Origin: Levilactobacillus zymae DSM 19395
GTDB taxonomy: Bacteria; Bacillota; Bacilli; Lactobacillales; Lactobacillaceae
Assembly (NCBI RefSeq): GCF_001434115.1
Contig: NZ_AZDW01000017.1
Span: 1 to 54,988 of the forward strand
Direction: 5' to 3'
DNA: 54,988 nucleotides
Both the position numbers and the translations under genes were made by a program. This document shows positions 1 through 54,988 of this stretch, in pieces; within the stretch, counting starts at the first letter, position 1, and every line of letters begins with the position of its first letter. The notes under the pieces were generated by a model. That model worked only from the letters and a program-made list of their open reading frames with translations, was not told the DNA's origin and ran no database searches.

Positions 1-266
1 CATAGGAGCACCCCGTCGGGTAACTTCTATGCCTCTAAGCTTAGTATTTTTAGATTGACCCGTTTACTTGACGCAGGCAATCCCCTTCTTACTGTATTTT
101 GGCTGCTATGAACAAAGTGAGTGTCTCTAGCAAACGTAATTTCTGAGTAAAGTCTAAAAAGTTGCTCAGACAAAAAATCAGTAACGGTCCCGCCGCTACT
201 GGTCTTTAGTCTTCTAGTCTGCTGTTTGGTTTGGAGGAAGAAACTTGAGAGGGAGAAAACTGGGGG
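1..266. other. Left edge, no gene recognised
   Basis: I see no convincing coding region, RNA gene or clear terminator here. Open frames in this stretch lack a ribosome binding site. It probably holds the 3' untranslated region of the small minus-strand gene that ends at 267. Confidence 0.5.
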
Positions 267-557
267 TTATTTCAGCTGGCTGTCCTTGTGCTTTTGGTCA
301 AGATTCAACGCACTGGCGTCAACCGCCGTTTGGACTTGCGTCGAAAGTTGCTTAGCACTCGTCCGCTTGAGGTGGATTTTCGTCATCTGGACCGTGGCTG
401 CGGGACGGTCGTTTAAGGTGATTGTAGCTTGGACGGGTTCAGCCGTCACCGTGGTCTTGGTTGCGGCGGAAGCTCCCGCGGAAGTTGCCATCAACATCGT
501 TGCCGTCATCGTCCCCAACATTACCTTTTTGATCATTGACGTTAATTTTTTCATCAT
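267..557 (-). CDS. Small secreted protein, unknown function
   Basis: A protein of about 96 residues. It begins with lysines and a hydrophobic stretch ending in an Ala-rich ASA-type cleavage region, so it is probably exported. The mature part of about 65 residues is Thr/Gln/Lys rich with no motif I recognise. A GAGGAG at 563-568 places the start at the ATG at 557, or at the ATG directly after it at 554; an in-frame GTG at 563 overlaps the ribosome binding site and is rejected. It is divergent from the two-component system at 882, so it could be a target or sensor partner of that system. That role is inference from position only. Confidence 0.6.
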   Translation of the reverse strand: MMKKLTSMIKKVMLGTMTATMLMATSAGASAATKTTVTAEPVQATITLNDRPAATVQMTKIHLKRTSAKQLSTQVQTAVDASALNLDQKHKDSQLK

Positions 558-584
558 TACCACTCCTCAATGGATTTGTTAGTG

Positions 585-818
585 TTAAGCTGTTCGCTTT
601 CGATGTATTAGTTATACCATCGTGCGCCCTACCAAATCTTGAAGCTTCTTTAAGCTTAAAATATGAATTTCTTATTTTCGAAACCGGTTAACATGCTAAA
701 ATACGGTTAAACCCACTCATAGCGCTTGATTCGTTCTTTAAGTGGGCCACTTATTTTCTCACCTTAACGGGTGAAATTTCTAACTTACTGGTATTTGTTA
801 AGCTCTCCGGGGTAAGCT
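585..818. promoter_or_regulatory. Divergent control region with repeated TTAAGCT
   Basis: The roughly 320-bp gap between the secreted protein and the response regulator carries TTAAGCT at 585-591, 650-656 (inside the palindrome TTTAAGCTTAAA at 649-660) and 798-804, plus the variant GTAAGCT at 812-818. GGTTAA also occurs twice, 19 bp apart, at 686 and 705. OmpR-family regulators usually bind direct repeats, so these could be sites for the adjacent regulator. Assignment is inference. Confidence 0.35.
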
Positions 819-881
819 TTATCTATTAAGGGGGCGCCCGGTCCCCGTCACTATTCTCGTCACTAAAGGAGTTTTTTCCCT

Positions 882-1574
882 ATGAAAAATACCATTTTAT
901 TAGTCGAAGATGAAGAAGGCCTCGCCAGTTACGTGGCCAAAGAATTAACGTTCGAAGATTTTCAGGTCTTAACCGCCGCTGACGGAGAAGCCGCCTGGGA
1001 AACCTATCAGCAGCACAAAGATGACCTTCTATTAGTGCTACTCGACTGGATGCTGCCGAAGATGGACGGCATGGAGGTCCTGCGACGCATCCGTAAACAC
1101 GACGAACTGCCCGTCATCATGATGACCGCCCGCGATTACCTGGGCGACAAGGTCACCGGCCTGGACAACGGGGCCGACGACTACATCACCAAACCATTTG
1201 AAATCGAAGAACTCCTGGCCCGCATTCGGGTCATCCAACGGCGTACCGCTCACCAAAGCGGCCTGGACCAGACCTACCACGTGGCCGACCTGACCCTGGT
1301 CACCAAGACCCGCCAGGTCACCCGGGGAACCGAGACCTTACAACTGACCCAACGGGAATACGACTTACTCCTCTTCTTGATGCGTCATCCCGGCCAAGTC
1401 TTCACCCGCGACGAACTGCTCGACAACGTCTGGGGGGTCGACTTCCTGGGACAACAAAACGTGGTCGATGTCTACATCGGCTACCTGCGTAACAAAATCG
1501 ACGTGGCCGACCTGCCGCCGTTGTTCCACACGATTCGCGGAGTCGGCTACAGCTTAAAGGAAGCTGATGCCTGA
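882..1574 (+). CDS. OmpR/PhoB-family response regulator
   Basis: A 230-residue DNA-binding response regulator. The receiver domain spans about residues 3-115: acidic pair in LVEDEE near the N-terminus, phospho-acceptor Asp55 in LVLLDW, Thr82 and Lys104 in YITKPF. A C-terminal winged-helix domain (about 130-228) has the RGVGY signature near the end. Length is typical of the family. AAGGAG lies 10 bases before the ATG. Its stop codon overlaps the kinase start (TGATG), so the two are translationally coupled. It probably controls its own operon and perhaps the divergent secreted gene; the stimulus is unknown. It resembles ArlR/CsrR-type regulators of Gram-positives, but I do not assign a symbol. 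Confidence 0.93.
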   Translation: MKNTILLVEDEEGLASYVAKELTFEDFQVLTAADGEAAWETYQQHKDDLLLVLLDWMLPKMDGMEVLRRIRKHDELPVIMMTARDYLGDKVTGLDNGADDYITKPFEIEELLARIRVIQRRTAHQSGLDQTYHVADLTLVTKTRQVTRGTETLQLTQREYDLLLFLMRHPGQVFTRDELLDNVWGVDFLGQQNVVDVYIGYLRNKIDVADLPPLFHTIRGVGYSLKEADA

Positions 1575-2941
1575 TGAAAAAAGTTGCTCAACCACCGCGT
1601 TCCTACGCGGATATCATCCGCCGGTCGTTTACCAGTCTCCTACTGACCATCGGGCTAATCATCGTGTTGACCGTCTCCGTGACCCTGACGATTGACCAGC
1701 TGGTGCGGGCCCAGGAACAGGCCGCGCGGCTCAGTGCCAACCTGCAAGTTACCCAGGTCAGTAATTTTCAAGACTGGTTGACCGTCAACCGGGGCAGTGG
1801 GCTGAACTCCCACAACACCTTTATTTTAATCAAGAACACCAACGGCTCCACCACTTCGCTGCTCCCCAACGGGAAAAATCCGACGCTCGCCGGGAGTTGG
1901 CAGGTCCCGTTCACCCACCTGATCTACATTAAGAAGATGGGGCTCTACTTCTCGGAGACCCTGACCGCGGGCAATAAAACCTACCTGCTCTACATCGGGA
2001 TGCACGTTCTGTTGGGCAACCTGCACGTGTTGATTGCCGTGCTGATCATCGCCATCGGCCTAAGTCTCCTGATTGGCCTGCTCTTTGTTCGGCGGCTAGC
2101 CAACCGCATCAGTCAGCCGACCATCGAGCTGGCCCACGCGGCCCAACAGGCGGCGGCCAACCCCGAGGTCACCCAACCGAAGCTCCCGCAACCCACCGAA
2201 CCCGTAGAAATCAACCAACTAGCGAAAGACTTCAACCAACTATTGGCCGCCCAAAACGACCGGCTGCGTCACGAGCGCCAGTTTATTTCCGACGCCTCGC
2301 ACGAACTACGCACACCCATCGCCACGATTCGGGGCAACATCAAGTTGATTGAACGCCACAGCGCCAAGCACCCCGAGGTCATCCCCGAGTCGCTGGGTTT
2401 CATCGACCAGGAGTCCCTGCGGATGCAACACCTGATTGAAAACCTGCTCCACCTCTCGCGCGCCGACCGGGCCACCGTCGACCTTCAAGCCCTCGACGTG
2501 GCGACCCTGGCGCAGGGCGTGGTCAACCACTACCAGCCATTAGTCTCGCAACCGTTGACCTTTGACGGGCCGGACCATCCGGCCATGGCGCTGGGCGACA
2601 CCGACATGTTGCACCAGATTCTGACCGCCCTATTAGACAACGCCCACAAGTATTCGCCGGACGACCAGGGCATCACGGTCACCGTGGCCCAGGCCGAAAA
2701 CACCGTGACTCTGGCCGTGGCCGACCACGGGCGGGGTATCAGTGACGCCGACCGCCAGCACATCTTCGAGCGGTTCTACCGGGTCGACGCCTCGCGCTCC
2801 AACCAGGTAGAAGGTAGCGGTCTTGGCCTCTCGATCGTCGCCCAACTGGTCCAGCTCAACCAGGGTCAGATTGCCGTGACGGCGAACCAACCCCAAGGAA
2901 CCGTCTTTACCGTTACATTACAGGCCGCCCCACAATCCTAA
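1574..2941 (+). CDS. Membrane sensor histidine kinase
   Basis: A 455-residue kinase, partner of the preceding regulator. One membrane segment at about 21-40, an extracytoplasmic sensor region of about 110 residues, and a second segment at about 150-172 are followed by a HAMP-like linker. The dimerisation domain carries phospho-acceptor His243 in SDASHELRTP. The ATPase domain shows an N-box (DNAHKYS), a G1 box (DHGRGI) and a G2 box (GSGLGLSI). Organisation matches ArlS/CsrS-like kinases. The start overlaps the regulator stop by one base. The sensor loop has no recognisable PAS or Cache domain. Confidence 0.92.
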   Translation: MKKVAQPPRSYADIIRRSFTSLLLTIGLIIVLTVSVTLTIDQLVRAQEQAARLSANLQVTQVSNFQDWLTVNRGSGLNSHNTFILIKNTNGSTTSLLPNGKNPTLAGSWQVPFTHLIYIKKMGLYFSETLTAGNKTYLLYIGMHVLLGNLHVLIAVLIIAIGLSLLIGLLFVRRLANRISQPTIELAHAAQQAAANPEVTQPKLPQPTEPVEINQLAKDFNQLLAAQNDRLRHERQFISDASHELRTPIATIRGNIKLIERHSAKHPEVIPESLGFIDQESLRMQHLIENLLHLSRADRATVDLQALDVATLAQGVVNHYQPLVSQPLTFDGPDHPAMALGDTDMLHQILTALLDNAHKYSPDDQGITVTVAQAENTVTLAVADHGRGISDADRQHIFERFYRVDASRSNQVEGSGLGLSIVAQLVQLNQGQIAVTANQPQGTVFTVTLQAAPQS

Positions 2942-3033
2942 GAAATTCTCAGACAATCCTTAACGAAAAGCGATAACTTTCAGCCGATGTTTCCGCTATA
3001 CTGAATTCATCAACTGAAAGGAAGCGTCTTAAT

Positions 3034-3276
3034 ATGCTGATTGATAACAACCCGCAAATCCACACCATTACCCCCGCCCAGATTACCAAGGTCTTCTACC
3101 CTTACGTGATTGCGAAGACGGAAGCTGGGCGTTACGTCAACATTAACCTGAGCGATAAGGAACGCCGGGACCCCCTGTTTTGGGAGTCCATCGCCAACAT
3201 CGCCAAGGCCAAGTTATGGGTCCCGGTGGGCGAACGGTTCCACCAACTCCTCTCGTATGACTGGATGCTGGTCTAA
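3034..3276 (+). CDS. Small conserved protein, unknown function
   Basis: An 80-residue soluble protein with no signal peptide or membrane segment. GAAAGGA precedes the ATG at good spacing, a TATACT-like -10 lies at 2997-3002, and a strong hairpin follows at 3295, so it is a self-contained transcription unit. Composition is mixed, with aromatic and charged residues (FYPYVI, DPLFWESI, LLSYDWM). I do not recognise a family. Co-regulation with the upstream two-component system is possible but not shown. Confidence 0.65.
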   Translation: MLIDNNPQIHTITPAQITKVFYPYVIAKTEAGRYVNINLSDKERRDPLFWESIANIAKAKLWVPVGERFHQLLSYDWMLV

Positions 3277-3294
3277 ACTTCAAATTAAACCACT

Positions 3295-3327
3295 AACGCC
3301 GCTCGGCATCACCGGGCGGCGTTTTTT
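3295..3327 (+). terminator. Rho-independent terminator
   Basis: A 12-bp stem (AACGCCGCTCGG with CCGGGCGGCGTT, one G-T wobble), a five-base loop and a T-run at 3322-3327. It terminates the small gene ending at 3276. Confidence 0.9.
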
Positions 3328-3349
3328 CTGTCAGACACTCCGATTGGCT

Positions 3350-4309
3350 TTAGTCATCACTATCCGGAATATCCTCGTTATTTTCCATCTCATGAACCTG
3401 ACCGTACTTGGCTGGATAATTCATAATGATTAACGTGGCCACTTTATGATTCGGCAGGAACTCTACCGTGTAGCCAATCTTGACCGGCGTGAAGTAGTTG
3501 GCCGACGTGATGCCGTCGATGCCATAGGCGCCTTCATCGGGACCATTATGGTACTCCAGATTCATGTACGACGACCATCCCTGATTCGTTTCCCGCATAT
3601 ACATGACCTGATAGCGGTTCGGGCCGTACCCAAAGTGGACGATGCCGTGTTGGCGCAACAGCTCTTGCAGTAAAACGTTATCCGGGCGGTCACCCGTATC
3701 ATCATCTTCAGCCATCCAGGCCGAGACGGCATTGGTGTTCGCAAAGGGTGCGGGCAGCAGAACGTTTTTCATCAGGTATTGGGCGAAGGCCGTGTACTGC
3801 GGATCAAGCGTGGCCCCGTGACCCAACTCGGCGACCGCTTGCTGGGCGGGCGAGTCGGGCAACGGCGTCCGGTGAGCAAAGTCAGCCAACGTGAGCCCCT
3901 GGGTGGCACTAGACGGAGTCGATTGTGCGGCACCGGTGGGACCTCCAGGAATCAGGTACCCCCGCCAAATCCAACCGGCCGTGGTCTCGTTTTGGTTGTG
4001 GACGTGATAGTAGATATCCTCGGTCTTGGTGTCACGGTTGTAGAGCTTTTCGTGGGCGTCCGTGATCCAGGTCACCCCGGTCGTTGCCTGGTTTAACCCG
4101 TACCGCACGCCTAGATGTTCGGAGTACCGCGCCCCGGTCGCCCGATTATGGTAGACGTGAGCGCCCATTCGGGTCCGCCAAATCAAACGAACACTCGCGG
4201 ACCGGGCCGCCGAATAATTCCGACTGCTGGCCATGGCCGGGGCCGTCGCGCCCGTCCACAGGCCAACGCCCGCTAAACTCGCTAATCCTAATTGCATGAT
4301 TTTATTCAT
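3350..4309 (-). CDS. Secreted protein with SH3-like surface domain
   Basis: A 319-residue exported protein. The ATG at 4309 is chosen because AAGGAG lies seven bases upstream and a signal peptide follows (MNKIMQLG, hydrophobic core, AMA cleavage near residue 26). Residues of about 40-125 match a surface domain I associate with lactobacilli, with motifs TRMGAHVYH, ARYSEHLG, VTWITDAHEKLY and GWIWRGYL. The C-terminal half has an acidic stretch (AEDDDTGDRPD) and an aromatic-rich region without a family match. Homologues with this N-terminal domain are often labelled carboxypeptidases, but I see no catalytic SxxK motif. A cell-surface role is likely; any enzymatic role is unknown. Confidence 0.7.
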   Translation of the reverse strand: MNKIMQLGLASLAGVGLWTGATAPAMASSRNYSAARSASVRLIWRTRMGAHVYHNRATGARYSEHLGVRYGLNQATTGVTWITDAHEKLYNRDTKTEDIYYHVHNQNETTAGWIWRGYLIPGGPTGAAQSTPSSATQGLTLADFAHRTPLPDSPAQQAVAELGHGATLDPQYTAFAQYLMKNVLLPAPFANTNAVSAWMAEDDDTGDRPDNVLLQELLRQHGIVHFGYGPNRYQVMYMRETNQGWSSYMNLEYHNGPDEGAYGIDGITSANYFTPVKIGYTVEFLPNHKVATLIIMNYPAKYGQVHEMENNEDIPDSDD

Positions 4310-4462
4310 ACTGAGACTCCTTTCACTAAGCAGTGTAGTCAGTCTGCGCCATGAAAGACGTCTGAGGGGCCTAGACTTACCAGGTTTGAACGGTCGGTCA
4401 ATCATGCTACGAACTAGCTCAAGGGGTGATGGATTTCTTGTCAACGCTATGGTTGCCATGCA

Positions 4463-4503
4463 AAAACGGGTCTTCAGCCCTGAAATGACTGAAAACCCGT
4501 TTT
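4463..4503 (-). terminator. Terminator after GH30 gene
   Basis: A 15-bp near-perfect inverted repeat (AAAACGGGTCTTCAG with CTGAAAACCCGTTTT) with an A-run on one side and a T-run on the other. It lies downstream of the minus-strand GH30 gene and could work in both directions. Confidence 0.8.
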
Positions 4504-4563
4504 GAACTGTTTAAATTTAGTGACCGTTTCCGGTTCATTATTGACCGAATTAGTCCGAAAACC

Positions 4564-6096
4564 CTAGTATTCGTCCGGTGCCTTGTCCGAGGCGTTGAAC
4601 GGCGATGGGTTCAACTTGAACTCATCATCAACCGGAATCGTCGAGTCGTTCAACTCGCCGTTGGATTTGTGTAACGTGACCGTGCCGTAAGCCGGAACCG
4701 TCACGTTTTGCCAGTTGGCGCCGTCCCCGTTGACCGTGACCGCCGCCGTCAAGGGTTGGTCGGTCGGGTTGTACAGGTGCGCCGTGATGTCACCGGTCGG
4801 GCTCAAGAAGGCTACGGAGCCCAAGCTACCGGTATAGCCGTCTCTGGTGTAGTTGGTCGAGCCAATCACCTTAGAGCCCACCGGGACGTCTTGACCGAAG
4901 TTGCGCAACATGAAGTATTCCAGGTTCCGTTGCACCTTCCCGGTGGTGTGGTCGATGGTCACGACCCCCTCACGGCCGGTCGAATCGGCGGCGTTTGGCA
5001 AGCCCCGTTCGTCCAAGGCCAGGTTCCACAGGGTGATCATGTTCAAGCCGTTGTGGACCAGCCAGTTACCGATGACCCCAAACATGATATTGGCGGCTTC
5101 CTTGACGGGGTCGGTCATCATGCAGCGCCGTTCGGTCATCACGACCTGCCAGTTAGGAAAGGCGCGACTAGCCTTGTAGAAGTTGTCGTACGGCCCGGAG
5201 TAGGTGTGTACGGCAATTCCATCGAAGGCGGCGGCTTGAGCCGGCGTCACTTCGTCGGTGATGGGCTTGGTGATGGCGTGGAAACTGTCATCTAACAAGT
5301 AGAGCTTGGTGTCCGGGTACGACCGGTTCAAAGCCGGCCGCAGGTAATCGTAGCCAAACTTCGCTAATTCGGGGACCGTCCAGATCATGGCTGGCCAGTG
5401 GGCGGCGTTAGACGGTTCGTTTTGGATCGTTAACCCGTAAATCGGAATGCCCAACTTCCGGTAAGCGTCGATGTAGCGAACGAAGTATTGCGCGTAGATG
5501 TATTCGAACCGGTTTTCCTCAGTGTAGCCGTTGCCGGTAAATTCGCCGAAGCGTAACCGGCCGCCGTGAGTCAGGTGCTGGGTGTCCTTCATCCAGGCCG
5601 GGGCGGACCACGGTGAAGCGATGACCTTCACGGCCGGGTTGATTTTCAGGATGGCCTGCAGGACGGGGACGATGTGTTTCAGGTCTTTGGTGGCATCCTT
5701 GGCACCCGGTTGGCCCTCACCAATTGAGAACTTTTCTAAGGTCGCATCGTGTTCACCGGCCGGCACGTCGTCGTAGGTATAGAAGTCTTGACTCTGGAAG
5801 TCACAGGACCCTAACGGCACCCGCACGCTGGAAAAGCCCCCCTGTTCGGGATCGAAGAGTTCGTGGAGTAGCTTGTCGCGTTGGGCCGCATCCATCACGT
5901 CCCAAATCAGGTAGGCCGCCGAATCGGTGATGGCCGCCCCGGCACCTAACCAGTCTTGGTGCTGGTCGGTCGGATCGATGATGATCTTTTTCGCGTCCGC
6001 CGCGGCGTCCCGATAAGCCGGTGTGGCCAAGTGGTCCCGCCGTTGTGTCAGGTCACCCGCAGTCGCTGTCCAAAATTCATTTTTAAACTTTTGCAT
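4564..6096 (-). CDS. Intracellular GH30 beta-glycosidase
   Basis: A 510-residue glycoside hydrolase of the GH30 glucosylceramidase-like family. Seen: an N-terminal DQHQDWLGAGAAITDSAAY segment typical of the family, the acid/base Glu in TIQNEPS, and the putative nucleophile Glu in VVMTERRC, followed by a C-terminal beta domain. No signal peptide is present, so it acts on imported oligosaccharides or glucosides. The start at 6096 is set by ACGGAGG eight bases before the ATG, giving MQKFKNEFW; an upstream in-frame start has no ribosome binding site. It is divergent from an AraC regulator with a cre site between them, which suggests carbon-source induction and catabolite repression. Substrate (beta-1,6-glucan, glucosylceramide, xyloside) is not decided. 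Confidence 0.88.
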   Translation of the reverse strand: MQKFKNEFWTATAGDLTQRRDHLATPAYRDAAADAKKIIIDPTDQHQDWLGAGAAITDSAAYLIWDVMDAAQRDKLLHELFDPEQGGFSSVRVPLGSCDFQSQDFYTYDDVPAGEHDATLEKFSIGEGQPGAKDATKDLKHIVPVLQAILKINPAVKVIASPWSAPAWMKDTQHLTHGGRLRFGEFTGNGYTEENRFEYIYAQYFVRYIDAYRKLGIPIYGLTIQNEPSNAAHWPAMIWTVPELAKFGYDYLRPALNRSYPDTKLYLLDDSFHAITKPITDEVTPAQAAAFDGIAVHTYSGPYDNFYKASRAFPNWQVVMTERRCMMTDPVKEAANIMFGVIGNWLVHNGLNMITLWNLALDERGLPNAADSTGREGVVTIDHTTGKVQRNLEYFMLRNFGQDVPVGSKVIGSTNYTRDGYTGSLGSVAFLSPTGDITAHLYNPTDQPLTAAVTVNGDGANWQNVTVPAYGTVTLHKSNGELNDSTIPVDDEFKLNPSPFNASDKAPDEY

Positions 6097-6192
6097 ACCC
6101 GTATGCCTCCGTAGGACCCCACGTGGCCGCAAGGGGGTCTTTAGTCTTAACAGCCGGCCAACTGTGCGTTTTCATCAGATTACAGCTTTAAT

Positions 6193-6206
6193 TGTAATCG
6201 TTTTCA
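6193..6206. promoter_or_regulatory. cre site (CcpA box)
   Basis: TGTAATCGTTTTCA matches the catabolite-responsive element pattern TG-N-AA-N-CG-N4-CA at every fixed base. It lies between the divergent GH30 and AraC genes, about 97 bp upstream of the GH30 start. CcpA binding is inference. Confidence 0.75.
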
Positions 6207-6313
6207 CAGGCGCCGTCCATAGCCATCGCTACCCTGAATTTGTCCAAATGGAAACTTCTAGTTGTGTTAGCTGTTGCGACCTGCTAGGCTGAAAACAAAG
6301 GAAGTGTCGCGTC

Positions 6314-7198
6314 ATGGCCCAACAGCCCCTCTTTCAAACCATCGAATCCAACATCTACCTCCACGGCGGCCACCTGCAACGCAACCAATTTCCCAGTTGG
6401 CACTATCCGCGAGAAAAACACCAGCTGTTCGAACTGATCGCCGTGATGCAGGGGCAGGTCACCCAATTCATGGGCCCGCGCAAACGGGTCCTGCTCCCCG
6501 GCGACGCCATCATCATCACGCCGGAAACCTGGCACGAGAGTTTTAACTTTTACGGCGCGCAGTTGCAATTCTTCTGCGTGCATTTCAACGTGGGCGACCT
6601 GGCCTTAAAGACCCGAATCATCCAAAACCTGGGCAACACCGTCCTACCCAAGGACACCGCCGTGGCTCAGGCGGCCCAACGTTTCGCCCAGGACGTGGTG
6701 GCCCTAGATACCGTCCACCTGGCGACCACCGAACAAAAACTCCGCACGGAAATCGCCTTTCTGCACTTCATGGTCGCCCTCGCCCACAACAAATCGGTCC
6801 TGACCGGCCAACACGAATACCCCGAACGCGACGTGGTCTTGGCCCAGCAGTTGGCCAGCCACTTGACCGACGAGACCGGACCGCAACCCCCGACCTTTCT
6901 GCAGGTCTGCGCCCAACTCAACATCAGTTCTACCTACGGGCACCGCATCTTCAAGCGCGTGTACGGGGTCACCCCCAAGACCTACGCTAGCGAGCGCCGG
7001 TTCAGCCAAGCCAAGGGGCTCTTGGAGATTGGGGAAAATTCGATTGCCGACGTCGCTCGCCAGACCCATTTCAGCAGTCAAGCCAGCTTCAGTAAGCAAT
7101 TCAAACAATGGGCCGGGATGACGCCCAGCGCCTTTCGCCGGACCACCCACCGGGACCAAGCCACGGCCGATTATTTACGCCCACACACTAAAAAATGA
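6314..7198 (+). CDS. AraC-family transcriptional regulator
   Basis: A 294-residue regulator. The N-terminal cupin-like sensor domain (about 1-120, with WHYPREKHQLFEL and a GDAIIITPETWHE turn) precedes an AraC/XylS double helix-turn-helix domain (about 195-285, including SIADVARQTHFSSQASFSKQFKQW and MTPSAFR). AAAGGAAG precedes the ATG. Divergence from the GH30 gene makes that gene the likely target, with a sugar ligand in the cupin pocket. The specific inducer is unknown. Confidence 0.9.
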   Translation: MAQQPLFQTIESNIYLHGGHLQRNQFPSWHYPREKHQLFELIAVMQGQVTQFMGPRKRVLLPGDAIIITPETWHESFNFYGAQLQFFCVHFNVGDLALKTRIIQNLGNTVLPKDTAVAQAAQRFAQDVVALDTVHLATTEQKLRTEIAFLHFMVALAHNKSVLTGQHEYPERDVVLAQQLASHLTDETGPQPPTFLQVCAQLNISSTYGHRIFKRVYGVTPKTYASERRFSQAKGLLEIGENSIADVARQTHFSSQASFSKQFKQWAGMTPSAFRRTTHRDQATADYLRPHTKK

Positions 7199-7354
7199 GC
7201 TGAAAGGCGGTTAGCACTCGTTCCGACACCAATTGTCAGGAAAAATAAAAAAGGCCTTATCCCAAGCGGGACAAAGTCGCAGTAGTAGCTTGCATGAATA
7301 GACCATCTTTCAGTACTGTTCTATATATTCCACGCTCCATTTAGCCGTGAGGGC

Positions 7355-7488
7355 GGTCCTGAAGGGGCTCAGTGGTGTCGTTTGGGTTATTCGGGGTTCT
7401 TTCCCGGATTACCCAAAGGCCGAGCTTGAAGACCTGGCACTTTCAGGGCTTCAAGTCGTGCCCACCACGATCCAGCCCCTTCAGGACC
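7355..7488 (+). ncRNA. Structured RNA element family A, copy 1
   Basis: Outer stem: 7355-7369 pairs perfectly (15 bp) with 7474-7488. Inner stem: GTGGTG 7372-7377 with CACCAC 7463-7468. Arm P2: 7381-7395 with 7403-7417, 15 positions with a single T-T mismatch at position 8 and a GTTCTTT loop. Linker GGCCGAG. Arm P3: CTTGAAG 7425-7431 with CTTCAAG 7449-7455, capped by CCTG/CAGG. The string TCGTGCCCACC follows. Architecture is the same as the copies at 11374 and 29285, though the stem sequences differ. It lies after the AraC gene and before a convergent gene. G-T wobbles fall on the plus strand, favouring a plus-strand RNA. Confidence 0.7.
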
Positions 7489-7491
7489 AAC

Positions 7492-7526
7492 CGGTAAGGC
7501 GGATAATTTCCACAATCTGCCCTTGA
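7492..7526 (+). repeat. Remnant of hairpin repeat B
   Basis: GTAAGGCGGATAAT followed shortly by AATCTGCC resembles the inner hairpin of the repeat at 42457-42553 (read on the minus strand there). Another shared piece, AAAGGCGGTTAGC then CGACACCAA, occurs at about 7204-7234. Copy 1 of element A thus sits between two pieces of repeat B. The rest of the 7199-7354 gap shows no gene. Confidence 0.5.
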
Positions 7527-7537
7527 CTAAAAGCAGT

Positions 7538-7573
7538 AAAAGGAGCCTGAGAATTCCATCTCAGACTCCTTTT
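7538..7573 (-). terminator. Bidirectional terminator
   Basis: A 15-position stem (AAAAGGAGCCTGAGA with TCTCAGACTCCTTTT); its one non-Watson-Crick pair is a G-T wobble only on the minus strand. It lies between the convergent AraC/element A side and the membrane protein gene at 7607. Confidence 0.8.
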
Positions 7574-7606
7574 CAAACTGATATCAGACAGGTCAAATTC
7601 GGTCCT

Positions 7607-8029
7607 CTACCGCTCAATCGGTTTACCCTGAATCTCCGCCTTGCGAATCAAGTCGCGGCGGGTCTGGTAAGGTAAGATTCTGGTCTTGTGAGCCACGCAC
7701 CCATCAACGGTGCCGCCCATTCCGGCCAGAAAGAAGCTCATGGCGTTCCAGATGGCTTGCGGCCAATCCGGGTTAAAGTTCATCGCCAACAACGCGAGTA
7801 ACGCGAAGAAAGCGAGATCGATCAAGGCCAGAGCCCCCTGGCGATTGACTCGGTTGAAGTACGGATAGTTCCGCGTGAACAGTCCGTCCACAACCAAGAG
7901 GGCCACGATGGTCCCCAAAGCCATTCGTAAGGAATGCCCCTGGTTAAAGTAGTAGGCTGTGCTAAACAGAATCATGAATGTCAGATAGAGCCAAAAGGCG
8001 TGAAACGCGTATCGCCAATCAAATTTCAT
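7607..8029 (-). CDS. Small multi-pass membrane protein
   Basis: A 140-residue protein with about four hydrophobic segments (YAFHAFWLYLTFMILFSTAYY, MALGTIVALLVVDGLF, ALIDLAFFALLALLAMNF, AIWNAMSFFLAGMGG) and a basic C-terminal tail. The ATG at 8029 is chosen because GAGGTGA sits five bases upstream; an in-frame GTG at 8038 overlaps that site. I recognise no family. It is monocistronic. Confidence 0.65.
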   Translation of the reverse strand: MKFDWRYAFHAFWLYLTFMILFSTAYYFNQGHSLRMALGTIVALLVVDGLFTRNYPYFNRVNRQGALALIDLAFFALLALLAMNFNPDWPQAIWNAMSFFLAGMGGTVDGCVAHKTRILPYQTRRDLIRKAEIQGKPIER

Positions 8030-8226
8030 CGTGATCACCTCGATTTATTGGGGGAGTTAGTCCCTCTAAATTGAGTGTAAGTTTATCACGTGAAAGCCTT
8101 TCCTGAACACCACCGATACTTCTATGGTTAAGACACCGGCACTACTAACCTACCGGGCTGGAACGGCTTTCTTAGTCGTCCCCTTAACGATGAAAACCAT
8201 TACCAAATTTAACCTAAATCGCCTGA

Positions 8227-9642
8227 TTATTTTTTGGTAAAGGTTCCGGTCTGGCCCAAAGCCCAGAGCATGGTGAACCAGGCAATCGCACTGGTCACCA
8301 CCAGCACCAACAGCGCCGTTTGGGAGCCGCTGGCCGTCTTGATGGCCGTGGTCGACCCGGCAACGGCTTGGCTGGCCGCGATGATGGCCGAGACCAACGC
8401 CGTGCCCATGGCCCCGGAGAACTGTTGCAGCGAGTTCATCAGGGCGTTCCCATCGGCCTTCAAGTCGCCGGACAGGTGTTTCAGGCCGCTGGTCATCATG
8501 TTCCCGAAGCCCAGGCCGATGCCGATCATGTAGATCACGTACAGGCTCAGAATCATCCAGGCGCTAAGGTGCCGCGCCAATAACGTCATGCCGAGTAGCG
8601 CCAGGACAGCCAAGGCCAGACCAAGTAGAATCGGCCGTTTAGCCCCGAAGTGGTCCAGAATCTGGCCCCCCACGGGTGCGAAGCAGGCCCCAATCACGGA
8701 ACCGGGCAAGACCACCAGGCCCGCCAGAAACGCCGTGCGGTGGTCGACCAGTTGCAGGTAGTTGGGGAGAATAAACGACAGGCCCAGTGAGGCAATCTGA
8801 ATCAGGAAGAACGCCAGCAGGTGACCGCTGAATGCCTTATTCTTCAAGGCCTGTAAGTGAATTAATGGCGCGTCTAACCGCAATGAACGGTGGCTGAAGT
8901 AAATCAGGCCCACGATGCCTAACGCCAACGACCCCGCCACGGACAGGCTGAGCCAGGCGTGACTGCTGATGGCGCTAAACCCGTAGATCAGGCCGCTAAA
9001 GGTCACGATGATGCCCAACATGCTGGGCCAATCAAAGGGCGTCCGCTGGGTCGGCGTGACTTGTTGGATGGTTTTGACCCCCACGAAAAACGAGGCCACC
9101 AGAAACGGGACCAGAATCCAGAAAATGTAGCGCCAGTTCAGCGCGGTGACCAGAATCCCCCCGTAAGTTGGGCCAATCGCCGGGCCGATGGCGGTGACCA
9201 ACGTCCCGATGCCGGTCATCAGGCCAATCCGGCTGAGCGGGACCTGTTCCAGGATGATGTTAAACATTAGGGGTAAGGCGATCCCGGTCCCGAACCCCTG
9301 AATCGCCCGGCCAGCGAGCAGAATCGGGAACGTAGGGGCCACCCCGTCGATGACGATGCCGGCGATAAATAACAGGTTAGCCGTGATGAAGAGCCCCTTC
9401 ATCGGGAAACGCCGTTTGAAGTAGGAAGACACCGGCACGATGCAGGCCACGATCAAAAGATACAACGTGGTCATCCACTGGACCGTGCCGGTGGTGATGT
9501 GAAATTGCCGCATTAAGGTCGGAAACGTGATGTTCATCGCCGTTTCCACGATGACCCCGCTCAACGACATCAGGCCGGTCGCGAGGATCGCGCCGATGAC
9601 TCGGGGTTCGATGTGATCAGATTTTACCGTTTGGGTTGCCAT
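8227..9642 (-). CDS. DHA2-family MFS drug efflux transporter
   Basis: A 471-residue EmrB/QacA-like proton antiporter. Motif C is visible (TGIGTLVTAIGPAIGPTYGG) with many hydrophobic segments. The N-terminal ETAMNITFPTLMRQFHI motif and the QWMTTLYLL segment are characteristic of DHA2 pumps. It is the second gene of a two-gene unit, 19 bp after a MarR repressor, so its substrate may also be the repressor's ligand. AAAGGAC precedes the ATG. Substrate cannot be read from sequence. Confidence 0.9.
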   Translation of the reverse strand: MATQTVKSDHIEPRVIGAILATGLMSLSGVIVETAMNITFPTLMRQFHITTGTVQWMTTLYLLIVACIVPVSSYFKRRFPMKGLFITANLLFIAGIVIDGVAPTFPILLAGRAIQGFGTGIALPLMFNIILEQVPLSRIGLMTGIGTLVTAIGPAIGPTYGGILVTALNWRYIFWILVPFLVASFFVGVKTIQQVTPTQRTPFDWPSMLGIIVTFSGLIYGFSAISSHAWLSLSVAGSLALGIVGLIYFSHRSLRLDAPLIHLQALKNKAFSGHLLAFFLIQIASLGLSFILPNYLQLVDHRTAFLAGLVVLPGSVIGACFAPVGGQILDHFGAKRPILLGLALAVLALLGMTLLARHLSAWMILSLYVIYMIGIGLGFGNMMTSGLKHLSGDLKADGNALMNSLQQFSGAMGTALVSAIIAASQAVAGSTTAIKTASGSQTALLVLVVTSAIAWFTMLWALGQTGTFTKK

Positions 9643-9661
9643 GAAAGACGTCCTTTCTGAA

Positions 9662-10075
9662 TTACCATTGTTTGATGCGTTGCAGCGCTTGCCGAAACCC
9701 AGCCGCCGCCTCGGGTGAGAGACCCGCGACCATTTTGGCGTCCTGCTGTTCCAAATGAGCCGTAATCACGGGGACCAGTTCGCGACCCTTCGTGGTGAGT
9801 TCGAGTTGCCGTTTACGACTGTCGCTGACCGCGACCACCCGCGTCACCAGCTGCCGGTCGACCATCCGCCGGACTAATAACGATGCCGTCGACCGTTGAA
9901 TCGCAAATTCGTGTTCGACGTCGACTTGGTAGGTCGTGGTCGTCCCCCGCCGCGCCAGGTAATCGATCACCGACATCTGCATGCCGGTCAACCCGTACGG
10001 CCGGGCAAAGTTGTTCAGTTCCAAGTTCATCTGATTCGTAGCGTCCCGTAACAGTCCGCCTAATCGTGGTGTCAT
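9662..10075 (-). CDS. MarR-family regulator of efflux operon
   Basis: A 137-residue winged-helix regulator with the MarR core (MSVIDYLARR, IQRSTASLLVRRMVDRQLV, SDSRKRQLELTTKG). AAGGAGATG lies before the ATG. It leads an operon with the DHA2 pump. A palindrome between its promoter and the ribosome binding site indicates autorepression relieved by a toxic compound. Role is inferred from family and arrangement. Confidence 0.9.
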   Translation of the reverse strand: MTPRLGGLLRDATNQMNLELNNFARPYGLTGMQMSVIDYLARRGTTTTYQVDVEHEFAIQRSTASLLVRRMVDRQLVTRVVAVSDSRKRQLELTTKGRELVPVITAHLEQQDAKMVAGLSPEAAAGFRQALQRIKQW

Positions 10076-10094
10076 GAGTTCATCTCCTTATTTC

Positions 10095-10138
10095 GTTAGT
10101 CAGCTAACAATTATAAGCCAATTCTCTGAAAATACAAC
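10095..10138 (-). promoter_or_regulatory. marR promoter and operator
   Basis: On the minus strand a TATAAT -10 lies at 10110-10115, with a weak TTGTAT -35 about 16 bp upstream. Just downstream of the -10, GTTAG-TCAG-CTAAC (10095-10108) forms an inverted repeat at the expected transcript start, a good position for MarR autorepression. Confidence 0.65.
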
Positions 10139-10165
10139 GGGAATTAGCGCAAAACTCCATAAAAA

Positions 10166-10194
10166 AATTGCTGGTGGGTTCACCAACAATTTTA
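10166..10194 (-). terminator. Terminator after corA
   Basis: On the minus strand a stem based on AAATTGTTGGTG and CACCAGCAATTT is followed by a T-run, 23 bp past the corA stop. Confidence 0.85.
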
Positions 10195-10217
10195 AAGAAA
10201 TTAGAATACCTTCAGTT

Positions 10218-11135
10218 TTACCAGAAGTGCCGGTGGCGCAGGTACTGGGCAATCCCCACCATGAAGCCCACGGTAATCGCAATCGTGAAGATCCACGAGA
10301 TTGGGCTATTCGCGATGGGCAGCTTAACGTTCATGCCGTAAAACCCGGTCACAATCGTGGGAATCGTCAGCACCAACGACCAAATCGTTAAGAACTTCAT
10401 GGTGTCGTTCAGGTTATTGTTCAAGACGTTATTAAAGGTACTCGAGATGCGGTCCACGACGTCGGCCTCGGTGGCCGTCATTTCGGAGGTCTGCCGGGCT
10501 TCAATCACAGCATCCATCAGGAGTTCGCGGTTCTTATCCGAGAGCTGCTTGCCAAACGGCGTGTTGTCCAGGTTGATCACCATCATGGTGTTGTTGCGCG
10601 TGGCACTGACGAAGTACGCCAGGCTTTGTTGCAGGTTGGACAGCGCGATTAAGTCCTTGTTATCGGGCGACTGGTTCAGTTGCCGGTCCAACCGGTTTTG
10701 TTCCGCGTTGATCCGGCGAATCGGGCCAATGAATTGGTCAAACAGGATAAAGAAACTGATCAACACGAACTGGTTGGTGTCCGTGATGGTTTCGCGTTTA
10801 AGTTTTTCTTCGAGGAGTTCGTTGACCCACTGCGTCCGCTTGGTCGTAATGGTAAAGACCCGGTTGCCCTTCAGCAGCAACGTAATGGGCCGGGTGATCG
10901 ACCGCTGGGCCACTTCGTCGATCACCACGGGCACGTGCAAGACGAACAGCTGGGTGTTGAGGTACTCGTCACGGTCGTAGTGGGAACGTTCATTTTCATC
11001 GGTCACGTAGGTCAAAATCTCATCGGTCAGCCCGTAAGCCTGTTGGAGTTTCTGCCGGTCGGCATCCTGCTCCACCAGCGTTTCGACCCAGACCAGACTC
11101 TGGTCGTCCGTTCCCAATTTGCGTTCGACAATCAT
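10218..11135 (-). CDS. corA: CorA-family magnesium/divalent cation channel
   Basis: A 305-residue CorA/MIT-family protein: a long acidic and helical cytoplasmic domain, then two C-terminal membrane helices with the diagnostic YGMN motif at the end of the first (GFYGMNVKLP). It forms pentameric Mg2+/Co2+/Ni2+ channels. The start at 11135 is preferred because GGAGGA lies seven bases upstream; that Shine-Dalgarno is inside an upstream in-frame ATG-GAG-GAC, so the longer version would lack a ribosome binding site. Monocistronic with its own terminator. Confidence 0.92.
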   Translation of the reverse strand: MIVERKLGTDDQSLVWVETLVEQDADRQKLQQAYGLTDEILTYVTDENERSHYDRDEYLNTQLFVLHVPVVIDEVAQRSITRPITLLLKGNRVFTITTKRTQWVNELLEEKLKRETITDTNQFVLISFFILFDQFIGPIRRINAEQNRLDRQLNQSPDNKDLIALSNLQQSLAYFVSATRNNTMMVINLDNTPFGKQLSDKNRELLMDAVIEARQTSEMTATEADVVDRISSTFNNVLNNNLNDTMKFLTIWSLVLTIPTIVTGFYGMNVKLPIANSPISWIFTIAITVGFMVGIAQYLRHRHFW

Positions 11136-11373
11136 GTGCGCGTCCTCCATCTTCACTAAATATAATTTTAGTATGCGTAATACTAGTTAGGCTACTTTCA
11201 CTGGCTGAACTTTGGAAAATAAAATTCACCAAAGAATTAAGCGTAACCGGATTTTCACCCTAACTCTTTTATCTACTAGAATTGATCTTAAAAATCAGCT
11301 ACTAATGTAATAACCATTCGCTATCGTTTAATCAAAACTATTTGAACTGCTGGTGCATCCAGTGTGAGCTGGA

Positions 11374-11514
11374 GGGCCAGTCAGAAATGGGCTCAGGGGT
11401 GAAATTTGCTTTGGCCGGTGTTTTTTACCGACCTAGGCAAAGGTCGGTCTTCAAGACCTGGGCTACGGGCTTGAATCCGTGCCCACCCCGTTCCAGCCCG
11501 TTGCTGGCTGGCCC
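11374..11514 (+). ncRNA. Structured RNA element family A, copy 2
   Basis: Outer stem of about 20 positions: 11374-11393 with 11495-11514 (G-T wobbles on the plus strand). Inner stem GGGGTG 11396-11401 with CACCCC 11484-11489. Arm P2 11405-11419 with 11427-11441, GTTTTTT loop, T-T mismatch at position 8. Linker GGTCGGT, arm P3 CTTCAAG/CTTGAAT with CCTG/CGGG cap, then CCGTGCCCACC. The 3' flank CCCGGAAGCGCTGAA is shared with copy 3. It lies antisense to both neighbours (corA, pnuC). A candidate plus-strand promoter is TTGATC-18-TGTAAT at 11282-11311. The rest of the 11136-11595 gap shows no gene. Confidence 0.75.
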
Positions 11515-11595
11515 GGAAGCGCTGAACCCTGCTAGATTAATTCTTTAAGACGCCATCTAATATTACATATAATTTTAGTGTACCACGCGCCCAGC

Positions 11596-11631
11596 AAAAA
11601 AGTGATGCCGGTCGTTAAAACCGCACCACTT
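11596..11631 (-). terminator. Terminator after pnuC
   Basis: On the minus strand, AAGTGGTGCGGT and ACCGGCATCACTT form a stem with one bulged G, followed by a T-run. It lies about 10 bp after the pnuC stop. Confidence 0.7.
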
Positions 11632-11641
11632 CCCGTCAAAC

Positions 11642-12397
11642 TTAATTAGTTTCGTGCGCCAGTTGCCCCGCATAGGCCGTTTCTTGGGCCATGACGCGGT
11701 GCCGTTCCTTCTCGTTGTACCACGGTGATACCGTGAAGGCCAAGATGTCGTTGACCAGGTAGATAGAACTGTTGATGAACATCGCCAGCGTGGCCGAGCC
11801 CTGCCGGAAGGAAATGAACCACAGGACCATCTGGGCCACCCCGGACGCCAACCACCAGATGTACTGGTTGTTAAAGCGTAAGAAGCAGATGACCCCGGCG
11901 GTCAGGCTAATCGCAAAACTGATGGCGTCGATCCAGGGCCGCGGGTCGTCGGTAAAGGTACCAATCCCCCAGCCGGAAACCAGGTAGATGACCACTGTCG
12001 ACGTCAGGGCAATCACCCAACTTCGCCCGGTAAACCGCCGAATCTTGGCGGCCATGTTGACGTTCCAGTTGGCACTGATCAACACGGGAATGTCCAGCGT
12101 AGCCACGTAGGCCAGCTGTTCGAAGATACTGAGATAGTTTTTCGCTGCGTAGCCGGTAATGATAAAACAAATTGCCGACAGCACCCCCAGCACCCCGTTG
12201 ACGGACTTGGCCGCGTTAATGGCCAAGACGCACAGGACGCCCAGAGTGGTGCCGATAAAGGTCAGGATGGTGAGCGGCGTGATGGCTTGGCCGACCAGCG
12301 TCATGACCTGACAACCCAGGCTAAAGAAGAATAAGTAATAGTTCTGTTGGGGCCAACCTTTTAATTGGTGGGCCAAAAACTGAAAATAATGTTGCAT
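11642..12397 (-). CDS. pnuC: PnuC-family nicotinamide riboside transporter
   Basis: A 251-residue membrane protein with seven or so hydrophobic segments. The C-terminal NNQYIWWLASGVAQMVLW segment and following helix match the substrate-site helices of PnuC carriers, which import nicotinamide riboside (or other vitamins in PnuT/PnuX relatives) by facilitated diffusion. GAGGGAG precedes the ATG. A TATAAT promoter and a 16-bp palindrome in its leader suggest repression by a cofactor-sensing regulator. Vitamin specificity is not proven by sequence alone. Confidence 0.82.
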   Translation of the reverse strand: MQHYFQFLAHQLKGWPQQNYYLFFFSLGCQVMTLVGQAITPLTILTFIGTTLGVLCVLAINAAKSVNGVLGVLSAICFIITGYAAKNYLSIFEQLAYVATLDIPVLISANWNVNMAAKIRRFTGRSWVIALTSTVVIYLVSGWGIGTFTDDPRPWIDAISFAISLTAGVICFLRFNNQYIWWLASGVAQMVLWFISFRQGSATLAMFINSSIYLVNDILAFTVSPWYNEKERHRVMAQETAYAGQLAHETN

Positions 12398-12465
12398 GCG
12401 AAAAACGCTCCCTCATCGTTTGATTCGCCACATGTGGTATTTTATCCGGATGATTTTAAAAATAG

Positions 12466-12511
12466 ATACAATATATTGTATGCCGCCTTTGAGACAACGT
12501 TTTTGATTATA
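12466..12511 (-). promoter_or_regulatory. pnuC promoter with 16-bp palindrome
   Basis: On the minus strand TATAAT (12506-12511) has a TGGTCA-like -35 about 16 bp upstream. Downstream, ATACAATATATTGTAT (12466-12481) is a perfect 16-bp palindrome placed where a repressor would block elongation or initiation. The cognate protein is unknown. The remaining bases to the pnuC start hold no gene. Confidence 0.6.
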
Positions 12512-12665
12512 GCATGAAAATTCGCGCTGACCAGCCCGTTTTGAAAATTGTTTCATGCTCGTTTGGCGCTCAGAAAACGTTACCATGCCAGTTCTACGGA
12601 CCGTGAAACGCCTTTGACGAGAGTTGAATGTTCTCACACATTCACCAATGTGGGGGACTAATTGC

Positions 12666-12695
12666 AAAAAAAATAGCCTTCCCATAAGGAAGACT
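12666..12695 (-). terminator. Terminator after second marR
   Basis: On the minus strand an 8-bp stem (AGTCTTCC with GGAAGGCT, one G-T) is followed by A and eight Ts. Confidence 0.8.
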
Positions 12696-12729
12696 AGTAA
12701 TTATTGTATAACGTTTTACTTATATGAAA

Positions 12730-13200
12730 CTACTTTTGTTGCGTGTCAGCCGCGCCCCGGGCCGTGACGGCCGCCAACATTTGGGTCAGTTGGCCCATGG
12801 TCAGCGGACTGCCGCTATCGTTTAACGCCACGTCGCTCATCAACTTAGTCGCCGATTGCAACACCTTGTAGCAATCGATTTCCAATTGTTCGCCACTCGC
12901 CGTTAACGACAACGGCCGCACGCGCCGGTCGGTCGATTCGTAACTTTGCACCACGTAACCGCGCCGAATCAGCTGAGAAATCCCCCGCGAAACGGCCGCC
13001 CGGGAAATACCCCGACTATCCGCCACCGTTGCGGACGTCAGCTTACCCGGTTGTTCTAAAATTTGGTGCAATATTGCAAACTGGTCCACCGAAATCCCCG
13101 TCATTCGTTGGAACCGCGTGGCTGACTTTTCTAATTCACGCTTTAAAGCCATGTAGGCTTCAAAAAAACTTTCTGCATGTACAGTCTTACTCTCTGCCAT
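12730..13200 (-). CDS. MarR-family transcriptional regulator
   Basis: A 156-residue regulator: helix-turn-helix around SATVADSRGISRAAVSRGISQLIRRGYV and the wing STDRRVRPLSLTASG. AAGGAT precedes the ATG. It stands alone between its own terminator and the alpha-glucosidase gene, so no target is obvious; pnuC, immediately downstream on the same strand, and itself are candidates. A 21-bp inverted repeat upstream may be its autoregulatory site. Confidence 0.88.
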   Translation of the reverse strand: MAESKTVHAESFFEAYMALKRELEKSATRFQRMTGISVDQFAILHQILEQPGKLTSATVADSRGISRAAVSRGISQLIRRGYVVQSYESTDRRVRPLSLTASGEQLEIDCYKVLQSATKLMSDVALNDSGSPLTMGQLTQMLAAVTARGAADTQQK

Positions 13201-13289
13201 TGTATCAGATCCTTATCTCCACTTTATCGGTCAGGGGTCCAACGATGAACATGGCCGACTAATGATTAAATAATTCACAACCCCATAAA

Positions 13290-13310
13290 ATTATCTATAC
13301 AATTGATAAT
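13290..13310 (-). promoter_or_regulatory. Inverted repeat upstream of marR
   Basis: ATTATC and GATAAT flank nine bases at 13290-13310, about 90 bp upstream of the regulator start. It is AT-rich and well placed for a MarR operator. The assignment is inference. Confidence 0.45.
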
Positions 13311-13441
13311 AAAGAACATTGAGGTAAAAAGCAAGGCCTACATTCATAAATTCCGTATAAAAGTGATATCGTAAACCTTTTCAAGGTGGCAAGAGATCGT
13401 GATTTTTCTGACCGGGTGACCACACTTGCCCGTCAAGTCGC

Positions 13442-15082
13442 CTATTCTAATTGTCGGAGATGGTAGAGCCGGGCCTCCCAGGGCTGAATCTGCTGGGCGT
13501 CCGAATCCGAATCAACTAATAAGTTCGTTAAAATGAGTTCACTGGCGGTCAAATCAAATTCCTGCGTCGTCGCAATCTGACTACTCATGTTGACCATTAC
13601 CAACCAATTGTCACCGTTGTATGTTCGGCGATAAACGTAGAGTTGGTCGTCGTAGGTGTCGATCAACTCGTAGCGCCCCGTTTGGAGGGCGGGGACGGAT
13701 TGTTTGACCCGAATCAATTGTTGGTAGAACGTCAGGACCGATAATGGGTCGTGACTCTCACGTTCCACGTTGCGTTGCGCCACGTCCGGCCCCATGTCGA
13801 TCCAGGGCGTCGTGGTGGAGAAGCCCCCGTACGCCTTGCCGGTCCACGGAATGGGCGTCCGCGCATTATCCCGGCTTTTGGCGGCGAGCTGCTTCAACGT
13901 GTTGGCCACCGGGGCGCCGGTCGCTAACTGACGGTGATAGTAGTTACAGCTATCGAGGTCCCGGTACTGGTCGATCCGCGTGAAGTCGGCGTTGGTCAAG
14001 CCTAATTCCTGACCCTGATAGATAAACGGCGTGCCCTTCATCAACATGTACCACATGCCCAGCGCTTGTGCCGAGCGGCGAGGATAATCGACCGCGTCCC
14101 CGTAATAGGACACGGCGCGCGGCAAATCGTGATTTTCGATAAACAACGCGCTCCACCCGTGCCCTTCTAAGGCGACCTGCCACTTGGTCAGGTTCGCCCG
14201 TAAGGCCGCCACCGGTAGCTTCGGCTCCGCCATTTCCCAGAAATGCACGTGGTCAAATTCCAACAGGAGGTCGAAAAAGCCAGTGGTCGGGTCCAGCCAT
14301 TGCTTGGCCGTGGTCATGTCGACGCCCCCGGCCTCCCCAATCGTCAACAGGTGATTAGCGGTGAGGACCGGGCGCAAAGCCGCCAAGTACGGGGCCACAC
14401 CCGCGAGATTCTGGTAATAACCCGTTCGGGGGTCGGTAACGTCCGCAAAGTCGGCACGCTTCTTCAGGTGGGTCACCCCATCTAACCGGAAACCGTCCAC
14501 GTGGCGGTCCGCCCACCACTGGATAATCTGAACCATCTCTTGTTGAACCCGCGGATTTTCCCAGTTAAGATCTGGTTGGGCCGTGGCAAACGAGTGGAGG
14601 TAGGCCTCATGCGTCGCCGGATTAGGCTGCCAGGCCGAGTCGCCGAACACGGATTGCCAATTGTTTGGCGGTGTCTGCCCATCGCTGGGTTGCCAAATAT
14701 AGTAATCGTGGTAGGGATTAGTCCGGCTCTGCCGCGCTGCTCGAAACCACGGGTGTTGAGCCGAGGTGTGGTTCAAGGCCAGGTCAATGACCACCTTGAT
14801 GCCGGCAGCGTGCAAAGCCGCGACTAGCTCCTCAAAATCGGCTAAGGTGCCGAATTGGGGATCGACCCCACAGTAATCCGTGACGTCGTAACCACTATCC
14901 ACGTGACCGGAGGGATAAAAGGACGCTAGCCAGACGAAATCAACCCCCAAATCTTTAAGATAGTTAATCTTAGCTTGGACGCCGGGCAGGTCCCCAACGC
15001 CGTCGTGATTACTATCGAAAAAGCTCTGCGGATAAATCTGATAGCCAACGGCGTGACGCCACCATTGTTGCGTATCGGTCAT
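13442..15082 (-). CDS. GH13 oligo-1,6-glucosidase / alpha-glucosidase
   Basis: A 546-residue intracellular GH13 enzyme, GH13_31-like. Visible: IYPQSF with the DSNHDGVGDL calcium loop (residues 23-31), region I VIDLALNHTS, nucleophile Asp201 in GFRLDGVTHL, acid/base Glu250 in TIGEAGG and the stabiliser Asp319 in FIENHD. No signal peptide. It releases glucose from isomalto-oligosaccharides or related alpha-glucosides; Val203 after the nucleophile pair is compatible with alpha-1,6 preference but not decisive. The second of two close ATGs is chosen (AAAGGA eight bases upstream; the first ATG lies only two bases from it). A cre site in the promoter region predicts CcpA repression. Confidence 0.9.
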   Translation of the reverse strand: MTDTQQWWRHAVGYQIYPQSFFDSNHDGVGDLPGVQAKINYLKDLGVDFVWLASFYPSGHVDSGYDVTDYCGVDPQFGTLADFEELVAALHAAGIKVVIDLALNHTSAQHPWFRAARQSRTNPYHDYYIWQPSDGQTPPNNWQSVFGDSAWQPNPATHEAYLHSFATAQPDLNWENPRVQQEMVQIIQWWADRHVDGFRLDGVTHLKKRADFADVTDPRTGYYQNLAGVAPYLAALRPVLTANHLLTIGEAGGVDMTTAKQWLDPTTGFFDLLLEFDHVHFWEMAEPKLPVAALRANLTKWQVALEGHGWSALFIENHDLPRAVSYYGDAVDYPRRSAQALGMWYMLMKGTPFIYQGQELGLTNADFTRIDQYRDLDSCNYYHRQLATGAPVANTLKQLAAKSRDNARTPIPWTGKAYGGFSTTTPWIDMGPDVAQRNVERESHDPLSVLTFYQQLIRVKQSVPALQTGRYELIDTYDDQLYVYRRTYNGDNWLVMVNMSSQIATTQEFDLTASELILTNLLVDSDSDAQQIQPWEARLYHLRQLE

Positions 15083-15144
15083 GGTCATCTTCCTTTCGTG
15101 GACTTCGGAGTTGGCAACCGGTTGTGCAGGTCGTCGTCAGTTGT

Positions 15145-15158
15145 TGCATTCGCTTTCA
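15145..15158. promoter_or_regulatory. cre site upstream of alpha-glucosidase
   Basis: On the minus strand TGAAAGCGAATGCA fits TG-N-AA-N-CG-N4-CA at all fixed bases, 63 bp upstream of the GH13 start. CcpA control of an alpha-glucoside gene is expected for the family. Confidence 0.7.
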
Positions 15159-15335
15159 ATTGTAACTTTTCTCGGCGCGTTTGTCCGCTGGATTGGCCAA
15201 TTTTATAACCAATCTTCGCTTGTTGATGATACGCCACCCCCGCCGCGCCGTCTAGAAATTTTGCTGAATCTTATTAAATTATATTATAATTAATATTATA
15301 CTAATGGAATATTCCGTTATAACTTATAAATTTAA

Positions 15336-15372
15336 AACGCCCGACTTCCGTTGTTACCGGAAACCGGGCGTT
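15336..15372 (-). terminator. Terminator after FAD dehydrogenase
   Basis: Stem AACGCCCGACTTCCG with CGGAAACCGGGCGTT (imperfect, GC-rich), followed on the minus strand by a short T-run. Confidence 0.8.
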
Positions 15373-15385
15373 ACCCACATTAACT

Positions 15386-16780
15386 TTAATCAATTTTACG
15401 TTTAGGATTCAACAGGTTCATGGGGTCGAACAAGGTCTTGATCTGGTGTTGTAGGTAGTCCACGTTGTCCCCCAATTCGGGATTGTTCCACTGGTTCTTC
15501 ATCATCCCCACGGCGTGTTCGCCGGAGATGGTTCCGCCCAGTTCCAGGGTCTTGCGGAAGATGCGTCGCAGGGCTTCCAGCACGGCCGCCGGAACCTCGG
15601 GTTGGTCTTGGGGCCACACGAAGCTGGGGTGGACGTTGCCGTCGCCCGCGTGTCCGGCGGTGTAGATCTTGAGACCAAGATCTTGACCCACTTGCTGGAT
15701 GTAGTCCATCATCGGCGCCAACTGGGACAGCGGCATAGCCATGTCTTCCATCAAGTGATTCTGACCCGCAAAGACGGCCGGTAACATGTCGCGGCGGAGC
15801 TGTTCCAACTTCGCCTGTTCATCAGCGTCGGCGGTCACCTGGACGTGTTGACCGTGGTACTTGGCCAAGAGGTCTTCGAGGACCTGGACGTTGTCGTCGC
15901 TACTGCCGTCCAAGCGGAAAATCAACATGGCCCCACTATTGTCGGCGTAGTGGGTCTTTTCGTACTTATCCAACGCAATCACGGTGTTGCCGTCCAAGGC
16001 TTCCAACATGGTCGGGTAGACCCCGGACATCCGAATGGCGGTGACGCCCTGGGCCAACGCGGCCATGTCCTCGAAGAAGGCCAGGCCCATGATCGACTTT
16101 CCCAGCGGAATCGGCATTAATTTGACCGTGATTTCGTAAACGATGCCCAGTGTGCCTTCGGAGCCCACAAACAACTGCGTCAAATCGTACCCAAAGGCCT
16201 GTTTCAGGGTCCGGCCCCCTAACGTGACGGTCCGCCCGTCCGCCAAAACGGCCTTCAGCCCCAACACGTTATCCTTGGTGGCCCCGTAACGGACGGTGCT
16301 CATCCCACCTGCATTAGTCGCGACGTTGCCCCCAATGGAGGAAAACAGCTTAGAACCGGGATCCGGCGCATAGAACAGCCCCTGCTTCCGAGCTTCCTGA
16401 TCGAGGTCGCCGTTCACAACACCGGGTTGCACCACGGCCACGGAATCTTCCTTACTGATTTCCAGAATCTGGTTCAGCCGCCGGGTCGACAGGATAATGG
16501 CCCCGTCAATGCCGTCGGACCCCACCACGGTGCTAGTCGCGGTCGTTTGGGGCACCACCGGAATGTGGTATTTCCGGGCCACGGCCAAAACGCCCTGGAT
16601 GTCCGCCACACTTTGGACCTCGACGAACGCTCGGGCCAGGCCGCTTTCCACACCGGACGCGTTGGGGTTAAAGGATTGTTTCTTCAAAATCGTCGGGTCC
16701 GTGGTCACGGTCCCATCCTGGACTCGCGCGGTTAAATCAGCGAGAATGTCATCGTTCGAATACGCACTAAAAACTGTCAT
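15386..16780 (-). CDS. FAD-linked 2-hydroxyacid dehydrogenase (GlcD-like)
   Basis: A 464-residue member of the VAO/PCMH flavoprotein family with the FAD-binding N-terminal half (VVPQTTATSTVVGSDGIDGAIILSTRRL; GSKLFSSIGGNVATNAGG; GSEGTLGIVYEITVKL) and the GlcD/D-lactate dehydrogenase C-terminal domain (HAGDGNVHPSF, GGTISGEHAVGMMKN). It oxidises D-lactate, glycolate or another 2-hydroxyacid; which one is not decided. The usual companion subunits GlcE/GlcF are absent nearby. GAAGG precedes the ATG. Monocistronic. Confidence 0.9.
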   Translation of the reverse strand: MTVFSAYSNDDILADLTARVQDGTVTTDPTILKKQSFNPNASGVESGLARAFVEVQSVADIQGVLAVARKYHIPVVPQTTATSTVVGSDGIDGAIILSTRRLNQILEISKEDSVAVVQPGVVNGDLDQEARKQGLFYAPDPGSKLFSSIGGNVATNAGGMSTVRYGATKDNVLGLKAVLADGRTVTLGGRTLKQAFGYDLTQLFVGSEGTLGIVYEITVKLMPIPLGKSIMGLAFFEDMAALAQGVTAIRMSGVYPTMLEALDGNTVIALDKYEKTHYADNSGAMLIFRLDGSSDDNVQVLEDLLAKYHGQHVQVTADADEQAKLEQLRRDMLPAVFAGQNHLMEDMAMPLSQLAPMMDYIQQVGQDLGLKIYTAGHAGDGNVHPSFVWPQDQPEVPAAVLEALRRIFRKTLELGGTISGEHAVGMMKNQWNNPELGDNVDYLQHQIKTLFDPMNLLNPKRKID

Positions 16781-16930
16781 CAGCTTTACCTTCTTCGTTA
16801 GGATAGATTCAAACTTGCGATTATTATAGAACTAAATTTTAACCAAACCTAGTATTTTTATCTTTGGGTCAGACCAATTGAAAGCTTGCGGTTACAGGCT
16901 TTCTGCCCATCAACCAGCTGAGTAACCCAA

Positions 16931-16970
16931 AAGTGACCCTGATTCCAAAATTCGGGAATCAGGGTCACTT
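16931..16970 (-). terminator. Strong terminator after ABC transporter
   Basis: A perfect 16-bp stem (AAGTGACCCTGATTCC with GGAATCAGGGTCACTT) around an eight-base loop, with Ts after it on the minus strand. A smaller hairpin (GAAAGC/GCTTTC, 16880-16903) lies beside it. Confidence 0.9.
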
Positions 16971-16980
16971 TGACGTTAGC

Positions 16981-17640
16981 TTAGGCTAACTGCGTAAATT
17001 GTTTGTTTTCCAAGCGGTATTGGTGGTCACACTGCGCAGCCACGTCCGGTTCGTGAGTCACGATGATCACGCACTTTTGTTGGTCGTGGGCAATCTTCTG
17101 GAACTGGGCAATCACCGCGTTGGTGTTGTCCTCGTCCAGGTTCCCGGTGGGTTCATCGGCCACCACCAATTTGGCGTCACACGCCATGGTGCGGGCAATC
17201 GCTACCCGTTGTTGCTGGCCCCCGGAGAGGTGCTGGACGTTACGGGTAATCAGGTCTTCGCCGATGCCCAGGTCCCGCAGAATCTGACCGGCGTAGGCCT
17301 TGTCCCCCGCGTGTTCGGCGTTCGTAATCGCCATGGCCGTCAGCAAGTTGTCTAACGGCGACATGTAGGTGAACAGGTTGTAGGCCTGAAAGACGATGGC
17401 CACGTCATGGCGCCGATAATTGGTCAGGCCAATCTTTTTTAGGGACCGGTCGCCCAAAAAGATTTCGCCGTCCTTGGGGCGGTCGAGACCGGCAATCAGC
17501 GACAGAAAGGTGGTCTTCCCGGTCCCACTGTGTCCGAGAATCGCGTAGGACTGGCCCACTTCAAATTCCAGGTTGACGTCTTTAAATAGGGGTTGGCTGG
17601 CATCTTGGTACCAGTAACTTAAATCCTTGGTTTTTAACAT
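16981..17640 (-). CDS. MacB/LolD-type ABC transporter ATPase
   Basis: A 219-residue ATPase with Walker A GHSGTGKT, Q-loop VFQAYNLF, signature LSGGQQQR, Walker B LVVADEPTGN and the switch His in IIVTHEPDV. The DEPTGNLD form is typical of MacB/LolD/SalX ATPases paired with FtsX-like permeases. It lies 11 bp after its permease in one operon. GGAGG precedes the ATG. Likely exports a peptide, drug or lipid, or responds to cell-envelope stress. Confidence 0.92.
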   Translation of the reverse strand: MLKTKDLSYWYQDASQPLFKDVNLEFEVGQSYAILGHSGTGKTTFLSLIAGLDRPKDGEIFLGDRSLKKIGLTNYRRHDVAIVFQAYNLFTYMSPLDNLLTAMAITNAEHAGDKAYAGQILRDLGIGEDLITRNVQHLSGGQQQRVAIARTMACDAKLVVADEPTGNLDEDNTNAVIAQFQKIAHDQQKCVIIVTHEPDVAAQCDHQYRLENKQFTQLA

Positions 17641-17651
17641 GGTCCGCCTCC

Positions 17652-19121
17652 TTAGGAAATCAGCACTTTACGGGGTTCGAGTCGCAGGATCCCGCCCGAC
17701 GCAATCATGATCGACAGGAAGGTAATCGCCAACCCAAAGCCGCCCAGTTCCGCCAGGTCCACCGCACTCACGGTGATGGCTAACTTGGTATCGGCCTTCG
17801 TCGTGCTATTGGACGACGATCCGGGACCACCCGTATGACCGCTCTGGCCACCGGGTTGCCCGCCACCTTGGTTTCCGCCGCCCGGTTGGCCGGACGTGGT
17901 ACTCGTGGTCTGGGTGGTCGTGGCCGTCTGGGAAACCAATTGGCTCCCCAGCTGGTTGCCGACAAACTTGCCACCAGCTCCGGCAATCGCTAGGGCGACG
18001 ACCAGCACCATGATCATCTCGGTGAAGAACTGCGCCACAATCTTCCAGCGCGCTTCACCTAGAGACAGGAGCACCCCGATTTCAAACCGGCGTTCGCGGA
18101 TCATCAGGATGACGATCAACGCCAAGATAATGGTCCCGGCGATGGCGACCAACCAAACGATCTTGTTGGCAAAGCTTTCGACACTGCTCATCGACGCCTT
18201 GACCGTCTGGTAACTGGCATCGTCGGTACTCAACGTGTACTTGCTGGTACTGATCAGTTGGTTCCCGGCCTTCTTCACGCTGCTGACCTTGCTAGGCGTC
18301 GTCACGTTAAAGGTCACGGAATCCGCCGTGCCCGCGTACTTGCTGCCTTTGATGCTATTAGCCAGGGTGTAGGACGTGTAAACCGTGTTCGACGGGTCGG
18401 TACTCATCGGACCGGCCGTGCTGGAAGAACTCGAGCTGGCCTTGTAGATGCCGACGATCTTGACCTTAACCGTGGTCTTGCTCCCGGTCGTCTGCTTAAA
18501 GGTCATGGTGTCGCCAACGCTTAAGTTGTTCTGGCTCGCCAGTTCCTTTTCAATCACCACGTGGTTGGTATTCTTGTCACTTGCGGTGATGCCGCGCCCC
18601 TTCACAATCTTACTTTGCTTATCGCTAAAGTCGCTGGTCAGACTGGTCGCCGTGACCCCATCGATTTGGGTGTCACCGGAGCTACTGCTACCGGACTTCA
18701 TGCCACCGGGGCCGCCACTGTTGCTACCACCCATCCCGGTACTGGTCGACACCGTATCGTAGGACTTGGCGTTCGCCGAGGTGGTACTGGTGACGTTATA
18801 ACTGCCGACGTTGCTCAACTTGGCAATCTTGGTCGCGTCACTTAACTTCACCGGCGTCAGCGTCAGCTTGGGACGGCTGCTGGTCGAACTCGACGAGCTG
18901 CTGCTTTTACGCATCTGCTTGAACGCCGCTTGCCGGTTTGCCGACAAGGTCACGGTAGCCCCCACATCGGCCTTCGCCTGATTGGTGGCCTTAATCGCCG
19001 CGCTCCGAATCAAGAGCCCGGCTAAGACGAACATTAGGATTGCCGCCGATACCAGAATCAACAGTATCGACCGGCCCTTCTTGGCCCAGACATTTAGCCA
19101 GGCCCGTTTACAAAAATTCAC
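17652..19121 (-). CDS. MacB/FtsX-like ABC transporter permease
   Basis: About 489 residues: an N-terminal membrane helix after basic KRAWLNVWAKKGRS, a large extracytoplasmic region, and three C-terminal helices with the FtsX signature RERRFEIGVLLSLGEARWKI. A GTG at 19121 is the preferred start because GGAGG lies eight bases upstream; an ATG 15 bases earlier contains that Shine-Dalgarno and has none of its own. The extracytoplasmic domain carries Ser runs (about SSSSSSS), a Gly/Ser/Met stretch and, between the last helices, a Gly/Gln/Pro-rich segment (GQPGGGNQGGGQPGGQSG). These insertions are unusual for the family and probably surface-exposed. Confidence 0.88.
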   Translation of the reverse strand: MNFCKRAWLNVWAKKGRSILLILVSAAILMFVLAGLLIRSAAIKATNQAKADVGATVTLSANRQAAFKQMRKSSSSSSSTSSRPKLTLTPVKLSDATKIAKLSNVGSYNVTSTTSANAKSYDTVSTSTGMGGSNSGGPGGMKSGSSSSGDTQIDGVTATSLTSDFSDKQSKIVKGRGITASDKNTNHVVIEKELASQNNLSVGDTMTFKQTTGSKTTVKVKIVGIYKASSSSSSTAGPMSTDPSNTVYTSYTLANSIKGSKYAGTADSVTFNVTTPSKVSSVKKAGNQLISTSKYTLSTDDASYQTVKASMSSVESFANKIVWLVAIAGTIILALIVILMIRERRFEIGVLLSLGEARWKIVAQFFTEMIMVLVVALAIAGAGGKFVGNQLGSQLVSQTATTTQTTSTTSGQPGGGNQGGGQPGGQSGHTGGPGSSSNSTTKADTKLAITVSAVDLAELGGFGLAITFLSIMIASGGILRLEPRKVLIS

Positions 19122-19230
19122 TTGGGTCGCCTCCATTCACTTTTTGACAGGGGTCGTCAAAAGCCATGTTACGGTTATAGCAAATGGGGCTTATCGCTAA
19201 CTAAAAATGATTGCGGCCGTTAATAAATCG

Positions 19231-19443
19231 TTAAGCCTTGGGCGCTGGATGGTGCCAGTGCAACCAGCCCGACCAAAGCGCGCAGATCAGACTCAACCCT
19301 AAGAAAAACGCCGCCACGGAACCCGATAACTGCTGTTTCTGCGCGGTTGTTACCACCCGAAAGAACGGCTGGTCGCTAAACCACCACATGATCAGCGCGT
19401 CCAACAACCAAACAACCGTTAACCAGTGAAGTGCTTGTCGCAT
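19231..19443 (-). CDS. Small two-helix membrane protein
   Basis: A 70-residue protein with two hydrophobic segments (LHWLTVVWLLDALIMWWF and VAAFFLGLSLICALWSGWL). GGGGGA precedes the ATG at 19443; a longer in-frame version would run back into the preceding gene. It is the second of a two-gene unit (11-bp gap). I recognise no family. Confidence 0.6.
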   Translation of the reverse strand: MRQALHWLTVVWLLDALIMWWFSDQPFFRVVTTAQKQQLSGSVAAFFLGLSLICALWSGWLHWHHPAPKA

Positions 19444-19454
19444 GCTGTTTCCCC

Positions 19455-19682
19455 CTATTTCTTCGTTGTTCGCTTCAGCCGACGACGCAAATAGACCGAG
19501 TACCCCAGTGCCCCGCATCCCAGGACCAAGCAGAGCGTCGCCGTCGACCCATCAACAAAAATTCCCCGCGGTCCCACGGAAAACGTCACGAACGCCGGTT
19601 TGACCAACACGCCTAAGATACCGGAAGCCAATAACAACAGGCCACCTAACCACCGCCAAATCATCACCATCTGTGCCATCAT
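19455..19682 (-). CDS. Small membrane protein, unknown
   Basis: About 75 residues with two hydrophobic segments (WLGGLLLLASGILGVLV, TLCLVLGCGALGYSVYL) and a basic tail RRRLKRTTKK, suggesting an inside C-terminus. Three consecutive ATGs follow GGAGG; the middle one (19682) has the best spacing. It is cotranscribed with the next small membrane gene. No recognised family. Confidence 0.6.
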   Translation of the reverse strand: MMAQMVMIWRWLGGLLLLASGILGVLVKPAFVTFSVGPRGIFVDGSTATLCLVLGCGALGYSVYLRRRLKRTTKK

Positions 19683-19792
19683 CATTTCCCTCCACAACTT
19701 TTTCTTCAGGATAGCATGGCGGGCCGATTAACCGTGCAATTGTGAGACTAAGTGGTTCTTGGGTTCAATCGACCAGCCTTTAAAATACTAAA

Positions 19793-19821
19793 CGGCCCAC
19801 CGTCAAACCGACGATGGGCCG
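19793..19821 (-). terminator. Terminator after AI-2E family gene
   Basis: A 12-position stem (CGGCCCACCGTC with GACGATGGGCCG) with a five-base loop; only a short T-run follows on the minus strand. Confidence 0.65.
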
Positions 19822-19828
19822 AACAGAT

Positions 19829-21049
19829 TTACTTTTTAGGGGCCGGGGTCGGGGGTTCCGGCGCGTCCGGCGTTGGGGTGGTGGTCAACGCCTCGTTGTC
19901 CGGCAGCACATCCGGATACAACGCGGAGTATTCCTGGTACCAGTGGAAGGTGGTAATGACGAAGACCTTCAGCACGGCAAACCCGGGAACCCCCAAGATC
20001 ACCCCGGTCAGGCCAAACATCTTACCGGCTGCCAGTAAAACGAAGACGATGGTAATCGGGTGCATTTCAAGACTGTTGCCCATGATCAGTGGCGACAGGA
20101 CCTGCGTTTCCAGAACCCATTCGACCAGGTAAACGATGACCACACCCAGTAACATGGATGGACTGGTAATCGCCCCGATGATCAGGGCGGGCAGTAACGC
20201 GATGGCCGACCCGAAGTACGGAATCAGGTTCAACGGTCCGGCGATGACCCCCAACAACAGCGCGTATTTCAGCCCGATAATCGAATAACCGGTGGTAAAG
20301 ATGATCAAGACGCACAACGCCACGGTCAGTTGGCCCCGGATGTAGGAACTCACCTTGACGTTCATCTGGTCAAGCATCACGATGAAGCGGTCCCGGTAGG
20401 CCGTGGGCACCACTCGACTGATGAACTGGGGGAACCGACTGCCGTCCTTTAACATGAAGAACAGGACCAGCGGCGCGGTAATCAACGTGATGACCCAGTC
20501 GCTGACCGTGGTCACCACGTTACCGATCGAACTCAGCGTCCCGGTCAGTAGGTTCCAGCCCCGCTTCGAGAAGTAGGTGGTGACCCGTTGGTTGATCTCG
20601 TTTAAATTATCGTTGGTCAGCCAATGGTGTTGCTGGTTGGCCTGGTTGAGTTGATGCATGATGTCGTTGGCAAATTGCGGCAACGACCCGATCATACTGG
20701 CGGTCTGACGGGTCAGAAACGGAATCAAACTCAGAAAGATCAAGACCAGAATCGCAATGGTGAGGACCAACGCAATCGTGATGGCCAGCCCTTCCTTGAT
20801 ATGTAGTCGCCGTTCCATGAAGTGCACGAACGGGTCCAGCACGTAAAACAGAATCCCCGCCACAATAATCGCGGGGGCGGCGATGCCGATGAACCGCCAG
20901 ACCGGGTCCAGCAAGCCGGCGTTTTGAACGAGACCGTGAACCACTAATAGGAAGAGAAAGAGGTTTAACAATAAAATTGTAATGTGATTATTCAAAAATC
21001 GTTGGTAGAACCAGGAAAAGCCCGATTCGGGTTGGCGCCACTTATTCAA
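19829..21049 (-). CDS. AI-2E family transporter (PerM/YdiK-like)
   Basis: A 406-residue membrane protein with the family pattern: three N-terminal helices, a cytoplasmic or surface segment, then helices with GLKYALLLGVIAGPLNLIPYFGS and the VLETQVLSPLIMGNSLEMHPITI signature. The C-terminus is a Pro/Thr/Ala tail (TPTPDAPEPPTPAPKK), unusual in length. It starts with TTG at 21049, preceded by AGGGGG at eight bases; a tiny ATG frame of four codons overlaps this start and stops within it. Members export diverse small molecules or act as Na+/H+ antiporters; the AI-2 name is only historical. Confidence 0.87.
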   Translation of the reverse strand: MNKWRQPESGFSWFYQRFLNNHITILLLNLFLFLLVVHGLVQNAGLLDPVWRFIGIAAPAIIVAGILFYVLDPFVHFMERRLHIKEGLAITIALVLTIAILVLIFLSLIPFLTRQTASMIGSLPQFANDIMHQLNQANQQHHWLTNDNLNEINQRVTTYFSKRGWNLLTGTLSSIGNVVTTVSDWVITLITAPLVLFFMLKDGSRFPQFISRVVPTAYRDRFIVMLDQMNVKVSSYIRGQLTVALCVLIIFTTGYSIIGLKYALLLGVIAGPLNLIPYFGSAIALLPALIIGAITSPSMLLGVVIVYLVEWVLETQVLSPLIMGNSLEMHPITIVFVLLAAGKMFGLTGVILGVPGFAVLKVFVITTFHWYQEYSALYPDVLPDNEALTTTPTPDAPEPPTPAPKK

Positions 21050-21132
21050 AGGTCATTCCCCCTGCTAAATTTCAATACCCCTAGTTTACGGCCTGAACTT
21101 AAGCTTGACTAGTCTTAAACCTCCAAATGCTG

Positions 21133-21174
21133 AAAAAAGCCGGTTGCTGCAAACGAGACTCGCAGCAATCGACT
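21133..21174 (-). terminator. Terminator of lysozyme cassette 1
   Basis: On the minus strand AGTCGATTGCTGC pairs with GCAGCAACCGGCT (one mismatch), followed by TTTTTT, about 85 bp past the stop of the last gene of cassette 1. Confidence 0.85.
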
Positions 21175-21257
21175 TTCTGATGATGAGCTTGGCGTTAAAA
21201 ACCTAATCTGAGTGGGCTCGGCCGGCGAGCCTAACCGCGCCAACCCCCGCCGCTGTT

Positions 21258-21908
21258 CTAATCTGCACTCTTCTGCGCGAGCTTGACCGTATCGGCCGCC
21301 GTGGTGCCGTTGACCGCGTAGAGTTGCTTACCGGACTGCCACTTGACCGTGTTGGCCTTAGCACTTTCCGTGCCGCTGTACACCGTCACCGATCCCGTCT
21401 TGGCGGTGTCTGGCAGACTAGCTTGCTTCAATTGCGAATTGACCTGCTTGGCAAATTGCGTGGGCGTACCACTGGTATCGGCGTTATCCGTGACCGCGGT
21501 GACCGACCATTTACCCGTATTCCAGTGAACGTAGGTGTGCCCCATGGTGCCTTGGACCACCGCCGTGGTGTTCTTGGTCAACTTGACGTTAGCGCCGTCA
21601 GTCTGGCCCACGTAATCCACTTCATCCGTGGCCGTGCTGGTCGTGCCCAACGTCTGCTTCTGGAAGGTCGCACTTTGCTTCCCTTGCTGGTCCGTGTAGG
21701 TCACCTTGTAATTGCTTTTCGTGCCGCTAGTACTGGTGGCCGTTAATTTAGTCCCGTCCGCCGTGGCCGTCTTAGGTGCCGCGGTTTGGCTGACCGTACT
21801 AACGTCGTTGGCCGCATGCATGGTCAGGTAGGTCCCCGACCCCAACGTTGCCAGTGCCGCCAAACTAGTGGCCGCGGTTAAAATCAATTTTTTAGTCCGT
21901 GAATTCAT
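21258..21908 (-). CDS. Small exported protein, lysozyme cassette 1
   Basis: A 216-residue protein with an N-terminal export or anchor segment (RTKKLILTAATSLAALATLGSGTYLTM) and a Thr/Ser/Lys-rich mature part. The conserved core is GTMGHTYVHWNTGKWSVTAVT, then FAKQVNSQL, VTVYSGT and NTVKWQSGKQLYAV. It lies 15 bp after a GH25 lysozyme gene and is clearly paralogous to the broken gene at 23630-24299. Family not recognised; a surface accessory to the lysozyme is a reasonable inference. Confidence 0.75.
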   Translation of the reverse strand: MNSRTKKLILTAATSLAALATLGSGTYLTMHAANDVSTVSQTAAPKTATADGTKLTATSTSGTKSNYKVTYTDQQGKQSATFQKQTLGTTSTATDEVDYVGQTDGANVKLTKNTTAVVQGTMGHTYVHWNTGKWSVTAVTDNADTSGTPTQFAKQVNSQLKQASLPDTAKTGSVTVYSGTESAKANTVKWQSGKQLYAVNGTTAADTVKLAQKSAD

Positions 21909-21923
21909 TTCAAATGTACCCCC

Positions 21924-23276
21924 TTACTCTTGCACGTAGCTTTGCAGCGCCGTGACGTAATGGCCGTTGCTCAAGACGAAGTAGCGCGAACCCGTCGAGC
22001 GTTTCTTGACCGCCGTGACCGTCAGGGTCTTGCCCTTGGCGACCTTGGTGGCGCGCTGAGACTTCTTGAACCCGCTACCGGTGTATTCGTACAACGCCTT
22101 CTTGGTGGTCAGTTGCTTGCTGGAATTAAGCGATTCGTAATAGGCATGGTCGGAATACTGGGTGTTACCCGAGATGTAGCCCAGGCTGGTCTTGATGCGG
22201 TACGACTTTCCGCTCGGGGCCTTGACCACCTTCCCCGCCACCTTATCGCCGGAAACGTAATAACTCCCGGTCTTCTTGGTCAGTGACGAATCCGAATAGA
22301 TGTAGAGTTTGTGTTTCAAGTTAAACGAGCCGTGTTGGCCGTACCAGTACCCGGTCCCGTCCTGCGAGAGGACCCACTTTCCTAATTCACTGATGTACAG
22401 GGCCTGCTTCGACTTGGATTGGGTCAAACTCTTGACCTTACTAATCTTATAGAACTTCTGGCGCGCGGACGTTGGAATCGCCGTACCGTCAACATATTTG
22501 GTTGCATTATTATGTAAGTAAATATGTTGGCCCTTCTTATAACTGCTGTACGCGTAGGTCGTGGTGTGGCTCAGCGCCGTGGTGACCCCGTCCGTCCACC
22601 AGGAAATCGGGTGAACCGACGTGATGGCCTTACTGTTGTCCGTGTATTCGCTCAACGCGGAGAGGTAATTGTGGTCGGTGTACTGCCACAGGGCGAGCGA
22701 AATCGTGGGTTGCGACGAATAGTTGGCGATCCACTGGGCGTCAAAGTTCTGACGTGCGGTGTTGGCGTAGCTGGTCGCAAACGATTGGTACGAATAGAAG
22801 ACTAATTTTTTGTTGGTCAGCGCACTCATTTCGTCGTACCAGGCCTTGACCGCGGCATTGGTGGTGCCCGACGTCACGTCGTTTTCTTCAAAGTCCAGCA
22901 CGTAGAACTTGGCGTTTTTGTTCGACCGATTATAGAAGTCCTTGGCTTCTTGCTTGGCGCTGGCGGCGCTGGTGAACCGCGCGTAGTCGTACTCGCCAAA
23001 CGGGATGCCATACTTCACGTACAGGGCCGTGTTGTTGGTGGCGTAGAGGTCTTGGTACGAGGACCCGTATTGCCGCCGGTTGATGACGAAGGAAACCTGA
23101 CTTTTCAAATTAGACACTTGACTGGCGGACAACTTGCCCTGCCATTCCGAAATATCCGGGATGGCGAGGGTACTGGCGTGCGCGACCGTTTGACTGCCCC
23201 ACGCCAACCCGGTGATGGCGCCAAATAAGGCCACCGCTTGGGTCAACCGCCGCATAAAGTGATGCTGTAAAATCAT
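21924..23276 (-). CDS. Secreted GH25 lysozyme, cassette 1
   Basis: A 450-residue muramidase cleaving the MurNAc-GlcNAc bond. Signal peptide at 1-35 (AHAS), then a GH25 barrel with catalytic-site residues Asp41 in PDISEWQG and Asp128/Glu130 in VLDFEEND, plus LALWQYTDHNYL near its end. The C-terminal part (about 245-450) has three related beta-rich repeats (LYIYSDSSLTKKTGSYYVSG, YRIKTSLGYIS, ALYEYTGSGF) like those on lactobacillus surface proteins, probably for wall binding. GGGAAG precedes the ATG. First gene of cassette 1; probable role in wall turnover. Confidence 0.9.
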   Translation of the reverse strand: MILQHHFMRRLTQAVALFGAITGLAWGSQTVAHASTLAIPDISEWQGKLSASQVSNLKSQVSFVINRRQYGSSYQDLYATNNTALYVKYGIPFGEYDYARFTSAASAKQEAKDFYNRSNKNAKFYVLDFEENDVTSGTTNAAVKAWYDEMSALTNKKLVFYSYQSFATSYANTARQNFDAQWIANYSSQPTISLALWQYTDHNYLSALSEYTDNSKAITSVHPISWWTDGVTTALSHTTTYAYSSYKKGQHIYLHNNATKYVDGTAIPTSARQKFYKISKVKSLTQSKSKQALYISELGKWVLSQDGTGYWYGQHGSFNLKHKLYIYSDSSLTKKTGSYYVSGDKVAGKVVKAPSGKSYRIKTSLGYISGNTQYSDHAYYESLNSSKQLTTKKALYEYTGSGFKKSQRATKVAKGKTLTVTAVKKRSTGSRYFVLSNGHYVTALQSYVQE

Positions 23277-23541
23277 GTTGGCACTTCCCTACTAAGTATT
23301 TGTTGCCTACTCCTGAGTTGTCGAACCCTGTAACTCCCCGGCTCGACCGCTGTCTCCTGCTCCCTGACGGCTCACCTCCCAACGACTCATCTTCTTCACT
23401 GTACCGAAATTAAGTGTGCAAGTCGTAACAAGGTAGTTGCAGTTCAGTTACCAAACGTTACAGTTTGATTGACCACCGGCCAGGGTCTTAACCGCCGAGT
23501 TGCCGGACAATTCGGCGGTTCAATCAGTCGCCATATAGGCT
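23277..23541 (-). promoter_or_regulatory. Control region of lysozyme cassette 1
   Basis: No gene. On the minus strand GGTAAC-N5-TGCAAC (23436-23452) lies about 32 bp upstream of TACAGT; cassette 2 has CGTAAC-N5-TGCAAC at 25645-25661 with nearly the same distance to TACAGT. The -35 regions are poor, so an activator is likely; the half-sites resemble WalR-type TGTWAH-N5-TGTWAH. An inverted repeat AACCGCCGA/TCGGCGGTT lies at 23490-23520 without a T-run. Confidence 0.45.
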
Positions 23542-23590
23542 AAAAAAGCGGGGCGCAACCGACAATGATTTGCCCGTTGCTTCCCGCTTC
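23542..23590 (-). terminator. Terminator of lysozyme cassette 2
   Basis: On the minus strand AAGCGGGAAGCAAC pairs imperfectly with GTTGCGCCCCGCTT, followed by TTTTTT. It lies about 40 bp past the end of the broken exported-protein gene. Confidence 0.85.
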
Positions 23591-23629
23591 AAAAATTAAT
23601 AATCGTCAGTTCAAATGTCAGAACTCGGC

Positions 23630-24299
23630 CTAGTCGCTGTTCTGGGCCAACTTGACGGTTCCGGCCGCCGATTGGCCACTCACCGTATAAAGCTGGTGAC
23701 CACTCTGCCACTTGACCGTGTCGGCTTGGGCACTGCTACCAGTCGTCTGGCTGTAAACCGTGACCGCCCCGGTCGTGGCGTCCGTCGGCAAGTGCTGTTG
23801 CTGCAACTGATTGTTGACCTGGTCGGCAAACTGTGTCGGCGTTCCGGACTGGTCGGCGTTACTGGTGACCGCCGTAACCGACCATTTGCCGGTGTTCCAG
23901 TGGACGTAGGTGTGACCCATGGTCCCCTGCCATGGTCCCCTGCACCACGGCCTGAGTGCCGTGCGTTAATTTCACACTAGGTCCCGCCGTGCTTCGGCCG
24001 AAGTAATCAACCTGGTCCGCCGCCGTAGCCGCACTCCCCAACGTCTTCTTCTGGAAGGTCGCCGCGTTACTTCCCGCTTGGTCGTGATACTTGACCGTGT
24101 AATTCTGCTTGGTCCCACTAGGGTTGGCAGCCGTTAGCTTGGTCCCACTAGCCGTGGCTGTGGTGGGCGCGGCCGTCTGGCTGACCGAGCTGACCCCGTT
24201 GGCCGCGTGCATGGTCAGGTAGGTGCCCGACCCCAACGTGGCCAGGACTGCTAAGCCCGTCGCCGCCGTCATTAAAATCTTTTTAGAACGTTTGATCAT
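23630..24299 (-). pseudogene. Frameshifted exported protein, lysozyme cassette 2
   Basis: Paralogue of the exported protein at 21258-21908: same N-terminal segment (LATLGSGTYLTMHAAN) and same C-terminal core (GTMGHTYVHWNTGKWSVTAVT, then VKWQSGHQLYTV). The frame changes at 23918-23943, where 13 bp are duplicated in tandem. Reading from 24299 runs off into GDHGSH and stops at 23859, losing about the C-terminal half. Removing one 13-bp unit restores the full-length protein. Its start, ribosome binding site and operon position (21 bp after a GH25 gene) are intact, so the break is recent or reversible. A sequencing error cannot be excluded. Confidence 0.85.
23918..23943. repeat. 13-bp tandem duplication causing frameshift
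   Basis: CATGGTCCCCTGC occurs twice head to tail (23918-23930 and 23931-23943). The intact paralogue has a single equivalent (CATGGTGCCTTGG). Thirteen is not a multiple of three, so the duplication breaks the frame. Confidence 0.95.
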
Positions 24300-24320
24300 G
24301 GTTAAACTCCTCTCGTTTCC

Positions 24321-25523
24321 TCAGGCTAACGTCGAATCCTTCACGTTGGCCGTCAGGTAACCCAACTTGGTCTTGATCCGATAAGCCCGTCCGTTCGGGG
24401 ACTTGACCAGCTTGCCGGTGACCGTATCGCCAGTTACGTAATAGCTACCCGTCCGGCGGGTCAACGCGGCGCTGGTGTAGAGGTTGAGTTTATGCGTCAA
24501 CTTAAACGTTCGATGACTGCCGGCCCAATACCCGGTCACGCTGCTGGCCTTGACCCATTGGTTTAAGCCCTTGAGGTAGACCGCCGTACCGTTAGCCTTG
24601 ACCCGACTAATGGTATAAAGCTTCTGGGTGTTGCGCTTCGCCACGGCCGCGCCAGTCAGGGTTACCGCGTGCCGGTGCAGGTAGGCGCGTTGGCCCTTCT
24701 GTAGGCTGACCCGAGCCGGAGCCGCGGGTGTCGCTGGCGCCACAGTACTCGTGGTACTGGTTCCCGTTGCTGAAGTAGCTGGCGTCGTAGGGCCCGTTGA
24801 ATTGTGCGTTAACGCGGTCGCCACGCTGTCGTCCGCCCACCAAGTAACCGGATGGACCGACGTGATGACTTTACTATTATCCGTATATTCGTTTAAGGCC
24901 GCGAGATAGTTGTGGTCGGTATATTGCCACAACGCCATCGGAATCGTGGGCTGATACGAGTAGTTGGCAATCCACTGGGCGTCGAAGTTTTGTCGCGCCG
25001 CATTGGCGTAGGTCGTCGCGAAACTCTGATAGGAATAAAAGATGACGTGCTTATTGGTCAACGACCGCATCTCGTTGAGCCAAGCTTGTACGGCGCTGTT
25101 GGTGCTCCCCGCGGTCACGTCGTCTTCCTCAAAGTCCAGCACGTAGAACTGGGCGTTTTTATTTGACCGATTATAGAAGGTCTGGGCTTCCTGCTTGGCG
25201 CTGCTGGCGCTGGTGAAGCGCGCGTAGTCGTATTCGCCAAACGGAATCCCGTACTGCGTATACAAATTTGTATTATTGGTGGCATCCTTGTCCTGATAAC
25301 CGGACCCATACTGGCGCCGGTTGATCACGAAGGAGACCTGATTCTTCAGGTTAGCGACCTGAGTGGCCGACAATTTCCCTTGCCATTCGGAAATGTCGGG
25401 GACCGCTAAAGAACTGGCATGAGCGACGACCTGACCACCACCGGCCAATCCCGCGGCCACGCCGAGTAACGCCACGAGTTGAGCGGTGCGTTTCTGCCAA
25501 GTCTGATGCCGAATTTTTCTCAT
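24321..25523 (-). CDS. Secreted GH25 lysozyme, cassette 2
   Basis: A 400-residue muramidase paralogous to the one at 21924. Signal peptide at about 1-37, catalytic residues Asp43 in PDISEWQG and Asp130/Glu132 in VLDFEEDD, and the same MALWQYTDHNYLAALNEYTDNSK end. A Thr/Pro/Ala-rich linker (STGPTTPATSATGTSTTS) absent from copy 1 joins the barrel to the C-terminal repeats, and the last repeat of copy 1 is missing. The start at 25523 follows GGGGAGG at good spacing; an upstream in-frame start lacks a ribosome binding site. Leads cassette 2 with the frameshifted exported gene. Confidence 0.9.
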   Translation of the reverse strand: MRKIRHQTWQKRTAQLVALLGVAAGLAGGGQVVAHASSLAVPDISEWQGKLSATQVANLKNQVSFVINRRQYGSGYQDKDATNNTNLYTQYGIPFGEYDYARFTSASSAKQEAQTFYNRSNKNAQFYVLDFEEDDVTAGSTNSAVQAWLNEMRSLTNKHVIFYSYQSFATTYANAARQNFDAQWIANYSYQPTIPMALWQYTDHNYLAALNEYTDNSKVITSVHPVTWWADDSVATALTHNSTGPTTPATSATGTSTTSTVAPATPAAPARVSLQKGQRAYLHRHAVTLTGAAVAKRNTQKLYTISRVKANGTAVYLKGLNQWVKASSVTGYWAGSHRTFKLTHKLNLYTSAALTRRTGSYYVTGDTVTGKLVKSPNGRAYRIKTKLGYLTANVKDSTLA

Positions 25524-25644
25524 CAAAAGACCTCCCCAGATTCTCTTGAGTTGCCGGTCCGCGGGAAACCCCATTCGTCCCCCTGACAGACCGTAATGTT
25601 CAGGTCCACTGTAGCCCCTCTAGTGTGTCTTTGGTGACAAAAAC

Positions 25645-25661
25645 GTTGCAGTTTGGTTACG
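25645..25661 (-). promoter_or_regulatory. Putative activator box of lysozyme cassette 2
   Basis: On the minus strand CGTAAC-CAAAC-TGCAAC, matching the box before cassette 1 in sequence and in its distance (31 bp against 32 bp) to a TACAGT -10-like hexamer. The rest of 25524-25849 has no gene. Confidence 0.45.
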
Positions 25662-25849
25662 CTTAACCCCCGGCTCCACACCGTTTTACGGCTTAGTCGT
25701 CACCCACCACAATCACCACTGCTCACCGACCCCGTCCAGCCACCATTCTCCTCGTCAGTGGTCGTGACTCCCCGTCACCATCCCCCCTGAGCAGCGCAGA
25801 CGCACAACTAAGCCCCCGCGTCACGGCTAACGCGACTAAATCGTTTCAG

Positions 25850-25879
25850 TTGTGAAGGTTAATTTCGCTAAGATACAGT
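25850..25879 (+). promoter_or_regulatory. Promoter of glycosyltransferase pair
   Basis: TTGTGA (25850-25855), an 18-bp spacer and TACAGT (25874-25879). The leader of about 110 bases to the ATG includes an inverted repeat TTTCCCC/GGGGAAA, so it may be structured. Confidence 0.5.
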
Positions 25880-25993
25880 AAAATTCAAGCTTAATTCCAC
25901 CGCTTTTCCCCCTAATCAGCTTATGCTTTAGGCATATTCTTAACTAGCGGGGAAACTAGCTAAGTAACGTGACGCTTTCAGGGGAGGAATACC

Positions 25994-27025
25994 ATGTCTG
26001 ACAAAAAGTTACCACGGCTCACCTTAGTGGTGCCGTGTTTTAATGAAGAAGCCGTTTTACCTAGTAGTGCGAAAACCTTAGACGCGATTCTGACGCAACT
26101 CATGACCGAACAACAGGTCACCGCCGATAGTAAGATTCTCTTCGTCGACGACGGCAGTCACGACCAGACCTGGGACGAGATTCGTCGGTTACAAACCACC
26201 AGCGACCACTTTACCGGCTTAAAGTTCAGTCGGAACTTCGGCCAGGAAGCCGCGCTGATGGCCGGCCTGCAAACCGCTGCCCCCTACTCGGATCTGACCA
26301 TCACCATCGATGCGGATCTCCAGGACAACCCGTTTTTGATTCCCAACATGGTCCAACAGGCCGCCGACGGGTTCGACATCGTCTACGGAGTCCGTAACGA
26401 CCGGTCGAGCGACACCTGGTTCAAACGCAATACCGCCGAACGCTTCTACTGGTTAATGAATAAATTGGGCGTCCACCTGGTGCCCAACCACGCCGACTTT
26501 CGGTTACTCAGTCGCCGCGCATTGAGCGCCCTACTGGAGTATCATGAAAATGACCCCTTCTTGCGGGGCATCGTGCCGCAACTTGGGTTTGCCTCAACTA
26601 AACTGTATTACAAACGCCGGCCGCGACTCGCCGGGCAATCCAAATATTCCTTGAAAAAGATGATGAAGCTGGCGTTGGACGGAATCTTTTCGTTTTCCAT
26701 CGCGCCCATCCGCGCCGTTTTGTGGGCCGGGGCCGCGATTTGTGTGGGCGCCGTGGCGATGTTTGCCTGGATTGTGATCCAACACTTCCGGGGCGCCGTG
26801 GTCACCGGCTGGTCGTCCATCATGACCTCGCTGTGGTTCCTGGGCGGGTGTCAGTTGATCGCCATTAGCATCATCGGGGAATACGTCGGGCGGACGTTTA
26901 CGCAAACCAAGCGGCGTCCCCGGTTCATCATCCAAACCGACACCTACTCACACGCCTTTGCGGCGGGAACCGCCACGGCGACGACCGCGGCACCCAAGTC
27001 CCTGCATCATAGATTGTCAAATTAA
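25994..27025 (+). CDS. GtrB-like polyprenyl-phosphate glycosyltransferase
   Basis: A 343-residue GT2 enzyme of the dolichol-phosphate mannosyltransferase/GtrB type: nucleotide-binding VVPCFNEE, FVDDGSHD and the metal-binding TIDADLQD, followed by HADFRLLSRRAL and RRPRLAGQSKYSL, then two C-terminal membrane helices (about 240-265, 275-300). It transfers a sugar from a nucleotide donor to undecaprenyl phosphate on the cytosolic face. GGGGAGGA precedes the ATG. It is followed 11 bp later by a polytopic protein likely to use the lipid-linked sugar. No GtrA flippase gene adjoins it. Confidence 0.9.
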   Translation: MSDKKLPRLTLVVPCFNEEAVLPSSAKTLDAILTQLMTEQQVTADSKILFVDDGSHDQTWDEIRRLQTTSDHFTGLKFSRNFGQEAALMAGLQTAAPYSDLTITIDADLQDNPFLIPNMVQQAADGFDIVYGVRNDRSSDTWFKRNTAERFYWLMNKLGVHLVPNHADFRLLSRRALSALLEYHENDPFLRGIVPQLGFASTKLYYKRRPRLAGQSKYSLKKMMKLALDGIFSFSIAPIRAVLWAGAAICVGAVAMFAWIVIQHFRGAVVTGWSSIMTSLWFLGGCQLIAISIIGEYVGRTFTQTKRRPRFIIQTDTYSHAFAAGTATATTAAPKSLHHRLSN

Positions 27026-27036
27026 GGAGATTGGCC

Positions 27037-29085
27037 ATGGAACGACGGCAACATTTAATCAATAGCCTGGGGCTCCTCATCACCCTCGGGCTCAGTGCGG
27101 TCTGGGGGTTGGCCTTATTAGCGCCCGTGGGCTACCGCACTGATCAAAACTGGTGGCCACCACTGTTGTTGGCCCTCACCAGTTTGGTGGCCCTCGGCAT
27201 CGTGGGCTGGCTCTGGCGTCGCTGGTCTGTCCGGCCGGTCCGCTGGCGAGCCCCTCTACTGTGGGTCCTCCTAATCGGCGTTCAGTTGATTGTGGCGGTC
27301 ACCTGGGTCGCCACACCACACGCCGACCTGTATTTCGTGCACCAACAAGCCCTCAACCTGCTGCACCACGACACCACCTGGAACACTTACTTTCAGACCT
27401 ATCCCAATAACGTCAGCCTGACGCTCCTCCTGGCGGGGCTGTTACAGATTGGTCGCTGGTTGGGGACCGATAGCGGCGTGTGGCTCAACCTGCTGCAATT
27501 CGCCTGGTTGGACTGCGGTCTGGCCGTGATGGCCCACCACCTTCGCCGCACGAGGCCCGTGGCCGCCAACACGTTTCTGGCCCTAGCCCTGACCTGTGTG
27601 CCCTTCTACGCTTACGGGCTCAACACCTATAGTGATATTCTGGTCCTACCGGCCGGCCTGTTCACGCTAGTCTTAATGACCCGCCTCCGTCACGCCACCA
27701 CGGCGCGGCGCTGGTGGGTCACCGGTGGCTTATTAGGCCTGGTCCTCACTACGACCTACCTCTTTAAAGCCAACTTTATCGTGTTAGTCATTGCGGTGGT
27801 CCTGAGTCTCTGGTTGCTTCCCGTGGTGCGACCGCGGGCCGGCTGGGCCAAATTAGGTCTGACCGTTCTGTTGGGGCTTTGCCTGCTGGGTGGGAGCGCC
27901 GGTAACCACGCCGTCCAACGCGCCGCCGGCTACACCAGTGATCCGCAAAAAACGTTACCGGCCGTGAGCTGGATCGCCATGGGGGCCAACCCGTCCTTTC
28001 ACGGCGACTATAACCATTACGACGCCGAGCCCGTGATCCAAGCGCCCACCGCTCAGGCGAAAAAACAACTGGCAACGGCCCATCTCAAGGCCTACCTGCA
28101 CCAAATGGGACCGCTGGGTCTCCTCAACCACCTGGGCAAGAAGGCCCGCCTCTTCCTCGCTACCGGGACCTTCGACGCCTTTCAGGTTAATTCCAGTTTC
28201 ACCCGCATGCCGACCTGGTACCGCCAACACAGAGCCACCGTCGAATGGCTACTAGCCAACTGGGCCCAACTGAGCTACTGCGCCCTGCTGTTGGTCAACC
28301 TATTCTGGGGCTGGCAACAGTGGCGCCGGCGGACCTTCCATCCCGGCTACTTATTGGGAGGGCTCTTCGCCCTGGGACTGACGGCCTTTCACGTACTGTT
28401 CTGGGAGACCGAGGAACGTTACGCCCTGCCACTCCTACCCCTCCTACTAGCGGGAGCGGCCCTGAGCTTGCGGGTCCCGGACCGGTTACCGGTCGCCCGG
28501 CCCGCCGTGGTCCAGCGACGATTGACTGGCGGCCTGGTCCTCCTGTTGCTCGCTGCACTGGGGACCGGGGGCTGGTCGTTGACCCGACCACTAGATAAGA
28601 CGGTCCAGGTCGTGAGTCAAAACGAGGGCCGCTACTATCAGGACCGCCGGCACACGCTGCGTCCCGGTCAACACCTGACCCAACTCTTTACGGCCCCGGT
28701 GGCCTTTAATCATCTCTTGATTGATCCCGATGGCACCCGTATTGGCCAGGCCACCCTGCGCCAACGCGGTCACATCGTCTGGCAGTCGGCCCCCCTGACC
28801 AATCTCAAAAGCCTCACGCTTCCACGCCAATCCGCGGGGACCTACCAACTCACGGTCACGAACCGTTACGCCCACCGGAATTTACCCGTGGTGGTCGCCC
28901 CGGCTAACTTTCCGTTGGTGCCCCAGTCCCTGACCGGGGAGCCCGGCCACTATCTACGGTTCATCGTTCTGCGGACCGTCACGGCGCCCGGCCTTTCCTG
29001 GCCCCAATACGGCCTCTTCGCCGGCGCCCTCGCCTTACTGACCCTCGGCGTGGGGACCGCTTACCGCCGTCTCTGGTGGTCTTGA
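27037..29085 (+). CDS. Polytopic membrane glycosyltransferase-like protein
   Basis: A 682-residue protein with about 11-13 hydrophobic segments in the first 500 residues and one at the C-terminus; a periplasmic-side loop follows residue 285 or so. Layout resembles GT-C family (GT39/GT83, GtrC-like) enzymes that transfer sugars from lipid carriers outside the membrane; an acidic HADLYF motif in the first outer loop could be the catalytic site. The ATG at 27037 has AAGGAG seven bases upstream; the TTG six bases earlier is too close. Paired with the GtrB-like gene, it probably glycosylates a teichoic acid or wall polysaccharide. Acceptor unknown. Confidence 0.75.
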   Translation: MERRQHLINSLGLLITLGLSAVWGLALLAPVGYRTDQNWWPPLLLALTSLVALGIVGWLWRRWSVRPVRWRAPLLWVLLIGVQLIVAVTWVATPHADLYFVHQQALNLLHHDTTWNTYFQTYPNNVSLTLLLAGLLQIGRWLGTDSGVWLNLLQFAWLDCGLAVMAHHLRRTRPVAANTFLALALTCVPFYAYGLNTYSDILVLPAGLFTLVLMTRLRHATTARRWWVTGGLLGLVLTTTYLFKANFIVLVIAVVLSLWLLPVVRPRAGWAKLGLTVLLGLCLLGGSAGNHAVQRAAGYTSDPQKTLPAVSWIAMGANPSFHGDYNHYDAEPVIQAPTAQAKKQLATAHLKAYLHQMGPLGLLNHLGKKARLFLATGTFDAFQVNSSFTRMPTWYRQHRATVEWLLANWAQLSYCALLLVNLFWGWQQWRRRTFHPGYLLGGLFALGLTAFHVLFWETEERYALPLLPLLLAGAALSLRVPDRLPVARPAVVQRRLTGGLVLLLLAALGTGGWSLTRPLDKTVQVVSQNEGRYYQDRRHTLRPGQHLTQLFTAPVAFNHLLIDPDGTRIGQATLRQRGHIVWQSAPLTNLKSLTLPRQSAGTYQLTVTNRYAHRNLPVVVAPANFPLVPQSLTGEPGHYLRFIVLRTVTAPGLSWPQYGLFAGALALLTLGVGTAYRRLWWS

Positions 29086-29284
29086 GGAATTTGTCAGGCA
29101 ACCATCCTCACCGGTAAATCATGACCACTGCAAACAAATCAGTTGCCTTCGAGTGGCTCGAAGGGCTTAGAATGAACTTATTAGGCCTTGTTTTAAAACT
29201 CAAGCACTGATTTAAATAACCATTCATAACCTCTTAGTTGAAAAGAATCCAGCCTAGCTGTCTCTATAACTTGTGTAAGCTGGA

Positions 29285-29431
29285 GGGCCAGTCAGCAATG
29301 GGCTCAGGGGTGTGATTTGTCTTGGCCGGTGTTTTTTACCGACCTAGACAAAGGTTGGACTTTGAGACCTGAACTTCGGGCTCAAAGCCGTGCCCACCCA
29401 AAACCTGTTTCCGCCCGTTGCTGACTGGCCC
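29285..29431 (+). ncRNA. Structured RNA element family A, copy 3
   Basis: Outer stem of 19 positions, 29285-29303 with 29413-29431 (one T-G wobble), extended by CTGGAG (29280-29285) with CTCCAG (29446-29451). Inner stem GGGTG/CACCC. Arm P2 starts TTTGTCTTGG, loop GTTTTTT, returns CCTAGACAAA, with the T-T mismatch at position 8. Linker GGTTGGA, arm P3 CTTTGAG/CTCAAAG with CCTG/CGGG cap, then CCGTGCCCACC. Against copy 2, pair 5 of P2 changes C-G to T-A and pair 6 T-G to C-G. It lies 414 bp between two plus-strand genes; the rest of the gap shows no gene. Confidence 0.75.
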
Positions 29432-29499
29432 GGAAGCGCTGAATTCTCCAGATTAGTCTTTTAAAGCAGACCCTAGTCAGACAAAGGAGTCGAACCCAA

Positions 29500-30354
29500 T
29501 TGAAAGAACTTAACCAGCAATCATTTACGGGGGAACGGGCCCTCTTTCAAGCCCACGACCTCCACATCACCAATAGTACGTTTCACGACGGCGAGTCCCC
29601 GCTGAAGCACGGGCACGACTTAGCCATCGACCACACCATTTTTAAATGGAAGTACCCCTTGTGGTACGCCAACCACGTCACGGTCGACCACACCACCTGG
29701 CAACCCGACGCCCACGCCGGCATCTGGTACAGCCAGAACCTGACCTTACAAAACACGACGGTCCGAGCCACCAAGACCTTCCGCCACGCCCAACACCTCA
29801 AGATTCAAAACGTGGACTTCGCCAACGCCGGCGAGACCCTCTGGTGGTGCAACGACGTGCAAATCGACCACGTCACCGCTAACGGTGACTACTTCGGGAT
29901 GAACACCAACAACGTGGTCGCCCACGATTTAAAGGTCACCGGGAACTACGCTTTTGACGGCGGCAAGAACATCGAGGTCCACGATTCCACGTTCATCACC
30001 CACGACGCCTTCTGGAACTGCGACAACGTCACCATCTACGACTCGACCATCATCGGCGAGTACCTGTCCTGGAACACCAAAAACATCACCTTCGTCAACT
30101 GTTGGCTGGAAAGTGATCAGGGCCTGTGTTACGTTGATGGTCTCACCATGCGGGATTGTTCGCTGATCAACACCGACCTGTCCTTCGAATACTGCAAGGA
30201 CGTCGACGCCACCATCGTGACCCAGATCGATAGCGTCAAGAATCCCGTTAACGGGAAGATCACGGCGCCGCGTATCGGCAAAGTCATCTTTGACGATCCG
30301 GCCATCGATCCCGCCCGCACCACCATTACCACCCAGGAGGCTAACCATGACTAA
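29500..30354 (+). CDS. DUF3737 beta-helix protein
   Basis: A 284-residue protein built of repeated short units such as DLHITNSTFH, NLTLQNTTV, NIEVHDSTF and NVTIYDSTI, giving a right-handed parallel beta-helix like pectate-lyase folds. The pattern matches the DUF3737 family. No signal peptide. The start is TTG at 29500 with AAGGAG about ten bases before. It overlaps the PatB gene by 8 bp, implying translational coupling. Function is unknown; association with C-S lyase suggests sulphur or aminotransferase-related metabolism only by context. Confidence 0.82.
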   Translation: MKELNQQSFTGERALFQAHDLHITNSTFHDGESPLKHGHDLAIDHTIFKWKYPLWYANHVTVDHTTWQPDAHAGIWYSQNLTLQNTTVRATKTFRHAQHLKIQNVDFANAGETLWWCNDVQIDHVTANGDYFGMNTNNVVAHDLKVTGNYAFDGGKNIEVHDSTFITHDAFWNCDNVTIYDSTIIGEYLSWNTKNITFVNCWLESDQGLCYVDGLTMRDCSLINTDLSFEYCKDVDATIVTQIDSVKNPVNGKITAPRIGKVIFDDPAIDPARTTITTQEANHD

Positions 30355-31522
30355 ATTTGATTTTTCCGAAATGATCGACCGACGCCACACCAACTCCGTC
30401 AAGTGGGACGTCAAGGACAACGAACTGCCGATGTGGGTCGCCGATATGGACTTCCGTACGGCGCCCGGCATCGTCAAAGCCATTCAGGACAAGGCCGTCA
30501 CGGGCATCTTCGGCTACGAAGAAGTCCCCGAAGCCTACTTTGAGGCCGTCCAACACTGGTACGCCACGGAACACGACTGGGCGCCCAACACCGCCTGGAT
30601 GCGGTTCGCCACCGGCGTCGTGCCCACCATCTCCTCGGCGGTCCGGCGCGTCAGCAACGTGGGCGACAACGTGTTGATTCAGGCCCCCGTTTACAATATC
30701 TTCTATAATTCCATCGTCAACAACGGCCGCCACATCCTGTCCAGCGACCTGATCGACCAAAACGGCACCTACGCCATCGACTGGGACGACCTCAACGCGA
30801 AAATGGCCGACCCGCTGACCACCATGATGATCTTGTGTAACCCCCACAATCCGGTGGGCAAGGTCTGGACGGCGGCCGAACTGACCCGCATCGGGGAACT
30901 GGCCGCGGCCAACCACGTCACGGTCTTATCCGACGAAATCCACGGCGACATCACCGACGCCGACCACCCCTACACGCCGTTCGCCTCGGTCAACGACGTC
31001 AACGCGCAGAACAGCATCACCTGTGTCTCGACCAGCAAGACTTTTAACGTGGCCGCCCTGCACGCCGCCACGGTCATCATTCCTAACGAGGCCTTACGCA
31101 ACCTGGTCGACCGGGGCCTCAACACCGATGAACTGGCCGAACCCAACGCGTTTGCCATCCCCGGCGTGATCGCCGCCTACACCACCGGCGCCGACTGGGT
31201 CCACGGAATGAACGCCCAGGTCACCGCCAACAAGCAGACGCTGACCAAGTTCATCACCAAGCACCTGCCCGAACTTCAGGTCATCGAAGGCCACGCGACC
31301 TACCTGGTCTGGATCGACTGCCGCAACGTGACGCACGACACCACCGCACTGTGCGACTTTATTCGCGCGCAGACCGGCCTGTTCATCACGGCCGGTGCGG
31401 TCTACGGCGGCGACGGTCACGACTTCGTACGCATCAACGTGGCCTGCCCGGCCGAACGGCTCAAGGACGGCCTACACCGGCTGGCTAAGGGCGTTGACGC
31501 GTTTAAGGCTCAAAACGATTAA
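30347..31522 (+). CDS. PatB/MalY-family cystathionine beta-lyase
   Basis: A 391-residue PLP enzyme of fold type I. PLP-binding Lys231 in STSKTFN, Asp196 in SDEIHGD, CNPHNPVGKVW at 164-174 and ADMDF near the N-terminus are all MalY/PatB hallmarks. It cleaves C-S bonds of cystathionine or cysteine conjugates to pyruvate, ammonia and a thiol; some members act as aminotransferases. The start at 30347 follows CAGGAGG and lies inside the end of the DUF3737 gene. A terminator follows at 31554. Confidence 0.92.
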   Translation: MTKFDFSEMIDRRHTNSVKWDVKDNELPMWVADMDFRTAPGIVKAIQDKAVTGIFGYEEVPEAYFEAVQHWYATEHDWAPNTAWMRFATGVVPTISSAVRRVSNVGDNVLIQAPVYNIFYNSIVNNGRHILSSDLIDQNGTYAIDWDDLNAKMADPLTTMMILCNPHNPVGKVWTAAELTRIGELAAANHVTVLSDEIHGDITDADHPYTPFASVNDVNAQNSITCVSTSKTFNVAALHAATVIIPNEALRNLVDRGLNTDELAEPNAFAIPGVIAAYTTGADWVHGMNAQVTANKQTLTKFITKHLPELQVIEGHATYLVWIDCRNVTHDTTALCDFIRAQTGLFITAGAVYGGDGHDFVRINVACPAERLKDGLHRLAKGVDAFKAQND

Positions 31523-31553
31523 CGGGCTCTTGAAGTTAACTTAACCAATTTTC

Positions 31554-31583
31554 GGCTCACGGACGCTTTTCCGTGGGCCTTTT
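31554..31583 (+). terminator. Terminator after patB-like gene
   Basis: Nine-bp stem GGCTCACGG/CCGTGGGCC with an eight-base loop, then TTTT. Confidence 0.8.
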
Positions 31584-31695
31584 ATATACTCATTTTGACT
31601 GGTCTCTTCCAGGAATATTCCCTGATAAATTATTCGCAATTCACAATATTCTTGGCATATCTCACCATCGGCCCCACCAGGACAGGCTTTATACC

Positions 31696-31823
31696 TAACT
31701 GGCTAGCGGTAAGCCAGTTACCATATAGAATATTGAATAATCGGTACCGTCCATTTGGCGGTTCTTCCGGTGGCCCCGTTGACCTTTGGTGGATTTTGCC
31801 GTTTAATGAATGGTAATGTTACC
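31696..31823 (+). promoter_or_regulatory. Inverted repeats upstream of MFS gene 1
   Basis: TAACTGGCT and AGCCAGTTA (31696-31704, 31712-31720) form a perfect 9-bp inverted repeat, and GGTAATGTTACC (31812-31823) is a perfect palindrome about 30 bp before the first MFS start. The 31584-31853 gap otherwise holds no gene. A dedicated regulator is not adjacent. Confidence 0.4.
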
Positions 31824-31853
31824 GTTAACATTTTAGTGAAGAGGGTCTTCAAC

Positions 31854-33083
31854 GTGGATGAAACTACTAAAGCAAACGGGCCGTGGCGCCGTAATTTACA
31901 TATTCTCTGGTTTTGCTCCTTTATCGTGGGCATGGCCTTTAGCGAAATCATGCCCTTCCTGTCGCTGTACGTCAACAGCATGGGCGACTTCACCAAGGCC
32001 CAAGTCACCATGTACAGCGGGCTGGTCTACGCCGCCGACTTCTTCGTCGGGGCGATTGCCGCACCGCTCTGGGGGATGCTGGCCGACCGCACCGGCCGCA
32101 AGGTGATGCTGTTACGCACCTCGCTGGGAATCGCCGTGGCCATGGGCCTGATGGGCCTAGCGACCAACGTTTGGCAACTGGTCGCCCTGCGCTCACTTCA
32201 GGGCGTCTTTGCCGGCTACATCCCCAACGCCCAAGCGTTAATCGCCTCGCAGGCCCCACAGGAACACAGCGGGGCCGCACTCAGCACCCTGATGACCGGC
32301 GGGACCAGTGGGAACCTCTTGGGCCCCGTGCTGGGCGGCGTGTTGGCCCAGATTTTTTCCATCCGGGTGACCTTCTTCGTGACCGCCACCCTGCTGCTGA
32401 TCACCTTCTTCCTCAGCCTATTTTGCGTGCGCGAGCAGTTCGTACCCGTCACCAAAAGCACGGCCACGGCCAACGACCACAATCCGCTGAAGGTCCTGAC
32501 CAGCTCCCGTTTGATTTTTATCCTGCTGTCGTCGACCATGATCGTCCAATTCGGCAACACCTCCATCTCGCCGATCATCAGTCTGTACGTCAAGGAACTG
32601 ATGCACAACGTCGGGCCGATTACCGTGGTCGCCGGGATTTTGGCGGCCCTGCCCGGTATCTCCAACATCTTCGCCGCCCCGCGGTTAGGACGCTACGGTG
32701 ACCGCCACGGTTCCGGTAAGGTGCTGATTTTCGGCTACATCTTCGCGGCCATCGTTTACCTGCCACAGGGCCTGGTGACCGGCGTCTGGATGCTGGGGAT
32801 TCTACGGTTTTTGGTCGGGTTTGCCGACGGGGCCCTGTTCCCCGAGATTCAGACCCTGCTGACCAAAAACACGCCCAACGACTTGACCTCGACCGTTTTC
32901 AGTTGGAACCAGTCATTTCAATCGATTGGTAACATGCTGGGCGCGCTGATTGGCGGCTGGATCGCCGGGATTTTCGACTACAACGCCGTCTTCTTCTCCA
33001 CGGCGGCCTTGATGCTCCTCAACCTCGCGTTGATTTGGTGGGGCGCCCCGCAGATTCGTCGGACCCCCGCAGTCAAAAATTAA
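31854..33083 (+). CDS. MFS multidrug transporter, tandem copy 1
   Basis: A 409-residue DHA1-type transporter (MdtG/Blt-like) with 12 predicted helices; motif A is visible (WGMLADRTGRKVMLL). The start is GTG at 31854 with GAGGG upstream, giving VDETTKANGPWRRN, which aligns with the paralogue's N-terminus; longer in-frame starts add unrelated residues. The next gene is a close paralogue of the same length. Substrate unknown. Confidence 0.88.
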   Translation: MDETTKANGPWRRNLHILWFCSFIVGMAFSEIMPFLSLYVNSMGDFTKAQVTMYSGLVYAADFFVGAIAAPLWGMLADRTGRKVMLLRTSLGIAVAMGLMGLATNVWQLVALRSLQGVFAGYIPNAQALIASQAPQEHSGAALSTLMTGGTSGNLLGPVLGGVLAQIFSIRVTFFVTATLLLITFFLSLFCVREQFVPVTKSTATANDHNPLKVLTSSRLIFILLSSTMIVQFGNTSISPIISLYVKELMHNVGPITVVAGILAALPGISNIFAAPRLGRYGDRHGSGKVLIFGYIFAAIVYLPQGLVTGVWMLGILRFLVGFADGALFPEIQTLLTKNTPNDLTSTVFSWNQSFQSIGNMLGALIGGWIAGIFDYNAVFFSTAALMLLNLALIWWGAPQIRRTPAVKN

Positions 33084-33296
33084 GGAACGCCATAATGGCG
33101 AAGCTACCGGCAATGGGACCGGTTCCGTAATTAATTTAATTATTGCGAGCGCATCCAACTAGCCACAAATCATTGATTTTTCGGGGCTATGGGCGTATTT
33201 TAGTAGAGATGTCCAATGGAATAAATGGTTTCAGGATGGGTCGTCACCCCCGGGGTGAGGCTCATTTTCAATCTAATCATAAGGAGTTGACGCACC

Positions 33297-34526
33297 TTGG
33301 ATGAAGCTGAAAGGGAGCGCAGCCCGTGGCAAAAAAACCTGCACGTGCTGTGGTTCTGTACCTTCGTCGCCGGCATGGCGTTCAGCGAAATCATGCCCTT
33401 TTTATCGTTATACATCAGTAGTTTAGGCGACTACACCAAAGCTCAGGTGACCATGTACAGTGGGCTGGTCTACGCGGCCGACTTCTTTGTCTCCGCCATC
33501 GCCTCCCCACTCTGGGGAATCCTAGCCGACCGCAAAGGCCGTAAGATCATGCTGTTACGCTCATCGCTGGGGATGGGGATTTCGCTGGCCTTGATGGGCT
33601 TTGCCACCAGCGTTTGGCAGATGGTCGCGCTACGGGCCCTACAAGGGGTCTTCGCCGGTTACATCTCCAACGCCCAGGCCTTAGTCGCCTCCCAGACGCC
33701 CCGTAAACACAGTGGGGCCGCGTTAAGTACCCTGATGACCGGTCCGACCAGCGGGATGCTCCTGGGTCCGGTCGTGGGTGGGGTCTTGGCGCAGGTCTTC
33801 ACCATTCGGCTGACCTTCTTTATCACCGGCTTCTTACTCCTGATCACCTTCTTCATGAGTTGGGGCATGGTGCAAGAGAAGTTCAAGCCGGTGGCTCCCA
33901 AGCCTAAGGAACAACGGAGCCTTAACCCGTTGGCGGCCTTTCCGAAGCCAAAACTGATTTTAGTGCTGCTTTCCTCAACGCTGATCGTGCAGTTTGGGAA
34001 CATTTCGATTTCGCCCATTATCAGTTTGTACGTCAAGGAATTGATGCACAACGTCGGCCCAATCACCGTGGTCGCCGGGATCATCGCGGCATTACCCGGG
34101 ATTTCCAACATCATCGCCTCACCGCGACTAGGTCGGTACGGTGACCAACACGGGTCCGGGCGGGTGCTACTGTTCGGCTACATCTTCGCCACGCTGATGT
34201 ACCTGCCCCAAGGGTTCGTCACCAGCGTCTGGATGCTGGGACTGTTACGGTTCATGATCGGGATCTCCGACGGGGCGCTCTACCCCGAGATTCAGACCCT
34301 GCTGACCAAAAACACCCCGGTCGAACTCACCTCCACGGTCTTTAGTTGGAACCAGTCCTTCCAGGCCGTCGGTAACATGTTGGGGTCCCTGATTGGTGGC
34401 TGGATCGCCGGGGTCTTCAACTACAACGCCGTCTTCATCTCCACGGCCGCGCTGATGTTGATCAACCTGGCCCTGGTCTGGTGGCTCGTGCCCGAGATTC
34501 GGCAACGCAAAACCCAGACCGCTTAA
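33297..34526 (+). CDS. MFS multidrug transporter, tandem copy 2
   Basis: A 409-residue paralogue of the preceding gene; long identical blocks include MAFSEIMPFLSLY, KAQVTMYSGLVYAADFF and NVGPITVVAG. Motif A is WGILADRKGRKIMLL. It starts with TTG at 33297, with AAGGAG ten bases upstream. The 213-bp gap between the two copies has nested hairpins (GGAAC...GTTCC enclosing GCCAT/ATGGC and ACCGG/CCGGT) near the first stop. Tandem duplication suggests dosage or divergent specificity, or assembly as a heterodimer. Confidence 0.88.
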   Translation: MDEAERERSPWQKNLHVLWFCTFVAGMAFSEIMPFLSLYISSLGDYTKAQVTMYSGLVYAADFFVSAIASPLWGILADRKGRKIMLLRSSLGMGISLALMGFATSVWQMVALRALQGVFAGYISNAQALVASQTPRKHSGAALSTLMTGPTSGMLLGPVVGGVLAQVFTIRLTFFITGFLLLITFFMSWGMVQEKFKPVAPKPKEQRSLNPLAAFPKPKLILVLLSSTLIVQFGNISISPIISLYVKELMHNVGPITVVAGIIAALPGISNIIASPRLGRYGDQHGSGRVLLFGYIFATLMYLPQGFVTSVWMLGLLRFMIGISDGALYPEIQTLLTKNTPVELTSTVFSWNQSFQAVGNMLGSLIGGWIAGVFNYNAVFISTAALMLINLALVWWLVPEIRQRKTQTA

Positions 34527-34543
34527 CTCAACAACAACGATTA

Positions 34544-34585
34544 AAAAATCCGTTTGACCGGGATGCGCCGGTCAAACGGATTTTT
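34544..34585. terminator. Bidirectional terminator overlapping a gene end
   Basis: A perfect 18-bp stem (34544-34561 with 34568-34585), six-base loop, A-run and T-run on both sides. It serves the MFS gene on the plus strand and the gene on the minus strand, whose last codons and stop (34572-34574) lie within the stem. Confidence 0.92.
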
Positions 34586-35030
34586 GAGTTGCTGGGATTA
34601 GGGGGACCGCCGTCGCGTGCGCTGCCAGGGTCAACGCGGCTCCCAGACCGTCGACAAAGTCAAACGGAATCTGGGCCGCCATTAACGCCTGCCGAGCGGC
34701 GCGCAGTTGCCGCGGCAGTTCCACCACGTCGTCCGTACGGCTAACGACTAGTCGCGGTTGGCCCGCGGCCCGTAACGCCGTGATCAGCGTCGGCACCAGC
34801 CGGGCCAGCTCAATGGTCGGGACTAGCGCAATCACTTGGTCCTGCCCCAACATCGCGGCGGTCAAGCCGCCCTCGTCTAAGGGCTGACCCGTTAACGCCA
34901 AAACGTCGGCGGGTAAGGTCACGCGACTGGGTGAATACACGGTCACTGTCACCCGGTCCAGTCGCCGGAGCTGGTCAATTAGGGTGCGGGCCGCGTGGTC
35001 CAGGGCCCCTACTAACAAAATATGGGACAT
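34572..35030 (-). CDS. Short NAD(P)-binding NmrA-like protein
   Basis: A 152-residue Rossmann-like protein starting MSHILLVGALDHAARTLIDQL. The glycine motif is degenerate (GALDHAA instead of GxxGxxG), and length is short compared with about 210-residue NAD(P)H-binding relatives. Pieces such as VLALTGQPLDEGGLTAAMLGQDQVIAL follow the family layout. AAGGAAG precedes the ATG. A MerR-type promoter drives it; MerR-controlled NmrA-like genes are often electrophile or aldehyde responsive. It may be a degenerate or regulatory member rather than an active reductase. Confidence 0.7.
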   Translation of the reverse strand: MSHILLVGALDHAARTLIDQLRRLDRVTVTVYSPSRVTLPADVLALTGQPLDEGGLTAAMLGQDQVIALVPTIELARLVPTLITALRAAGQPRLVVSRTDDVVELPRQLRAARQALMAAQIPFDFVDGLGAALTLAAHATAVPLIPATQKSV

Positions 35031-35103
35031 TGTCTGTCAACTTCCTTTCGGTGTGCGGCAAGTCACTAGTCAGCACTTGCCAGTTATGCACAGCATACGA
35101 CTT

Positions 35104-35134
35104 AGTATACCGGGTTCGAGTCACTCGAAGGCAA
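35104..35134 (-). promoter_or_regulatory. MerR-type promoter with 19-bp spacer
   Basis: On the minus strand TTGCCT (35129-35134), a 19-bp spacer and TATACT (35104-35109). The dyad TTCGAG-TGA-CTCGAA occupies the spacer from the edge of the -35. An over-long spacer with an internal dyad is the hallmark of MerR-activated promoters. No merR gene lies in the window. Confidence 0.65.
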
Positions 35135-35338
35135 CCCCTATTTTTAATCAATTTTTCGGCGAATAACCTGATAATGCTCACGACTTTATAAGGAGCACCT
35201 TATTAAAAGCTCATTTATATTTGTTATGGTTAGAGTGTTCAATTTAAGTTTTTTTCGCAAAACCCTTTCATCGGCTTAGTCACGCGGCTAACTAGTGGTT
35301 CATTCCACACGATTATCAACACTAGGAATTGTCTTTCC

Positions 35339-35367
35339 TTGGTAATCGTTCTTGAGTCGTGTACAAT
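35339..35367 (+). promoter_or_regulatory. opuC operon promoter
   Basis: TTGGTA (35339-35344), a 17-bp spacer and TACAAT (35362-35367), leaving a leader of about 130 bases before opuCA. The 35140-35338 stretch is AT-rich and shows no gene. Confidence 0.65.
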
Positions 35368-35505
35368 AGACCCAGTTAAGTCTGTCAACGAACAATCACA
35401 TACGACCGGTCTCTGGCCCACCGTTTCACGGAAGCCGGTCCACCGATCGTTATTTTTATATCTCCGGCCAATCTGCGGGGATAATTCAATTCAGGAGGTT
35501 AATCA

Positions 35506-36705
35506 ATGCTACTTTCAATGGAACATCTACGTAAGGAATATCCCAACGGTAAAATCGCCGTCGACGACTTCAATCTCGAAGTCGGTAAGGGAGAATTTAT
35601 CTGCTTCATCGGAACTTCCGGCTCGGGAAAGACCACGACCATGCGGATGATTAACCGCATGCTCAACCAAACATCCGGGACCATCAAAATCAACGACCAG
35701 GACATCTCCAAGATGGACCCGGTCAAACTGCGCCGCTCGATCGGTTACGTGATTCAAAACATCGGGCTGATGCCCCACATGACCATCCAGGAAAACATCG
35801 AACTGGTCCCCAAGTTACTGGGCTGGTCGAAGGAAAAACGGGCTAAGCAAGCCCACAAGATGATCGAACTGGCGCAACTCCCCGACGAAATGCTGCAACG
35901 GTACCCCGGCGAACTTTCCGGGGGGCAACAACAACGGATCGGGGTCGTGCGGGCCTTAGCCGCCGACCAGGAAATCATCCTGATGGACGAACCCTTTGGG
36001 GCCTTGGACCCGATCACCCGTGAGTCGTTGCAAGACCTGGTCAAGCATTTACAAGAAGACCTGGGCAAGACCTTCATCTTCGTGACCCACGACATGGACG
36101 AAGCCCTGCACCTGGCGACCCGCGTGGTCATCATGAGTCAGGGGAAGCAGGTCCAAGTCGACACGCCGGAAAACATCTTACGGCACCCGGCCAACGAATT
36201 CGTCACCAACCTGATTGGGGAAGAACGCCTGATCAGAGCCCAACCCAACATCTTAAACATCAACCAGATCATGCGGAAGAACCCCGTGGCCATTTCGCCG
36301 GACAAAACCCTCTCCGATACCATCGACCTGATGCACGAAAAGCGTGTTGATACCCTGCTGGTCACCGACGACCAAGACAAGCTGATCGGCTACATCGATT
36401 TGGACGACGTTAGCCGGAACACCGACACCAACACGCCGGTCAGTCAGTTGATGAACCACCAGGTCTTCTACGTGCAAGACAAAGCCCTAATTGGGGACAC
36501 CGTGCAACGGATCTTGAAGCTGGGTGTGAAGAACGTGCCGGTCGTGGACGACGACCACCGCTTAGTCGGCATCGTCACCCGGACCTCGCTGGTCGACATC
36601 GTCTACGATGCATTGCGGGGTGCCCCGGCGACCGACGAACAACCCGCCTCACCCATCAACGCCGACATTCACGCGGCGGCCACCCGTGAGGGAGGTGACG
36701 CGTAG
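35506..36705 (+). CDS. opuCA: Glycine betaine/carnitine/choline ABC ATPase
   Basis: A 399-residue ATPase: Walker A GTSGSGKT, signature LSGGQQQR, Walker [13 protein letters not shown], switch His in [10 protein letters not shown], and two C-terminal CBS modules (about 250-370) that in OpuA/OpuC systems sense ionic strength or cyclic di-AMP. GGAGG precedes the ATG. First gene of opuCABCD, imports compatible solutes under osmotic stress. Exact substrate (betaine, carnitine, choline) is not distinguished by sequence alone. Confidence 0.93.
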
Positions 36706-36707
36706 TC

Positions 36708-37334
36708 ATGATGCATTTCTTAGCGACCTACGGCACCCAACTGATTGCCAAGACCGGCCAACACCTCTACATTTCGGCGTTTGCCCTGGCCCTTGGTGTC
36801 ATCGTGGCCGTGCCCCTCGGGATTTTACTGACGCGGATGAAACGCGGCGCCAACCTGGTGATCACCTTAGCTGGCGTGCTGCAGACCATCCCCGCCATGG
36901 CGTTGCTGGCCATGATGATCCCCATCTTCGGGATTGGTTCGACGCCCGCCATCGTGGCGTTGTTCATCTACTCGCTGTTACCCATTTTACGGAATACTTA
37001 CTTAGGCATGCAGGGCGTGTCCCCGACCGTCCGCGATGCCGCTAAGGGGATGGGGATGACCTGGTGGCAATCCATGCTGCGGGCCGAAATTCCCCTGGCC
37101 GCCCCGGTCATCATGTCCGGGATCCGGCTGTCGGCGACCTACGTGATTGCTTGGGCCACCCTGGCCTCATATATCGGGGCCGGTGGGTTAGGTGACTTTA
37201 TCTTTAACGGGTTGAACCTGTACCGTTCCGACCTGATTCTCGGCGGCTCGATTCCGGTCATTTTATTGGCCCTCTTGGTCGACTACCTGTTAGGTAAAGT
37301 CGAATTCGCCGTCACCCCCAAGCAATTTAAATAG
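36708..37334 (+). CDS. opuCB: OpuC permease subunit
   Basis: A 208-residue BPD-type permease with about five helices and the EAA-like loop [22 protein letters not shown] that docks on the ATPase. GGAGGTGA lies nine bases before the ATG, overlapping the end of opuCA. Half of a heterodimeric channel with opuCD. Confidence 0.92.
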
Positions 37335-37347
37335 GAGGCCTGTCTTT

Positions 37348-38277
37348 ATGCAAAAACGTTTACGTCAATGGCTGGCCGGACTCCTGGTCGTCATTTTACT
37401 CTTACCACTAGGTGGCTGTGCGCTGCCCGGCTTAGGCGGTTCCGGGAAAAATACGGTTCGCATCGCCGCGCAAAACACCACCGAACAGCAAATCATGGCC
37501 TACGTGATTCAGGGCATGATCGAACATTACACCAATTTAAACACATCCATCATCAACAACTTAGGGTCCGGGAACGTTAGTTTTAACGCCCTAAAGAACG
37601 GTAACGCCGACATTTCCTCGATTCGATTCTACGGAACCGATTTAACCACCATCCTGAACGAAAAGTTCGAACGGGACCCACAAAAGGTGGTCGGCACGGT
37701 CACCAAGGATTTCCAGGACCGCTACCACATGACCTATTTCAAGACTTACGGGTTCGCCGACACCTACGCGTGGATGGTCAAGCCCGCCTACGCCAAGAAG
37801 TACCACTTAAAGACCGTCAGTGATCTGCAAAAGTTGGCGCCGAAGATGACGGTCGGGATCGACCAAATCTGGCAGAACCGTCAGGGGGACGGGTACCCGG
37901 CCTTCCAGAAGACTTACGGTTACAGCTTCGGGACAGTCAAACCCATGCAGACCGGACTACTCTACGATGCGTTAGCCGCCAACAAGATGGACGCCATTCT
38001 GGGCTACTCCACCGACGGCCGGGTCGCCAGCTACCACCTGAAACTGCTTAAGGACGACCGGAACTTCTTCCCGCCGTACAACGCCAGTGCCGTCACCACT
38101 AACAAGATTCTGAAGCAACACCCCGAATTACGGGGCGTCTTGAACCGGTTGGTCGGCAAGATTTCGTTAAAGACCATGCAGACGTTGAATTACCAGGTCG
38201 ACGACGAACTCCAAGAACCACAAACCGTTGCTAAGCAATTCCTAAAGGATCACCACTACTTCGAAGGGGGGCAATAA
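37348..38277 (+). CDS. opuCC: OpuC substrate-binding lipoprotein
   Basis: A 309-residue lipoprotein: signal peptide with lipobox LGGC (Cys24), then an OpuAC/ProX-type fold (TVRIAAQNTTEQQIMAYVI, NNLGSGNVSFNAL, TDGRVASYHLKLLKDD). It captures the compatible solute outside the membrane. GGAGG precedes the ATG. Confidence 0.92.
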   Translation: MQKRLRQWLAGLLVVILLLPLGGCALPGLGGSGKNTVRIAAQNTTEQQIMAYVIQGMIEHYTNLNTSIINNLGSGNVSFNALKNGNADISSIRFYGTDLTTILNEKFERDPQKVVGTVTKDFQDRYHMTYFKTYGFADTYAWMVKPAYAKKYHLKTVSDLQKLAPKMTVGIDQIWQNRQGDGYPAFQKTYGYSFGTVKPMQTGLLYDALAANKMDAILGYSTDGRVASYHLKLLKDDRNFFPPYNASAVTTNKILKQHPELRGVLNRLVGKISLKTMQTLNYQVDDELQEPQTVAKQFLKDHHYFEGGQ

Positions 38278-38278
38278 G

Positions 38279-38941
38279 ATGAAAGACATGGGACTTTGGA
38301 GTCAACTGATTTACTACTTCACCCATAACGGCATGTACGTGCTCAGTCAATTTAACCAAACCTTTCTGGTCTCCATCTACGGCGTGCTCTTCGGGGCCAT
38401 CGTGGGGATTCCAATTGGGATCTGGGTCTCCCAGCACCGGCGGCTCTCCCCGGTCATCATCGGGATCGCCAACGTCATTCAAACCATCCCGTCACTGGCC
38501 ATGCTATCAATTCTGATGCTGGGTCTTGGGTTGGGACAAAATACCGTGATTGCCACGGTCTTCCTCTACTCGCTGTTACCCATCATCAAAAACACCTACA
38601 CCGGAATGCTCAGCGTCGACGCCGACGTGCTTGACGCCGGTAAGGGCATGGGGATGACCCGCCTGCAAATCATGACCACGATTCGGATTCCGTTATCGTT
38701 ATCCGTGATCATCGCCGGGATTCGCAACGCCCTGGTTCTGGGGATTGGAATCACCGTGATTGGCTCGTTCATCGGGTCCGGCGGTCTGGGGGACATCATC
38801 GTCCGCGGGACCAACGCCACGAACGGGGGCGCCATTATCCTCGCCGGCGCCTTACCCACTGCGCTGATGGCCATCATCACCGACGTGGTGTTGTCCTTCG
38901 TTGAAAAGCGTTTAACGCCGAAAACGTCTTCGGAAGCTTAA
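38279..38941 (+). CDS. opuCD: OpuC permease subunit
   Basis: A 220-residue permease homologous to opuCB with the coupling loop DAGKGMGMTRLQIMTTIRIPLS and GSGGLGDIIVRG. Start is two bases after the opuCC stop, with a G-rich ribosome binding site inside opuCC. Last gene of the operon. Confidence 0.92.
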   Translation: MKDMGLWSQLIYYFTHNGMYVLSQFNQTFLVSIYGVLFGAIVGIPIGIWVSQHRRLSPVIIGIANVIQTIPSLAMLSILMLGLGLGQNTVIATVFLYSLLPIIKNTYTGMLSVDADVLDAGKGMGMTRLQIMTTIRIPLSLSVIIAGIRNALVLGIGITVIGSFIGSGGLGDIIVRGTNATNGGAIILAGALPTALMAIITDVVLSFVEKRLTPKTSSEA

Positions 38942-38946
38942 AGTTG

Positions 38947-38979
38947 ACGCGTCGCCGCTAGTTGGGCGACGCGTTTTTC
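38947..38979 (+). terminator. opuC operon terminator
   Basis: Ten-bp stem ACGCGTCGCC/GGCGACGCGT, eight-base loop, then TTTTT. Confidence 0.92.
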
Positions 38980-39075
38980 TATGGCCTAAATTTGTAAGGC
39001 CCGGCGCTAGGCGTTTAGCGACCGGACTTGCTATACTTAACTTATATCTGAACTTGCCTAAAGGAGGCCGTGGCC

Positions 39076-40404
39076 GTGGAACGCCTCAAACAAGCGGGCA
39101 TCGATTTTTCGGTGGGGACCCTGAACTTTTTAGCCAACACCGGTGTCATGTTGCCCTACATCCTGATTTTATTTCAGTACCAAAAAACACAAAGTGCCAC
39201 CTACCTGGTCGCCCTAGTGACCGTCTACATCTCGCGGGCCGCCAGTATCTTCTATACCAAACGCTTCAACTTCCGCTCCAGTACCTACCTGATCCTCACG
39301 CTGGTCCTCGGCGCCCTGGGCAGTCTGCCCTTTGCGCTGACCCAGTCGGTAGGTTGGCTGATTGTCGGGAGTCTGTTGTGGGGGTACAGCGCCGCCACCA
39401 TCTGGCCGTACTTTCTGACCGTTAAGCTCCACCTGACCCATACCACTCCGTTCAAGATGAAACGCGTGTATTGGTTGGTCTTCTTGGGGCTGATCATCCT
39501 GTTGGAACTGGACTTCGTGCTCAAACTCAGCTTCTCGCTGACCTTCGCGCTGTTAGCGCTCCTCAACCTGGCCGCCTTACCGGGCGGACTCCTGCTAAAC
39601 GAGTTCACCCACGACTTCTACCGCGGGCAACCGAACCAACGCCACGGGCTCAAGCAGTTCTGGCGTTGGTGGCTCTCGGTGGTCTTCTTCGCCGCCATTG
39701 CGGTGTTGACCACGTTACGCAAGTCCAACCTGGCATTACCCGCCTGGTTGACTCTGGTCATCATCCTGGTTGCCCTGGTCATCGCGCTGATCGAACTCTA
39801 CGCCGACCGCCGCAAACTCCGTGAATTCAAGCTCCGCTTATTGAACCGCGGCTTTCTTCTCAGTTTCGTGTTGCTTTTCAGTAGTTTCATGGCCTACTTC
39901 TACTGGGGAAAGCTGGGGATGTACCTGATCTTCGTGGTTTACCTGATTGGCTTTGAAGGCGGGGCCGGCATCATCAACGCGTTGGCCCACCACGACCCCA
40001 CCCGCAAGCAACGCCTCAGTGGGGCCCTGTTGGTTTTGGGGCACCTGCTGGTCCTGATTCCTTGGAAGTACCCGTACCTGCTCGGCTTGCTCCTGATGGC
40101 GCTGTACATCGGCTACGACAATCCCACTATCAACCGGGACATGTACGAATCTCAGGTGGTCGATAACGATACGGCCATGATCGACAAATACCGGTTCTCA
40201 ACCGCCGGCGGGCTGATCTGTCAACTCTGCTTGTTCGGCCTGCTGGCGCTGGTCGGCTGGCTGGGTCAGCTTCCCATCTTAGACTTCTTCAAGCCGACGG
40301 ACGCCACCAACTGGTTCCTCTACACCTGGGCCGTTAACTGGCCCCTGGTCTTGACGTCGTTGGCGCTTTCTCTGGCCAACCTGCGTTCGCACCGCGCTGT
40401 ATGA
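39076..40404 (+). CDS. MFS-like 12-helix membrane protein
   Basis: A 442-residue polytopic protein with a short basic segment between helices 2 and 3 (RAASIFYTKRFNFRSS) and a central cytoplasmic loop (about 180-195), the overall layout of an MFS transporter. No motif gives a substrate. The GTG at 39076 is preferred because AAGGAGG sits eight bases upstream; the GTG six bases earlier is too close. Monocistronic, followed by a strong bidirectional terminator. Confidence 0.7.
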   Translation: MERLKQAGIDFSVGTLNFLANTGVMLPYILILFQYQKTQSATYLVALVTVYISRAASIFYTKRFNFRSSTYLILTLVLGALGSLPFALTQSVGWLIVGSLLWGYSAATIWPYFLTVKLHLTHTTPFKMKRVYWLVFLGLIILLELDFVLKLSFSLTFALLALLNLAALPGGLLLNEFTHDFYRGQPNQRHGLKQFWRWWLSVVFFAAIAVLTTLRKSNLALPAWLTLVIILVALVIALIELYADRRKLREFKLRLLNRGFLLSFVLLFSSFMAYFYWGKLGMYLIFVVYLIGFEGGAGIINALAHHDPTRKQRLSGALLVLGHLLVLIPWKYPYLLGLLLMALYIGYDNPTINRDMYESQVVDNDTAMIDKYRFSTAGGLICQLCLFGLLALVGWLGQLPILDFFKPTDATNWFLYTWAVNWPLVLTSLALSLANLRSHRAV

Positions 40405-40412
40405 TTGGACGC

Positions 40413-40458
40413 AAAAGCGTTCCGCCCCCGACTCACCGGTCGTTGGCGGAACGCTTTT
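40413..40458. terminator. Bidirectional terminator
   Basis: A 14-bp stem (AAAAGCGTTCCGCC with GGCGGAACGCTTTT) with a T-run, between convergent genes ending at 40404 and 40483. Confidence 0.9.
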
Positions 40459-40482
40459 TAACTTCGATTTAACGGTTCAGGC

Positions 40483-42225
40483 TTAGCCCCGAACGAGTTC
40501 TAAACTGTGGGCGTGGTACTTGACGTGCCAGCCTTGTGGCAAGCCCTTCACGTGGGCGAACTTCCCTTTGACGCTGCCAAACTTCAAGAGAACTTGGTGG
40601 GACTTCAAGCTCTTGGCGTTAGTGATGGTCAGGGTCCCGGCTAACTTCGCTTGGCCGCGAATCTTCATGGCCGTGGCCTTCGTGACCGTCAAAGCCAGCG
40701 TCCCGCGCTTACTTTGTTGGTAACCCTTTTGCAACTTGGCCGCCGTATTGGTGGTCAGCGTGCCGCCCTTCACAGCAACATTCCCTTGACCCGCCGCGTT
40801 CGTGGCGTTCAGGTCTAATTGACCGTTCGTGACTTGAATTCCACCCTTAAAGGTGTTGTTCCCGTTCAAGGTCAGATCACCGGAACCTTGCTTGACCAGT
40901 TGGCCCGTGCCGCCGATGTTGTTGCGCCAAGTATCGTGCGCGTTGAAGCTCCCCTTGGTTGCATCCATGTTGACCTTGGTGGTGTCCCAAAGTTGGCCGT
41001 AACCGTTGGCCGCGGAGAAGAGGTCGAGGCGACCCCAGCCTTCCGCGTCATCCAACAGGTGGTAACCGGAAGGCAAGCCCGTGGTTGCCAGGACGGCCCG
41101 CCGTTGGTTCGCACTCAGGTAAGGTAACCGGGTCGCCAAGAGGACTTCGGCGCCCTTAGGAACGCGCATAGCTTGGTTCGAGTCGCCATCTTGTGGCAAG
41201 CCGTAAGTCATCCGGTAACGGTAGTTCTTTTGGTTTTCTTGGTAGTTGCTGTAGTCGTCTTGCGCGTTAACCAACGGACTACTTTGTAATAAGTTAGAGT
41301 GGGCTTCTTGGTACGCCTTCTTCATGATGTCGCGGTTGGCTGGGTCGTTCAAGACGCTGGCCGTCACCGCCGTCCCGAACATCCGACCACCCATCACGGC
41401 TAGTGGTGAGTGCCGACCGGCTAAGATTCGATCATAACCCATTTCGGAAGAGCGCGTGACCAGTTCTTGGAACCGTTCTGGGAAGGCGTAAGCTAACATT
41501 TCCCCGGTCTCAAATCCGGCCGTGGTGTGGCCACTTGGGAAGTCAAAGTCGCCGTCCTTCGGGGAAGCCGCCATCACGTTGACCAAGTAAGGGTTAGGTA
41601 GAACGTCCTTGCTCAGCTTGTAAGGCCGCTTGTACTTGAAGGTGTTCTTCGGTACCCCGGTACTCCCGTAAGAGCCCCGTGTCAGTTCGACTAACTTGAC
41701 CATGTCACCGAGCTTGGAGTTTGGATCCGCCCACTTGACCTTCGAATAAGGGGTCGTGGCGGGTTGGGGTTCCGTCGGGACGGTCGTGTAATCGGTCTGC
41801 GCGTTGGCATTCTTAATAAACGCCTTGGCGTAGGGGCCTAAGCCGGAAATCAAGCTGTAAGACAAGGAACGCCGGTCCGTTAAGAAAGACCGGGTGACCT
41901 CGGCGCTCGTGCGGTTCTGGGTGATCTTCGCCGCAATCGCCGTGTTCTGATTCAAAAAGGCTGGATCCAATTGACCCTTAACGGGTGACCAGTACTTCGA
42001 GAAGTTGTTCAGTAACCCGTAGGCTGGATTCGTGCTGGGGGTCGTGTTCTGCTTAGTGTTGGCCTTATAGTTGTCCACGTAGAACCCGTAGCTGGCCTCG
42101 TGGGGGGCAATTAATTGGTCGACCGGACTGATTGTCTTGGCCTGAGCCACCGGGGTCATCATCGGCAACAACACCAGCATCGTGGCCAGGGCCGCACCGA
42201 ACCGTTGTTTCTTACGCATCATCAT
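40483..42225 (-). CDS. Secreted PAP2 acid phosphatase with beta-repeat tail
   Basis: A 580-residue exported protein. Signal peptide 1-29 (AQA), then a PAP2/class A acid phosphatase domain: K-x6-RP at Lys193-Pro201, PSGH at 230-233, and R266-x5-H272. The usual Asp three residues after the last His appears to be Ala276 (RHSPLAV), which might alter activity. Residues of about 430-580 hold an autotransporter-type beta-strand repeat (GTGQLVKQGSGDLTLNGNNT, GGIQVTNGQLDLN), rare in Gram-positive proteins, with no sortase or LysM anchor. GGGAGG precedes the ATG. Probably releases phosphate outside the cell. Confidence 0.87.
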   Translation of the reverse strand: MMMRKKQRFGAALATMLVLLPMMTPVAQAKTISPVDQLIAPHEASYGFYVDNYKANTKQNTTPSTNPAYGLLNNFSKYWSPVKGQLDPAFLNQNTAIAAKITQNRTSAEVTRSFLTDRRSLSYSLISGLGPYAKAFIKNANAQTDYTTVPTEPQPATTPYSKVKWADPNSKLGDMVKLVELTRGSYGSTGVPKNTFKYKRPYKLSKDVLPNPYLVNVMAASPKDGDFDFPSGHTTAGFETGEMLAYAFPERFQELVTRSSEMGYDRILAGRHSPLAVMGGRMFGTAVTASVLNDPANRDIMKKAYQEAHSNLLQSSPLVNAQDDYSNYQENQKNYRYRMTYGLPQDGDSNQAMRVPKGAEVLLATRLPYLSANQRRAVLATTGLPSGYHLLDDAEGWGRLDLFSAANGYGQLWDTTKVNMDATKGSFNAHDTWRNNIGGTGQLVKQGSGDLTLNGNNTFKGGIQVTNGQLDLNATNAAGQGNVAVKGGTLTTNTAAKLQKGYQQSKRGTLALTVTKATAMKIRGQAKLAGTLTITNAKSLKSHQVLLKFGSVKGKFAHVKGLPQGWHVKYHAHSLELVRG

Positions 42226-42386
42226 AGTATCAAATTCCTCCCTACTCCGTTTGGTTATCGCGCTAACCTGAAACTAGTGTACCCGCTTTGCCCACTGATT
42301 TGGGCCGCTTTACGGAGTCTGTACAGGACCTCAACCAAATCTTTACGTCCCCACAATCATTTTGATATTACACGGTTGTGATGCAC

Positions 42387-42420
42387 AAAAAAGAGTCTGG
42401 GACAAAAATCCCAGGCTCTT
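42387..42420 (-). terminator. Terminator for the 42568-44100 gene
   Basis: On the minus strand AAGAGCCTGGGA pairs with TCCCAGACTCTT (one G-T wobble on this strand) followed by TTTT. It lies beyond repeat B, so the gene has a long structured 3' untranslated region. The 42226-42386 stretch before it holds the PAP2 gene upstream region and no gene. Confidence 0.85.
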
Positions 42421-42456
42421 GGTCGTCTCCGAATATTTGGTGTCGAAACGTGCGCC

Positions 42457-42553
42457 AAAAGGCAGCTGGTTCCGCTTAACCCCGTAAGGCAGACAATCCA
42501 GGCCCAGGATTATCCGCCTTACGATGTTAATGCTCGCCAGCTAACCGCCTTTT
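42457..42553 (-). repeat. Structured hairpin repeat B
   Basis: Outer stem: AAAAGGCAGCTGG (42457-42469) with CCAGCTAACCGCCTTTT (42537-42553), 13 pairs with a four-base bulge. Inner hairpin: 42484-42499 with 42507-42522, 16 positions; the two imperfect pairs are G-T wobbles only on the minus strand, so the RNA is probably the 3' untranslated region of the minus-strand gene. Pieces of it recur around 7204-7234 and 7492-7526. Confidence 0.6.
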
Positions 42554-42567
42554 GTCCCACTCTTCCC

Positions 42568-44100
42568 TTAGTCTTCTTCTAATAGTTGCTGGAGTAACCG
42601 TTGCGTCTGGGCCCCGCGGCGGTGTTGGCGGTCCCGTTGTCGTAAATAATACTGTTCCAACGCCGACAACGTCACGGCTTCCTCAGCGGCCGGTAACGCG
42701 TAATCCCGGTGAAAGGTCGCTTCGACGGTCGTCCAATCCATGGTTTGTTGCCCCAACCGCCGTAATTGCCCGGGTGTCACGTGCGCCTTCTTGGCGGGCA
42801 CCCAGCGGTCCGCCGGTTGCCGTTGCAGGCGGACCCGAAAGGCGCGTTGCAACGGTTCTGGCCAGCTAGCAGGCACCTCCACTGGTCGCGTGACGGTTGC
42901 TTTGAAGCGGGCCAGGTCACGATACACGGCCGCGGGCACCTGGCGTCCTTCCCAAGACTGGCGCAGTGCCATTAATTGAGCATCCCGTTGGGCCGGCGTC
43001 AATTCGCTCCCCAACGCCGCATTGAACACGTCATCGTCCCAATCGCGTTGCCGTTGGGCGGCCAAAGCGCGGGTCCGGCGATCCAGATCCGCCACCAACT
43101 CACGGGGCACGATTTGAAGGCGTTGCGCGTGGATGCGCCCCTGATGCGCGAATTCGGTCGCCATCACACCTAGCTGATAGGTGTTGACTAGGCGTTTGAC
43201 CGCCGGTGGTACGGTAATTTTCGCCAGTTGGGCCTTGAACTCGGCCAGGGCTAACCGGTCAACCATTAACGCCGTCACCTGCGCCAACCAATCCTGATAA
43301 GCAGCGGATTGGTACACCTGCGTCTGGGCGCTATCCTTGGCCTGATTAGCCGCCTGCCAAGCCCGCTGTTGCGCCCGTTGTGCATCCCGTTGGGCGTTGG
43401 CGGCCTGGGCTTGCTGCCGGGCGACGGCTTGTTGTTGGGCGGTCCGGTCGATGGCCTGTAAGCGCGCGTAGTCCCGAAGATTCGGGGCTAATTGCGTCTC
43501 TGGTAAGACCGTCGTTCGCCGTTTCAGGTATCCCGTGACGGTCGCCTGCGTCCCCCGGCGAACCCGCGTCTGCGCCGGTCGGTGTTGGGCCGGCAGATGC
43601 GGTAAGGCGTCTTTGGTCCACAGGATGTCCGGCACCTGCGGATACTTTGCCGTTAGGGTGTCATACTGGGCCACCGCGTGAAAATTGTCCTCGGTGGTGA
43701 TGGTCATCAGGTACTGCATCTCGTCACTCATGAACTTCTTGACGCACTCGGACCCCACCACGATCTCCCGGCCATTCAGGCGCAGGACCACGTGATACTC
43801 GTAGCGCACCGGCAAATGACACAACGCACAATGGCGCCAATCGCGGCGTTGTGCGCTGGCGTTCACTTTATACGGTAATCGCGCCAGGAGCTTCCAGGCC
43901 GCACTACCGGCCACCAACCAGTCCACCCGGTTGGCCGCTAAGTCGGCCTTGGCACTCCGCGTCAAAAAGTCGCTGGTGGTCTTGACCGTTGGGTGCTCCC
44001 GGAGTTGCGGCATCAACCGCGTCAGCGCCGGAATCGGCAAGGCGGGATAACTTAATTGTAGAAACCGGTTTTCGGCCGGCGTTAAAATCGTGGCGGTCAT
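42568..44100 (-). CDS. Uncharacterised protein with Cys-cluster and coiled coil
   Basis: A 510-residue soluble protein. Near residues 90-125 it has CALCHLPVRYEYHVVLRLNGREIVVGSEC broken by short spacing, i.e. C-x2-C and a later Cys after a G-x-E turn, possibly a zinc ribbon. A central Gln/Ala/Arg-rich segment (about 220-270) predicts a coiled coil, and the C-terminus is Arg/Gln/Leu rich. The ATG at 44100 follows GAGGA at nine bases; the longer frame has no ribosome binding site. I do not recognise a function. Codon use is similar to neighbours. Confidence 0.75.
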   Translation of the reverse strand: MTATILTPAENRFLQLSYPALPIPALTRLMPQLREHPTVKTTSDFLTRSAKADLAANRVDWLVAGSAAWKLLARLPYKVNASAQRRDWRHCALCHLPVRYEYHVVLRLNGREIVVGSECVKKFMSDEMQYLMTITTEDNFHAVAQYDTLTAKYPQVPDILWTKDALPHLPAQHRPAQTRVRRGTQATVTGYLKRRTTVLPETQLAPNLRDYARLQAIDRTAQQQAVARQQAQAANAQRDAQRAQQRAWQAANQAKDSAQTQVYQSAAYQDWLAQVTALMVDRLALAEFKAQLAKITVPPAVKRLVNTYQLGVMATEFAHQGRIHAQRLQIVPRELVADLDRRTRALAAQRQRDWDDDVFNAALGSELTPAQRDAQLMALRQSWEGRQVPAAVYRDLARFKATVTRPVEVPASWPEPLQRAFRVRLQRQPADRWVPAKKAHVTPGQLRRLGQQTMDWTTVEATFHRDYALPAAEEAVTLSALEQYYLRQRDRQHRRGAQTQRLLQQLLEED

Positions 44101-44277
44101 CCGGTCACGTCCTCTCATTGCAGAATGTTCTAAGCATAGCATAATTTAACCACAAAAAGAACATACGTTTCCTATCATTTTAAAGTGATGGTTACACAAA
44201 GTTATTGCATTCAGCCGACCGGACCCGTAAACTATAAACTGTTTAATAGTCAGAATCATTGAGGAGGAGACTTAAAC

Positions 44278-44922
44278 ATGGAATTTGCTAAAGTTTTACA
44301 ACGTCGGCGGGCAGTCCGCCACTTTAACGCCGATCCAATCAGCGTTAACACTCTACACTCTATCGTGGCGGCAGCCCAGCAGGCCCCGTCCTGGGGGGAT
44401 TCGCAGCCATGGCGGGTGACTATTGCCACCGGGGACACCTTGGCACGAATCAAAGCGGCTCATCGTCAACGGGCTCAGGCCGGCGTGAAGGGCCACGCCG
44501 AGTTGACCGCCGGCACGCCCACTTGGCCGGCAGCCTCGCGGGAGAACACACAGACCTGGCTGACCGGAATTCAAGCCTTTTTAGGTGATCAGGCCCCCCA
44601 GTTAGATGCCATTCAGGCCGATCTCTTTGATGCGCCCGTCCTAGTTTACTTAACCATCCCGCAAGGCTCACCCGCTTGGTCGGTGTACGACCTGGGGGCT
44701 TTCGGCCAGACGTTAATGCTGGCGGCGGCCGATTACGGCGTAGCGTCGATGCCGGCCTACGAAATTATTAAATATCCGGACATCGTCCGTCAGTTCACCG
44801 AACTCCCGGCCGACCAACTATTGGTCATGGGCATCGCCTTAGGCCACCGGCAAGCCGATCGCCTCAACGACTACCCCGCCGGCCGCACCGACACCCACCA
44901 AATCTTAACCATTAAAGACTAA
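44278..44922 (+). CDS. Nitroreductase-family flavoprotein
   Basis: A 214-residue FMN oxidoreductase: FMN-phosphate RRRAVRHF near the N-terminus, QQAPSWGDSQPWRV, and LGAFGQTLMLAAADYGVASMPAYEI with the C-terminal GIALGH. It reduces nitro compounds, quinones or similar acceptors with NAD(P)H. GAGGAGGAG precedes the ATG. TAAAC-8-GTTTA upstream (44228-44245) could be an operator. Physiological substrate unknown. Confidence 0.9.
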   Translation: MEFAKVLQRRRAVRHFNADPISVNTLHSIVAAAQQAPSWGDSQPWRVTIATGDTLARIKAAHRQRAQAGVKGHAELTAGTPTWPAASRENTQTWLTGIQAFLGDQAPQLDAIQADLFDAPVLVYLTIPQGSPAWSVYDLGAFGQTLMLAAADYGVASMPAYEIIKYPDIVRQFTELPADQLLVMGIALGHRQADRLNDYPAGRTDTHQILTIKD

Positions 44923-44923
44923 A

Positions 44924-44967
44924 AAACGTGAGACCACATCCCCCAACGGCATGTGGTCTCACGTTTT
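44924..44967. terminator. Bidirectional terminator
   Basis: A long perfect stem (AAAACGTGAGACCACAT with ATGTGGTCTCACGTTTT) between convergent nitroreductase and UvrA-like genes. Confidence 0.92.
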
Positions 44968-44970
44968 AAC

Positions 44971-47238
44971 TTATTCTGAAATCCATTGTTTTAACGCGAC
45001 CCCGGTGCGCGAGGTCGGAACGGTCACTGCTTGGCGCGGTACGCCACTGTACTGGATTTGCCCACCGTAACGCCCGGCGTCGGGTCCCACGTCGATCAAC
45101 CAGTCTGCCTGACTGATGACCGCCAAGTTGTGTTCGATGATGATCAACGAGTTACCGGCTGCTACCAAGTCGTTAAAGAGTTTCAGCAAGCGCTCGGTGT
45201 CCTGTAAATGTAGGCCGGCCGTGGGTTCGTCCAACAGGTAAACGGTCCCCTGTTTGCCCAGTTCGACCGCCAACTTCAAGCGTTGGAGTTCTCCTCCAGA
45301 CAAGGTGGTCAGCGGTTGAATCAACGTCAGGTAGCCCAAGCCAACCCGATCCAGGTTCGCTAACTTGGTCGCGACCTTGGGCGTCTCGGCAAAAAAGTCG
45401 CTGGCCGCCGTGACCGACAGCTGTAAGACCTCGGCAATCGTTTTACCGTGATAGGTGTACTGTAGGGCGTCTTGGCTATACCGTTGGCCGTGGCAGAGTT
45501 CGCAGACCTGCACGACCGGGTCCATAAAGGCCATGTTGGTGATGGTCACGCCCTTGCCCTTACAGCGTGGACAAGCGCCCTTGCCGTTATAGCTGAACCA
45601 CCCGGCCGCAACGCCGTTAGCCTTCCCGAATAATTGGCGAATGTCGTCCAAGATGCCCAGGTAGGTGGCTGGCGTCGAGCGAATGTTAATGCCGACCGGC
45701 GTTTGGGCTAGGTCGATGTAGTCGGTCTTGAGCGACTGTTTGATGGCCGTGACCAACGAACTTTTCCCGGAGCCGGCGACCCCCGAAATCACGCTCATCA
45801 CGCCTAACGGAATATCGACGGACACGTCCTTTAAATTGTTTTCCGTCACGTGGTGTAGACTGAGCTGACCCTTGGCCGGCCGTTCCGGTCCCCAAGTGTG
45901 CGGCCGCCGTAACCATTTCCCGGTCAGGGTGTCCGACGCCAACAACTCCGGATAGGTCCCGGTGAAAGTCACCTGACCGCCCCGTTGACCGGCTTGCGGC
46001 CCCATTTCCACCACGTAATCGGCGATGGAAAACATGGCCGGGTTGTGCTCGACCACCAGAATCGTGTTGCCCTTTTCCTTCAGCCGGGTCAACGCCTGCT
46101 TGATCAGCTGAATGTCATGGGGGTGCAGGCCGACGCTGGGTTCGTCTAAAATGTAGACCATGTCGACCAATGCGCTGGTCAGGTACTTGGCGATTTTAAT
46201 CCGTTGGGCTTCCCCGCCGGACAGAGAACTGGTCCCCCGGTCGAGCGTCAGATAGCCCAAACCGATGTCGACCAACGATTGAATCTTAGTGGTCAGTTCT
46301 CGTACCACGTCGGTCGCCAGCGGCACGGTGATGGCCCGCAAGAAGGTCAACACATGATTAAGATCCATGGCCGAGACCTCCGCGATGTTCTTGCCATTAA
46401 TGTGGTTAGTCAGCACTTCGGCGCGCAACCGGGTCCCGTGACAGGTGGGACACGGCTTACGGGTCACAATGGCCGCAATGGCTTCGCGATGGTGCGCCGC
46501 TTCTTTCTTCCCAATGATCGACCGGCGAATTCGCGGCACCAGGCCTTCGTAAAGCGCCGTTCGCGGAAAACCTTCGCCCGGGTGCGCCAATTTCTGTTGG
46601 GGCGCGTGCATCAGTAGCTCGTACTCGTCAGCGGTATAGTCCTTAATGGGCTTATCGTCGTCGAAAAGGCCACTGGTCGCGTACCGCCGCCAACGCCAGG
46701 TGTTCGGCGCGAAACTGACGAAGGTGATGGCGCCCTGGTTCAAGGACTTCTCCGGGTCGATCAGTTGGCTTTCGTCGATATCGTCGACGTAGCCCAAGCC
46801 CTGACAGGCCGGACACATCCCCTGGGGCAAGTTGAACGAAAAGGTATCGGAATAGCCGATAAACGGTTTCCCGATCCGTGAGAACAACAACCGCAGCAAC
46901 GAATAAATCCCGGTGTACGTGGCGAGCGTCGACCGGGCGTTTTTGCCCAACCGTTGCTGGGCAATCACGATGGCCACGGGCAGGTGGTCGATGTTACCAA
47001 CGTGGGGCTGGCCGTATTTAGGTAAATATTGTTGGGTAAAACTCGGAAACGTTTCGTTGAGTTCGCGCCGTGAAGCCGCCGCAATCGTATCGAACACCAA
47101 CGATGATTTTCCCGAACCAGATAACCCCACGAACACCGTGGTCCGGTACTTCGGAATCCGTAAATCAACGTGGTGCAGGTTGTTTTGCGTGGCGTCGTGC
47201 ACGTCGATGAACCCGCGATCAAATACTTGAGTTGGCAT
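44971..47238 (-). CDS. Short UvrA-like ATPase
   Basis: A 755-residue UvrA-family protein with two ABC modules: Walker A GLSGSGKS and GVAGSGKS, signatures LSGGEAQRIKIAKYL and LSGGELQRLKLAVEL, Walker B ILDEPSVGLHP and LLDEPTAGLH. Cys clusters CPACQG, CPTCHG, CPRCKG and CELCHG give zinc modules. It is nearly 200 residues shorter than standard UvrA, consistent with loss of much of the UvrB-interaction region. Such UvrA2/DrrC-like proteins confer tolerance to DNA-intercalating drugs in some bacteria; the housekeeping uvrA would lie elsewhere. GAGGAG precedes the ATG. Confidence 0.88.
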   Translation of the reverse strand: MPTQVFDRGFIDVHDATQNNLHHVDLRIPKYRTTVFVGLSGSGKSSLVFDTIAAASRRELNETFPSFTQQYLPKYGQPHVGNIDHLPVAIVIAQQRLGKNARSTLATYTGIYSLLRLLFSRIGKPFIGYSDTFSFNLPQGMCPACQGLGYVDDIDESQLIDPEKSLNQGAITFVSFAPNTWRWRRYATSGLFDDDKPIKDYTADEYELLMHAPQQKLAHPGEGFPRTALYEGLVPRIRRSIIGKKEAAHHREAIAAIVTRKPCPTCHGTRLRAEVLTNHINGKNIAEVSAMDLNHVLTFLRAITVPLATDVVRELTTKIQSLVDIGLGYLTLDRGTSSLSGGEAQRIKIAKYLTSALVDMVYILDEPSVGLHPHDIQLIKQALTRLKEKGNTILVVEHNPAMFSIADYVVEMGPQAGQRGGQVTFTGTYPELLASDTLTGKWLRRPHTWGPERPAKGQLSLHHVTENNLKDVSVDIPLGVMSVISGVAGSGKSSLVTAIKQSLKTDYIDLAQTPVGINIRSTPATYLGILDDIRQLFGKANGVAAGWFSYNGKGACPRCKGKGVTITNMAFMDPVVQVCELCHGQRYSQDALQYTYHGKTIAEVLQLSVTAASDFFAETPKVATKLANLDRVGLGYLTLIQPLTTLSGGELQRLKLAVELGKQGTVYLLDEPTAGLHLQDTERLLKLFNDLVAAGNSLIIIEHNLAVISQADWLIDVGPDAGRYGGQIQYSGVPRQAVTVPTSRTGVALKQWISE

Positions 47239-47318
47239 GGTAATCTCCTCTCCGTCTCGTCGAAAAACATTACCTTTTCAGTGTAGCACGGCTAAAAATA
47301 GATGACCGTTCTGACGGC

Positions 47319-47636
47319 TTAACGGGCCTTGGGATTGTTACTCAACGCGTGACTCACGTAAACGATACCGTAACGTTGGACCCGATAATGCGCCACGAAC
47401 TCCGGCCGCCGCGCATTATACAGGTCATTAGACCGGTACTTATATTTAGCGGTCAATCTCCCAGGACGCGTTACCGCCTGCCGCCAAATCTTCGCGTGAA
47501 CGGCCGTTTGGACCGGGTGACTTCCCCGCATCCGGTACAACAAGGTCAACCGGATGCTTCCTTCCGGCGTGCACAGGACGTAAGCCACTAAAATGGCCAG
47601 GCACACAAGTCCCAGCCGAGTTCCCCATTTTTTCAT
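47319..47636 (-). CDS. Small membrane-anchored or secreted protein
   Basis: A 105-residue protein with an N-terminal hydrophobic segment (LGLVCLAILVAYVLC) and a basic, Arg/Tyr-rich remainder (YKYRSNDLYNARRPEFVAHYRVQRYGIVYV). The second ATG (47636) is chosen: AGGAGG lies eight bases upstream, whereas the first is only two bases away. No recognised family. Confidence 0.6.
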   Translation of the reverse strand: MKKWGTRLGLVCLAILVAYVLCTPEGSIRLTLLYRMRGSHPVQTAVHAKIWRQAVTRPGRLTAKYKYRSNDLYNARRPEFVAHYRVQRYGIVYVSHALSNNPKAR

Positions 47637-47845
47637 GTTCATTTCCTCCTCAATGTCTATCAGTGTATCATTTTATAACCCCCTATAATTAATAATTTAA
47701 TAAACCGTCCCCGTCCGCATCACCGCTCGCCGGCTTGCATAATTGCATAGTCTCTACTGCCACCAGGCTACTCTGGAAACGCGGTCGTTTCTCGCTCGTT
47801 AGCCGCCTAACAAGCAAAATCTAGCAACTCGAACGTTAAAACGCT

Positions 47846-47864
47846 TATACTCAAACTAGTTTGA
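47846..47864 (+). promoter_or_regulatory. Promoter -10 with 14-bp palindrome
   Basis: TATACT (47846-47851) abuts the perfect palindrome TCAAACTAGTTTGA (47851-47864), 20 bp before the DUF1440 start. A repressor there would block initiation. The 47637-47845 stretch upstream has no gene. Confidence 0.55.
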
Positions 47865-47883
47865 TTGAAGGGAGTTTTTCGCT

Positions 47884-48402
47884 ATGTCTATCTTTACCCA
47901 TCATCCATTGAACCTATCCGCCGCCATCCTCGCCGGTGGGGCCGCGGGTCTGGTCTCCGGGCTGGTCAAGCTCGGCTGGGAAAACGTCTTACCGCCGCGG
48001 ACCGAGGAACGTGACGCTACCAATCCGCCGCAGACGCTGTTGCAACAGTTCGGTGTCCCCGCTAAGGTGACGCACGCGACCTACCATTACTCCGGTCACG
48101 CCCTTCCCTGGGTCAGCTACGTGATTCATTTCGGCTTCTCCACCACCTTCGCCGTACTCTACCAAATCGTGGGGGAAAAGTTGCCGTTTATCAAAAAAGA
48201 CGCCGGCACCTGGGTCGGCCTAACCATCTGGATTGCCTTTCACCTGGGCATCATGCCGGCGATGGGCACCGTTCCGGCCGCCAAGGATCAACCCGCCAGC
48301 GAGCACGTCTCCGAAGCCCTGGGCCACGTGGTCTGGATGGTCACCAACGACCTGGTCGGCGCCGAAGTCTATCGTCGTTTGGTCGCCCAGAGCCACAAGT
48401 AA
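47884..48402 (+). CDS. YagU/DUF1440 family membrane protein
   Basis: A 172-residue protein with three or four hydrophobic segments and the family pattern: GGAAGLVSGLVKLGWENVLPPRTEERDATNPP near the start, HATYHYSGH in the middle and GHVVWMVTNDLVG at the end. E. coli YagU is linked to acid tolerance; no biochemical role is established. GAAGGGAG precedes the ATG. It is 20 bp upstream of a GPH symporter and likely cotranscribed. Confidence 0.85.
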   Translation: MSIFTHHPLNLSAAILAGGAAGLVSGLVKLGWENVLPPRTEERDATNPPQTLLQQFGVPAKVTHATYHYSGHALPWVSYVIHFGFSTTFAVLYQIVGEKLPFIKKDAGTWVGLTIWIAFHLGIMPAMGTVPAAKDQPASEHVSEALGHVVWMVTNDLVGAEVYRRLVAQSHK

Positions 48403-48422
48403 CCTCAAGGGAGGCGTGACAG

Positions 48423-49748
48423 ATGCAAGCACCCTGGCAAACTAAGTGGCCGGAGCGGATCAGCTACGGCATGAGTGACGCCGCGGATAATCTGGTCTTT
48501 CAGATGATGACCACTTACCTGTTGTTCTTCTATACCGACGTCTACGGCCTCTCCGCCAGTAGCGCCGCCATCCTCTTCATTGTCGCTCGACTCGCCGACG
48601 TGGTCGAAAGCCTGATTATCGGCATCATGATCGACCACACCCACTCGCGGTGGGGCAAGAGCCGGCCGTTCTTTCTCTGGTACGCGCTGCCCTACGTGGT
48701 CTTTGCCATCTTGACCTTCGTCACGCCACCGTTCGGGGCCACCGGAAAATTGGTCTGGGCCTACGTGACCTACCTGGGATTGGGGTTCTTCTACACGGCC
48801 GTTAACCTCCCCATCACCTCGATTCTGCCGACCCTAAGTCAAAACGACCGGGAACTGACCCTCTTGGGGGTCATCCGGCAGTTCGGGGGTAGCGCCGTGC
48901 AGATCATCGTGGCCATCTTCACCCTCCCGCTGGTCGCCTACTTCGGCCACGGCAACCAACAACGGGGCTTTCTCCTGACCATCGCCGTGTTCGGGGGGAT
49001 TTCGCTGATTCTCATCTGGAACACCTTCTTTCAGGTGCGCGAGCGTTTTACCAATCCCGAACACGCGCACCAATCCTGGCGCGCCGTGGGGGCCATGTTG
49101 CGGCAAAACCAGCCCTGGTTGGTCATTTCGGGCGTGATTTTGCTGTACTGGCTGACCACGGCCATCAAGAATCAGACCACGATCTACTACTTTAAATACC
49201 TCCAGCACAGTGAAAAGCTGGTCCCCATCGCCAATAGTTTTACCTTTGCGGCCTTGATTGGCGTGGTGCTGATCATTCGGGCCGCCAATCACTGGGGTAA
49301 AAAACGGACCATGTTGGGCGGTATCGTGTTAGCCCTGGGCGGTCAAGCCGTCCTGTCCATCGGGGCCACGGTCGACCAACTCGGCCTGATTTTTGCCGGA
49401 ACCCTGGTCAACGCCATCGGTAACGGGTTGATCATCGGGTTAGTCTCCATCATGATTGCCGATACGATTCGTTACGGCGCCACGCTGGGGATTCAAGCCG
49501 AAGGAATCCTGGCTTCGACCGACGACTTCGGAGTCAACGTGGGCTTGGGTCTGGGGGGCCTGGTCACCGCGGGCCTCTTCCACTTGTCCGGCTACGTCGC
49601 CAACCGGCCCCAAAACCTAGCCACGCAACACATGATCATCTTAAATTACGCGTGGTTACCGCTGATCTTGTACCTGGTGATGCTGATTGTCCTGCTGTTC
49701 TACGACGAACGGCGGATTCAAGCCGCGTTGACTCCCACTAACCATTAA
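48423..49748 (+). CDS. GPH-family sugar:cation symporter
   Basis: A 441-residue MelB/XylP-like symporter with 12 helices. Family motifs: RISYGMSDAADNLVFQMM, ARLADVVESLIIGIMIDHTHSRWGKSRPF (cation-site Asp residues) and YGATLGIQAEGILAS. It imports a glycoside or pentoside with H+ or Na+. No glycosidase is adjacent, so the substrate is open. GGGAGG precedes the ATG. Confidence 0.9.
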   Translation: MQAPWQTKWPERISYGMSDAADNLVFQMMTTYLLFFYTDVYGLSASSAAILFIVARLADVVESLIIGIMIDHTHSRWGKSRPFFLWYALPYVVFAILTFVTPPFGATGKLVWAYVTYLGLGFFYTAVNLPITSILPTLSQNDRELTLLGVIRQFGGSAVQIIVAIFTLPLVAYFGHGNQQRGFLLTIAVFGGISLILIWNTFFQVRERFTNPEHAHQSWRAVGAMLRQNQPWLVISGVILLYWLTTAIKNQTTIYYFKYLQHSEKLVPIANSFTFAALIGVVLIIRAANHWGKKRTMLGGIVLALGGQAVLSIGATVDQLGLIFAGTLVNAIGNGLIIGLVSIMIADTIRYGATLGIQAEGILASTDDFGVNVGLGLGGLVTAGLFHLSGYVANRPQNLATQHMIILNYAWLPLILYLVMLIVLLFYDERRIQAALTPTNH

Positions 49749-49755
49749 CCCTTTC

Positions 49756-49800
49756 GCCGGTTCTCCTGAAGACTTGTTCTTTGGGGAACCGGCCTTTTTT
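49756..49800 (+). terminator. Terminator after GPH symporter
   Basis: Eleven-bp stem GCCGGTTCTCC/GGGGAACCGGC (one G-T) followed by TTTTTT. The 49801-50022 stretch beyond it shows only a small hairpin (TTATCC/GGATAA near 49817). Confidence 0.88.
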
Positions 49801-50022
49801 ATCTAATTCATTGCTGGCTTATCCGTTTATTTGGATAAGGAACTCGGTGGCCCGCGAGCCGCTCTTTGTACGGGTGATTTCCGCCGCCAAACCGGTCAAG
49901 CTGCAGGTCACTTGTCAGTGAATTTGGCCGTTGGTGGCCCCGCGTAGTCCCCCAAAAATTCTCAAAGATTTGGCCATTCAGTTTGTTCGGTAACCTTTCT
50001 AACTGTTTTCGGCCAAAGAAAA

Positions 50023-50051
50023 AACCGCAGTCCACCTGAAGGACTGCGGTT
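50023..50051 (-). terminator. Terminator after third marR
   Basis: An 11-bp perfect stem (AACCGCAGTCC/GGACTGCGGTT) with a T-run on the minus strand. Confidence 0.9.
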
Positions 50052-50066
50052 ACAAGCCAATTCAAT

Positions 50067-50612
50067 TTACAGGTTGCCTAAGCGACCATGATTTTCACTG
50101 TTACGGTTAGAATTCCGACGTTTGTCATGTAAACTATCGAAGCCCACGAAACCGGCAGCAATCGCGCGTTCGTTAGCCTTGTGCAGCACGTCGATGAAGT
50201 GTTCCGCTTCGTCGCGACCGAAGAAGCCTAACCACCGGTGGAAGCGTTCCGCCGTGGCCTGAGCCAAGTTCCGTTGGACCCGGCTCCCCGCCGCCGTCAA
50301 GGTAATGTACTTCACCCGCCGGTCGTTAGGGTCGACCTTTTGCATCACGTAGTTTTCCTTCAATAGAACGTTGACTTGCCGGGCAATCGCACTCTTGGAG
50401 ACGCCCTCTAGCTTAGCCAATTCCACCAAAGTTTGGCCGTTCTTACTACGGGCGACGTTTTCCATCACCATATAAGCCTCAAACGTCAGATTATACTTCT
50501 GCGTGGGAATGGAGACAAAGTCACCAATGTATTTAAAAATATGCATGTACAGGTCGTCAAACTCCTGCTTCAGTTGTTCTTCAGTTAATGCCTCGTTCGT
50601 CGTTTCAGTCAT
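50067..50612 (-). CDS. MarR-family transcriptional regulator
   Basis: A 181-residue regulator: LVELAKLEGVSKSAIARQVNVLLKENYV recognition region and DPNDRRVKYITLTAAG wing. It is longer than usual, with an acidic N-terminal extension and an Asn/Arg-rich C-terminal tail (KRRNSNRNSENHGRLGNL). GAAGGAG lies upstream with wide spacing (13 bases). A perfect 7-bp inverted repeat in its promoter suggests autoregulation. No target gene adjoins it. Confidence 0.9.
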   Translation of the reverse strand: MTETTNEALTEEQLKQEFDDLYMHIFKYIGDFVSIPTQKYNLTFEAYMVMENVARSKNGQTLVELAKLEGVSKSAIARQVNVLLKENYVMQKVDPNDRRVKYITLTAAGSRVQRNLAQATAERFHRWLGFFGRDEAEHFIDVLHKANERAIAAGFVGFDSLHDKRRNSNRNSENHGRLGNL

Positions 50613-50749
50613 TATCTTTCCATTACTCCTTCTAATAGCTTCTACCCGTCGCCGTTACTGGTCCTATGCGCCACCTCAGTGGTGTTGCGGACTGCTGTGT
50701 CACATCACGCCGTTGATCCATGTGGCTAAGTATATATCATCTGACGGAC

Positions 50750-50769
50750 AGTTAATCGGTAAATTAACT
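50750..50769 (-). promoter_or_regulatory. Operator-like inverted repeat before marR
   Basis: AGTTAAT and ATTAACT flank six bases (50750-50769). On the minus strand it lies just upstream of a TATACT -10, overlapping where the -35 would be, fitting MarR autorepression. Confidence 0.55.
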
Positions 50770-50805
50770 TATCCCCTAAGATGCAAAATAAATGGTTCCC
50801 TGGTC

Positions 50806-50824
50806 AGAACATATGTTCTATAAT
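50806..50824 (+). promoter_or_regulatory. LexA (SOS) box overlapping TATAAT
   Basis: AGAACATATGTTCT (50806-50819) is a perfect 14-bp palindrome with the Gram-positive LexA core GAAC-N4-GTTC. It runs into a perfect TATAAT at 50819-50824, ideal for repression of the small gene downstream. Confidence 0.8.
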
Positions 50825-50861
50825 AGACGTTAATCTTGTAACCAAGGACGTGACGGATCCA

Positions 50862-51089
50862 ATGCAACTTTATCAGCAAATGCGAGCATTACTCCAAACG
50901 GCATACCAAAATAACCAAGTAACCTCACTCATATTTCATGGCACAAAGTACACGGGAACTGTGGATTTTCTCACCCCTAAGACCGTTTATCTCGGCCTCC
51001 GGGCAGGGCGTTCCTGTCAGTTACCACTCATGCAGATTAGCCAGGTTCACTTGCATCAATCTCAACCCTGGTGGCACCTTTACGATTGA
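50862..51089 (+). CDS. Small YolD-like protein, SOS-controlled
   Basis: A 75-residue protein (MQLYQQMRALLQTAYQN...). The C-terminal part has the alternating beta pattern of YolD-like domains (SLIFHGTKYTGTVDFL, VYLGLRAGRSCQLPL, QISQVHL). YolD proteins usually lie beside Y-family DNA polymerases of the UvrX type; none is here. AAGGA lies 13 bases before the ATG, a weak site. The LexA box just upstream predicts induction by DNA damage. Family assignment is tentative. Confidence 0.6.
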   Translation: MQLYQQMRALLQTAYQNNQVTSLIFHGTKYTGTVDFLTPKTVYLGLRAGRSCQLPLMQISQVHLHQSQPWWHLYD

Positions 51090-51745
51090 TCGACAATATC
51101 CCCCTCATAGTATCTCCTCTCAGTCGTAAAAAATAAACCCTTTTTTCAATATTGTCTGAACTTTCTTTACAATTTACGCTATGAAAGCATTCAATAGCAT
51201 ATTATTTTCTCCACCAAAGTTTGGGTCGAACCACGACCCAATTGAGCCAGTCTACCTAGTAACCTAATGTTAATTATAACGCCATTGAATTGTGAAAGAT
51301 AACCCCACTTTGCCCTATATGGTAACAATCCAAACCTTGTACAGGATAACTAGTTCTTGGCTACTAACCTTTATGGGCTTACAATTCCTCAATAAATCGC
51401 CTTTGGTTTGGACCAATTAATCTTTTGGGCCTGTAAACTCACGCGAAATCCCGGTAATTACCGCTTTTGTTCGCCGGTGGTCAACAGATGACCAATTTGG
51501 TCCTTTGAAGCAAGTTACCAGGTTCGCTTCAACTGTAAGTTTAAGCGTTACGGCAAACTCACCAGAACGTTACGTTGTTTTTGGCGGCTAATCTGGCACG
51601 GCTGTCCCGGCAACTTCACAACCTTGACAGCTGACACCCCGGCGCGTCACCGTTCCGTTTGGGCGCCTGACGGGATTTCCCTGATGCCGCGGAGCGCGAA
51701 TTCTTAATTCGTGACGGTTTGGCCAACTTGGATAAAGGACCATTT
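51090..51745. other. Long gene-poor stretch
   Basis: About 650 bp with no convincing coding region on either strand. The first 350 bases are visibly more AT-rich than the rest of the window. Small inverted repeats such as GGGTCG/CGACCC near 51224 occur. No terminator or tRNA was found. It may be decayed DNA or hold an RNA I cannot recognise. Confidence 0.5.
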
Positions 51746-51773
51746 AAAAAGCCTAAGCAGTCCGCTTAGGCTT
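51746..51773 (-). terminator. Terminator after cdd
   Basis: Ten-bp stem AAGCCTAAGC/GCTTAGGCTT followed on the minus strand by a T-run, about 20 bp past the cdd stop. Confidence 0.88.
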
Positions 51774-51793
51774 GGGATAAAACTAGTATGTAC

Positions 51794-52186
51794 CTATTTT
51801 AATTCTACAAAGGCCCCTGGCAGGATACCCTTAACCGTGGTTTCCGCAAAGGCACCCTTTTGGTTGGTCAGATAGACCGGGGCGTCTTGGTCGAAGAACT
51901 CGGCGATGACCTGCCGACAAATCCCGCAAGGTGCGATGGGACCGTCCGTATTCCCGGTAATCAGGATGGCTTTGAAGTGGGTTTCGCCCGCCGCGATTCC
52001 CGAGAAGATGGCCGTCCGTTCCGCACAGTTAGTCGCTCCGTACGACGCGTTTTCGATGTTACAGCCACCATAAACTTTGCCGCTGTCGCCGACGACCGCT
52101 GCGCCCACGTGGAAATGGGAATACGGGGTGTACGCCCGGTCAAGCATTGCCGTTGCAACTTTCAGAAGTTCCGTTTGATCTGCCAT
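51794..52186 (-). CDS. cdd: Cytidine deaminase
   Basis: A 130-residue tetrameric-type cytidine deaminase converting (deoxy)cytidine to (deoxy)uridine. Zinc ligands Cys54, Cys87 and Cys90 and the catalytic Glu56 are seen in NCAERTA and PCGICRQ. Length is typical. AGGAGG precedes the ATG. Monocistronic, with a cre site upstream, so nucleoside salvage is probably repressed by preferred sugars. Confidence 0.96.
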   Translation of the reverse strand: MADQTELLKVATAMLDRAYTPYSHFHVGAAVVGDSGKVYGGCNIENASYGATNCAERTAIFSGIAAGETHFKAILITGNTDGPIAPCGICRQVIAEFFDQDAPVYLTNQKGAFAETTVKGILPGAFVELK

Positions 52187-52242
52187 GGTATTTCCTCCTT
52201 AGTCTAAAACCGGTTAACACCATTATTGTGTCATAATTTCAC

Positions 52243-52256
52243 TGCAAGCGCTACCA
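52243..52256. promoter_or_regulatory. cre site upstream of cdd
   Basis: TGCAAGCGCTACCA fits TG-N-AA-N-CG-N4-CA at all fixed bases, 57 bp upstream of cdd and 152 bp upstream of the divergent lepB. Confidence 0.72.
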
Positions 52257-52407
52257 TTTGAACAAAATTTCTCAGTAATTCGTTAATTTTTTTGCCGAAA
52301 GTGGCTGGTCCCCTAGAAAAGCCTTAAGATTTCGCGAAAACCCGTGCGTTTGCGGGTGCCTATGCTAAAATAATGACAACTTTATTTAATGGGAGTCCTA
52401 ACGAATC

Positions 52408-52992
52408 ATGAAATTATTGCGAAGTATCCTCAGCTGGGTGGTGCCGATCGTGGTCGCCGTGATCCTGGTGGTTTTAGTGCGAACGTATCTCTTCGAAGTC
52501 GTCCGGGTCTCGGGTGACTCCATGACCCCCAACCTGGCCGATAAGGAACGCATGATCGTGGTCAAGCCCCTGGCCGTCAAACGGCTCAGCGTCATCGTCT
52601 TTGACGCTTACGGCGAGGACCCCAACGCCACGCCCGGCACCAACTACGTCAAGCGCGTGATTGGCCGCCCCGGCGACAAGGTCGTCAGCAAGAACGGCTA
52701 CATTTACGTGAATAACCGTAAGATCAACCAGTCGTTTATCAGTCCCACGGAACGCACCGCGGGCACCGGGGACTGGACCCTCAGTGAGCTGGCCAAGGAA
52801 CATCACTGGAAATACACCGGTAACGCGGTGCCCAAGGGTCACTACTTCGTCTTGGGGGACCACCGCAGCGTCTCCGAAGACAGCCGGGCCTGGGGCTACG
52901 TCGACGCCCACAAGGTCATGGGCGTGGTCAAGATTCCGTTCTGGCAAACCACGGCCACGTACCGGCATAACGTGAATGATCTCGCCCAATAA
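52408..52992 (+). CDS. lepB: Signal peptidase I
   Basis: A 194-residue type I signal peptidase: one N-terminal membrane helix (about 7-26), catalytic Ser38 in SGDSM and Lys82 in YVKRVIG, and the conserved GDHRSVSEDSRAWG box. It removes signal peptides on the outer face. GGGAG precedes the ATG. SipS/SipT-like; lactobacilli often have several paralogues. Confidence 0.95.
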   Translation: MKLLRSILSWVVPIVVAVILVVLVRTYLFEVVRVSGDSMTPNLADKERMIVVKPLAVKRLSVIVFDAYGEDPNATPGTNYVKRVIGRPGDKVVSKNGYIYVNNRKINQSFISPTERTAGTGDWTLSELAKEHHWKYTGNAVPKGHYFVLGDHRSVSEDSRAWGYVDAHKVMGVVKIPFWQTTATYRHNVNDLAQ

Positions 52993-53000
52993 GGCACCAG

Positions 53001-53050
53001 AAAAGCACATCTCTACGACCGTTTCCATAGGTCGCAGACATGTGCTTTTT
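53001..53050 (+). terminator. Terminator after lepB
   Basis: A long stem (AAAAGCACAT...CGACC with GGTCG...TGTGCTTTT) with two wobble or mismatch positions and a T-run. Confidence 0.9.
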
Positions 53051-53116
53051 GGTTAAACAAGTTAACAGAGTTCCTGACTGACCGCTGCCCGCAGGCAACC
53101 CAGCTTTGATGCATCA

Positions 53117-53144
53117 GCCCGGAACCGCTGAACTTCACAGATTA
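53117..53144 (+). repeat. Decayed 3' flank of element family A
   Basis: GCCCGGAACCGCTGAA followed by CAGATTA matches the 3' flank of copies 2 and 3 (GCCCGGAAGCGCTGAA ... AGATTA). The structured body is not recognisable upstream. The match ends in the stop codon of the oleate hydratase gene. Confidence 0.5.
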
Positions 53145-54836
53145 ACTAAACATCTTCTTAGTGGCCCGCAATAACGTCTTGGGGTCCTTGTCATACCGCG
53201 GTGTGTCGACCAGGTTATCCATTGAAACCCCGGCAAAGTGGTACGCCGCGATTTCACCGGAACGTACGGCACTTTGTTCGGTAAAGATCATCTGGTACGG
53301 CTGTTCGGCGAATTCACCCGTGAAGGCTAAGTTGGTCGAATGTTCCGGAATGACCTCTGGCCGGTCGGTCTTGGCCCGGTTGTTGAACAACGCGGAAGCG
53401 TAAGGCATGTACACCGGAATATTGTTGATGATGCTATCCATAATTTCGGCTTCCTTGTTCTTAATGTTGTTCGGGCCGGGATCGACCTTGGAGAGTTGCC
53501 CAATCAATTCTTGGGCCATTTCCTTCCCAGTCATCTTGATGTATGGTTTGTGGACGAACTCACCGGTCCGCCGTGGGTAGAGGAAGTACCCCCAAATGAC
53601 CGATTCGTTCGGCTTCTGGGTGGTAAAGTGAGGCTGGTGGTGCACCACGATCGACATGTTGACGTCCTTGTGGCCCAACGGCGTGATTGGCGTGGTGGAC
53701 AGGAAGGAGTTCAACGCGTTACCGGGAACCTGAGTGGTGATCCGGGTGATTTCGTTTAACAACAGGTGGTTCTTGGTGGTCAACGTAAAGCTGACCCACT
53801 CGGAACTCTTGCGGTCGTTAAAGAACTTATCCGGCGTCCCTAAGTTGTAGAAGCGCTCCGTGGCTTTCTTCCACAGGGCCGCGGAAATCCCGTATTCCAT
53901 GTTTTCCGGGGCCGGGGTGTCGTAATCACCCATCGTGGCCGAATCGGTGATGGAGCCATTGGTGAAGATCACGGCCGTGTCCTCATCGATGGCGACCACT
54001 TCTTCTTCGCCACTGTCCACGTTTTTAACGTGAATGCCGGTGACCGTGATTTCGTCTTGGAGTTCGCTGTCCGCGAAGTCCCAATCCGTCACGATCCGGT
54101 TGTCGATAAAGGTGACCCCTTGATCTTTGAGGTACTTAATCAGCGGTAACATGATACTTTCGAATTGGTTGTAACGAGTCCGGTTGACCCCGACTAAGTG
54201 TTCAATTTGCGTAAATTCATAAATCATTTGGTGCATATAGCGCCGGAGTTCTTGGGCAGCACTCTGGGTCCGAAAGGCAAACGTGGTCTCCCACATGTAC
54301 CAGAAGTTCGTCTGGAACATGTGCGGATCGTCCTTAAAGTATTCGGCGATCGACACGTTGTCCAGCTTGGTTTCGTCATCGTCGGGCATCATGACCAGCT
54401 TCGATAACAGGACCCGGTCCTTATTGTTCAAGCCCAACTTACCGCCATCGATAATGCCCTTGCCGCCTTGCAGCAGGCGCGCCTTATCGTAGGTCCGGTG
54501 ATGCGCATCGAAATCGTGCGTATCTTCGGCGGCAGTCATCCCCGGTTCCGTGGCTGACGGAATCCGGTCTAACAAGTCCATGAGGTCAACATAGGTCCGA
54601 TAATTAAGCATCCGACCACCCCGAGCGACGTAACCCGTCGTATTTTCCATGGGGTGGTTTTCGTTCCAATATTCACTGGTAAAGTCCGTGGTCGGTCCCC
54701 CGTCGTTGGCACCGTGCATATCGGCACCGTAAAACGTGATTTGATCGCCCCGCCAGTGACCTTCTTGAATCAGATAAACGGCCGCGGCCATGTTCGCCAG
54801 CCCCGCACCGATCATTACTGCTTTTGTCTTAACCAT
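53142..54836 (-). CDS. ohyA: Oleate hydratase (FAD)
   Basis: A 564-residue flavoenzyme hydrating oleic acid to 10-hydroxystearic acid. Seen: the FAD motif VMIGAGLANMAAAVYL at the N-terminus, YWNENHPMENTTGYVARGGRM, and NRTRYNQFESIMLPLI, all typical of the MCRA/oleate hydratase family; length matches. The start at 54836 has GGAGG eight bases upstream. Membrane-associated, used for detoxifying unsaturated fatty acids. A cre-like site lies in the promoter region. Confidence 0.95.
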   Translation of the reverse strand: MVKTKAVMIGAGLANMAAAVYLIQEGHWRGDQITFYGADMHGANDGGPTTDFTSEYWNENHPMENTTGYVARGGRMLNYRTYVDLMDLLDRIPSATEPGMTAAEDTHDFDAHHRTYDKARLLQGGKGIIDGGKLGLNNKDRVLLSKLVMMPDDDETKLDNVSIAEYFKDDPHMFQTNFWYMWETTFAFRTQSAAQELRRYMHQMIYEFTQIEHLVGVNRTRYNQFESIMLPLIKYLKDQGVTFIDNRIVTDWDFADSELQDEITVTGIHVKNVDSGEEEVVAIDEDTAVIFTNGSITDSATMGDYDTPAPENMEYGISAALWKKATERFYNLGTPDKFFNDRKSSEWVSFTLTTKNHLLLNEITRITTQVPGNALNSFLSTTPITPLGHKDVNMSIVVHHQPHFTTQKPNESVIWGYFLYPRRTGEFVHKPYIKMTGKEMAQELIGQLSKVDPGPNNIKNKEAEIMDSIINNIPVYMPYASALFNNRAKTDRPEVIPEHSTNLAFTGEFAEQPYQMIFTEQSAVRSGEIAAYHFAGVSMDNLVDTPRYDKDPKTLLRATKKMFS

Positions 54837-54856
54837 CAAAAACACCTCCGTATAGA

Positions 54857-54870
54857 TCGTAGCGCTTTCA
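54857..54870. promoter_or_regulatory. cre-like site upstream of ohyA
   Basis: On the minus strand TGAAAGCGCTACGA fits the cre pattern except for the last CA (GA here). It begins 21 bp before the ohyA start codon, so CcpA binding would block transcription directly. Confidence 0.5.
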
Positions 54871-54988
54871 CACCTCCATTATGCGAGCCGAGTTTGGCTT
54901 TGTAAAGGAATAACCCAAGAACCTTAGCGCACCTTTTCTACGTCTTGTCAATGGAAATGTTGTTAAATCAACGATTCATGATAAGAAA

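Follow-up and report, generated by a model that had tools for sequence, protein, structure and literature searches.

The structured segments that occur three times in the window, as we call the whole 54,988 nt stretch of the Levilactobacillus zymae DSM 19395 genome that was analysed, belong to a repeat family that we interpret, with moderate confidence, as non-autonomous, mosaic and mobile intergenic repeats of the Lactobacillaceae, organized like REPINs or BIMEs and spread through a protein that recognizes their fold. The copies share a covarying fold with a preferred strand, are dispersed in large numbers in several genera, form divergent pairs of two unlike cores and differ in their presence between close relatives; we infer that the fold serves dispersal and that the recognizing protein exists. 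About 70 to 119 copies were detected in several lactobacillus genomes, yet no Rfam model matched. The repeat offers a system for asking how elements that encode no protein persist across genera and what it is that recognizes their fold.

Structure of the window copies

Copy 1 contains all of the helices that the initial annotation had assigned to it: an outer stem of 15 perfect pairs (7355–7369 with 7474–7488), an inner stem GTGGTG/CACCAC, an arm of 15 positions, capped by the loop GTTCTTT, in which position 8 is a T-T mismatch, and a second arm CTTGAAG/CTTCAAG. Its minimum free energy is −95.1 kcal/mol, compared with a mean of −61.8 for shuffled sequences (z, −7.81), and none of 200 shuffles is as low. 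Copies 2 and 3 fold like copy 1 (z, −5.17 and −6.70 respectively), and a single 155 nt fold is common to all three, with a long outer stem, a conserved internal loop and a three-way junction that carries two arms. The presence of structured copies in the window is confirmed. The extent originally given, 7355–7488, is correct for the span of the outer stem, but the conserved core is larger and itself lies within a longer unit (Table 1), and the claim that copy 1 has almost no stem sequence in common with the other two was overstated, since the mean column identity of the three copies is 81 %, flanks included.

The unit that carries copy 1 consists, in order, of a left A-tract and hairpin, a linker, the core and a 3′ tail, and is without the middle module of a 424 bp form of the same unit, at the left end of which the hairpin is also found. 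The second hairpin, just beyond the tail, may belong to a host gene on the other strand; after other copies of this type a hairpin is present at a similar position, with varied sequence. The unit of copy 2 ends in degenerate terminal inverted repeats of about 18 bp between TA dinucleotides, and the right terminal repeat of copy 3 is also matched by the pattern for such ends with one mismatch.

Table 1. Positions of the repeat and associated features in the window
Feature	Position	Strand	Basis
Structured core of copy 1 (subfamily B)	7343..7500	+	Covariance model match (144.8 bits), fold, stem arms
B unit carrying copy 1	~7247..7536	+	Comparison with copies on C42, G012 and G022; both ends approximate
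Terminator-like hairpin at left end of copy 1 B unit, reading outward (leftward)	7255..7276	−	Consensus scan
Terminator-like hairpin directly after tail of copy 1 B unit	7538..7573	.	Consensus scan
Copy 2 A-type MITE-like unit, 279 bp	11279..11557	+	Sequence, analogy with intact A units
Structured core of copy 2	11367..11521	+	Covariance model match (168.1 bits)
Copy 3 A-type unit, 290 bp, terminal inverted repeats between TA dinucleotides	29184..29473	+	Sequence
Structured core of copy 3	29278..29438	+	Covariance model match (155.3 bits)

Two further kinds of repeat were seen in the window. A repeat scan found tandem paralogous gene stretches, 71–78 % identical, at 31755–33083/33297–34526 and at 21258–23276/23615–25574, and a 27 bp inverted repeat (34535–34594; 85 % complementary, arms 6 nt apart) lies just past the end of an ORF and is probably a terminator.

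Copy number and distribution

A BLAST search of the assembly with copy 2 gave 69 matches, of which 40 are long copies, the others being short matches to a palindrome. A search with copy 1 gave 18, among which are the query and a second copy, on contig C42, with 166 bp of perfect identity to it. A covariance model built from 39 copies (R1; 155 positions, 57 pairs) has 70 matches at E≤0.001 in the 2.7 Mb assembly. The copy numbers are probably undercounts, 70 being a lower bound, because runs of N start inside cores: two further copies in this assembly contain such runs (L061:2314–2363 on contig C17 and L062:1966–2033 on contig C40), and others begin inside cores at loci L179 and L185. Short-read assemblies seem to break at strong hairpins, and with gaps inside some copies the repeat affects annotation as well as assembly. 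The copies fall into subfamilies that differ in their stems and closing ends, namely A (copies 2 and 3), B (copy 1) and others.

In a scan of 118 genomes, the L. zymae genome among them, run with stricter filters and with at most 25 candidates scored per genome, R1 matched 37 genomes at E≤10−4; these are 33 of the 35 genomes in the genus and four others in the family, and span five of 63 genera. A fuller scan of six of the matching genomes, L. zymae not among them (up to 150 candidates scored), gave 119, 119, 73, 34, 22 and 3 matches. A pattern scan of named genomes found at least 110 stretches; among the 80 listed, 62 are from the Lactobacillaceae, of which R1 matches 57, and 18 are from elsewhere, of which it matches none. 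By genus, R1 matches 21/21 of the listed stretches in Companilactobacillus, 17/17 in Levilactobacillus, 4/4 in Lactiplantibacillus, 5/5 in Lacticaseibacillus, 3/6 in Schleiferilactobacillus, 2/3 in Pediococcus, 5/5 in uncultured Lactobacillus and 0/1 in Secundilactobacillus, so that among the matches listed six Lactobacillaceae genera are represented. The family is therefore broad but patchy in its distribution. One subfamily, about 183 nt long, has an extra arm and reaches 119 matches in each of the two genomes G003 and G030 (loci L176–L200); its paired partner is only 40–45 % alike.

Searches of plasmids by blastn with an A unit and with a B unit gave no match, and neither did a search of phages with an A unit; this would be unusual for an active transposon and weakens the case for mobility. 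One IMG/VR viral contig has the core pattern (L325:7873–7893).

No Rfam match at the gathering score, and no tRNA, was found in the window, and 15 related loci of six genera gave no match at that score other than one tRNA; in eight loci searched at E≤1 no match overlaps the element. The best overlap in the window, at E≤5, is to psaA (E-value, 1), which scores 12.9 bits where the cut-off is 50. The proposal that this is a candidate outside existing Rfam families thus stands, both for the window and for the related loci, and searches of open-licence papers turned up no description of the repeat. The possibilities of attC sites, omega-RNA/HEARO elements and introns were provisionally set aside.

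Covariation and strand

The fold is maintained by compensatory change. Very strong covariation was found, beyond that in shuffled sequences and in pairings with the partners slid; all of the tests ignore kinship among the sequences. In an alignment of 39 copies from this genome that had not been fitted to the structure, 39 of the 57 pairs show two-sided changes, as against a mean of 17.7 after shuffling and at most 14 with partners slid. Among 100 distinct sequences of a multi-genus set, aligned to the model, such changes are seen at 55 of the 57 pairs, 94.3 % of cells pair, and the covariation score is 0.643 (0.177 shuffled, ≤0.084 slid); a second set drawn from named records gives 52 of 57 pairs and a score of 0.614. 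RNAalifold, applied to an unfitted alignment of 31 chosen sequences, recovered the fold with 48 pairs, 45 of them with two-sided changes. When column pairs were ranked by coupling in an unguided scan, the first 40 contained 37 modelled pairs for one set and 34 for the second, both alignments being model-fitted. Outside the structure, where tertiary pairs were sought, the coupled columns either adjoined each other or lay beside known pairs, apart from a few towards the ends. The nearly invariant stretches, which are in part unpaired, include CTCAG, AGAC and CGTTCCAGC. The early description of a covarying fold with conserved unpaired bases is thus borne out, and homologues from other genera keep the pairing rather than lose it.

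The two strands are not equivalent. Over 198 distinct sequences there are 393 G-T cells and 132 A-C cells (1121 and 911 when shuffled), and 41 pairs lean to G-T as against 9 that lean to A-C (binomial P=6×10−6, kinship ignored). The modelled strand is therefore the one whose fold counts, either as RNA or as single-stranded DNA. We considered whether the copies might be palindromes that act purely as DNA, as a cruciform or recombination hairpin with no single-strand or RNA role, the covariation then arising only by conversion between the arms. Such an element would fit the strong hairpins, the assembly gaps that interrupt some copies and the modular exchange among B units described below, and at the level of events the strand contrast is weak, with 39 pair types showing G-T and 33 showing A-C in 88 distinct sequences (the 70 cores of this assembly, the rest relatives or duplicates). 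Decay of single copies once they have inserted would produce a weak contrast, although a strand-neutral hairpin would give the same. The G-T excess in the larger set, together with loop and junction bases that are both conserved and asymmetric, makes the purely DNA-level explanation very improbable.

Divergent pairing of two core types

Where neighbouring cores lie no more than 700 nt apart at the sampled loci, they are divergent in 59 cases (57 of them distinct), tandem in three and convergent in none, with spacers of 14–560 nt. In every one of the 57 distinct pairs the partners, which are 40–75 % alike, resemble each other less than each resembles a core of another unit. A divergent partner accompanies 62 of the 100 cores in the named set; the figures are 36 of 77 for the remaining multi-genus sequences and 12 of 70 for the L. 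zymae assembly, where the other 58 cores are single.

In its complete form the unit probably has two diverged cores (types I and II), one on each side of a short variable spacer and pointing away from it, a conclusion drawn from the pairing in other genomes, the named set above all. The L. zymae genome holds mostly single cores, the window's three among them, and these would be solitary or repackaged derivatives. The scarcity of divergent partners in this assembly weakens our preferred explanation in this respect. On that explanation, selection would keep the fold formed by the strand directed outward, away from the spacer, the conserved junction bases would probably contact a protein supplied in trans, and that protein would recognize the fold and so help the element to spread.

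Unit types and mobility

The repeat moves, as is shown by insertion polymorphism among relatives. A 289 bp A-type insertion in G013 has TTAG on both sides, and the corresponding site is empty in L. zymae and in G012; an A-type insertion in G012 is flanked by CTAG and CTAA, and the target duplication may therefore be only TA. The window copies themselves are variably present. The copy 1 site measures 393 bp in this assembly and 41 and 35 bp in G012 and G013 respectively, a difference that exceeds the element and is not a clean insertion; copy 2 is absent from both relatives, where again more than the element differs, and copy 3 is at the matching place in G013 and absent from G012.

A-type units have 18 bp ends at an outer distance of 230–311 bp, TA or YTAR-like flanks and no ORF. 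In their terminal inverted repeats and lack of an ORF they are like MITEs, and in the Levilactobacillus clade the core may also have been packed into a MITE of about 280 bp, presumably moved by an IS-type transposase in trans. They are unlike MITEs in that the ends, searched by exact pattern, occur in only three of 33 genomes of the genus, whereas the core is genus- and family-wide, and in that no IS element with matching ends was seen. The search for such an IS element found exact pairs of ends only 230–311 bp apart in the three positive genomes, and the candidate was rejected, although diverged ends would be missed by this pattern.

B units are modular and exchange modules with each other. 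The 424 bp form on contig C42 and that in G012 are 96 % identical, the range among four copies is 92–96 %, and three comparisons of the flanks revealed no homologous proteins. The assertion that the structure is "not a simple repeat" was not borne out as worded, in that it is a repeat of the high-copy, dispersed and mobile kind, as the 70 matches in the assembly, the TTAG-flanked copy in G013 and the 424 bp unit attest. Clean insertion with a flanking duplication was seen for the A type only, and neither terminal inverted repeats nor target duplications were seen for B or paired units, which weakens our preferred explanation where the paired units are concerned.

Genomic context

Gene context was assigned by an ORF heuristic, which gave both neighbours for 65 of the 70 cores in the assembly. 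By this measure 22 of the 65 lie between convergent genes, 37 between co-directional genes and six between divergent genes, the median distance from the 3′ end of the core to the next ORF is 62 nt, and the core has the same orientation as its upstream gene in 38 cases and the opposite one in 27. Seven cores overlap an ORF of at least 90 codons. The small number between divergent genes favours a mobile repeat. The same distribution would also suit an element that serves the host at the 3′ ends of genes, where the structure would stabilize, process or insulate mRNA ends; a divergent pair would then supply both members of a convergent gene pair with a sense core, placed distally on a transcript that reads through. 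REP and BIME sequences are reported to affect termination and mRNA half-life (PMC8049555; PMC2965389).

Comparison of individual loci bears on this alternative in both directions. At the copy 3 site shared with G013, 13 of 20 changed pairs remain standard, seven of them through double compensatory changes, which could mean a local function and to that extent weakens the case for a mobile element. The core there is 77 % identical, below the flanking genes (81 and 88 %), which counts against a host role; the site fits retained structure, replacement or independent insertion. At an orthologous locus of G022 and G024 the core is 96 % identical and its flanks 94 and 96.5 %, and only one of five changed pairs is standard in both; this fits decay of an insertion, and pairs that break in this way favour the mobile reading. 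With the orientation to the upstream gene so nearly even, and with the presence of sites varying between close relatives, a service to host 3′ ends seems to us rather unlikely.

A pair of divergently transcribed small RNAs, regulatory in trans and spread as a multi-copy gene family, would explain the strict divergence of two different folds, the strand asymmetry and the terminator-like hairpins at the ends of B units. Scans for the signals of such genes argue the other way. The promoter score upstream of cores averages 7.48, compared with 7.49 for shuffled sequence, though 14.2 % of upstream flanks have matches of at least 9/12, as against 6.5–10.9 % for other choices of flank and strand. Of 92 cores, nine are followed by an intrinsic terminator on their own strand and 16 by one on the opposite strand; upstream of the cores the counts are four and two respectively, and 11 of 634 control segments have one. 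A small-RNA gene with its own promoter and terminator finds no general support in these scans and was rejected, and with some spacers only 14–30 nt long we judge the divergent small RNAs to be quite unlikely.

Candidate mobilizing enzymes and known systems

Since no mobilizing enzyme was found, the explanation by dispersal is weakened in this respect too. The Y1 transposase domain (PF01797) is present in five of ten genomes and absent from the L. zymae assembly, which is rated 99.98 % complete, and from four other core-rich genomes; as in addition only one of 12 Y1 loci holds a core, mobilization by a Y1/RAYT enzyme was rejected. So was mobilization by a resident reverse transcriptase, RVT_1 being present in three of 12 genomes and absent from this assembly. 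A bolder proposal is that the repeat is a bacterial counterpart of SINEs. It would then be a mobile class of the Lactobacillaceae encoding two structured RNAs of diverged type and divergent orientation, whose folds and junction bases the element requires in order to be dispersed, the dispersing factor being something other than a RAYT or a resident reverse transcriptase; we offer this tentatively and consider it rather unlikely.

A REP unit is a short palindrome. The repeat is like REPINs and BIMEs in its many intergenic copies per genome (70 in 2.7 Mb), its inverted pairs and its variable spacer, and unlike them in its 155 nt core with a three-way junction, in partners that are always of diverged types, in a strand-specific covarying fold and, compared with the RAYT-linked forms, in having no Y1 transposase in the L. 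zymae assembly. REPINs are described as two inverted REPs around a variable spacer, with singlets as remnants, and as forming vertically persistent populations (PMC8049555). That description does not accommodate two different folds being paired, a preferred strand or a conserved junction of this size, and the family is nearest to REPIN/BIME but not a member, lacking the short palindrome and, in this assembly, the RAYT. It is also like Lacto-usp, Lacto-rpoB and GOLLD, candidate structured RNAs found by comparative genomics and described as covarying structures of the Lactobacillales with no protein and of unknown function (PMC2864571), and differs from those candidates in that no Rfam model matched it and in its tens to more than 100 copies per genome.
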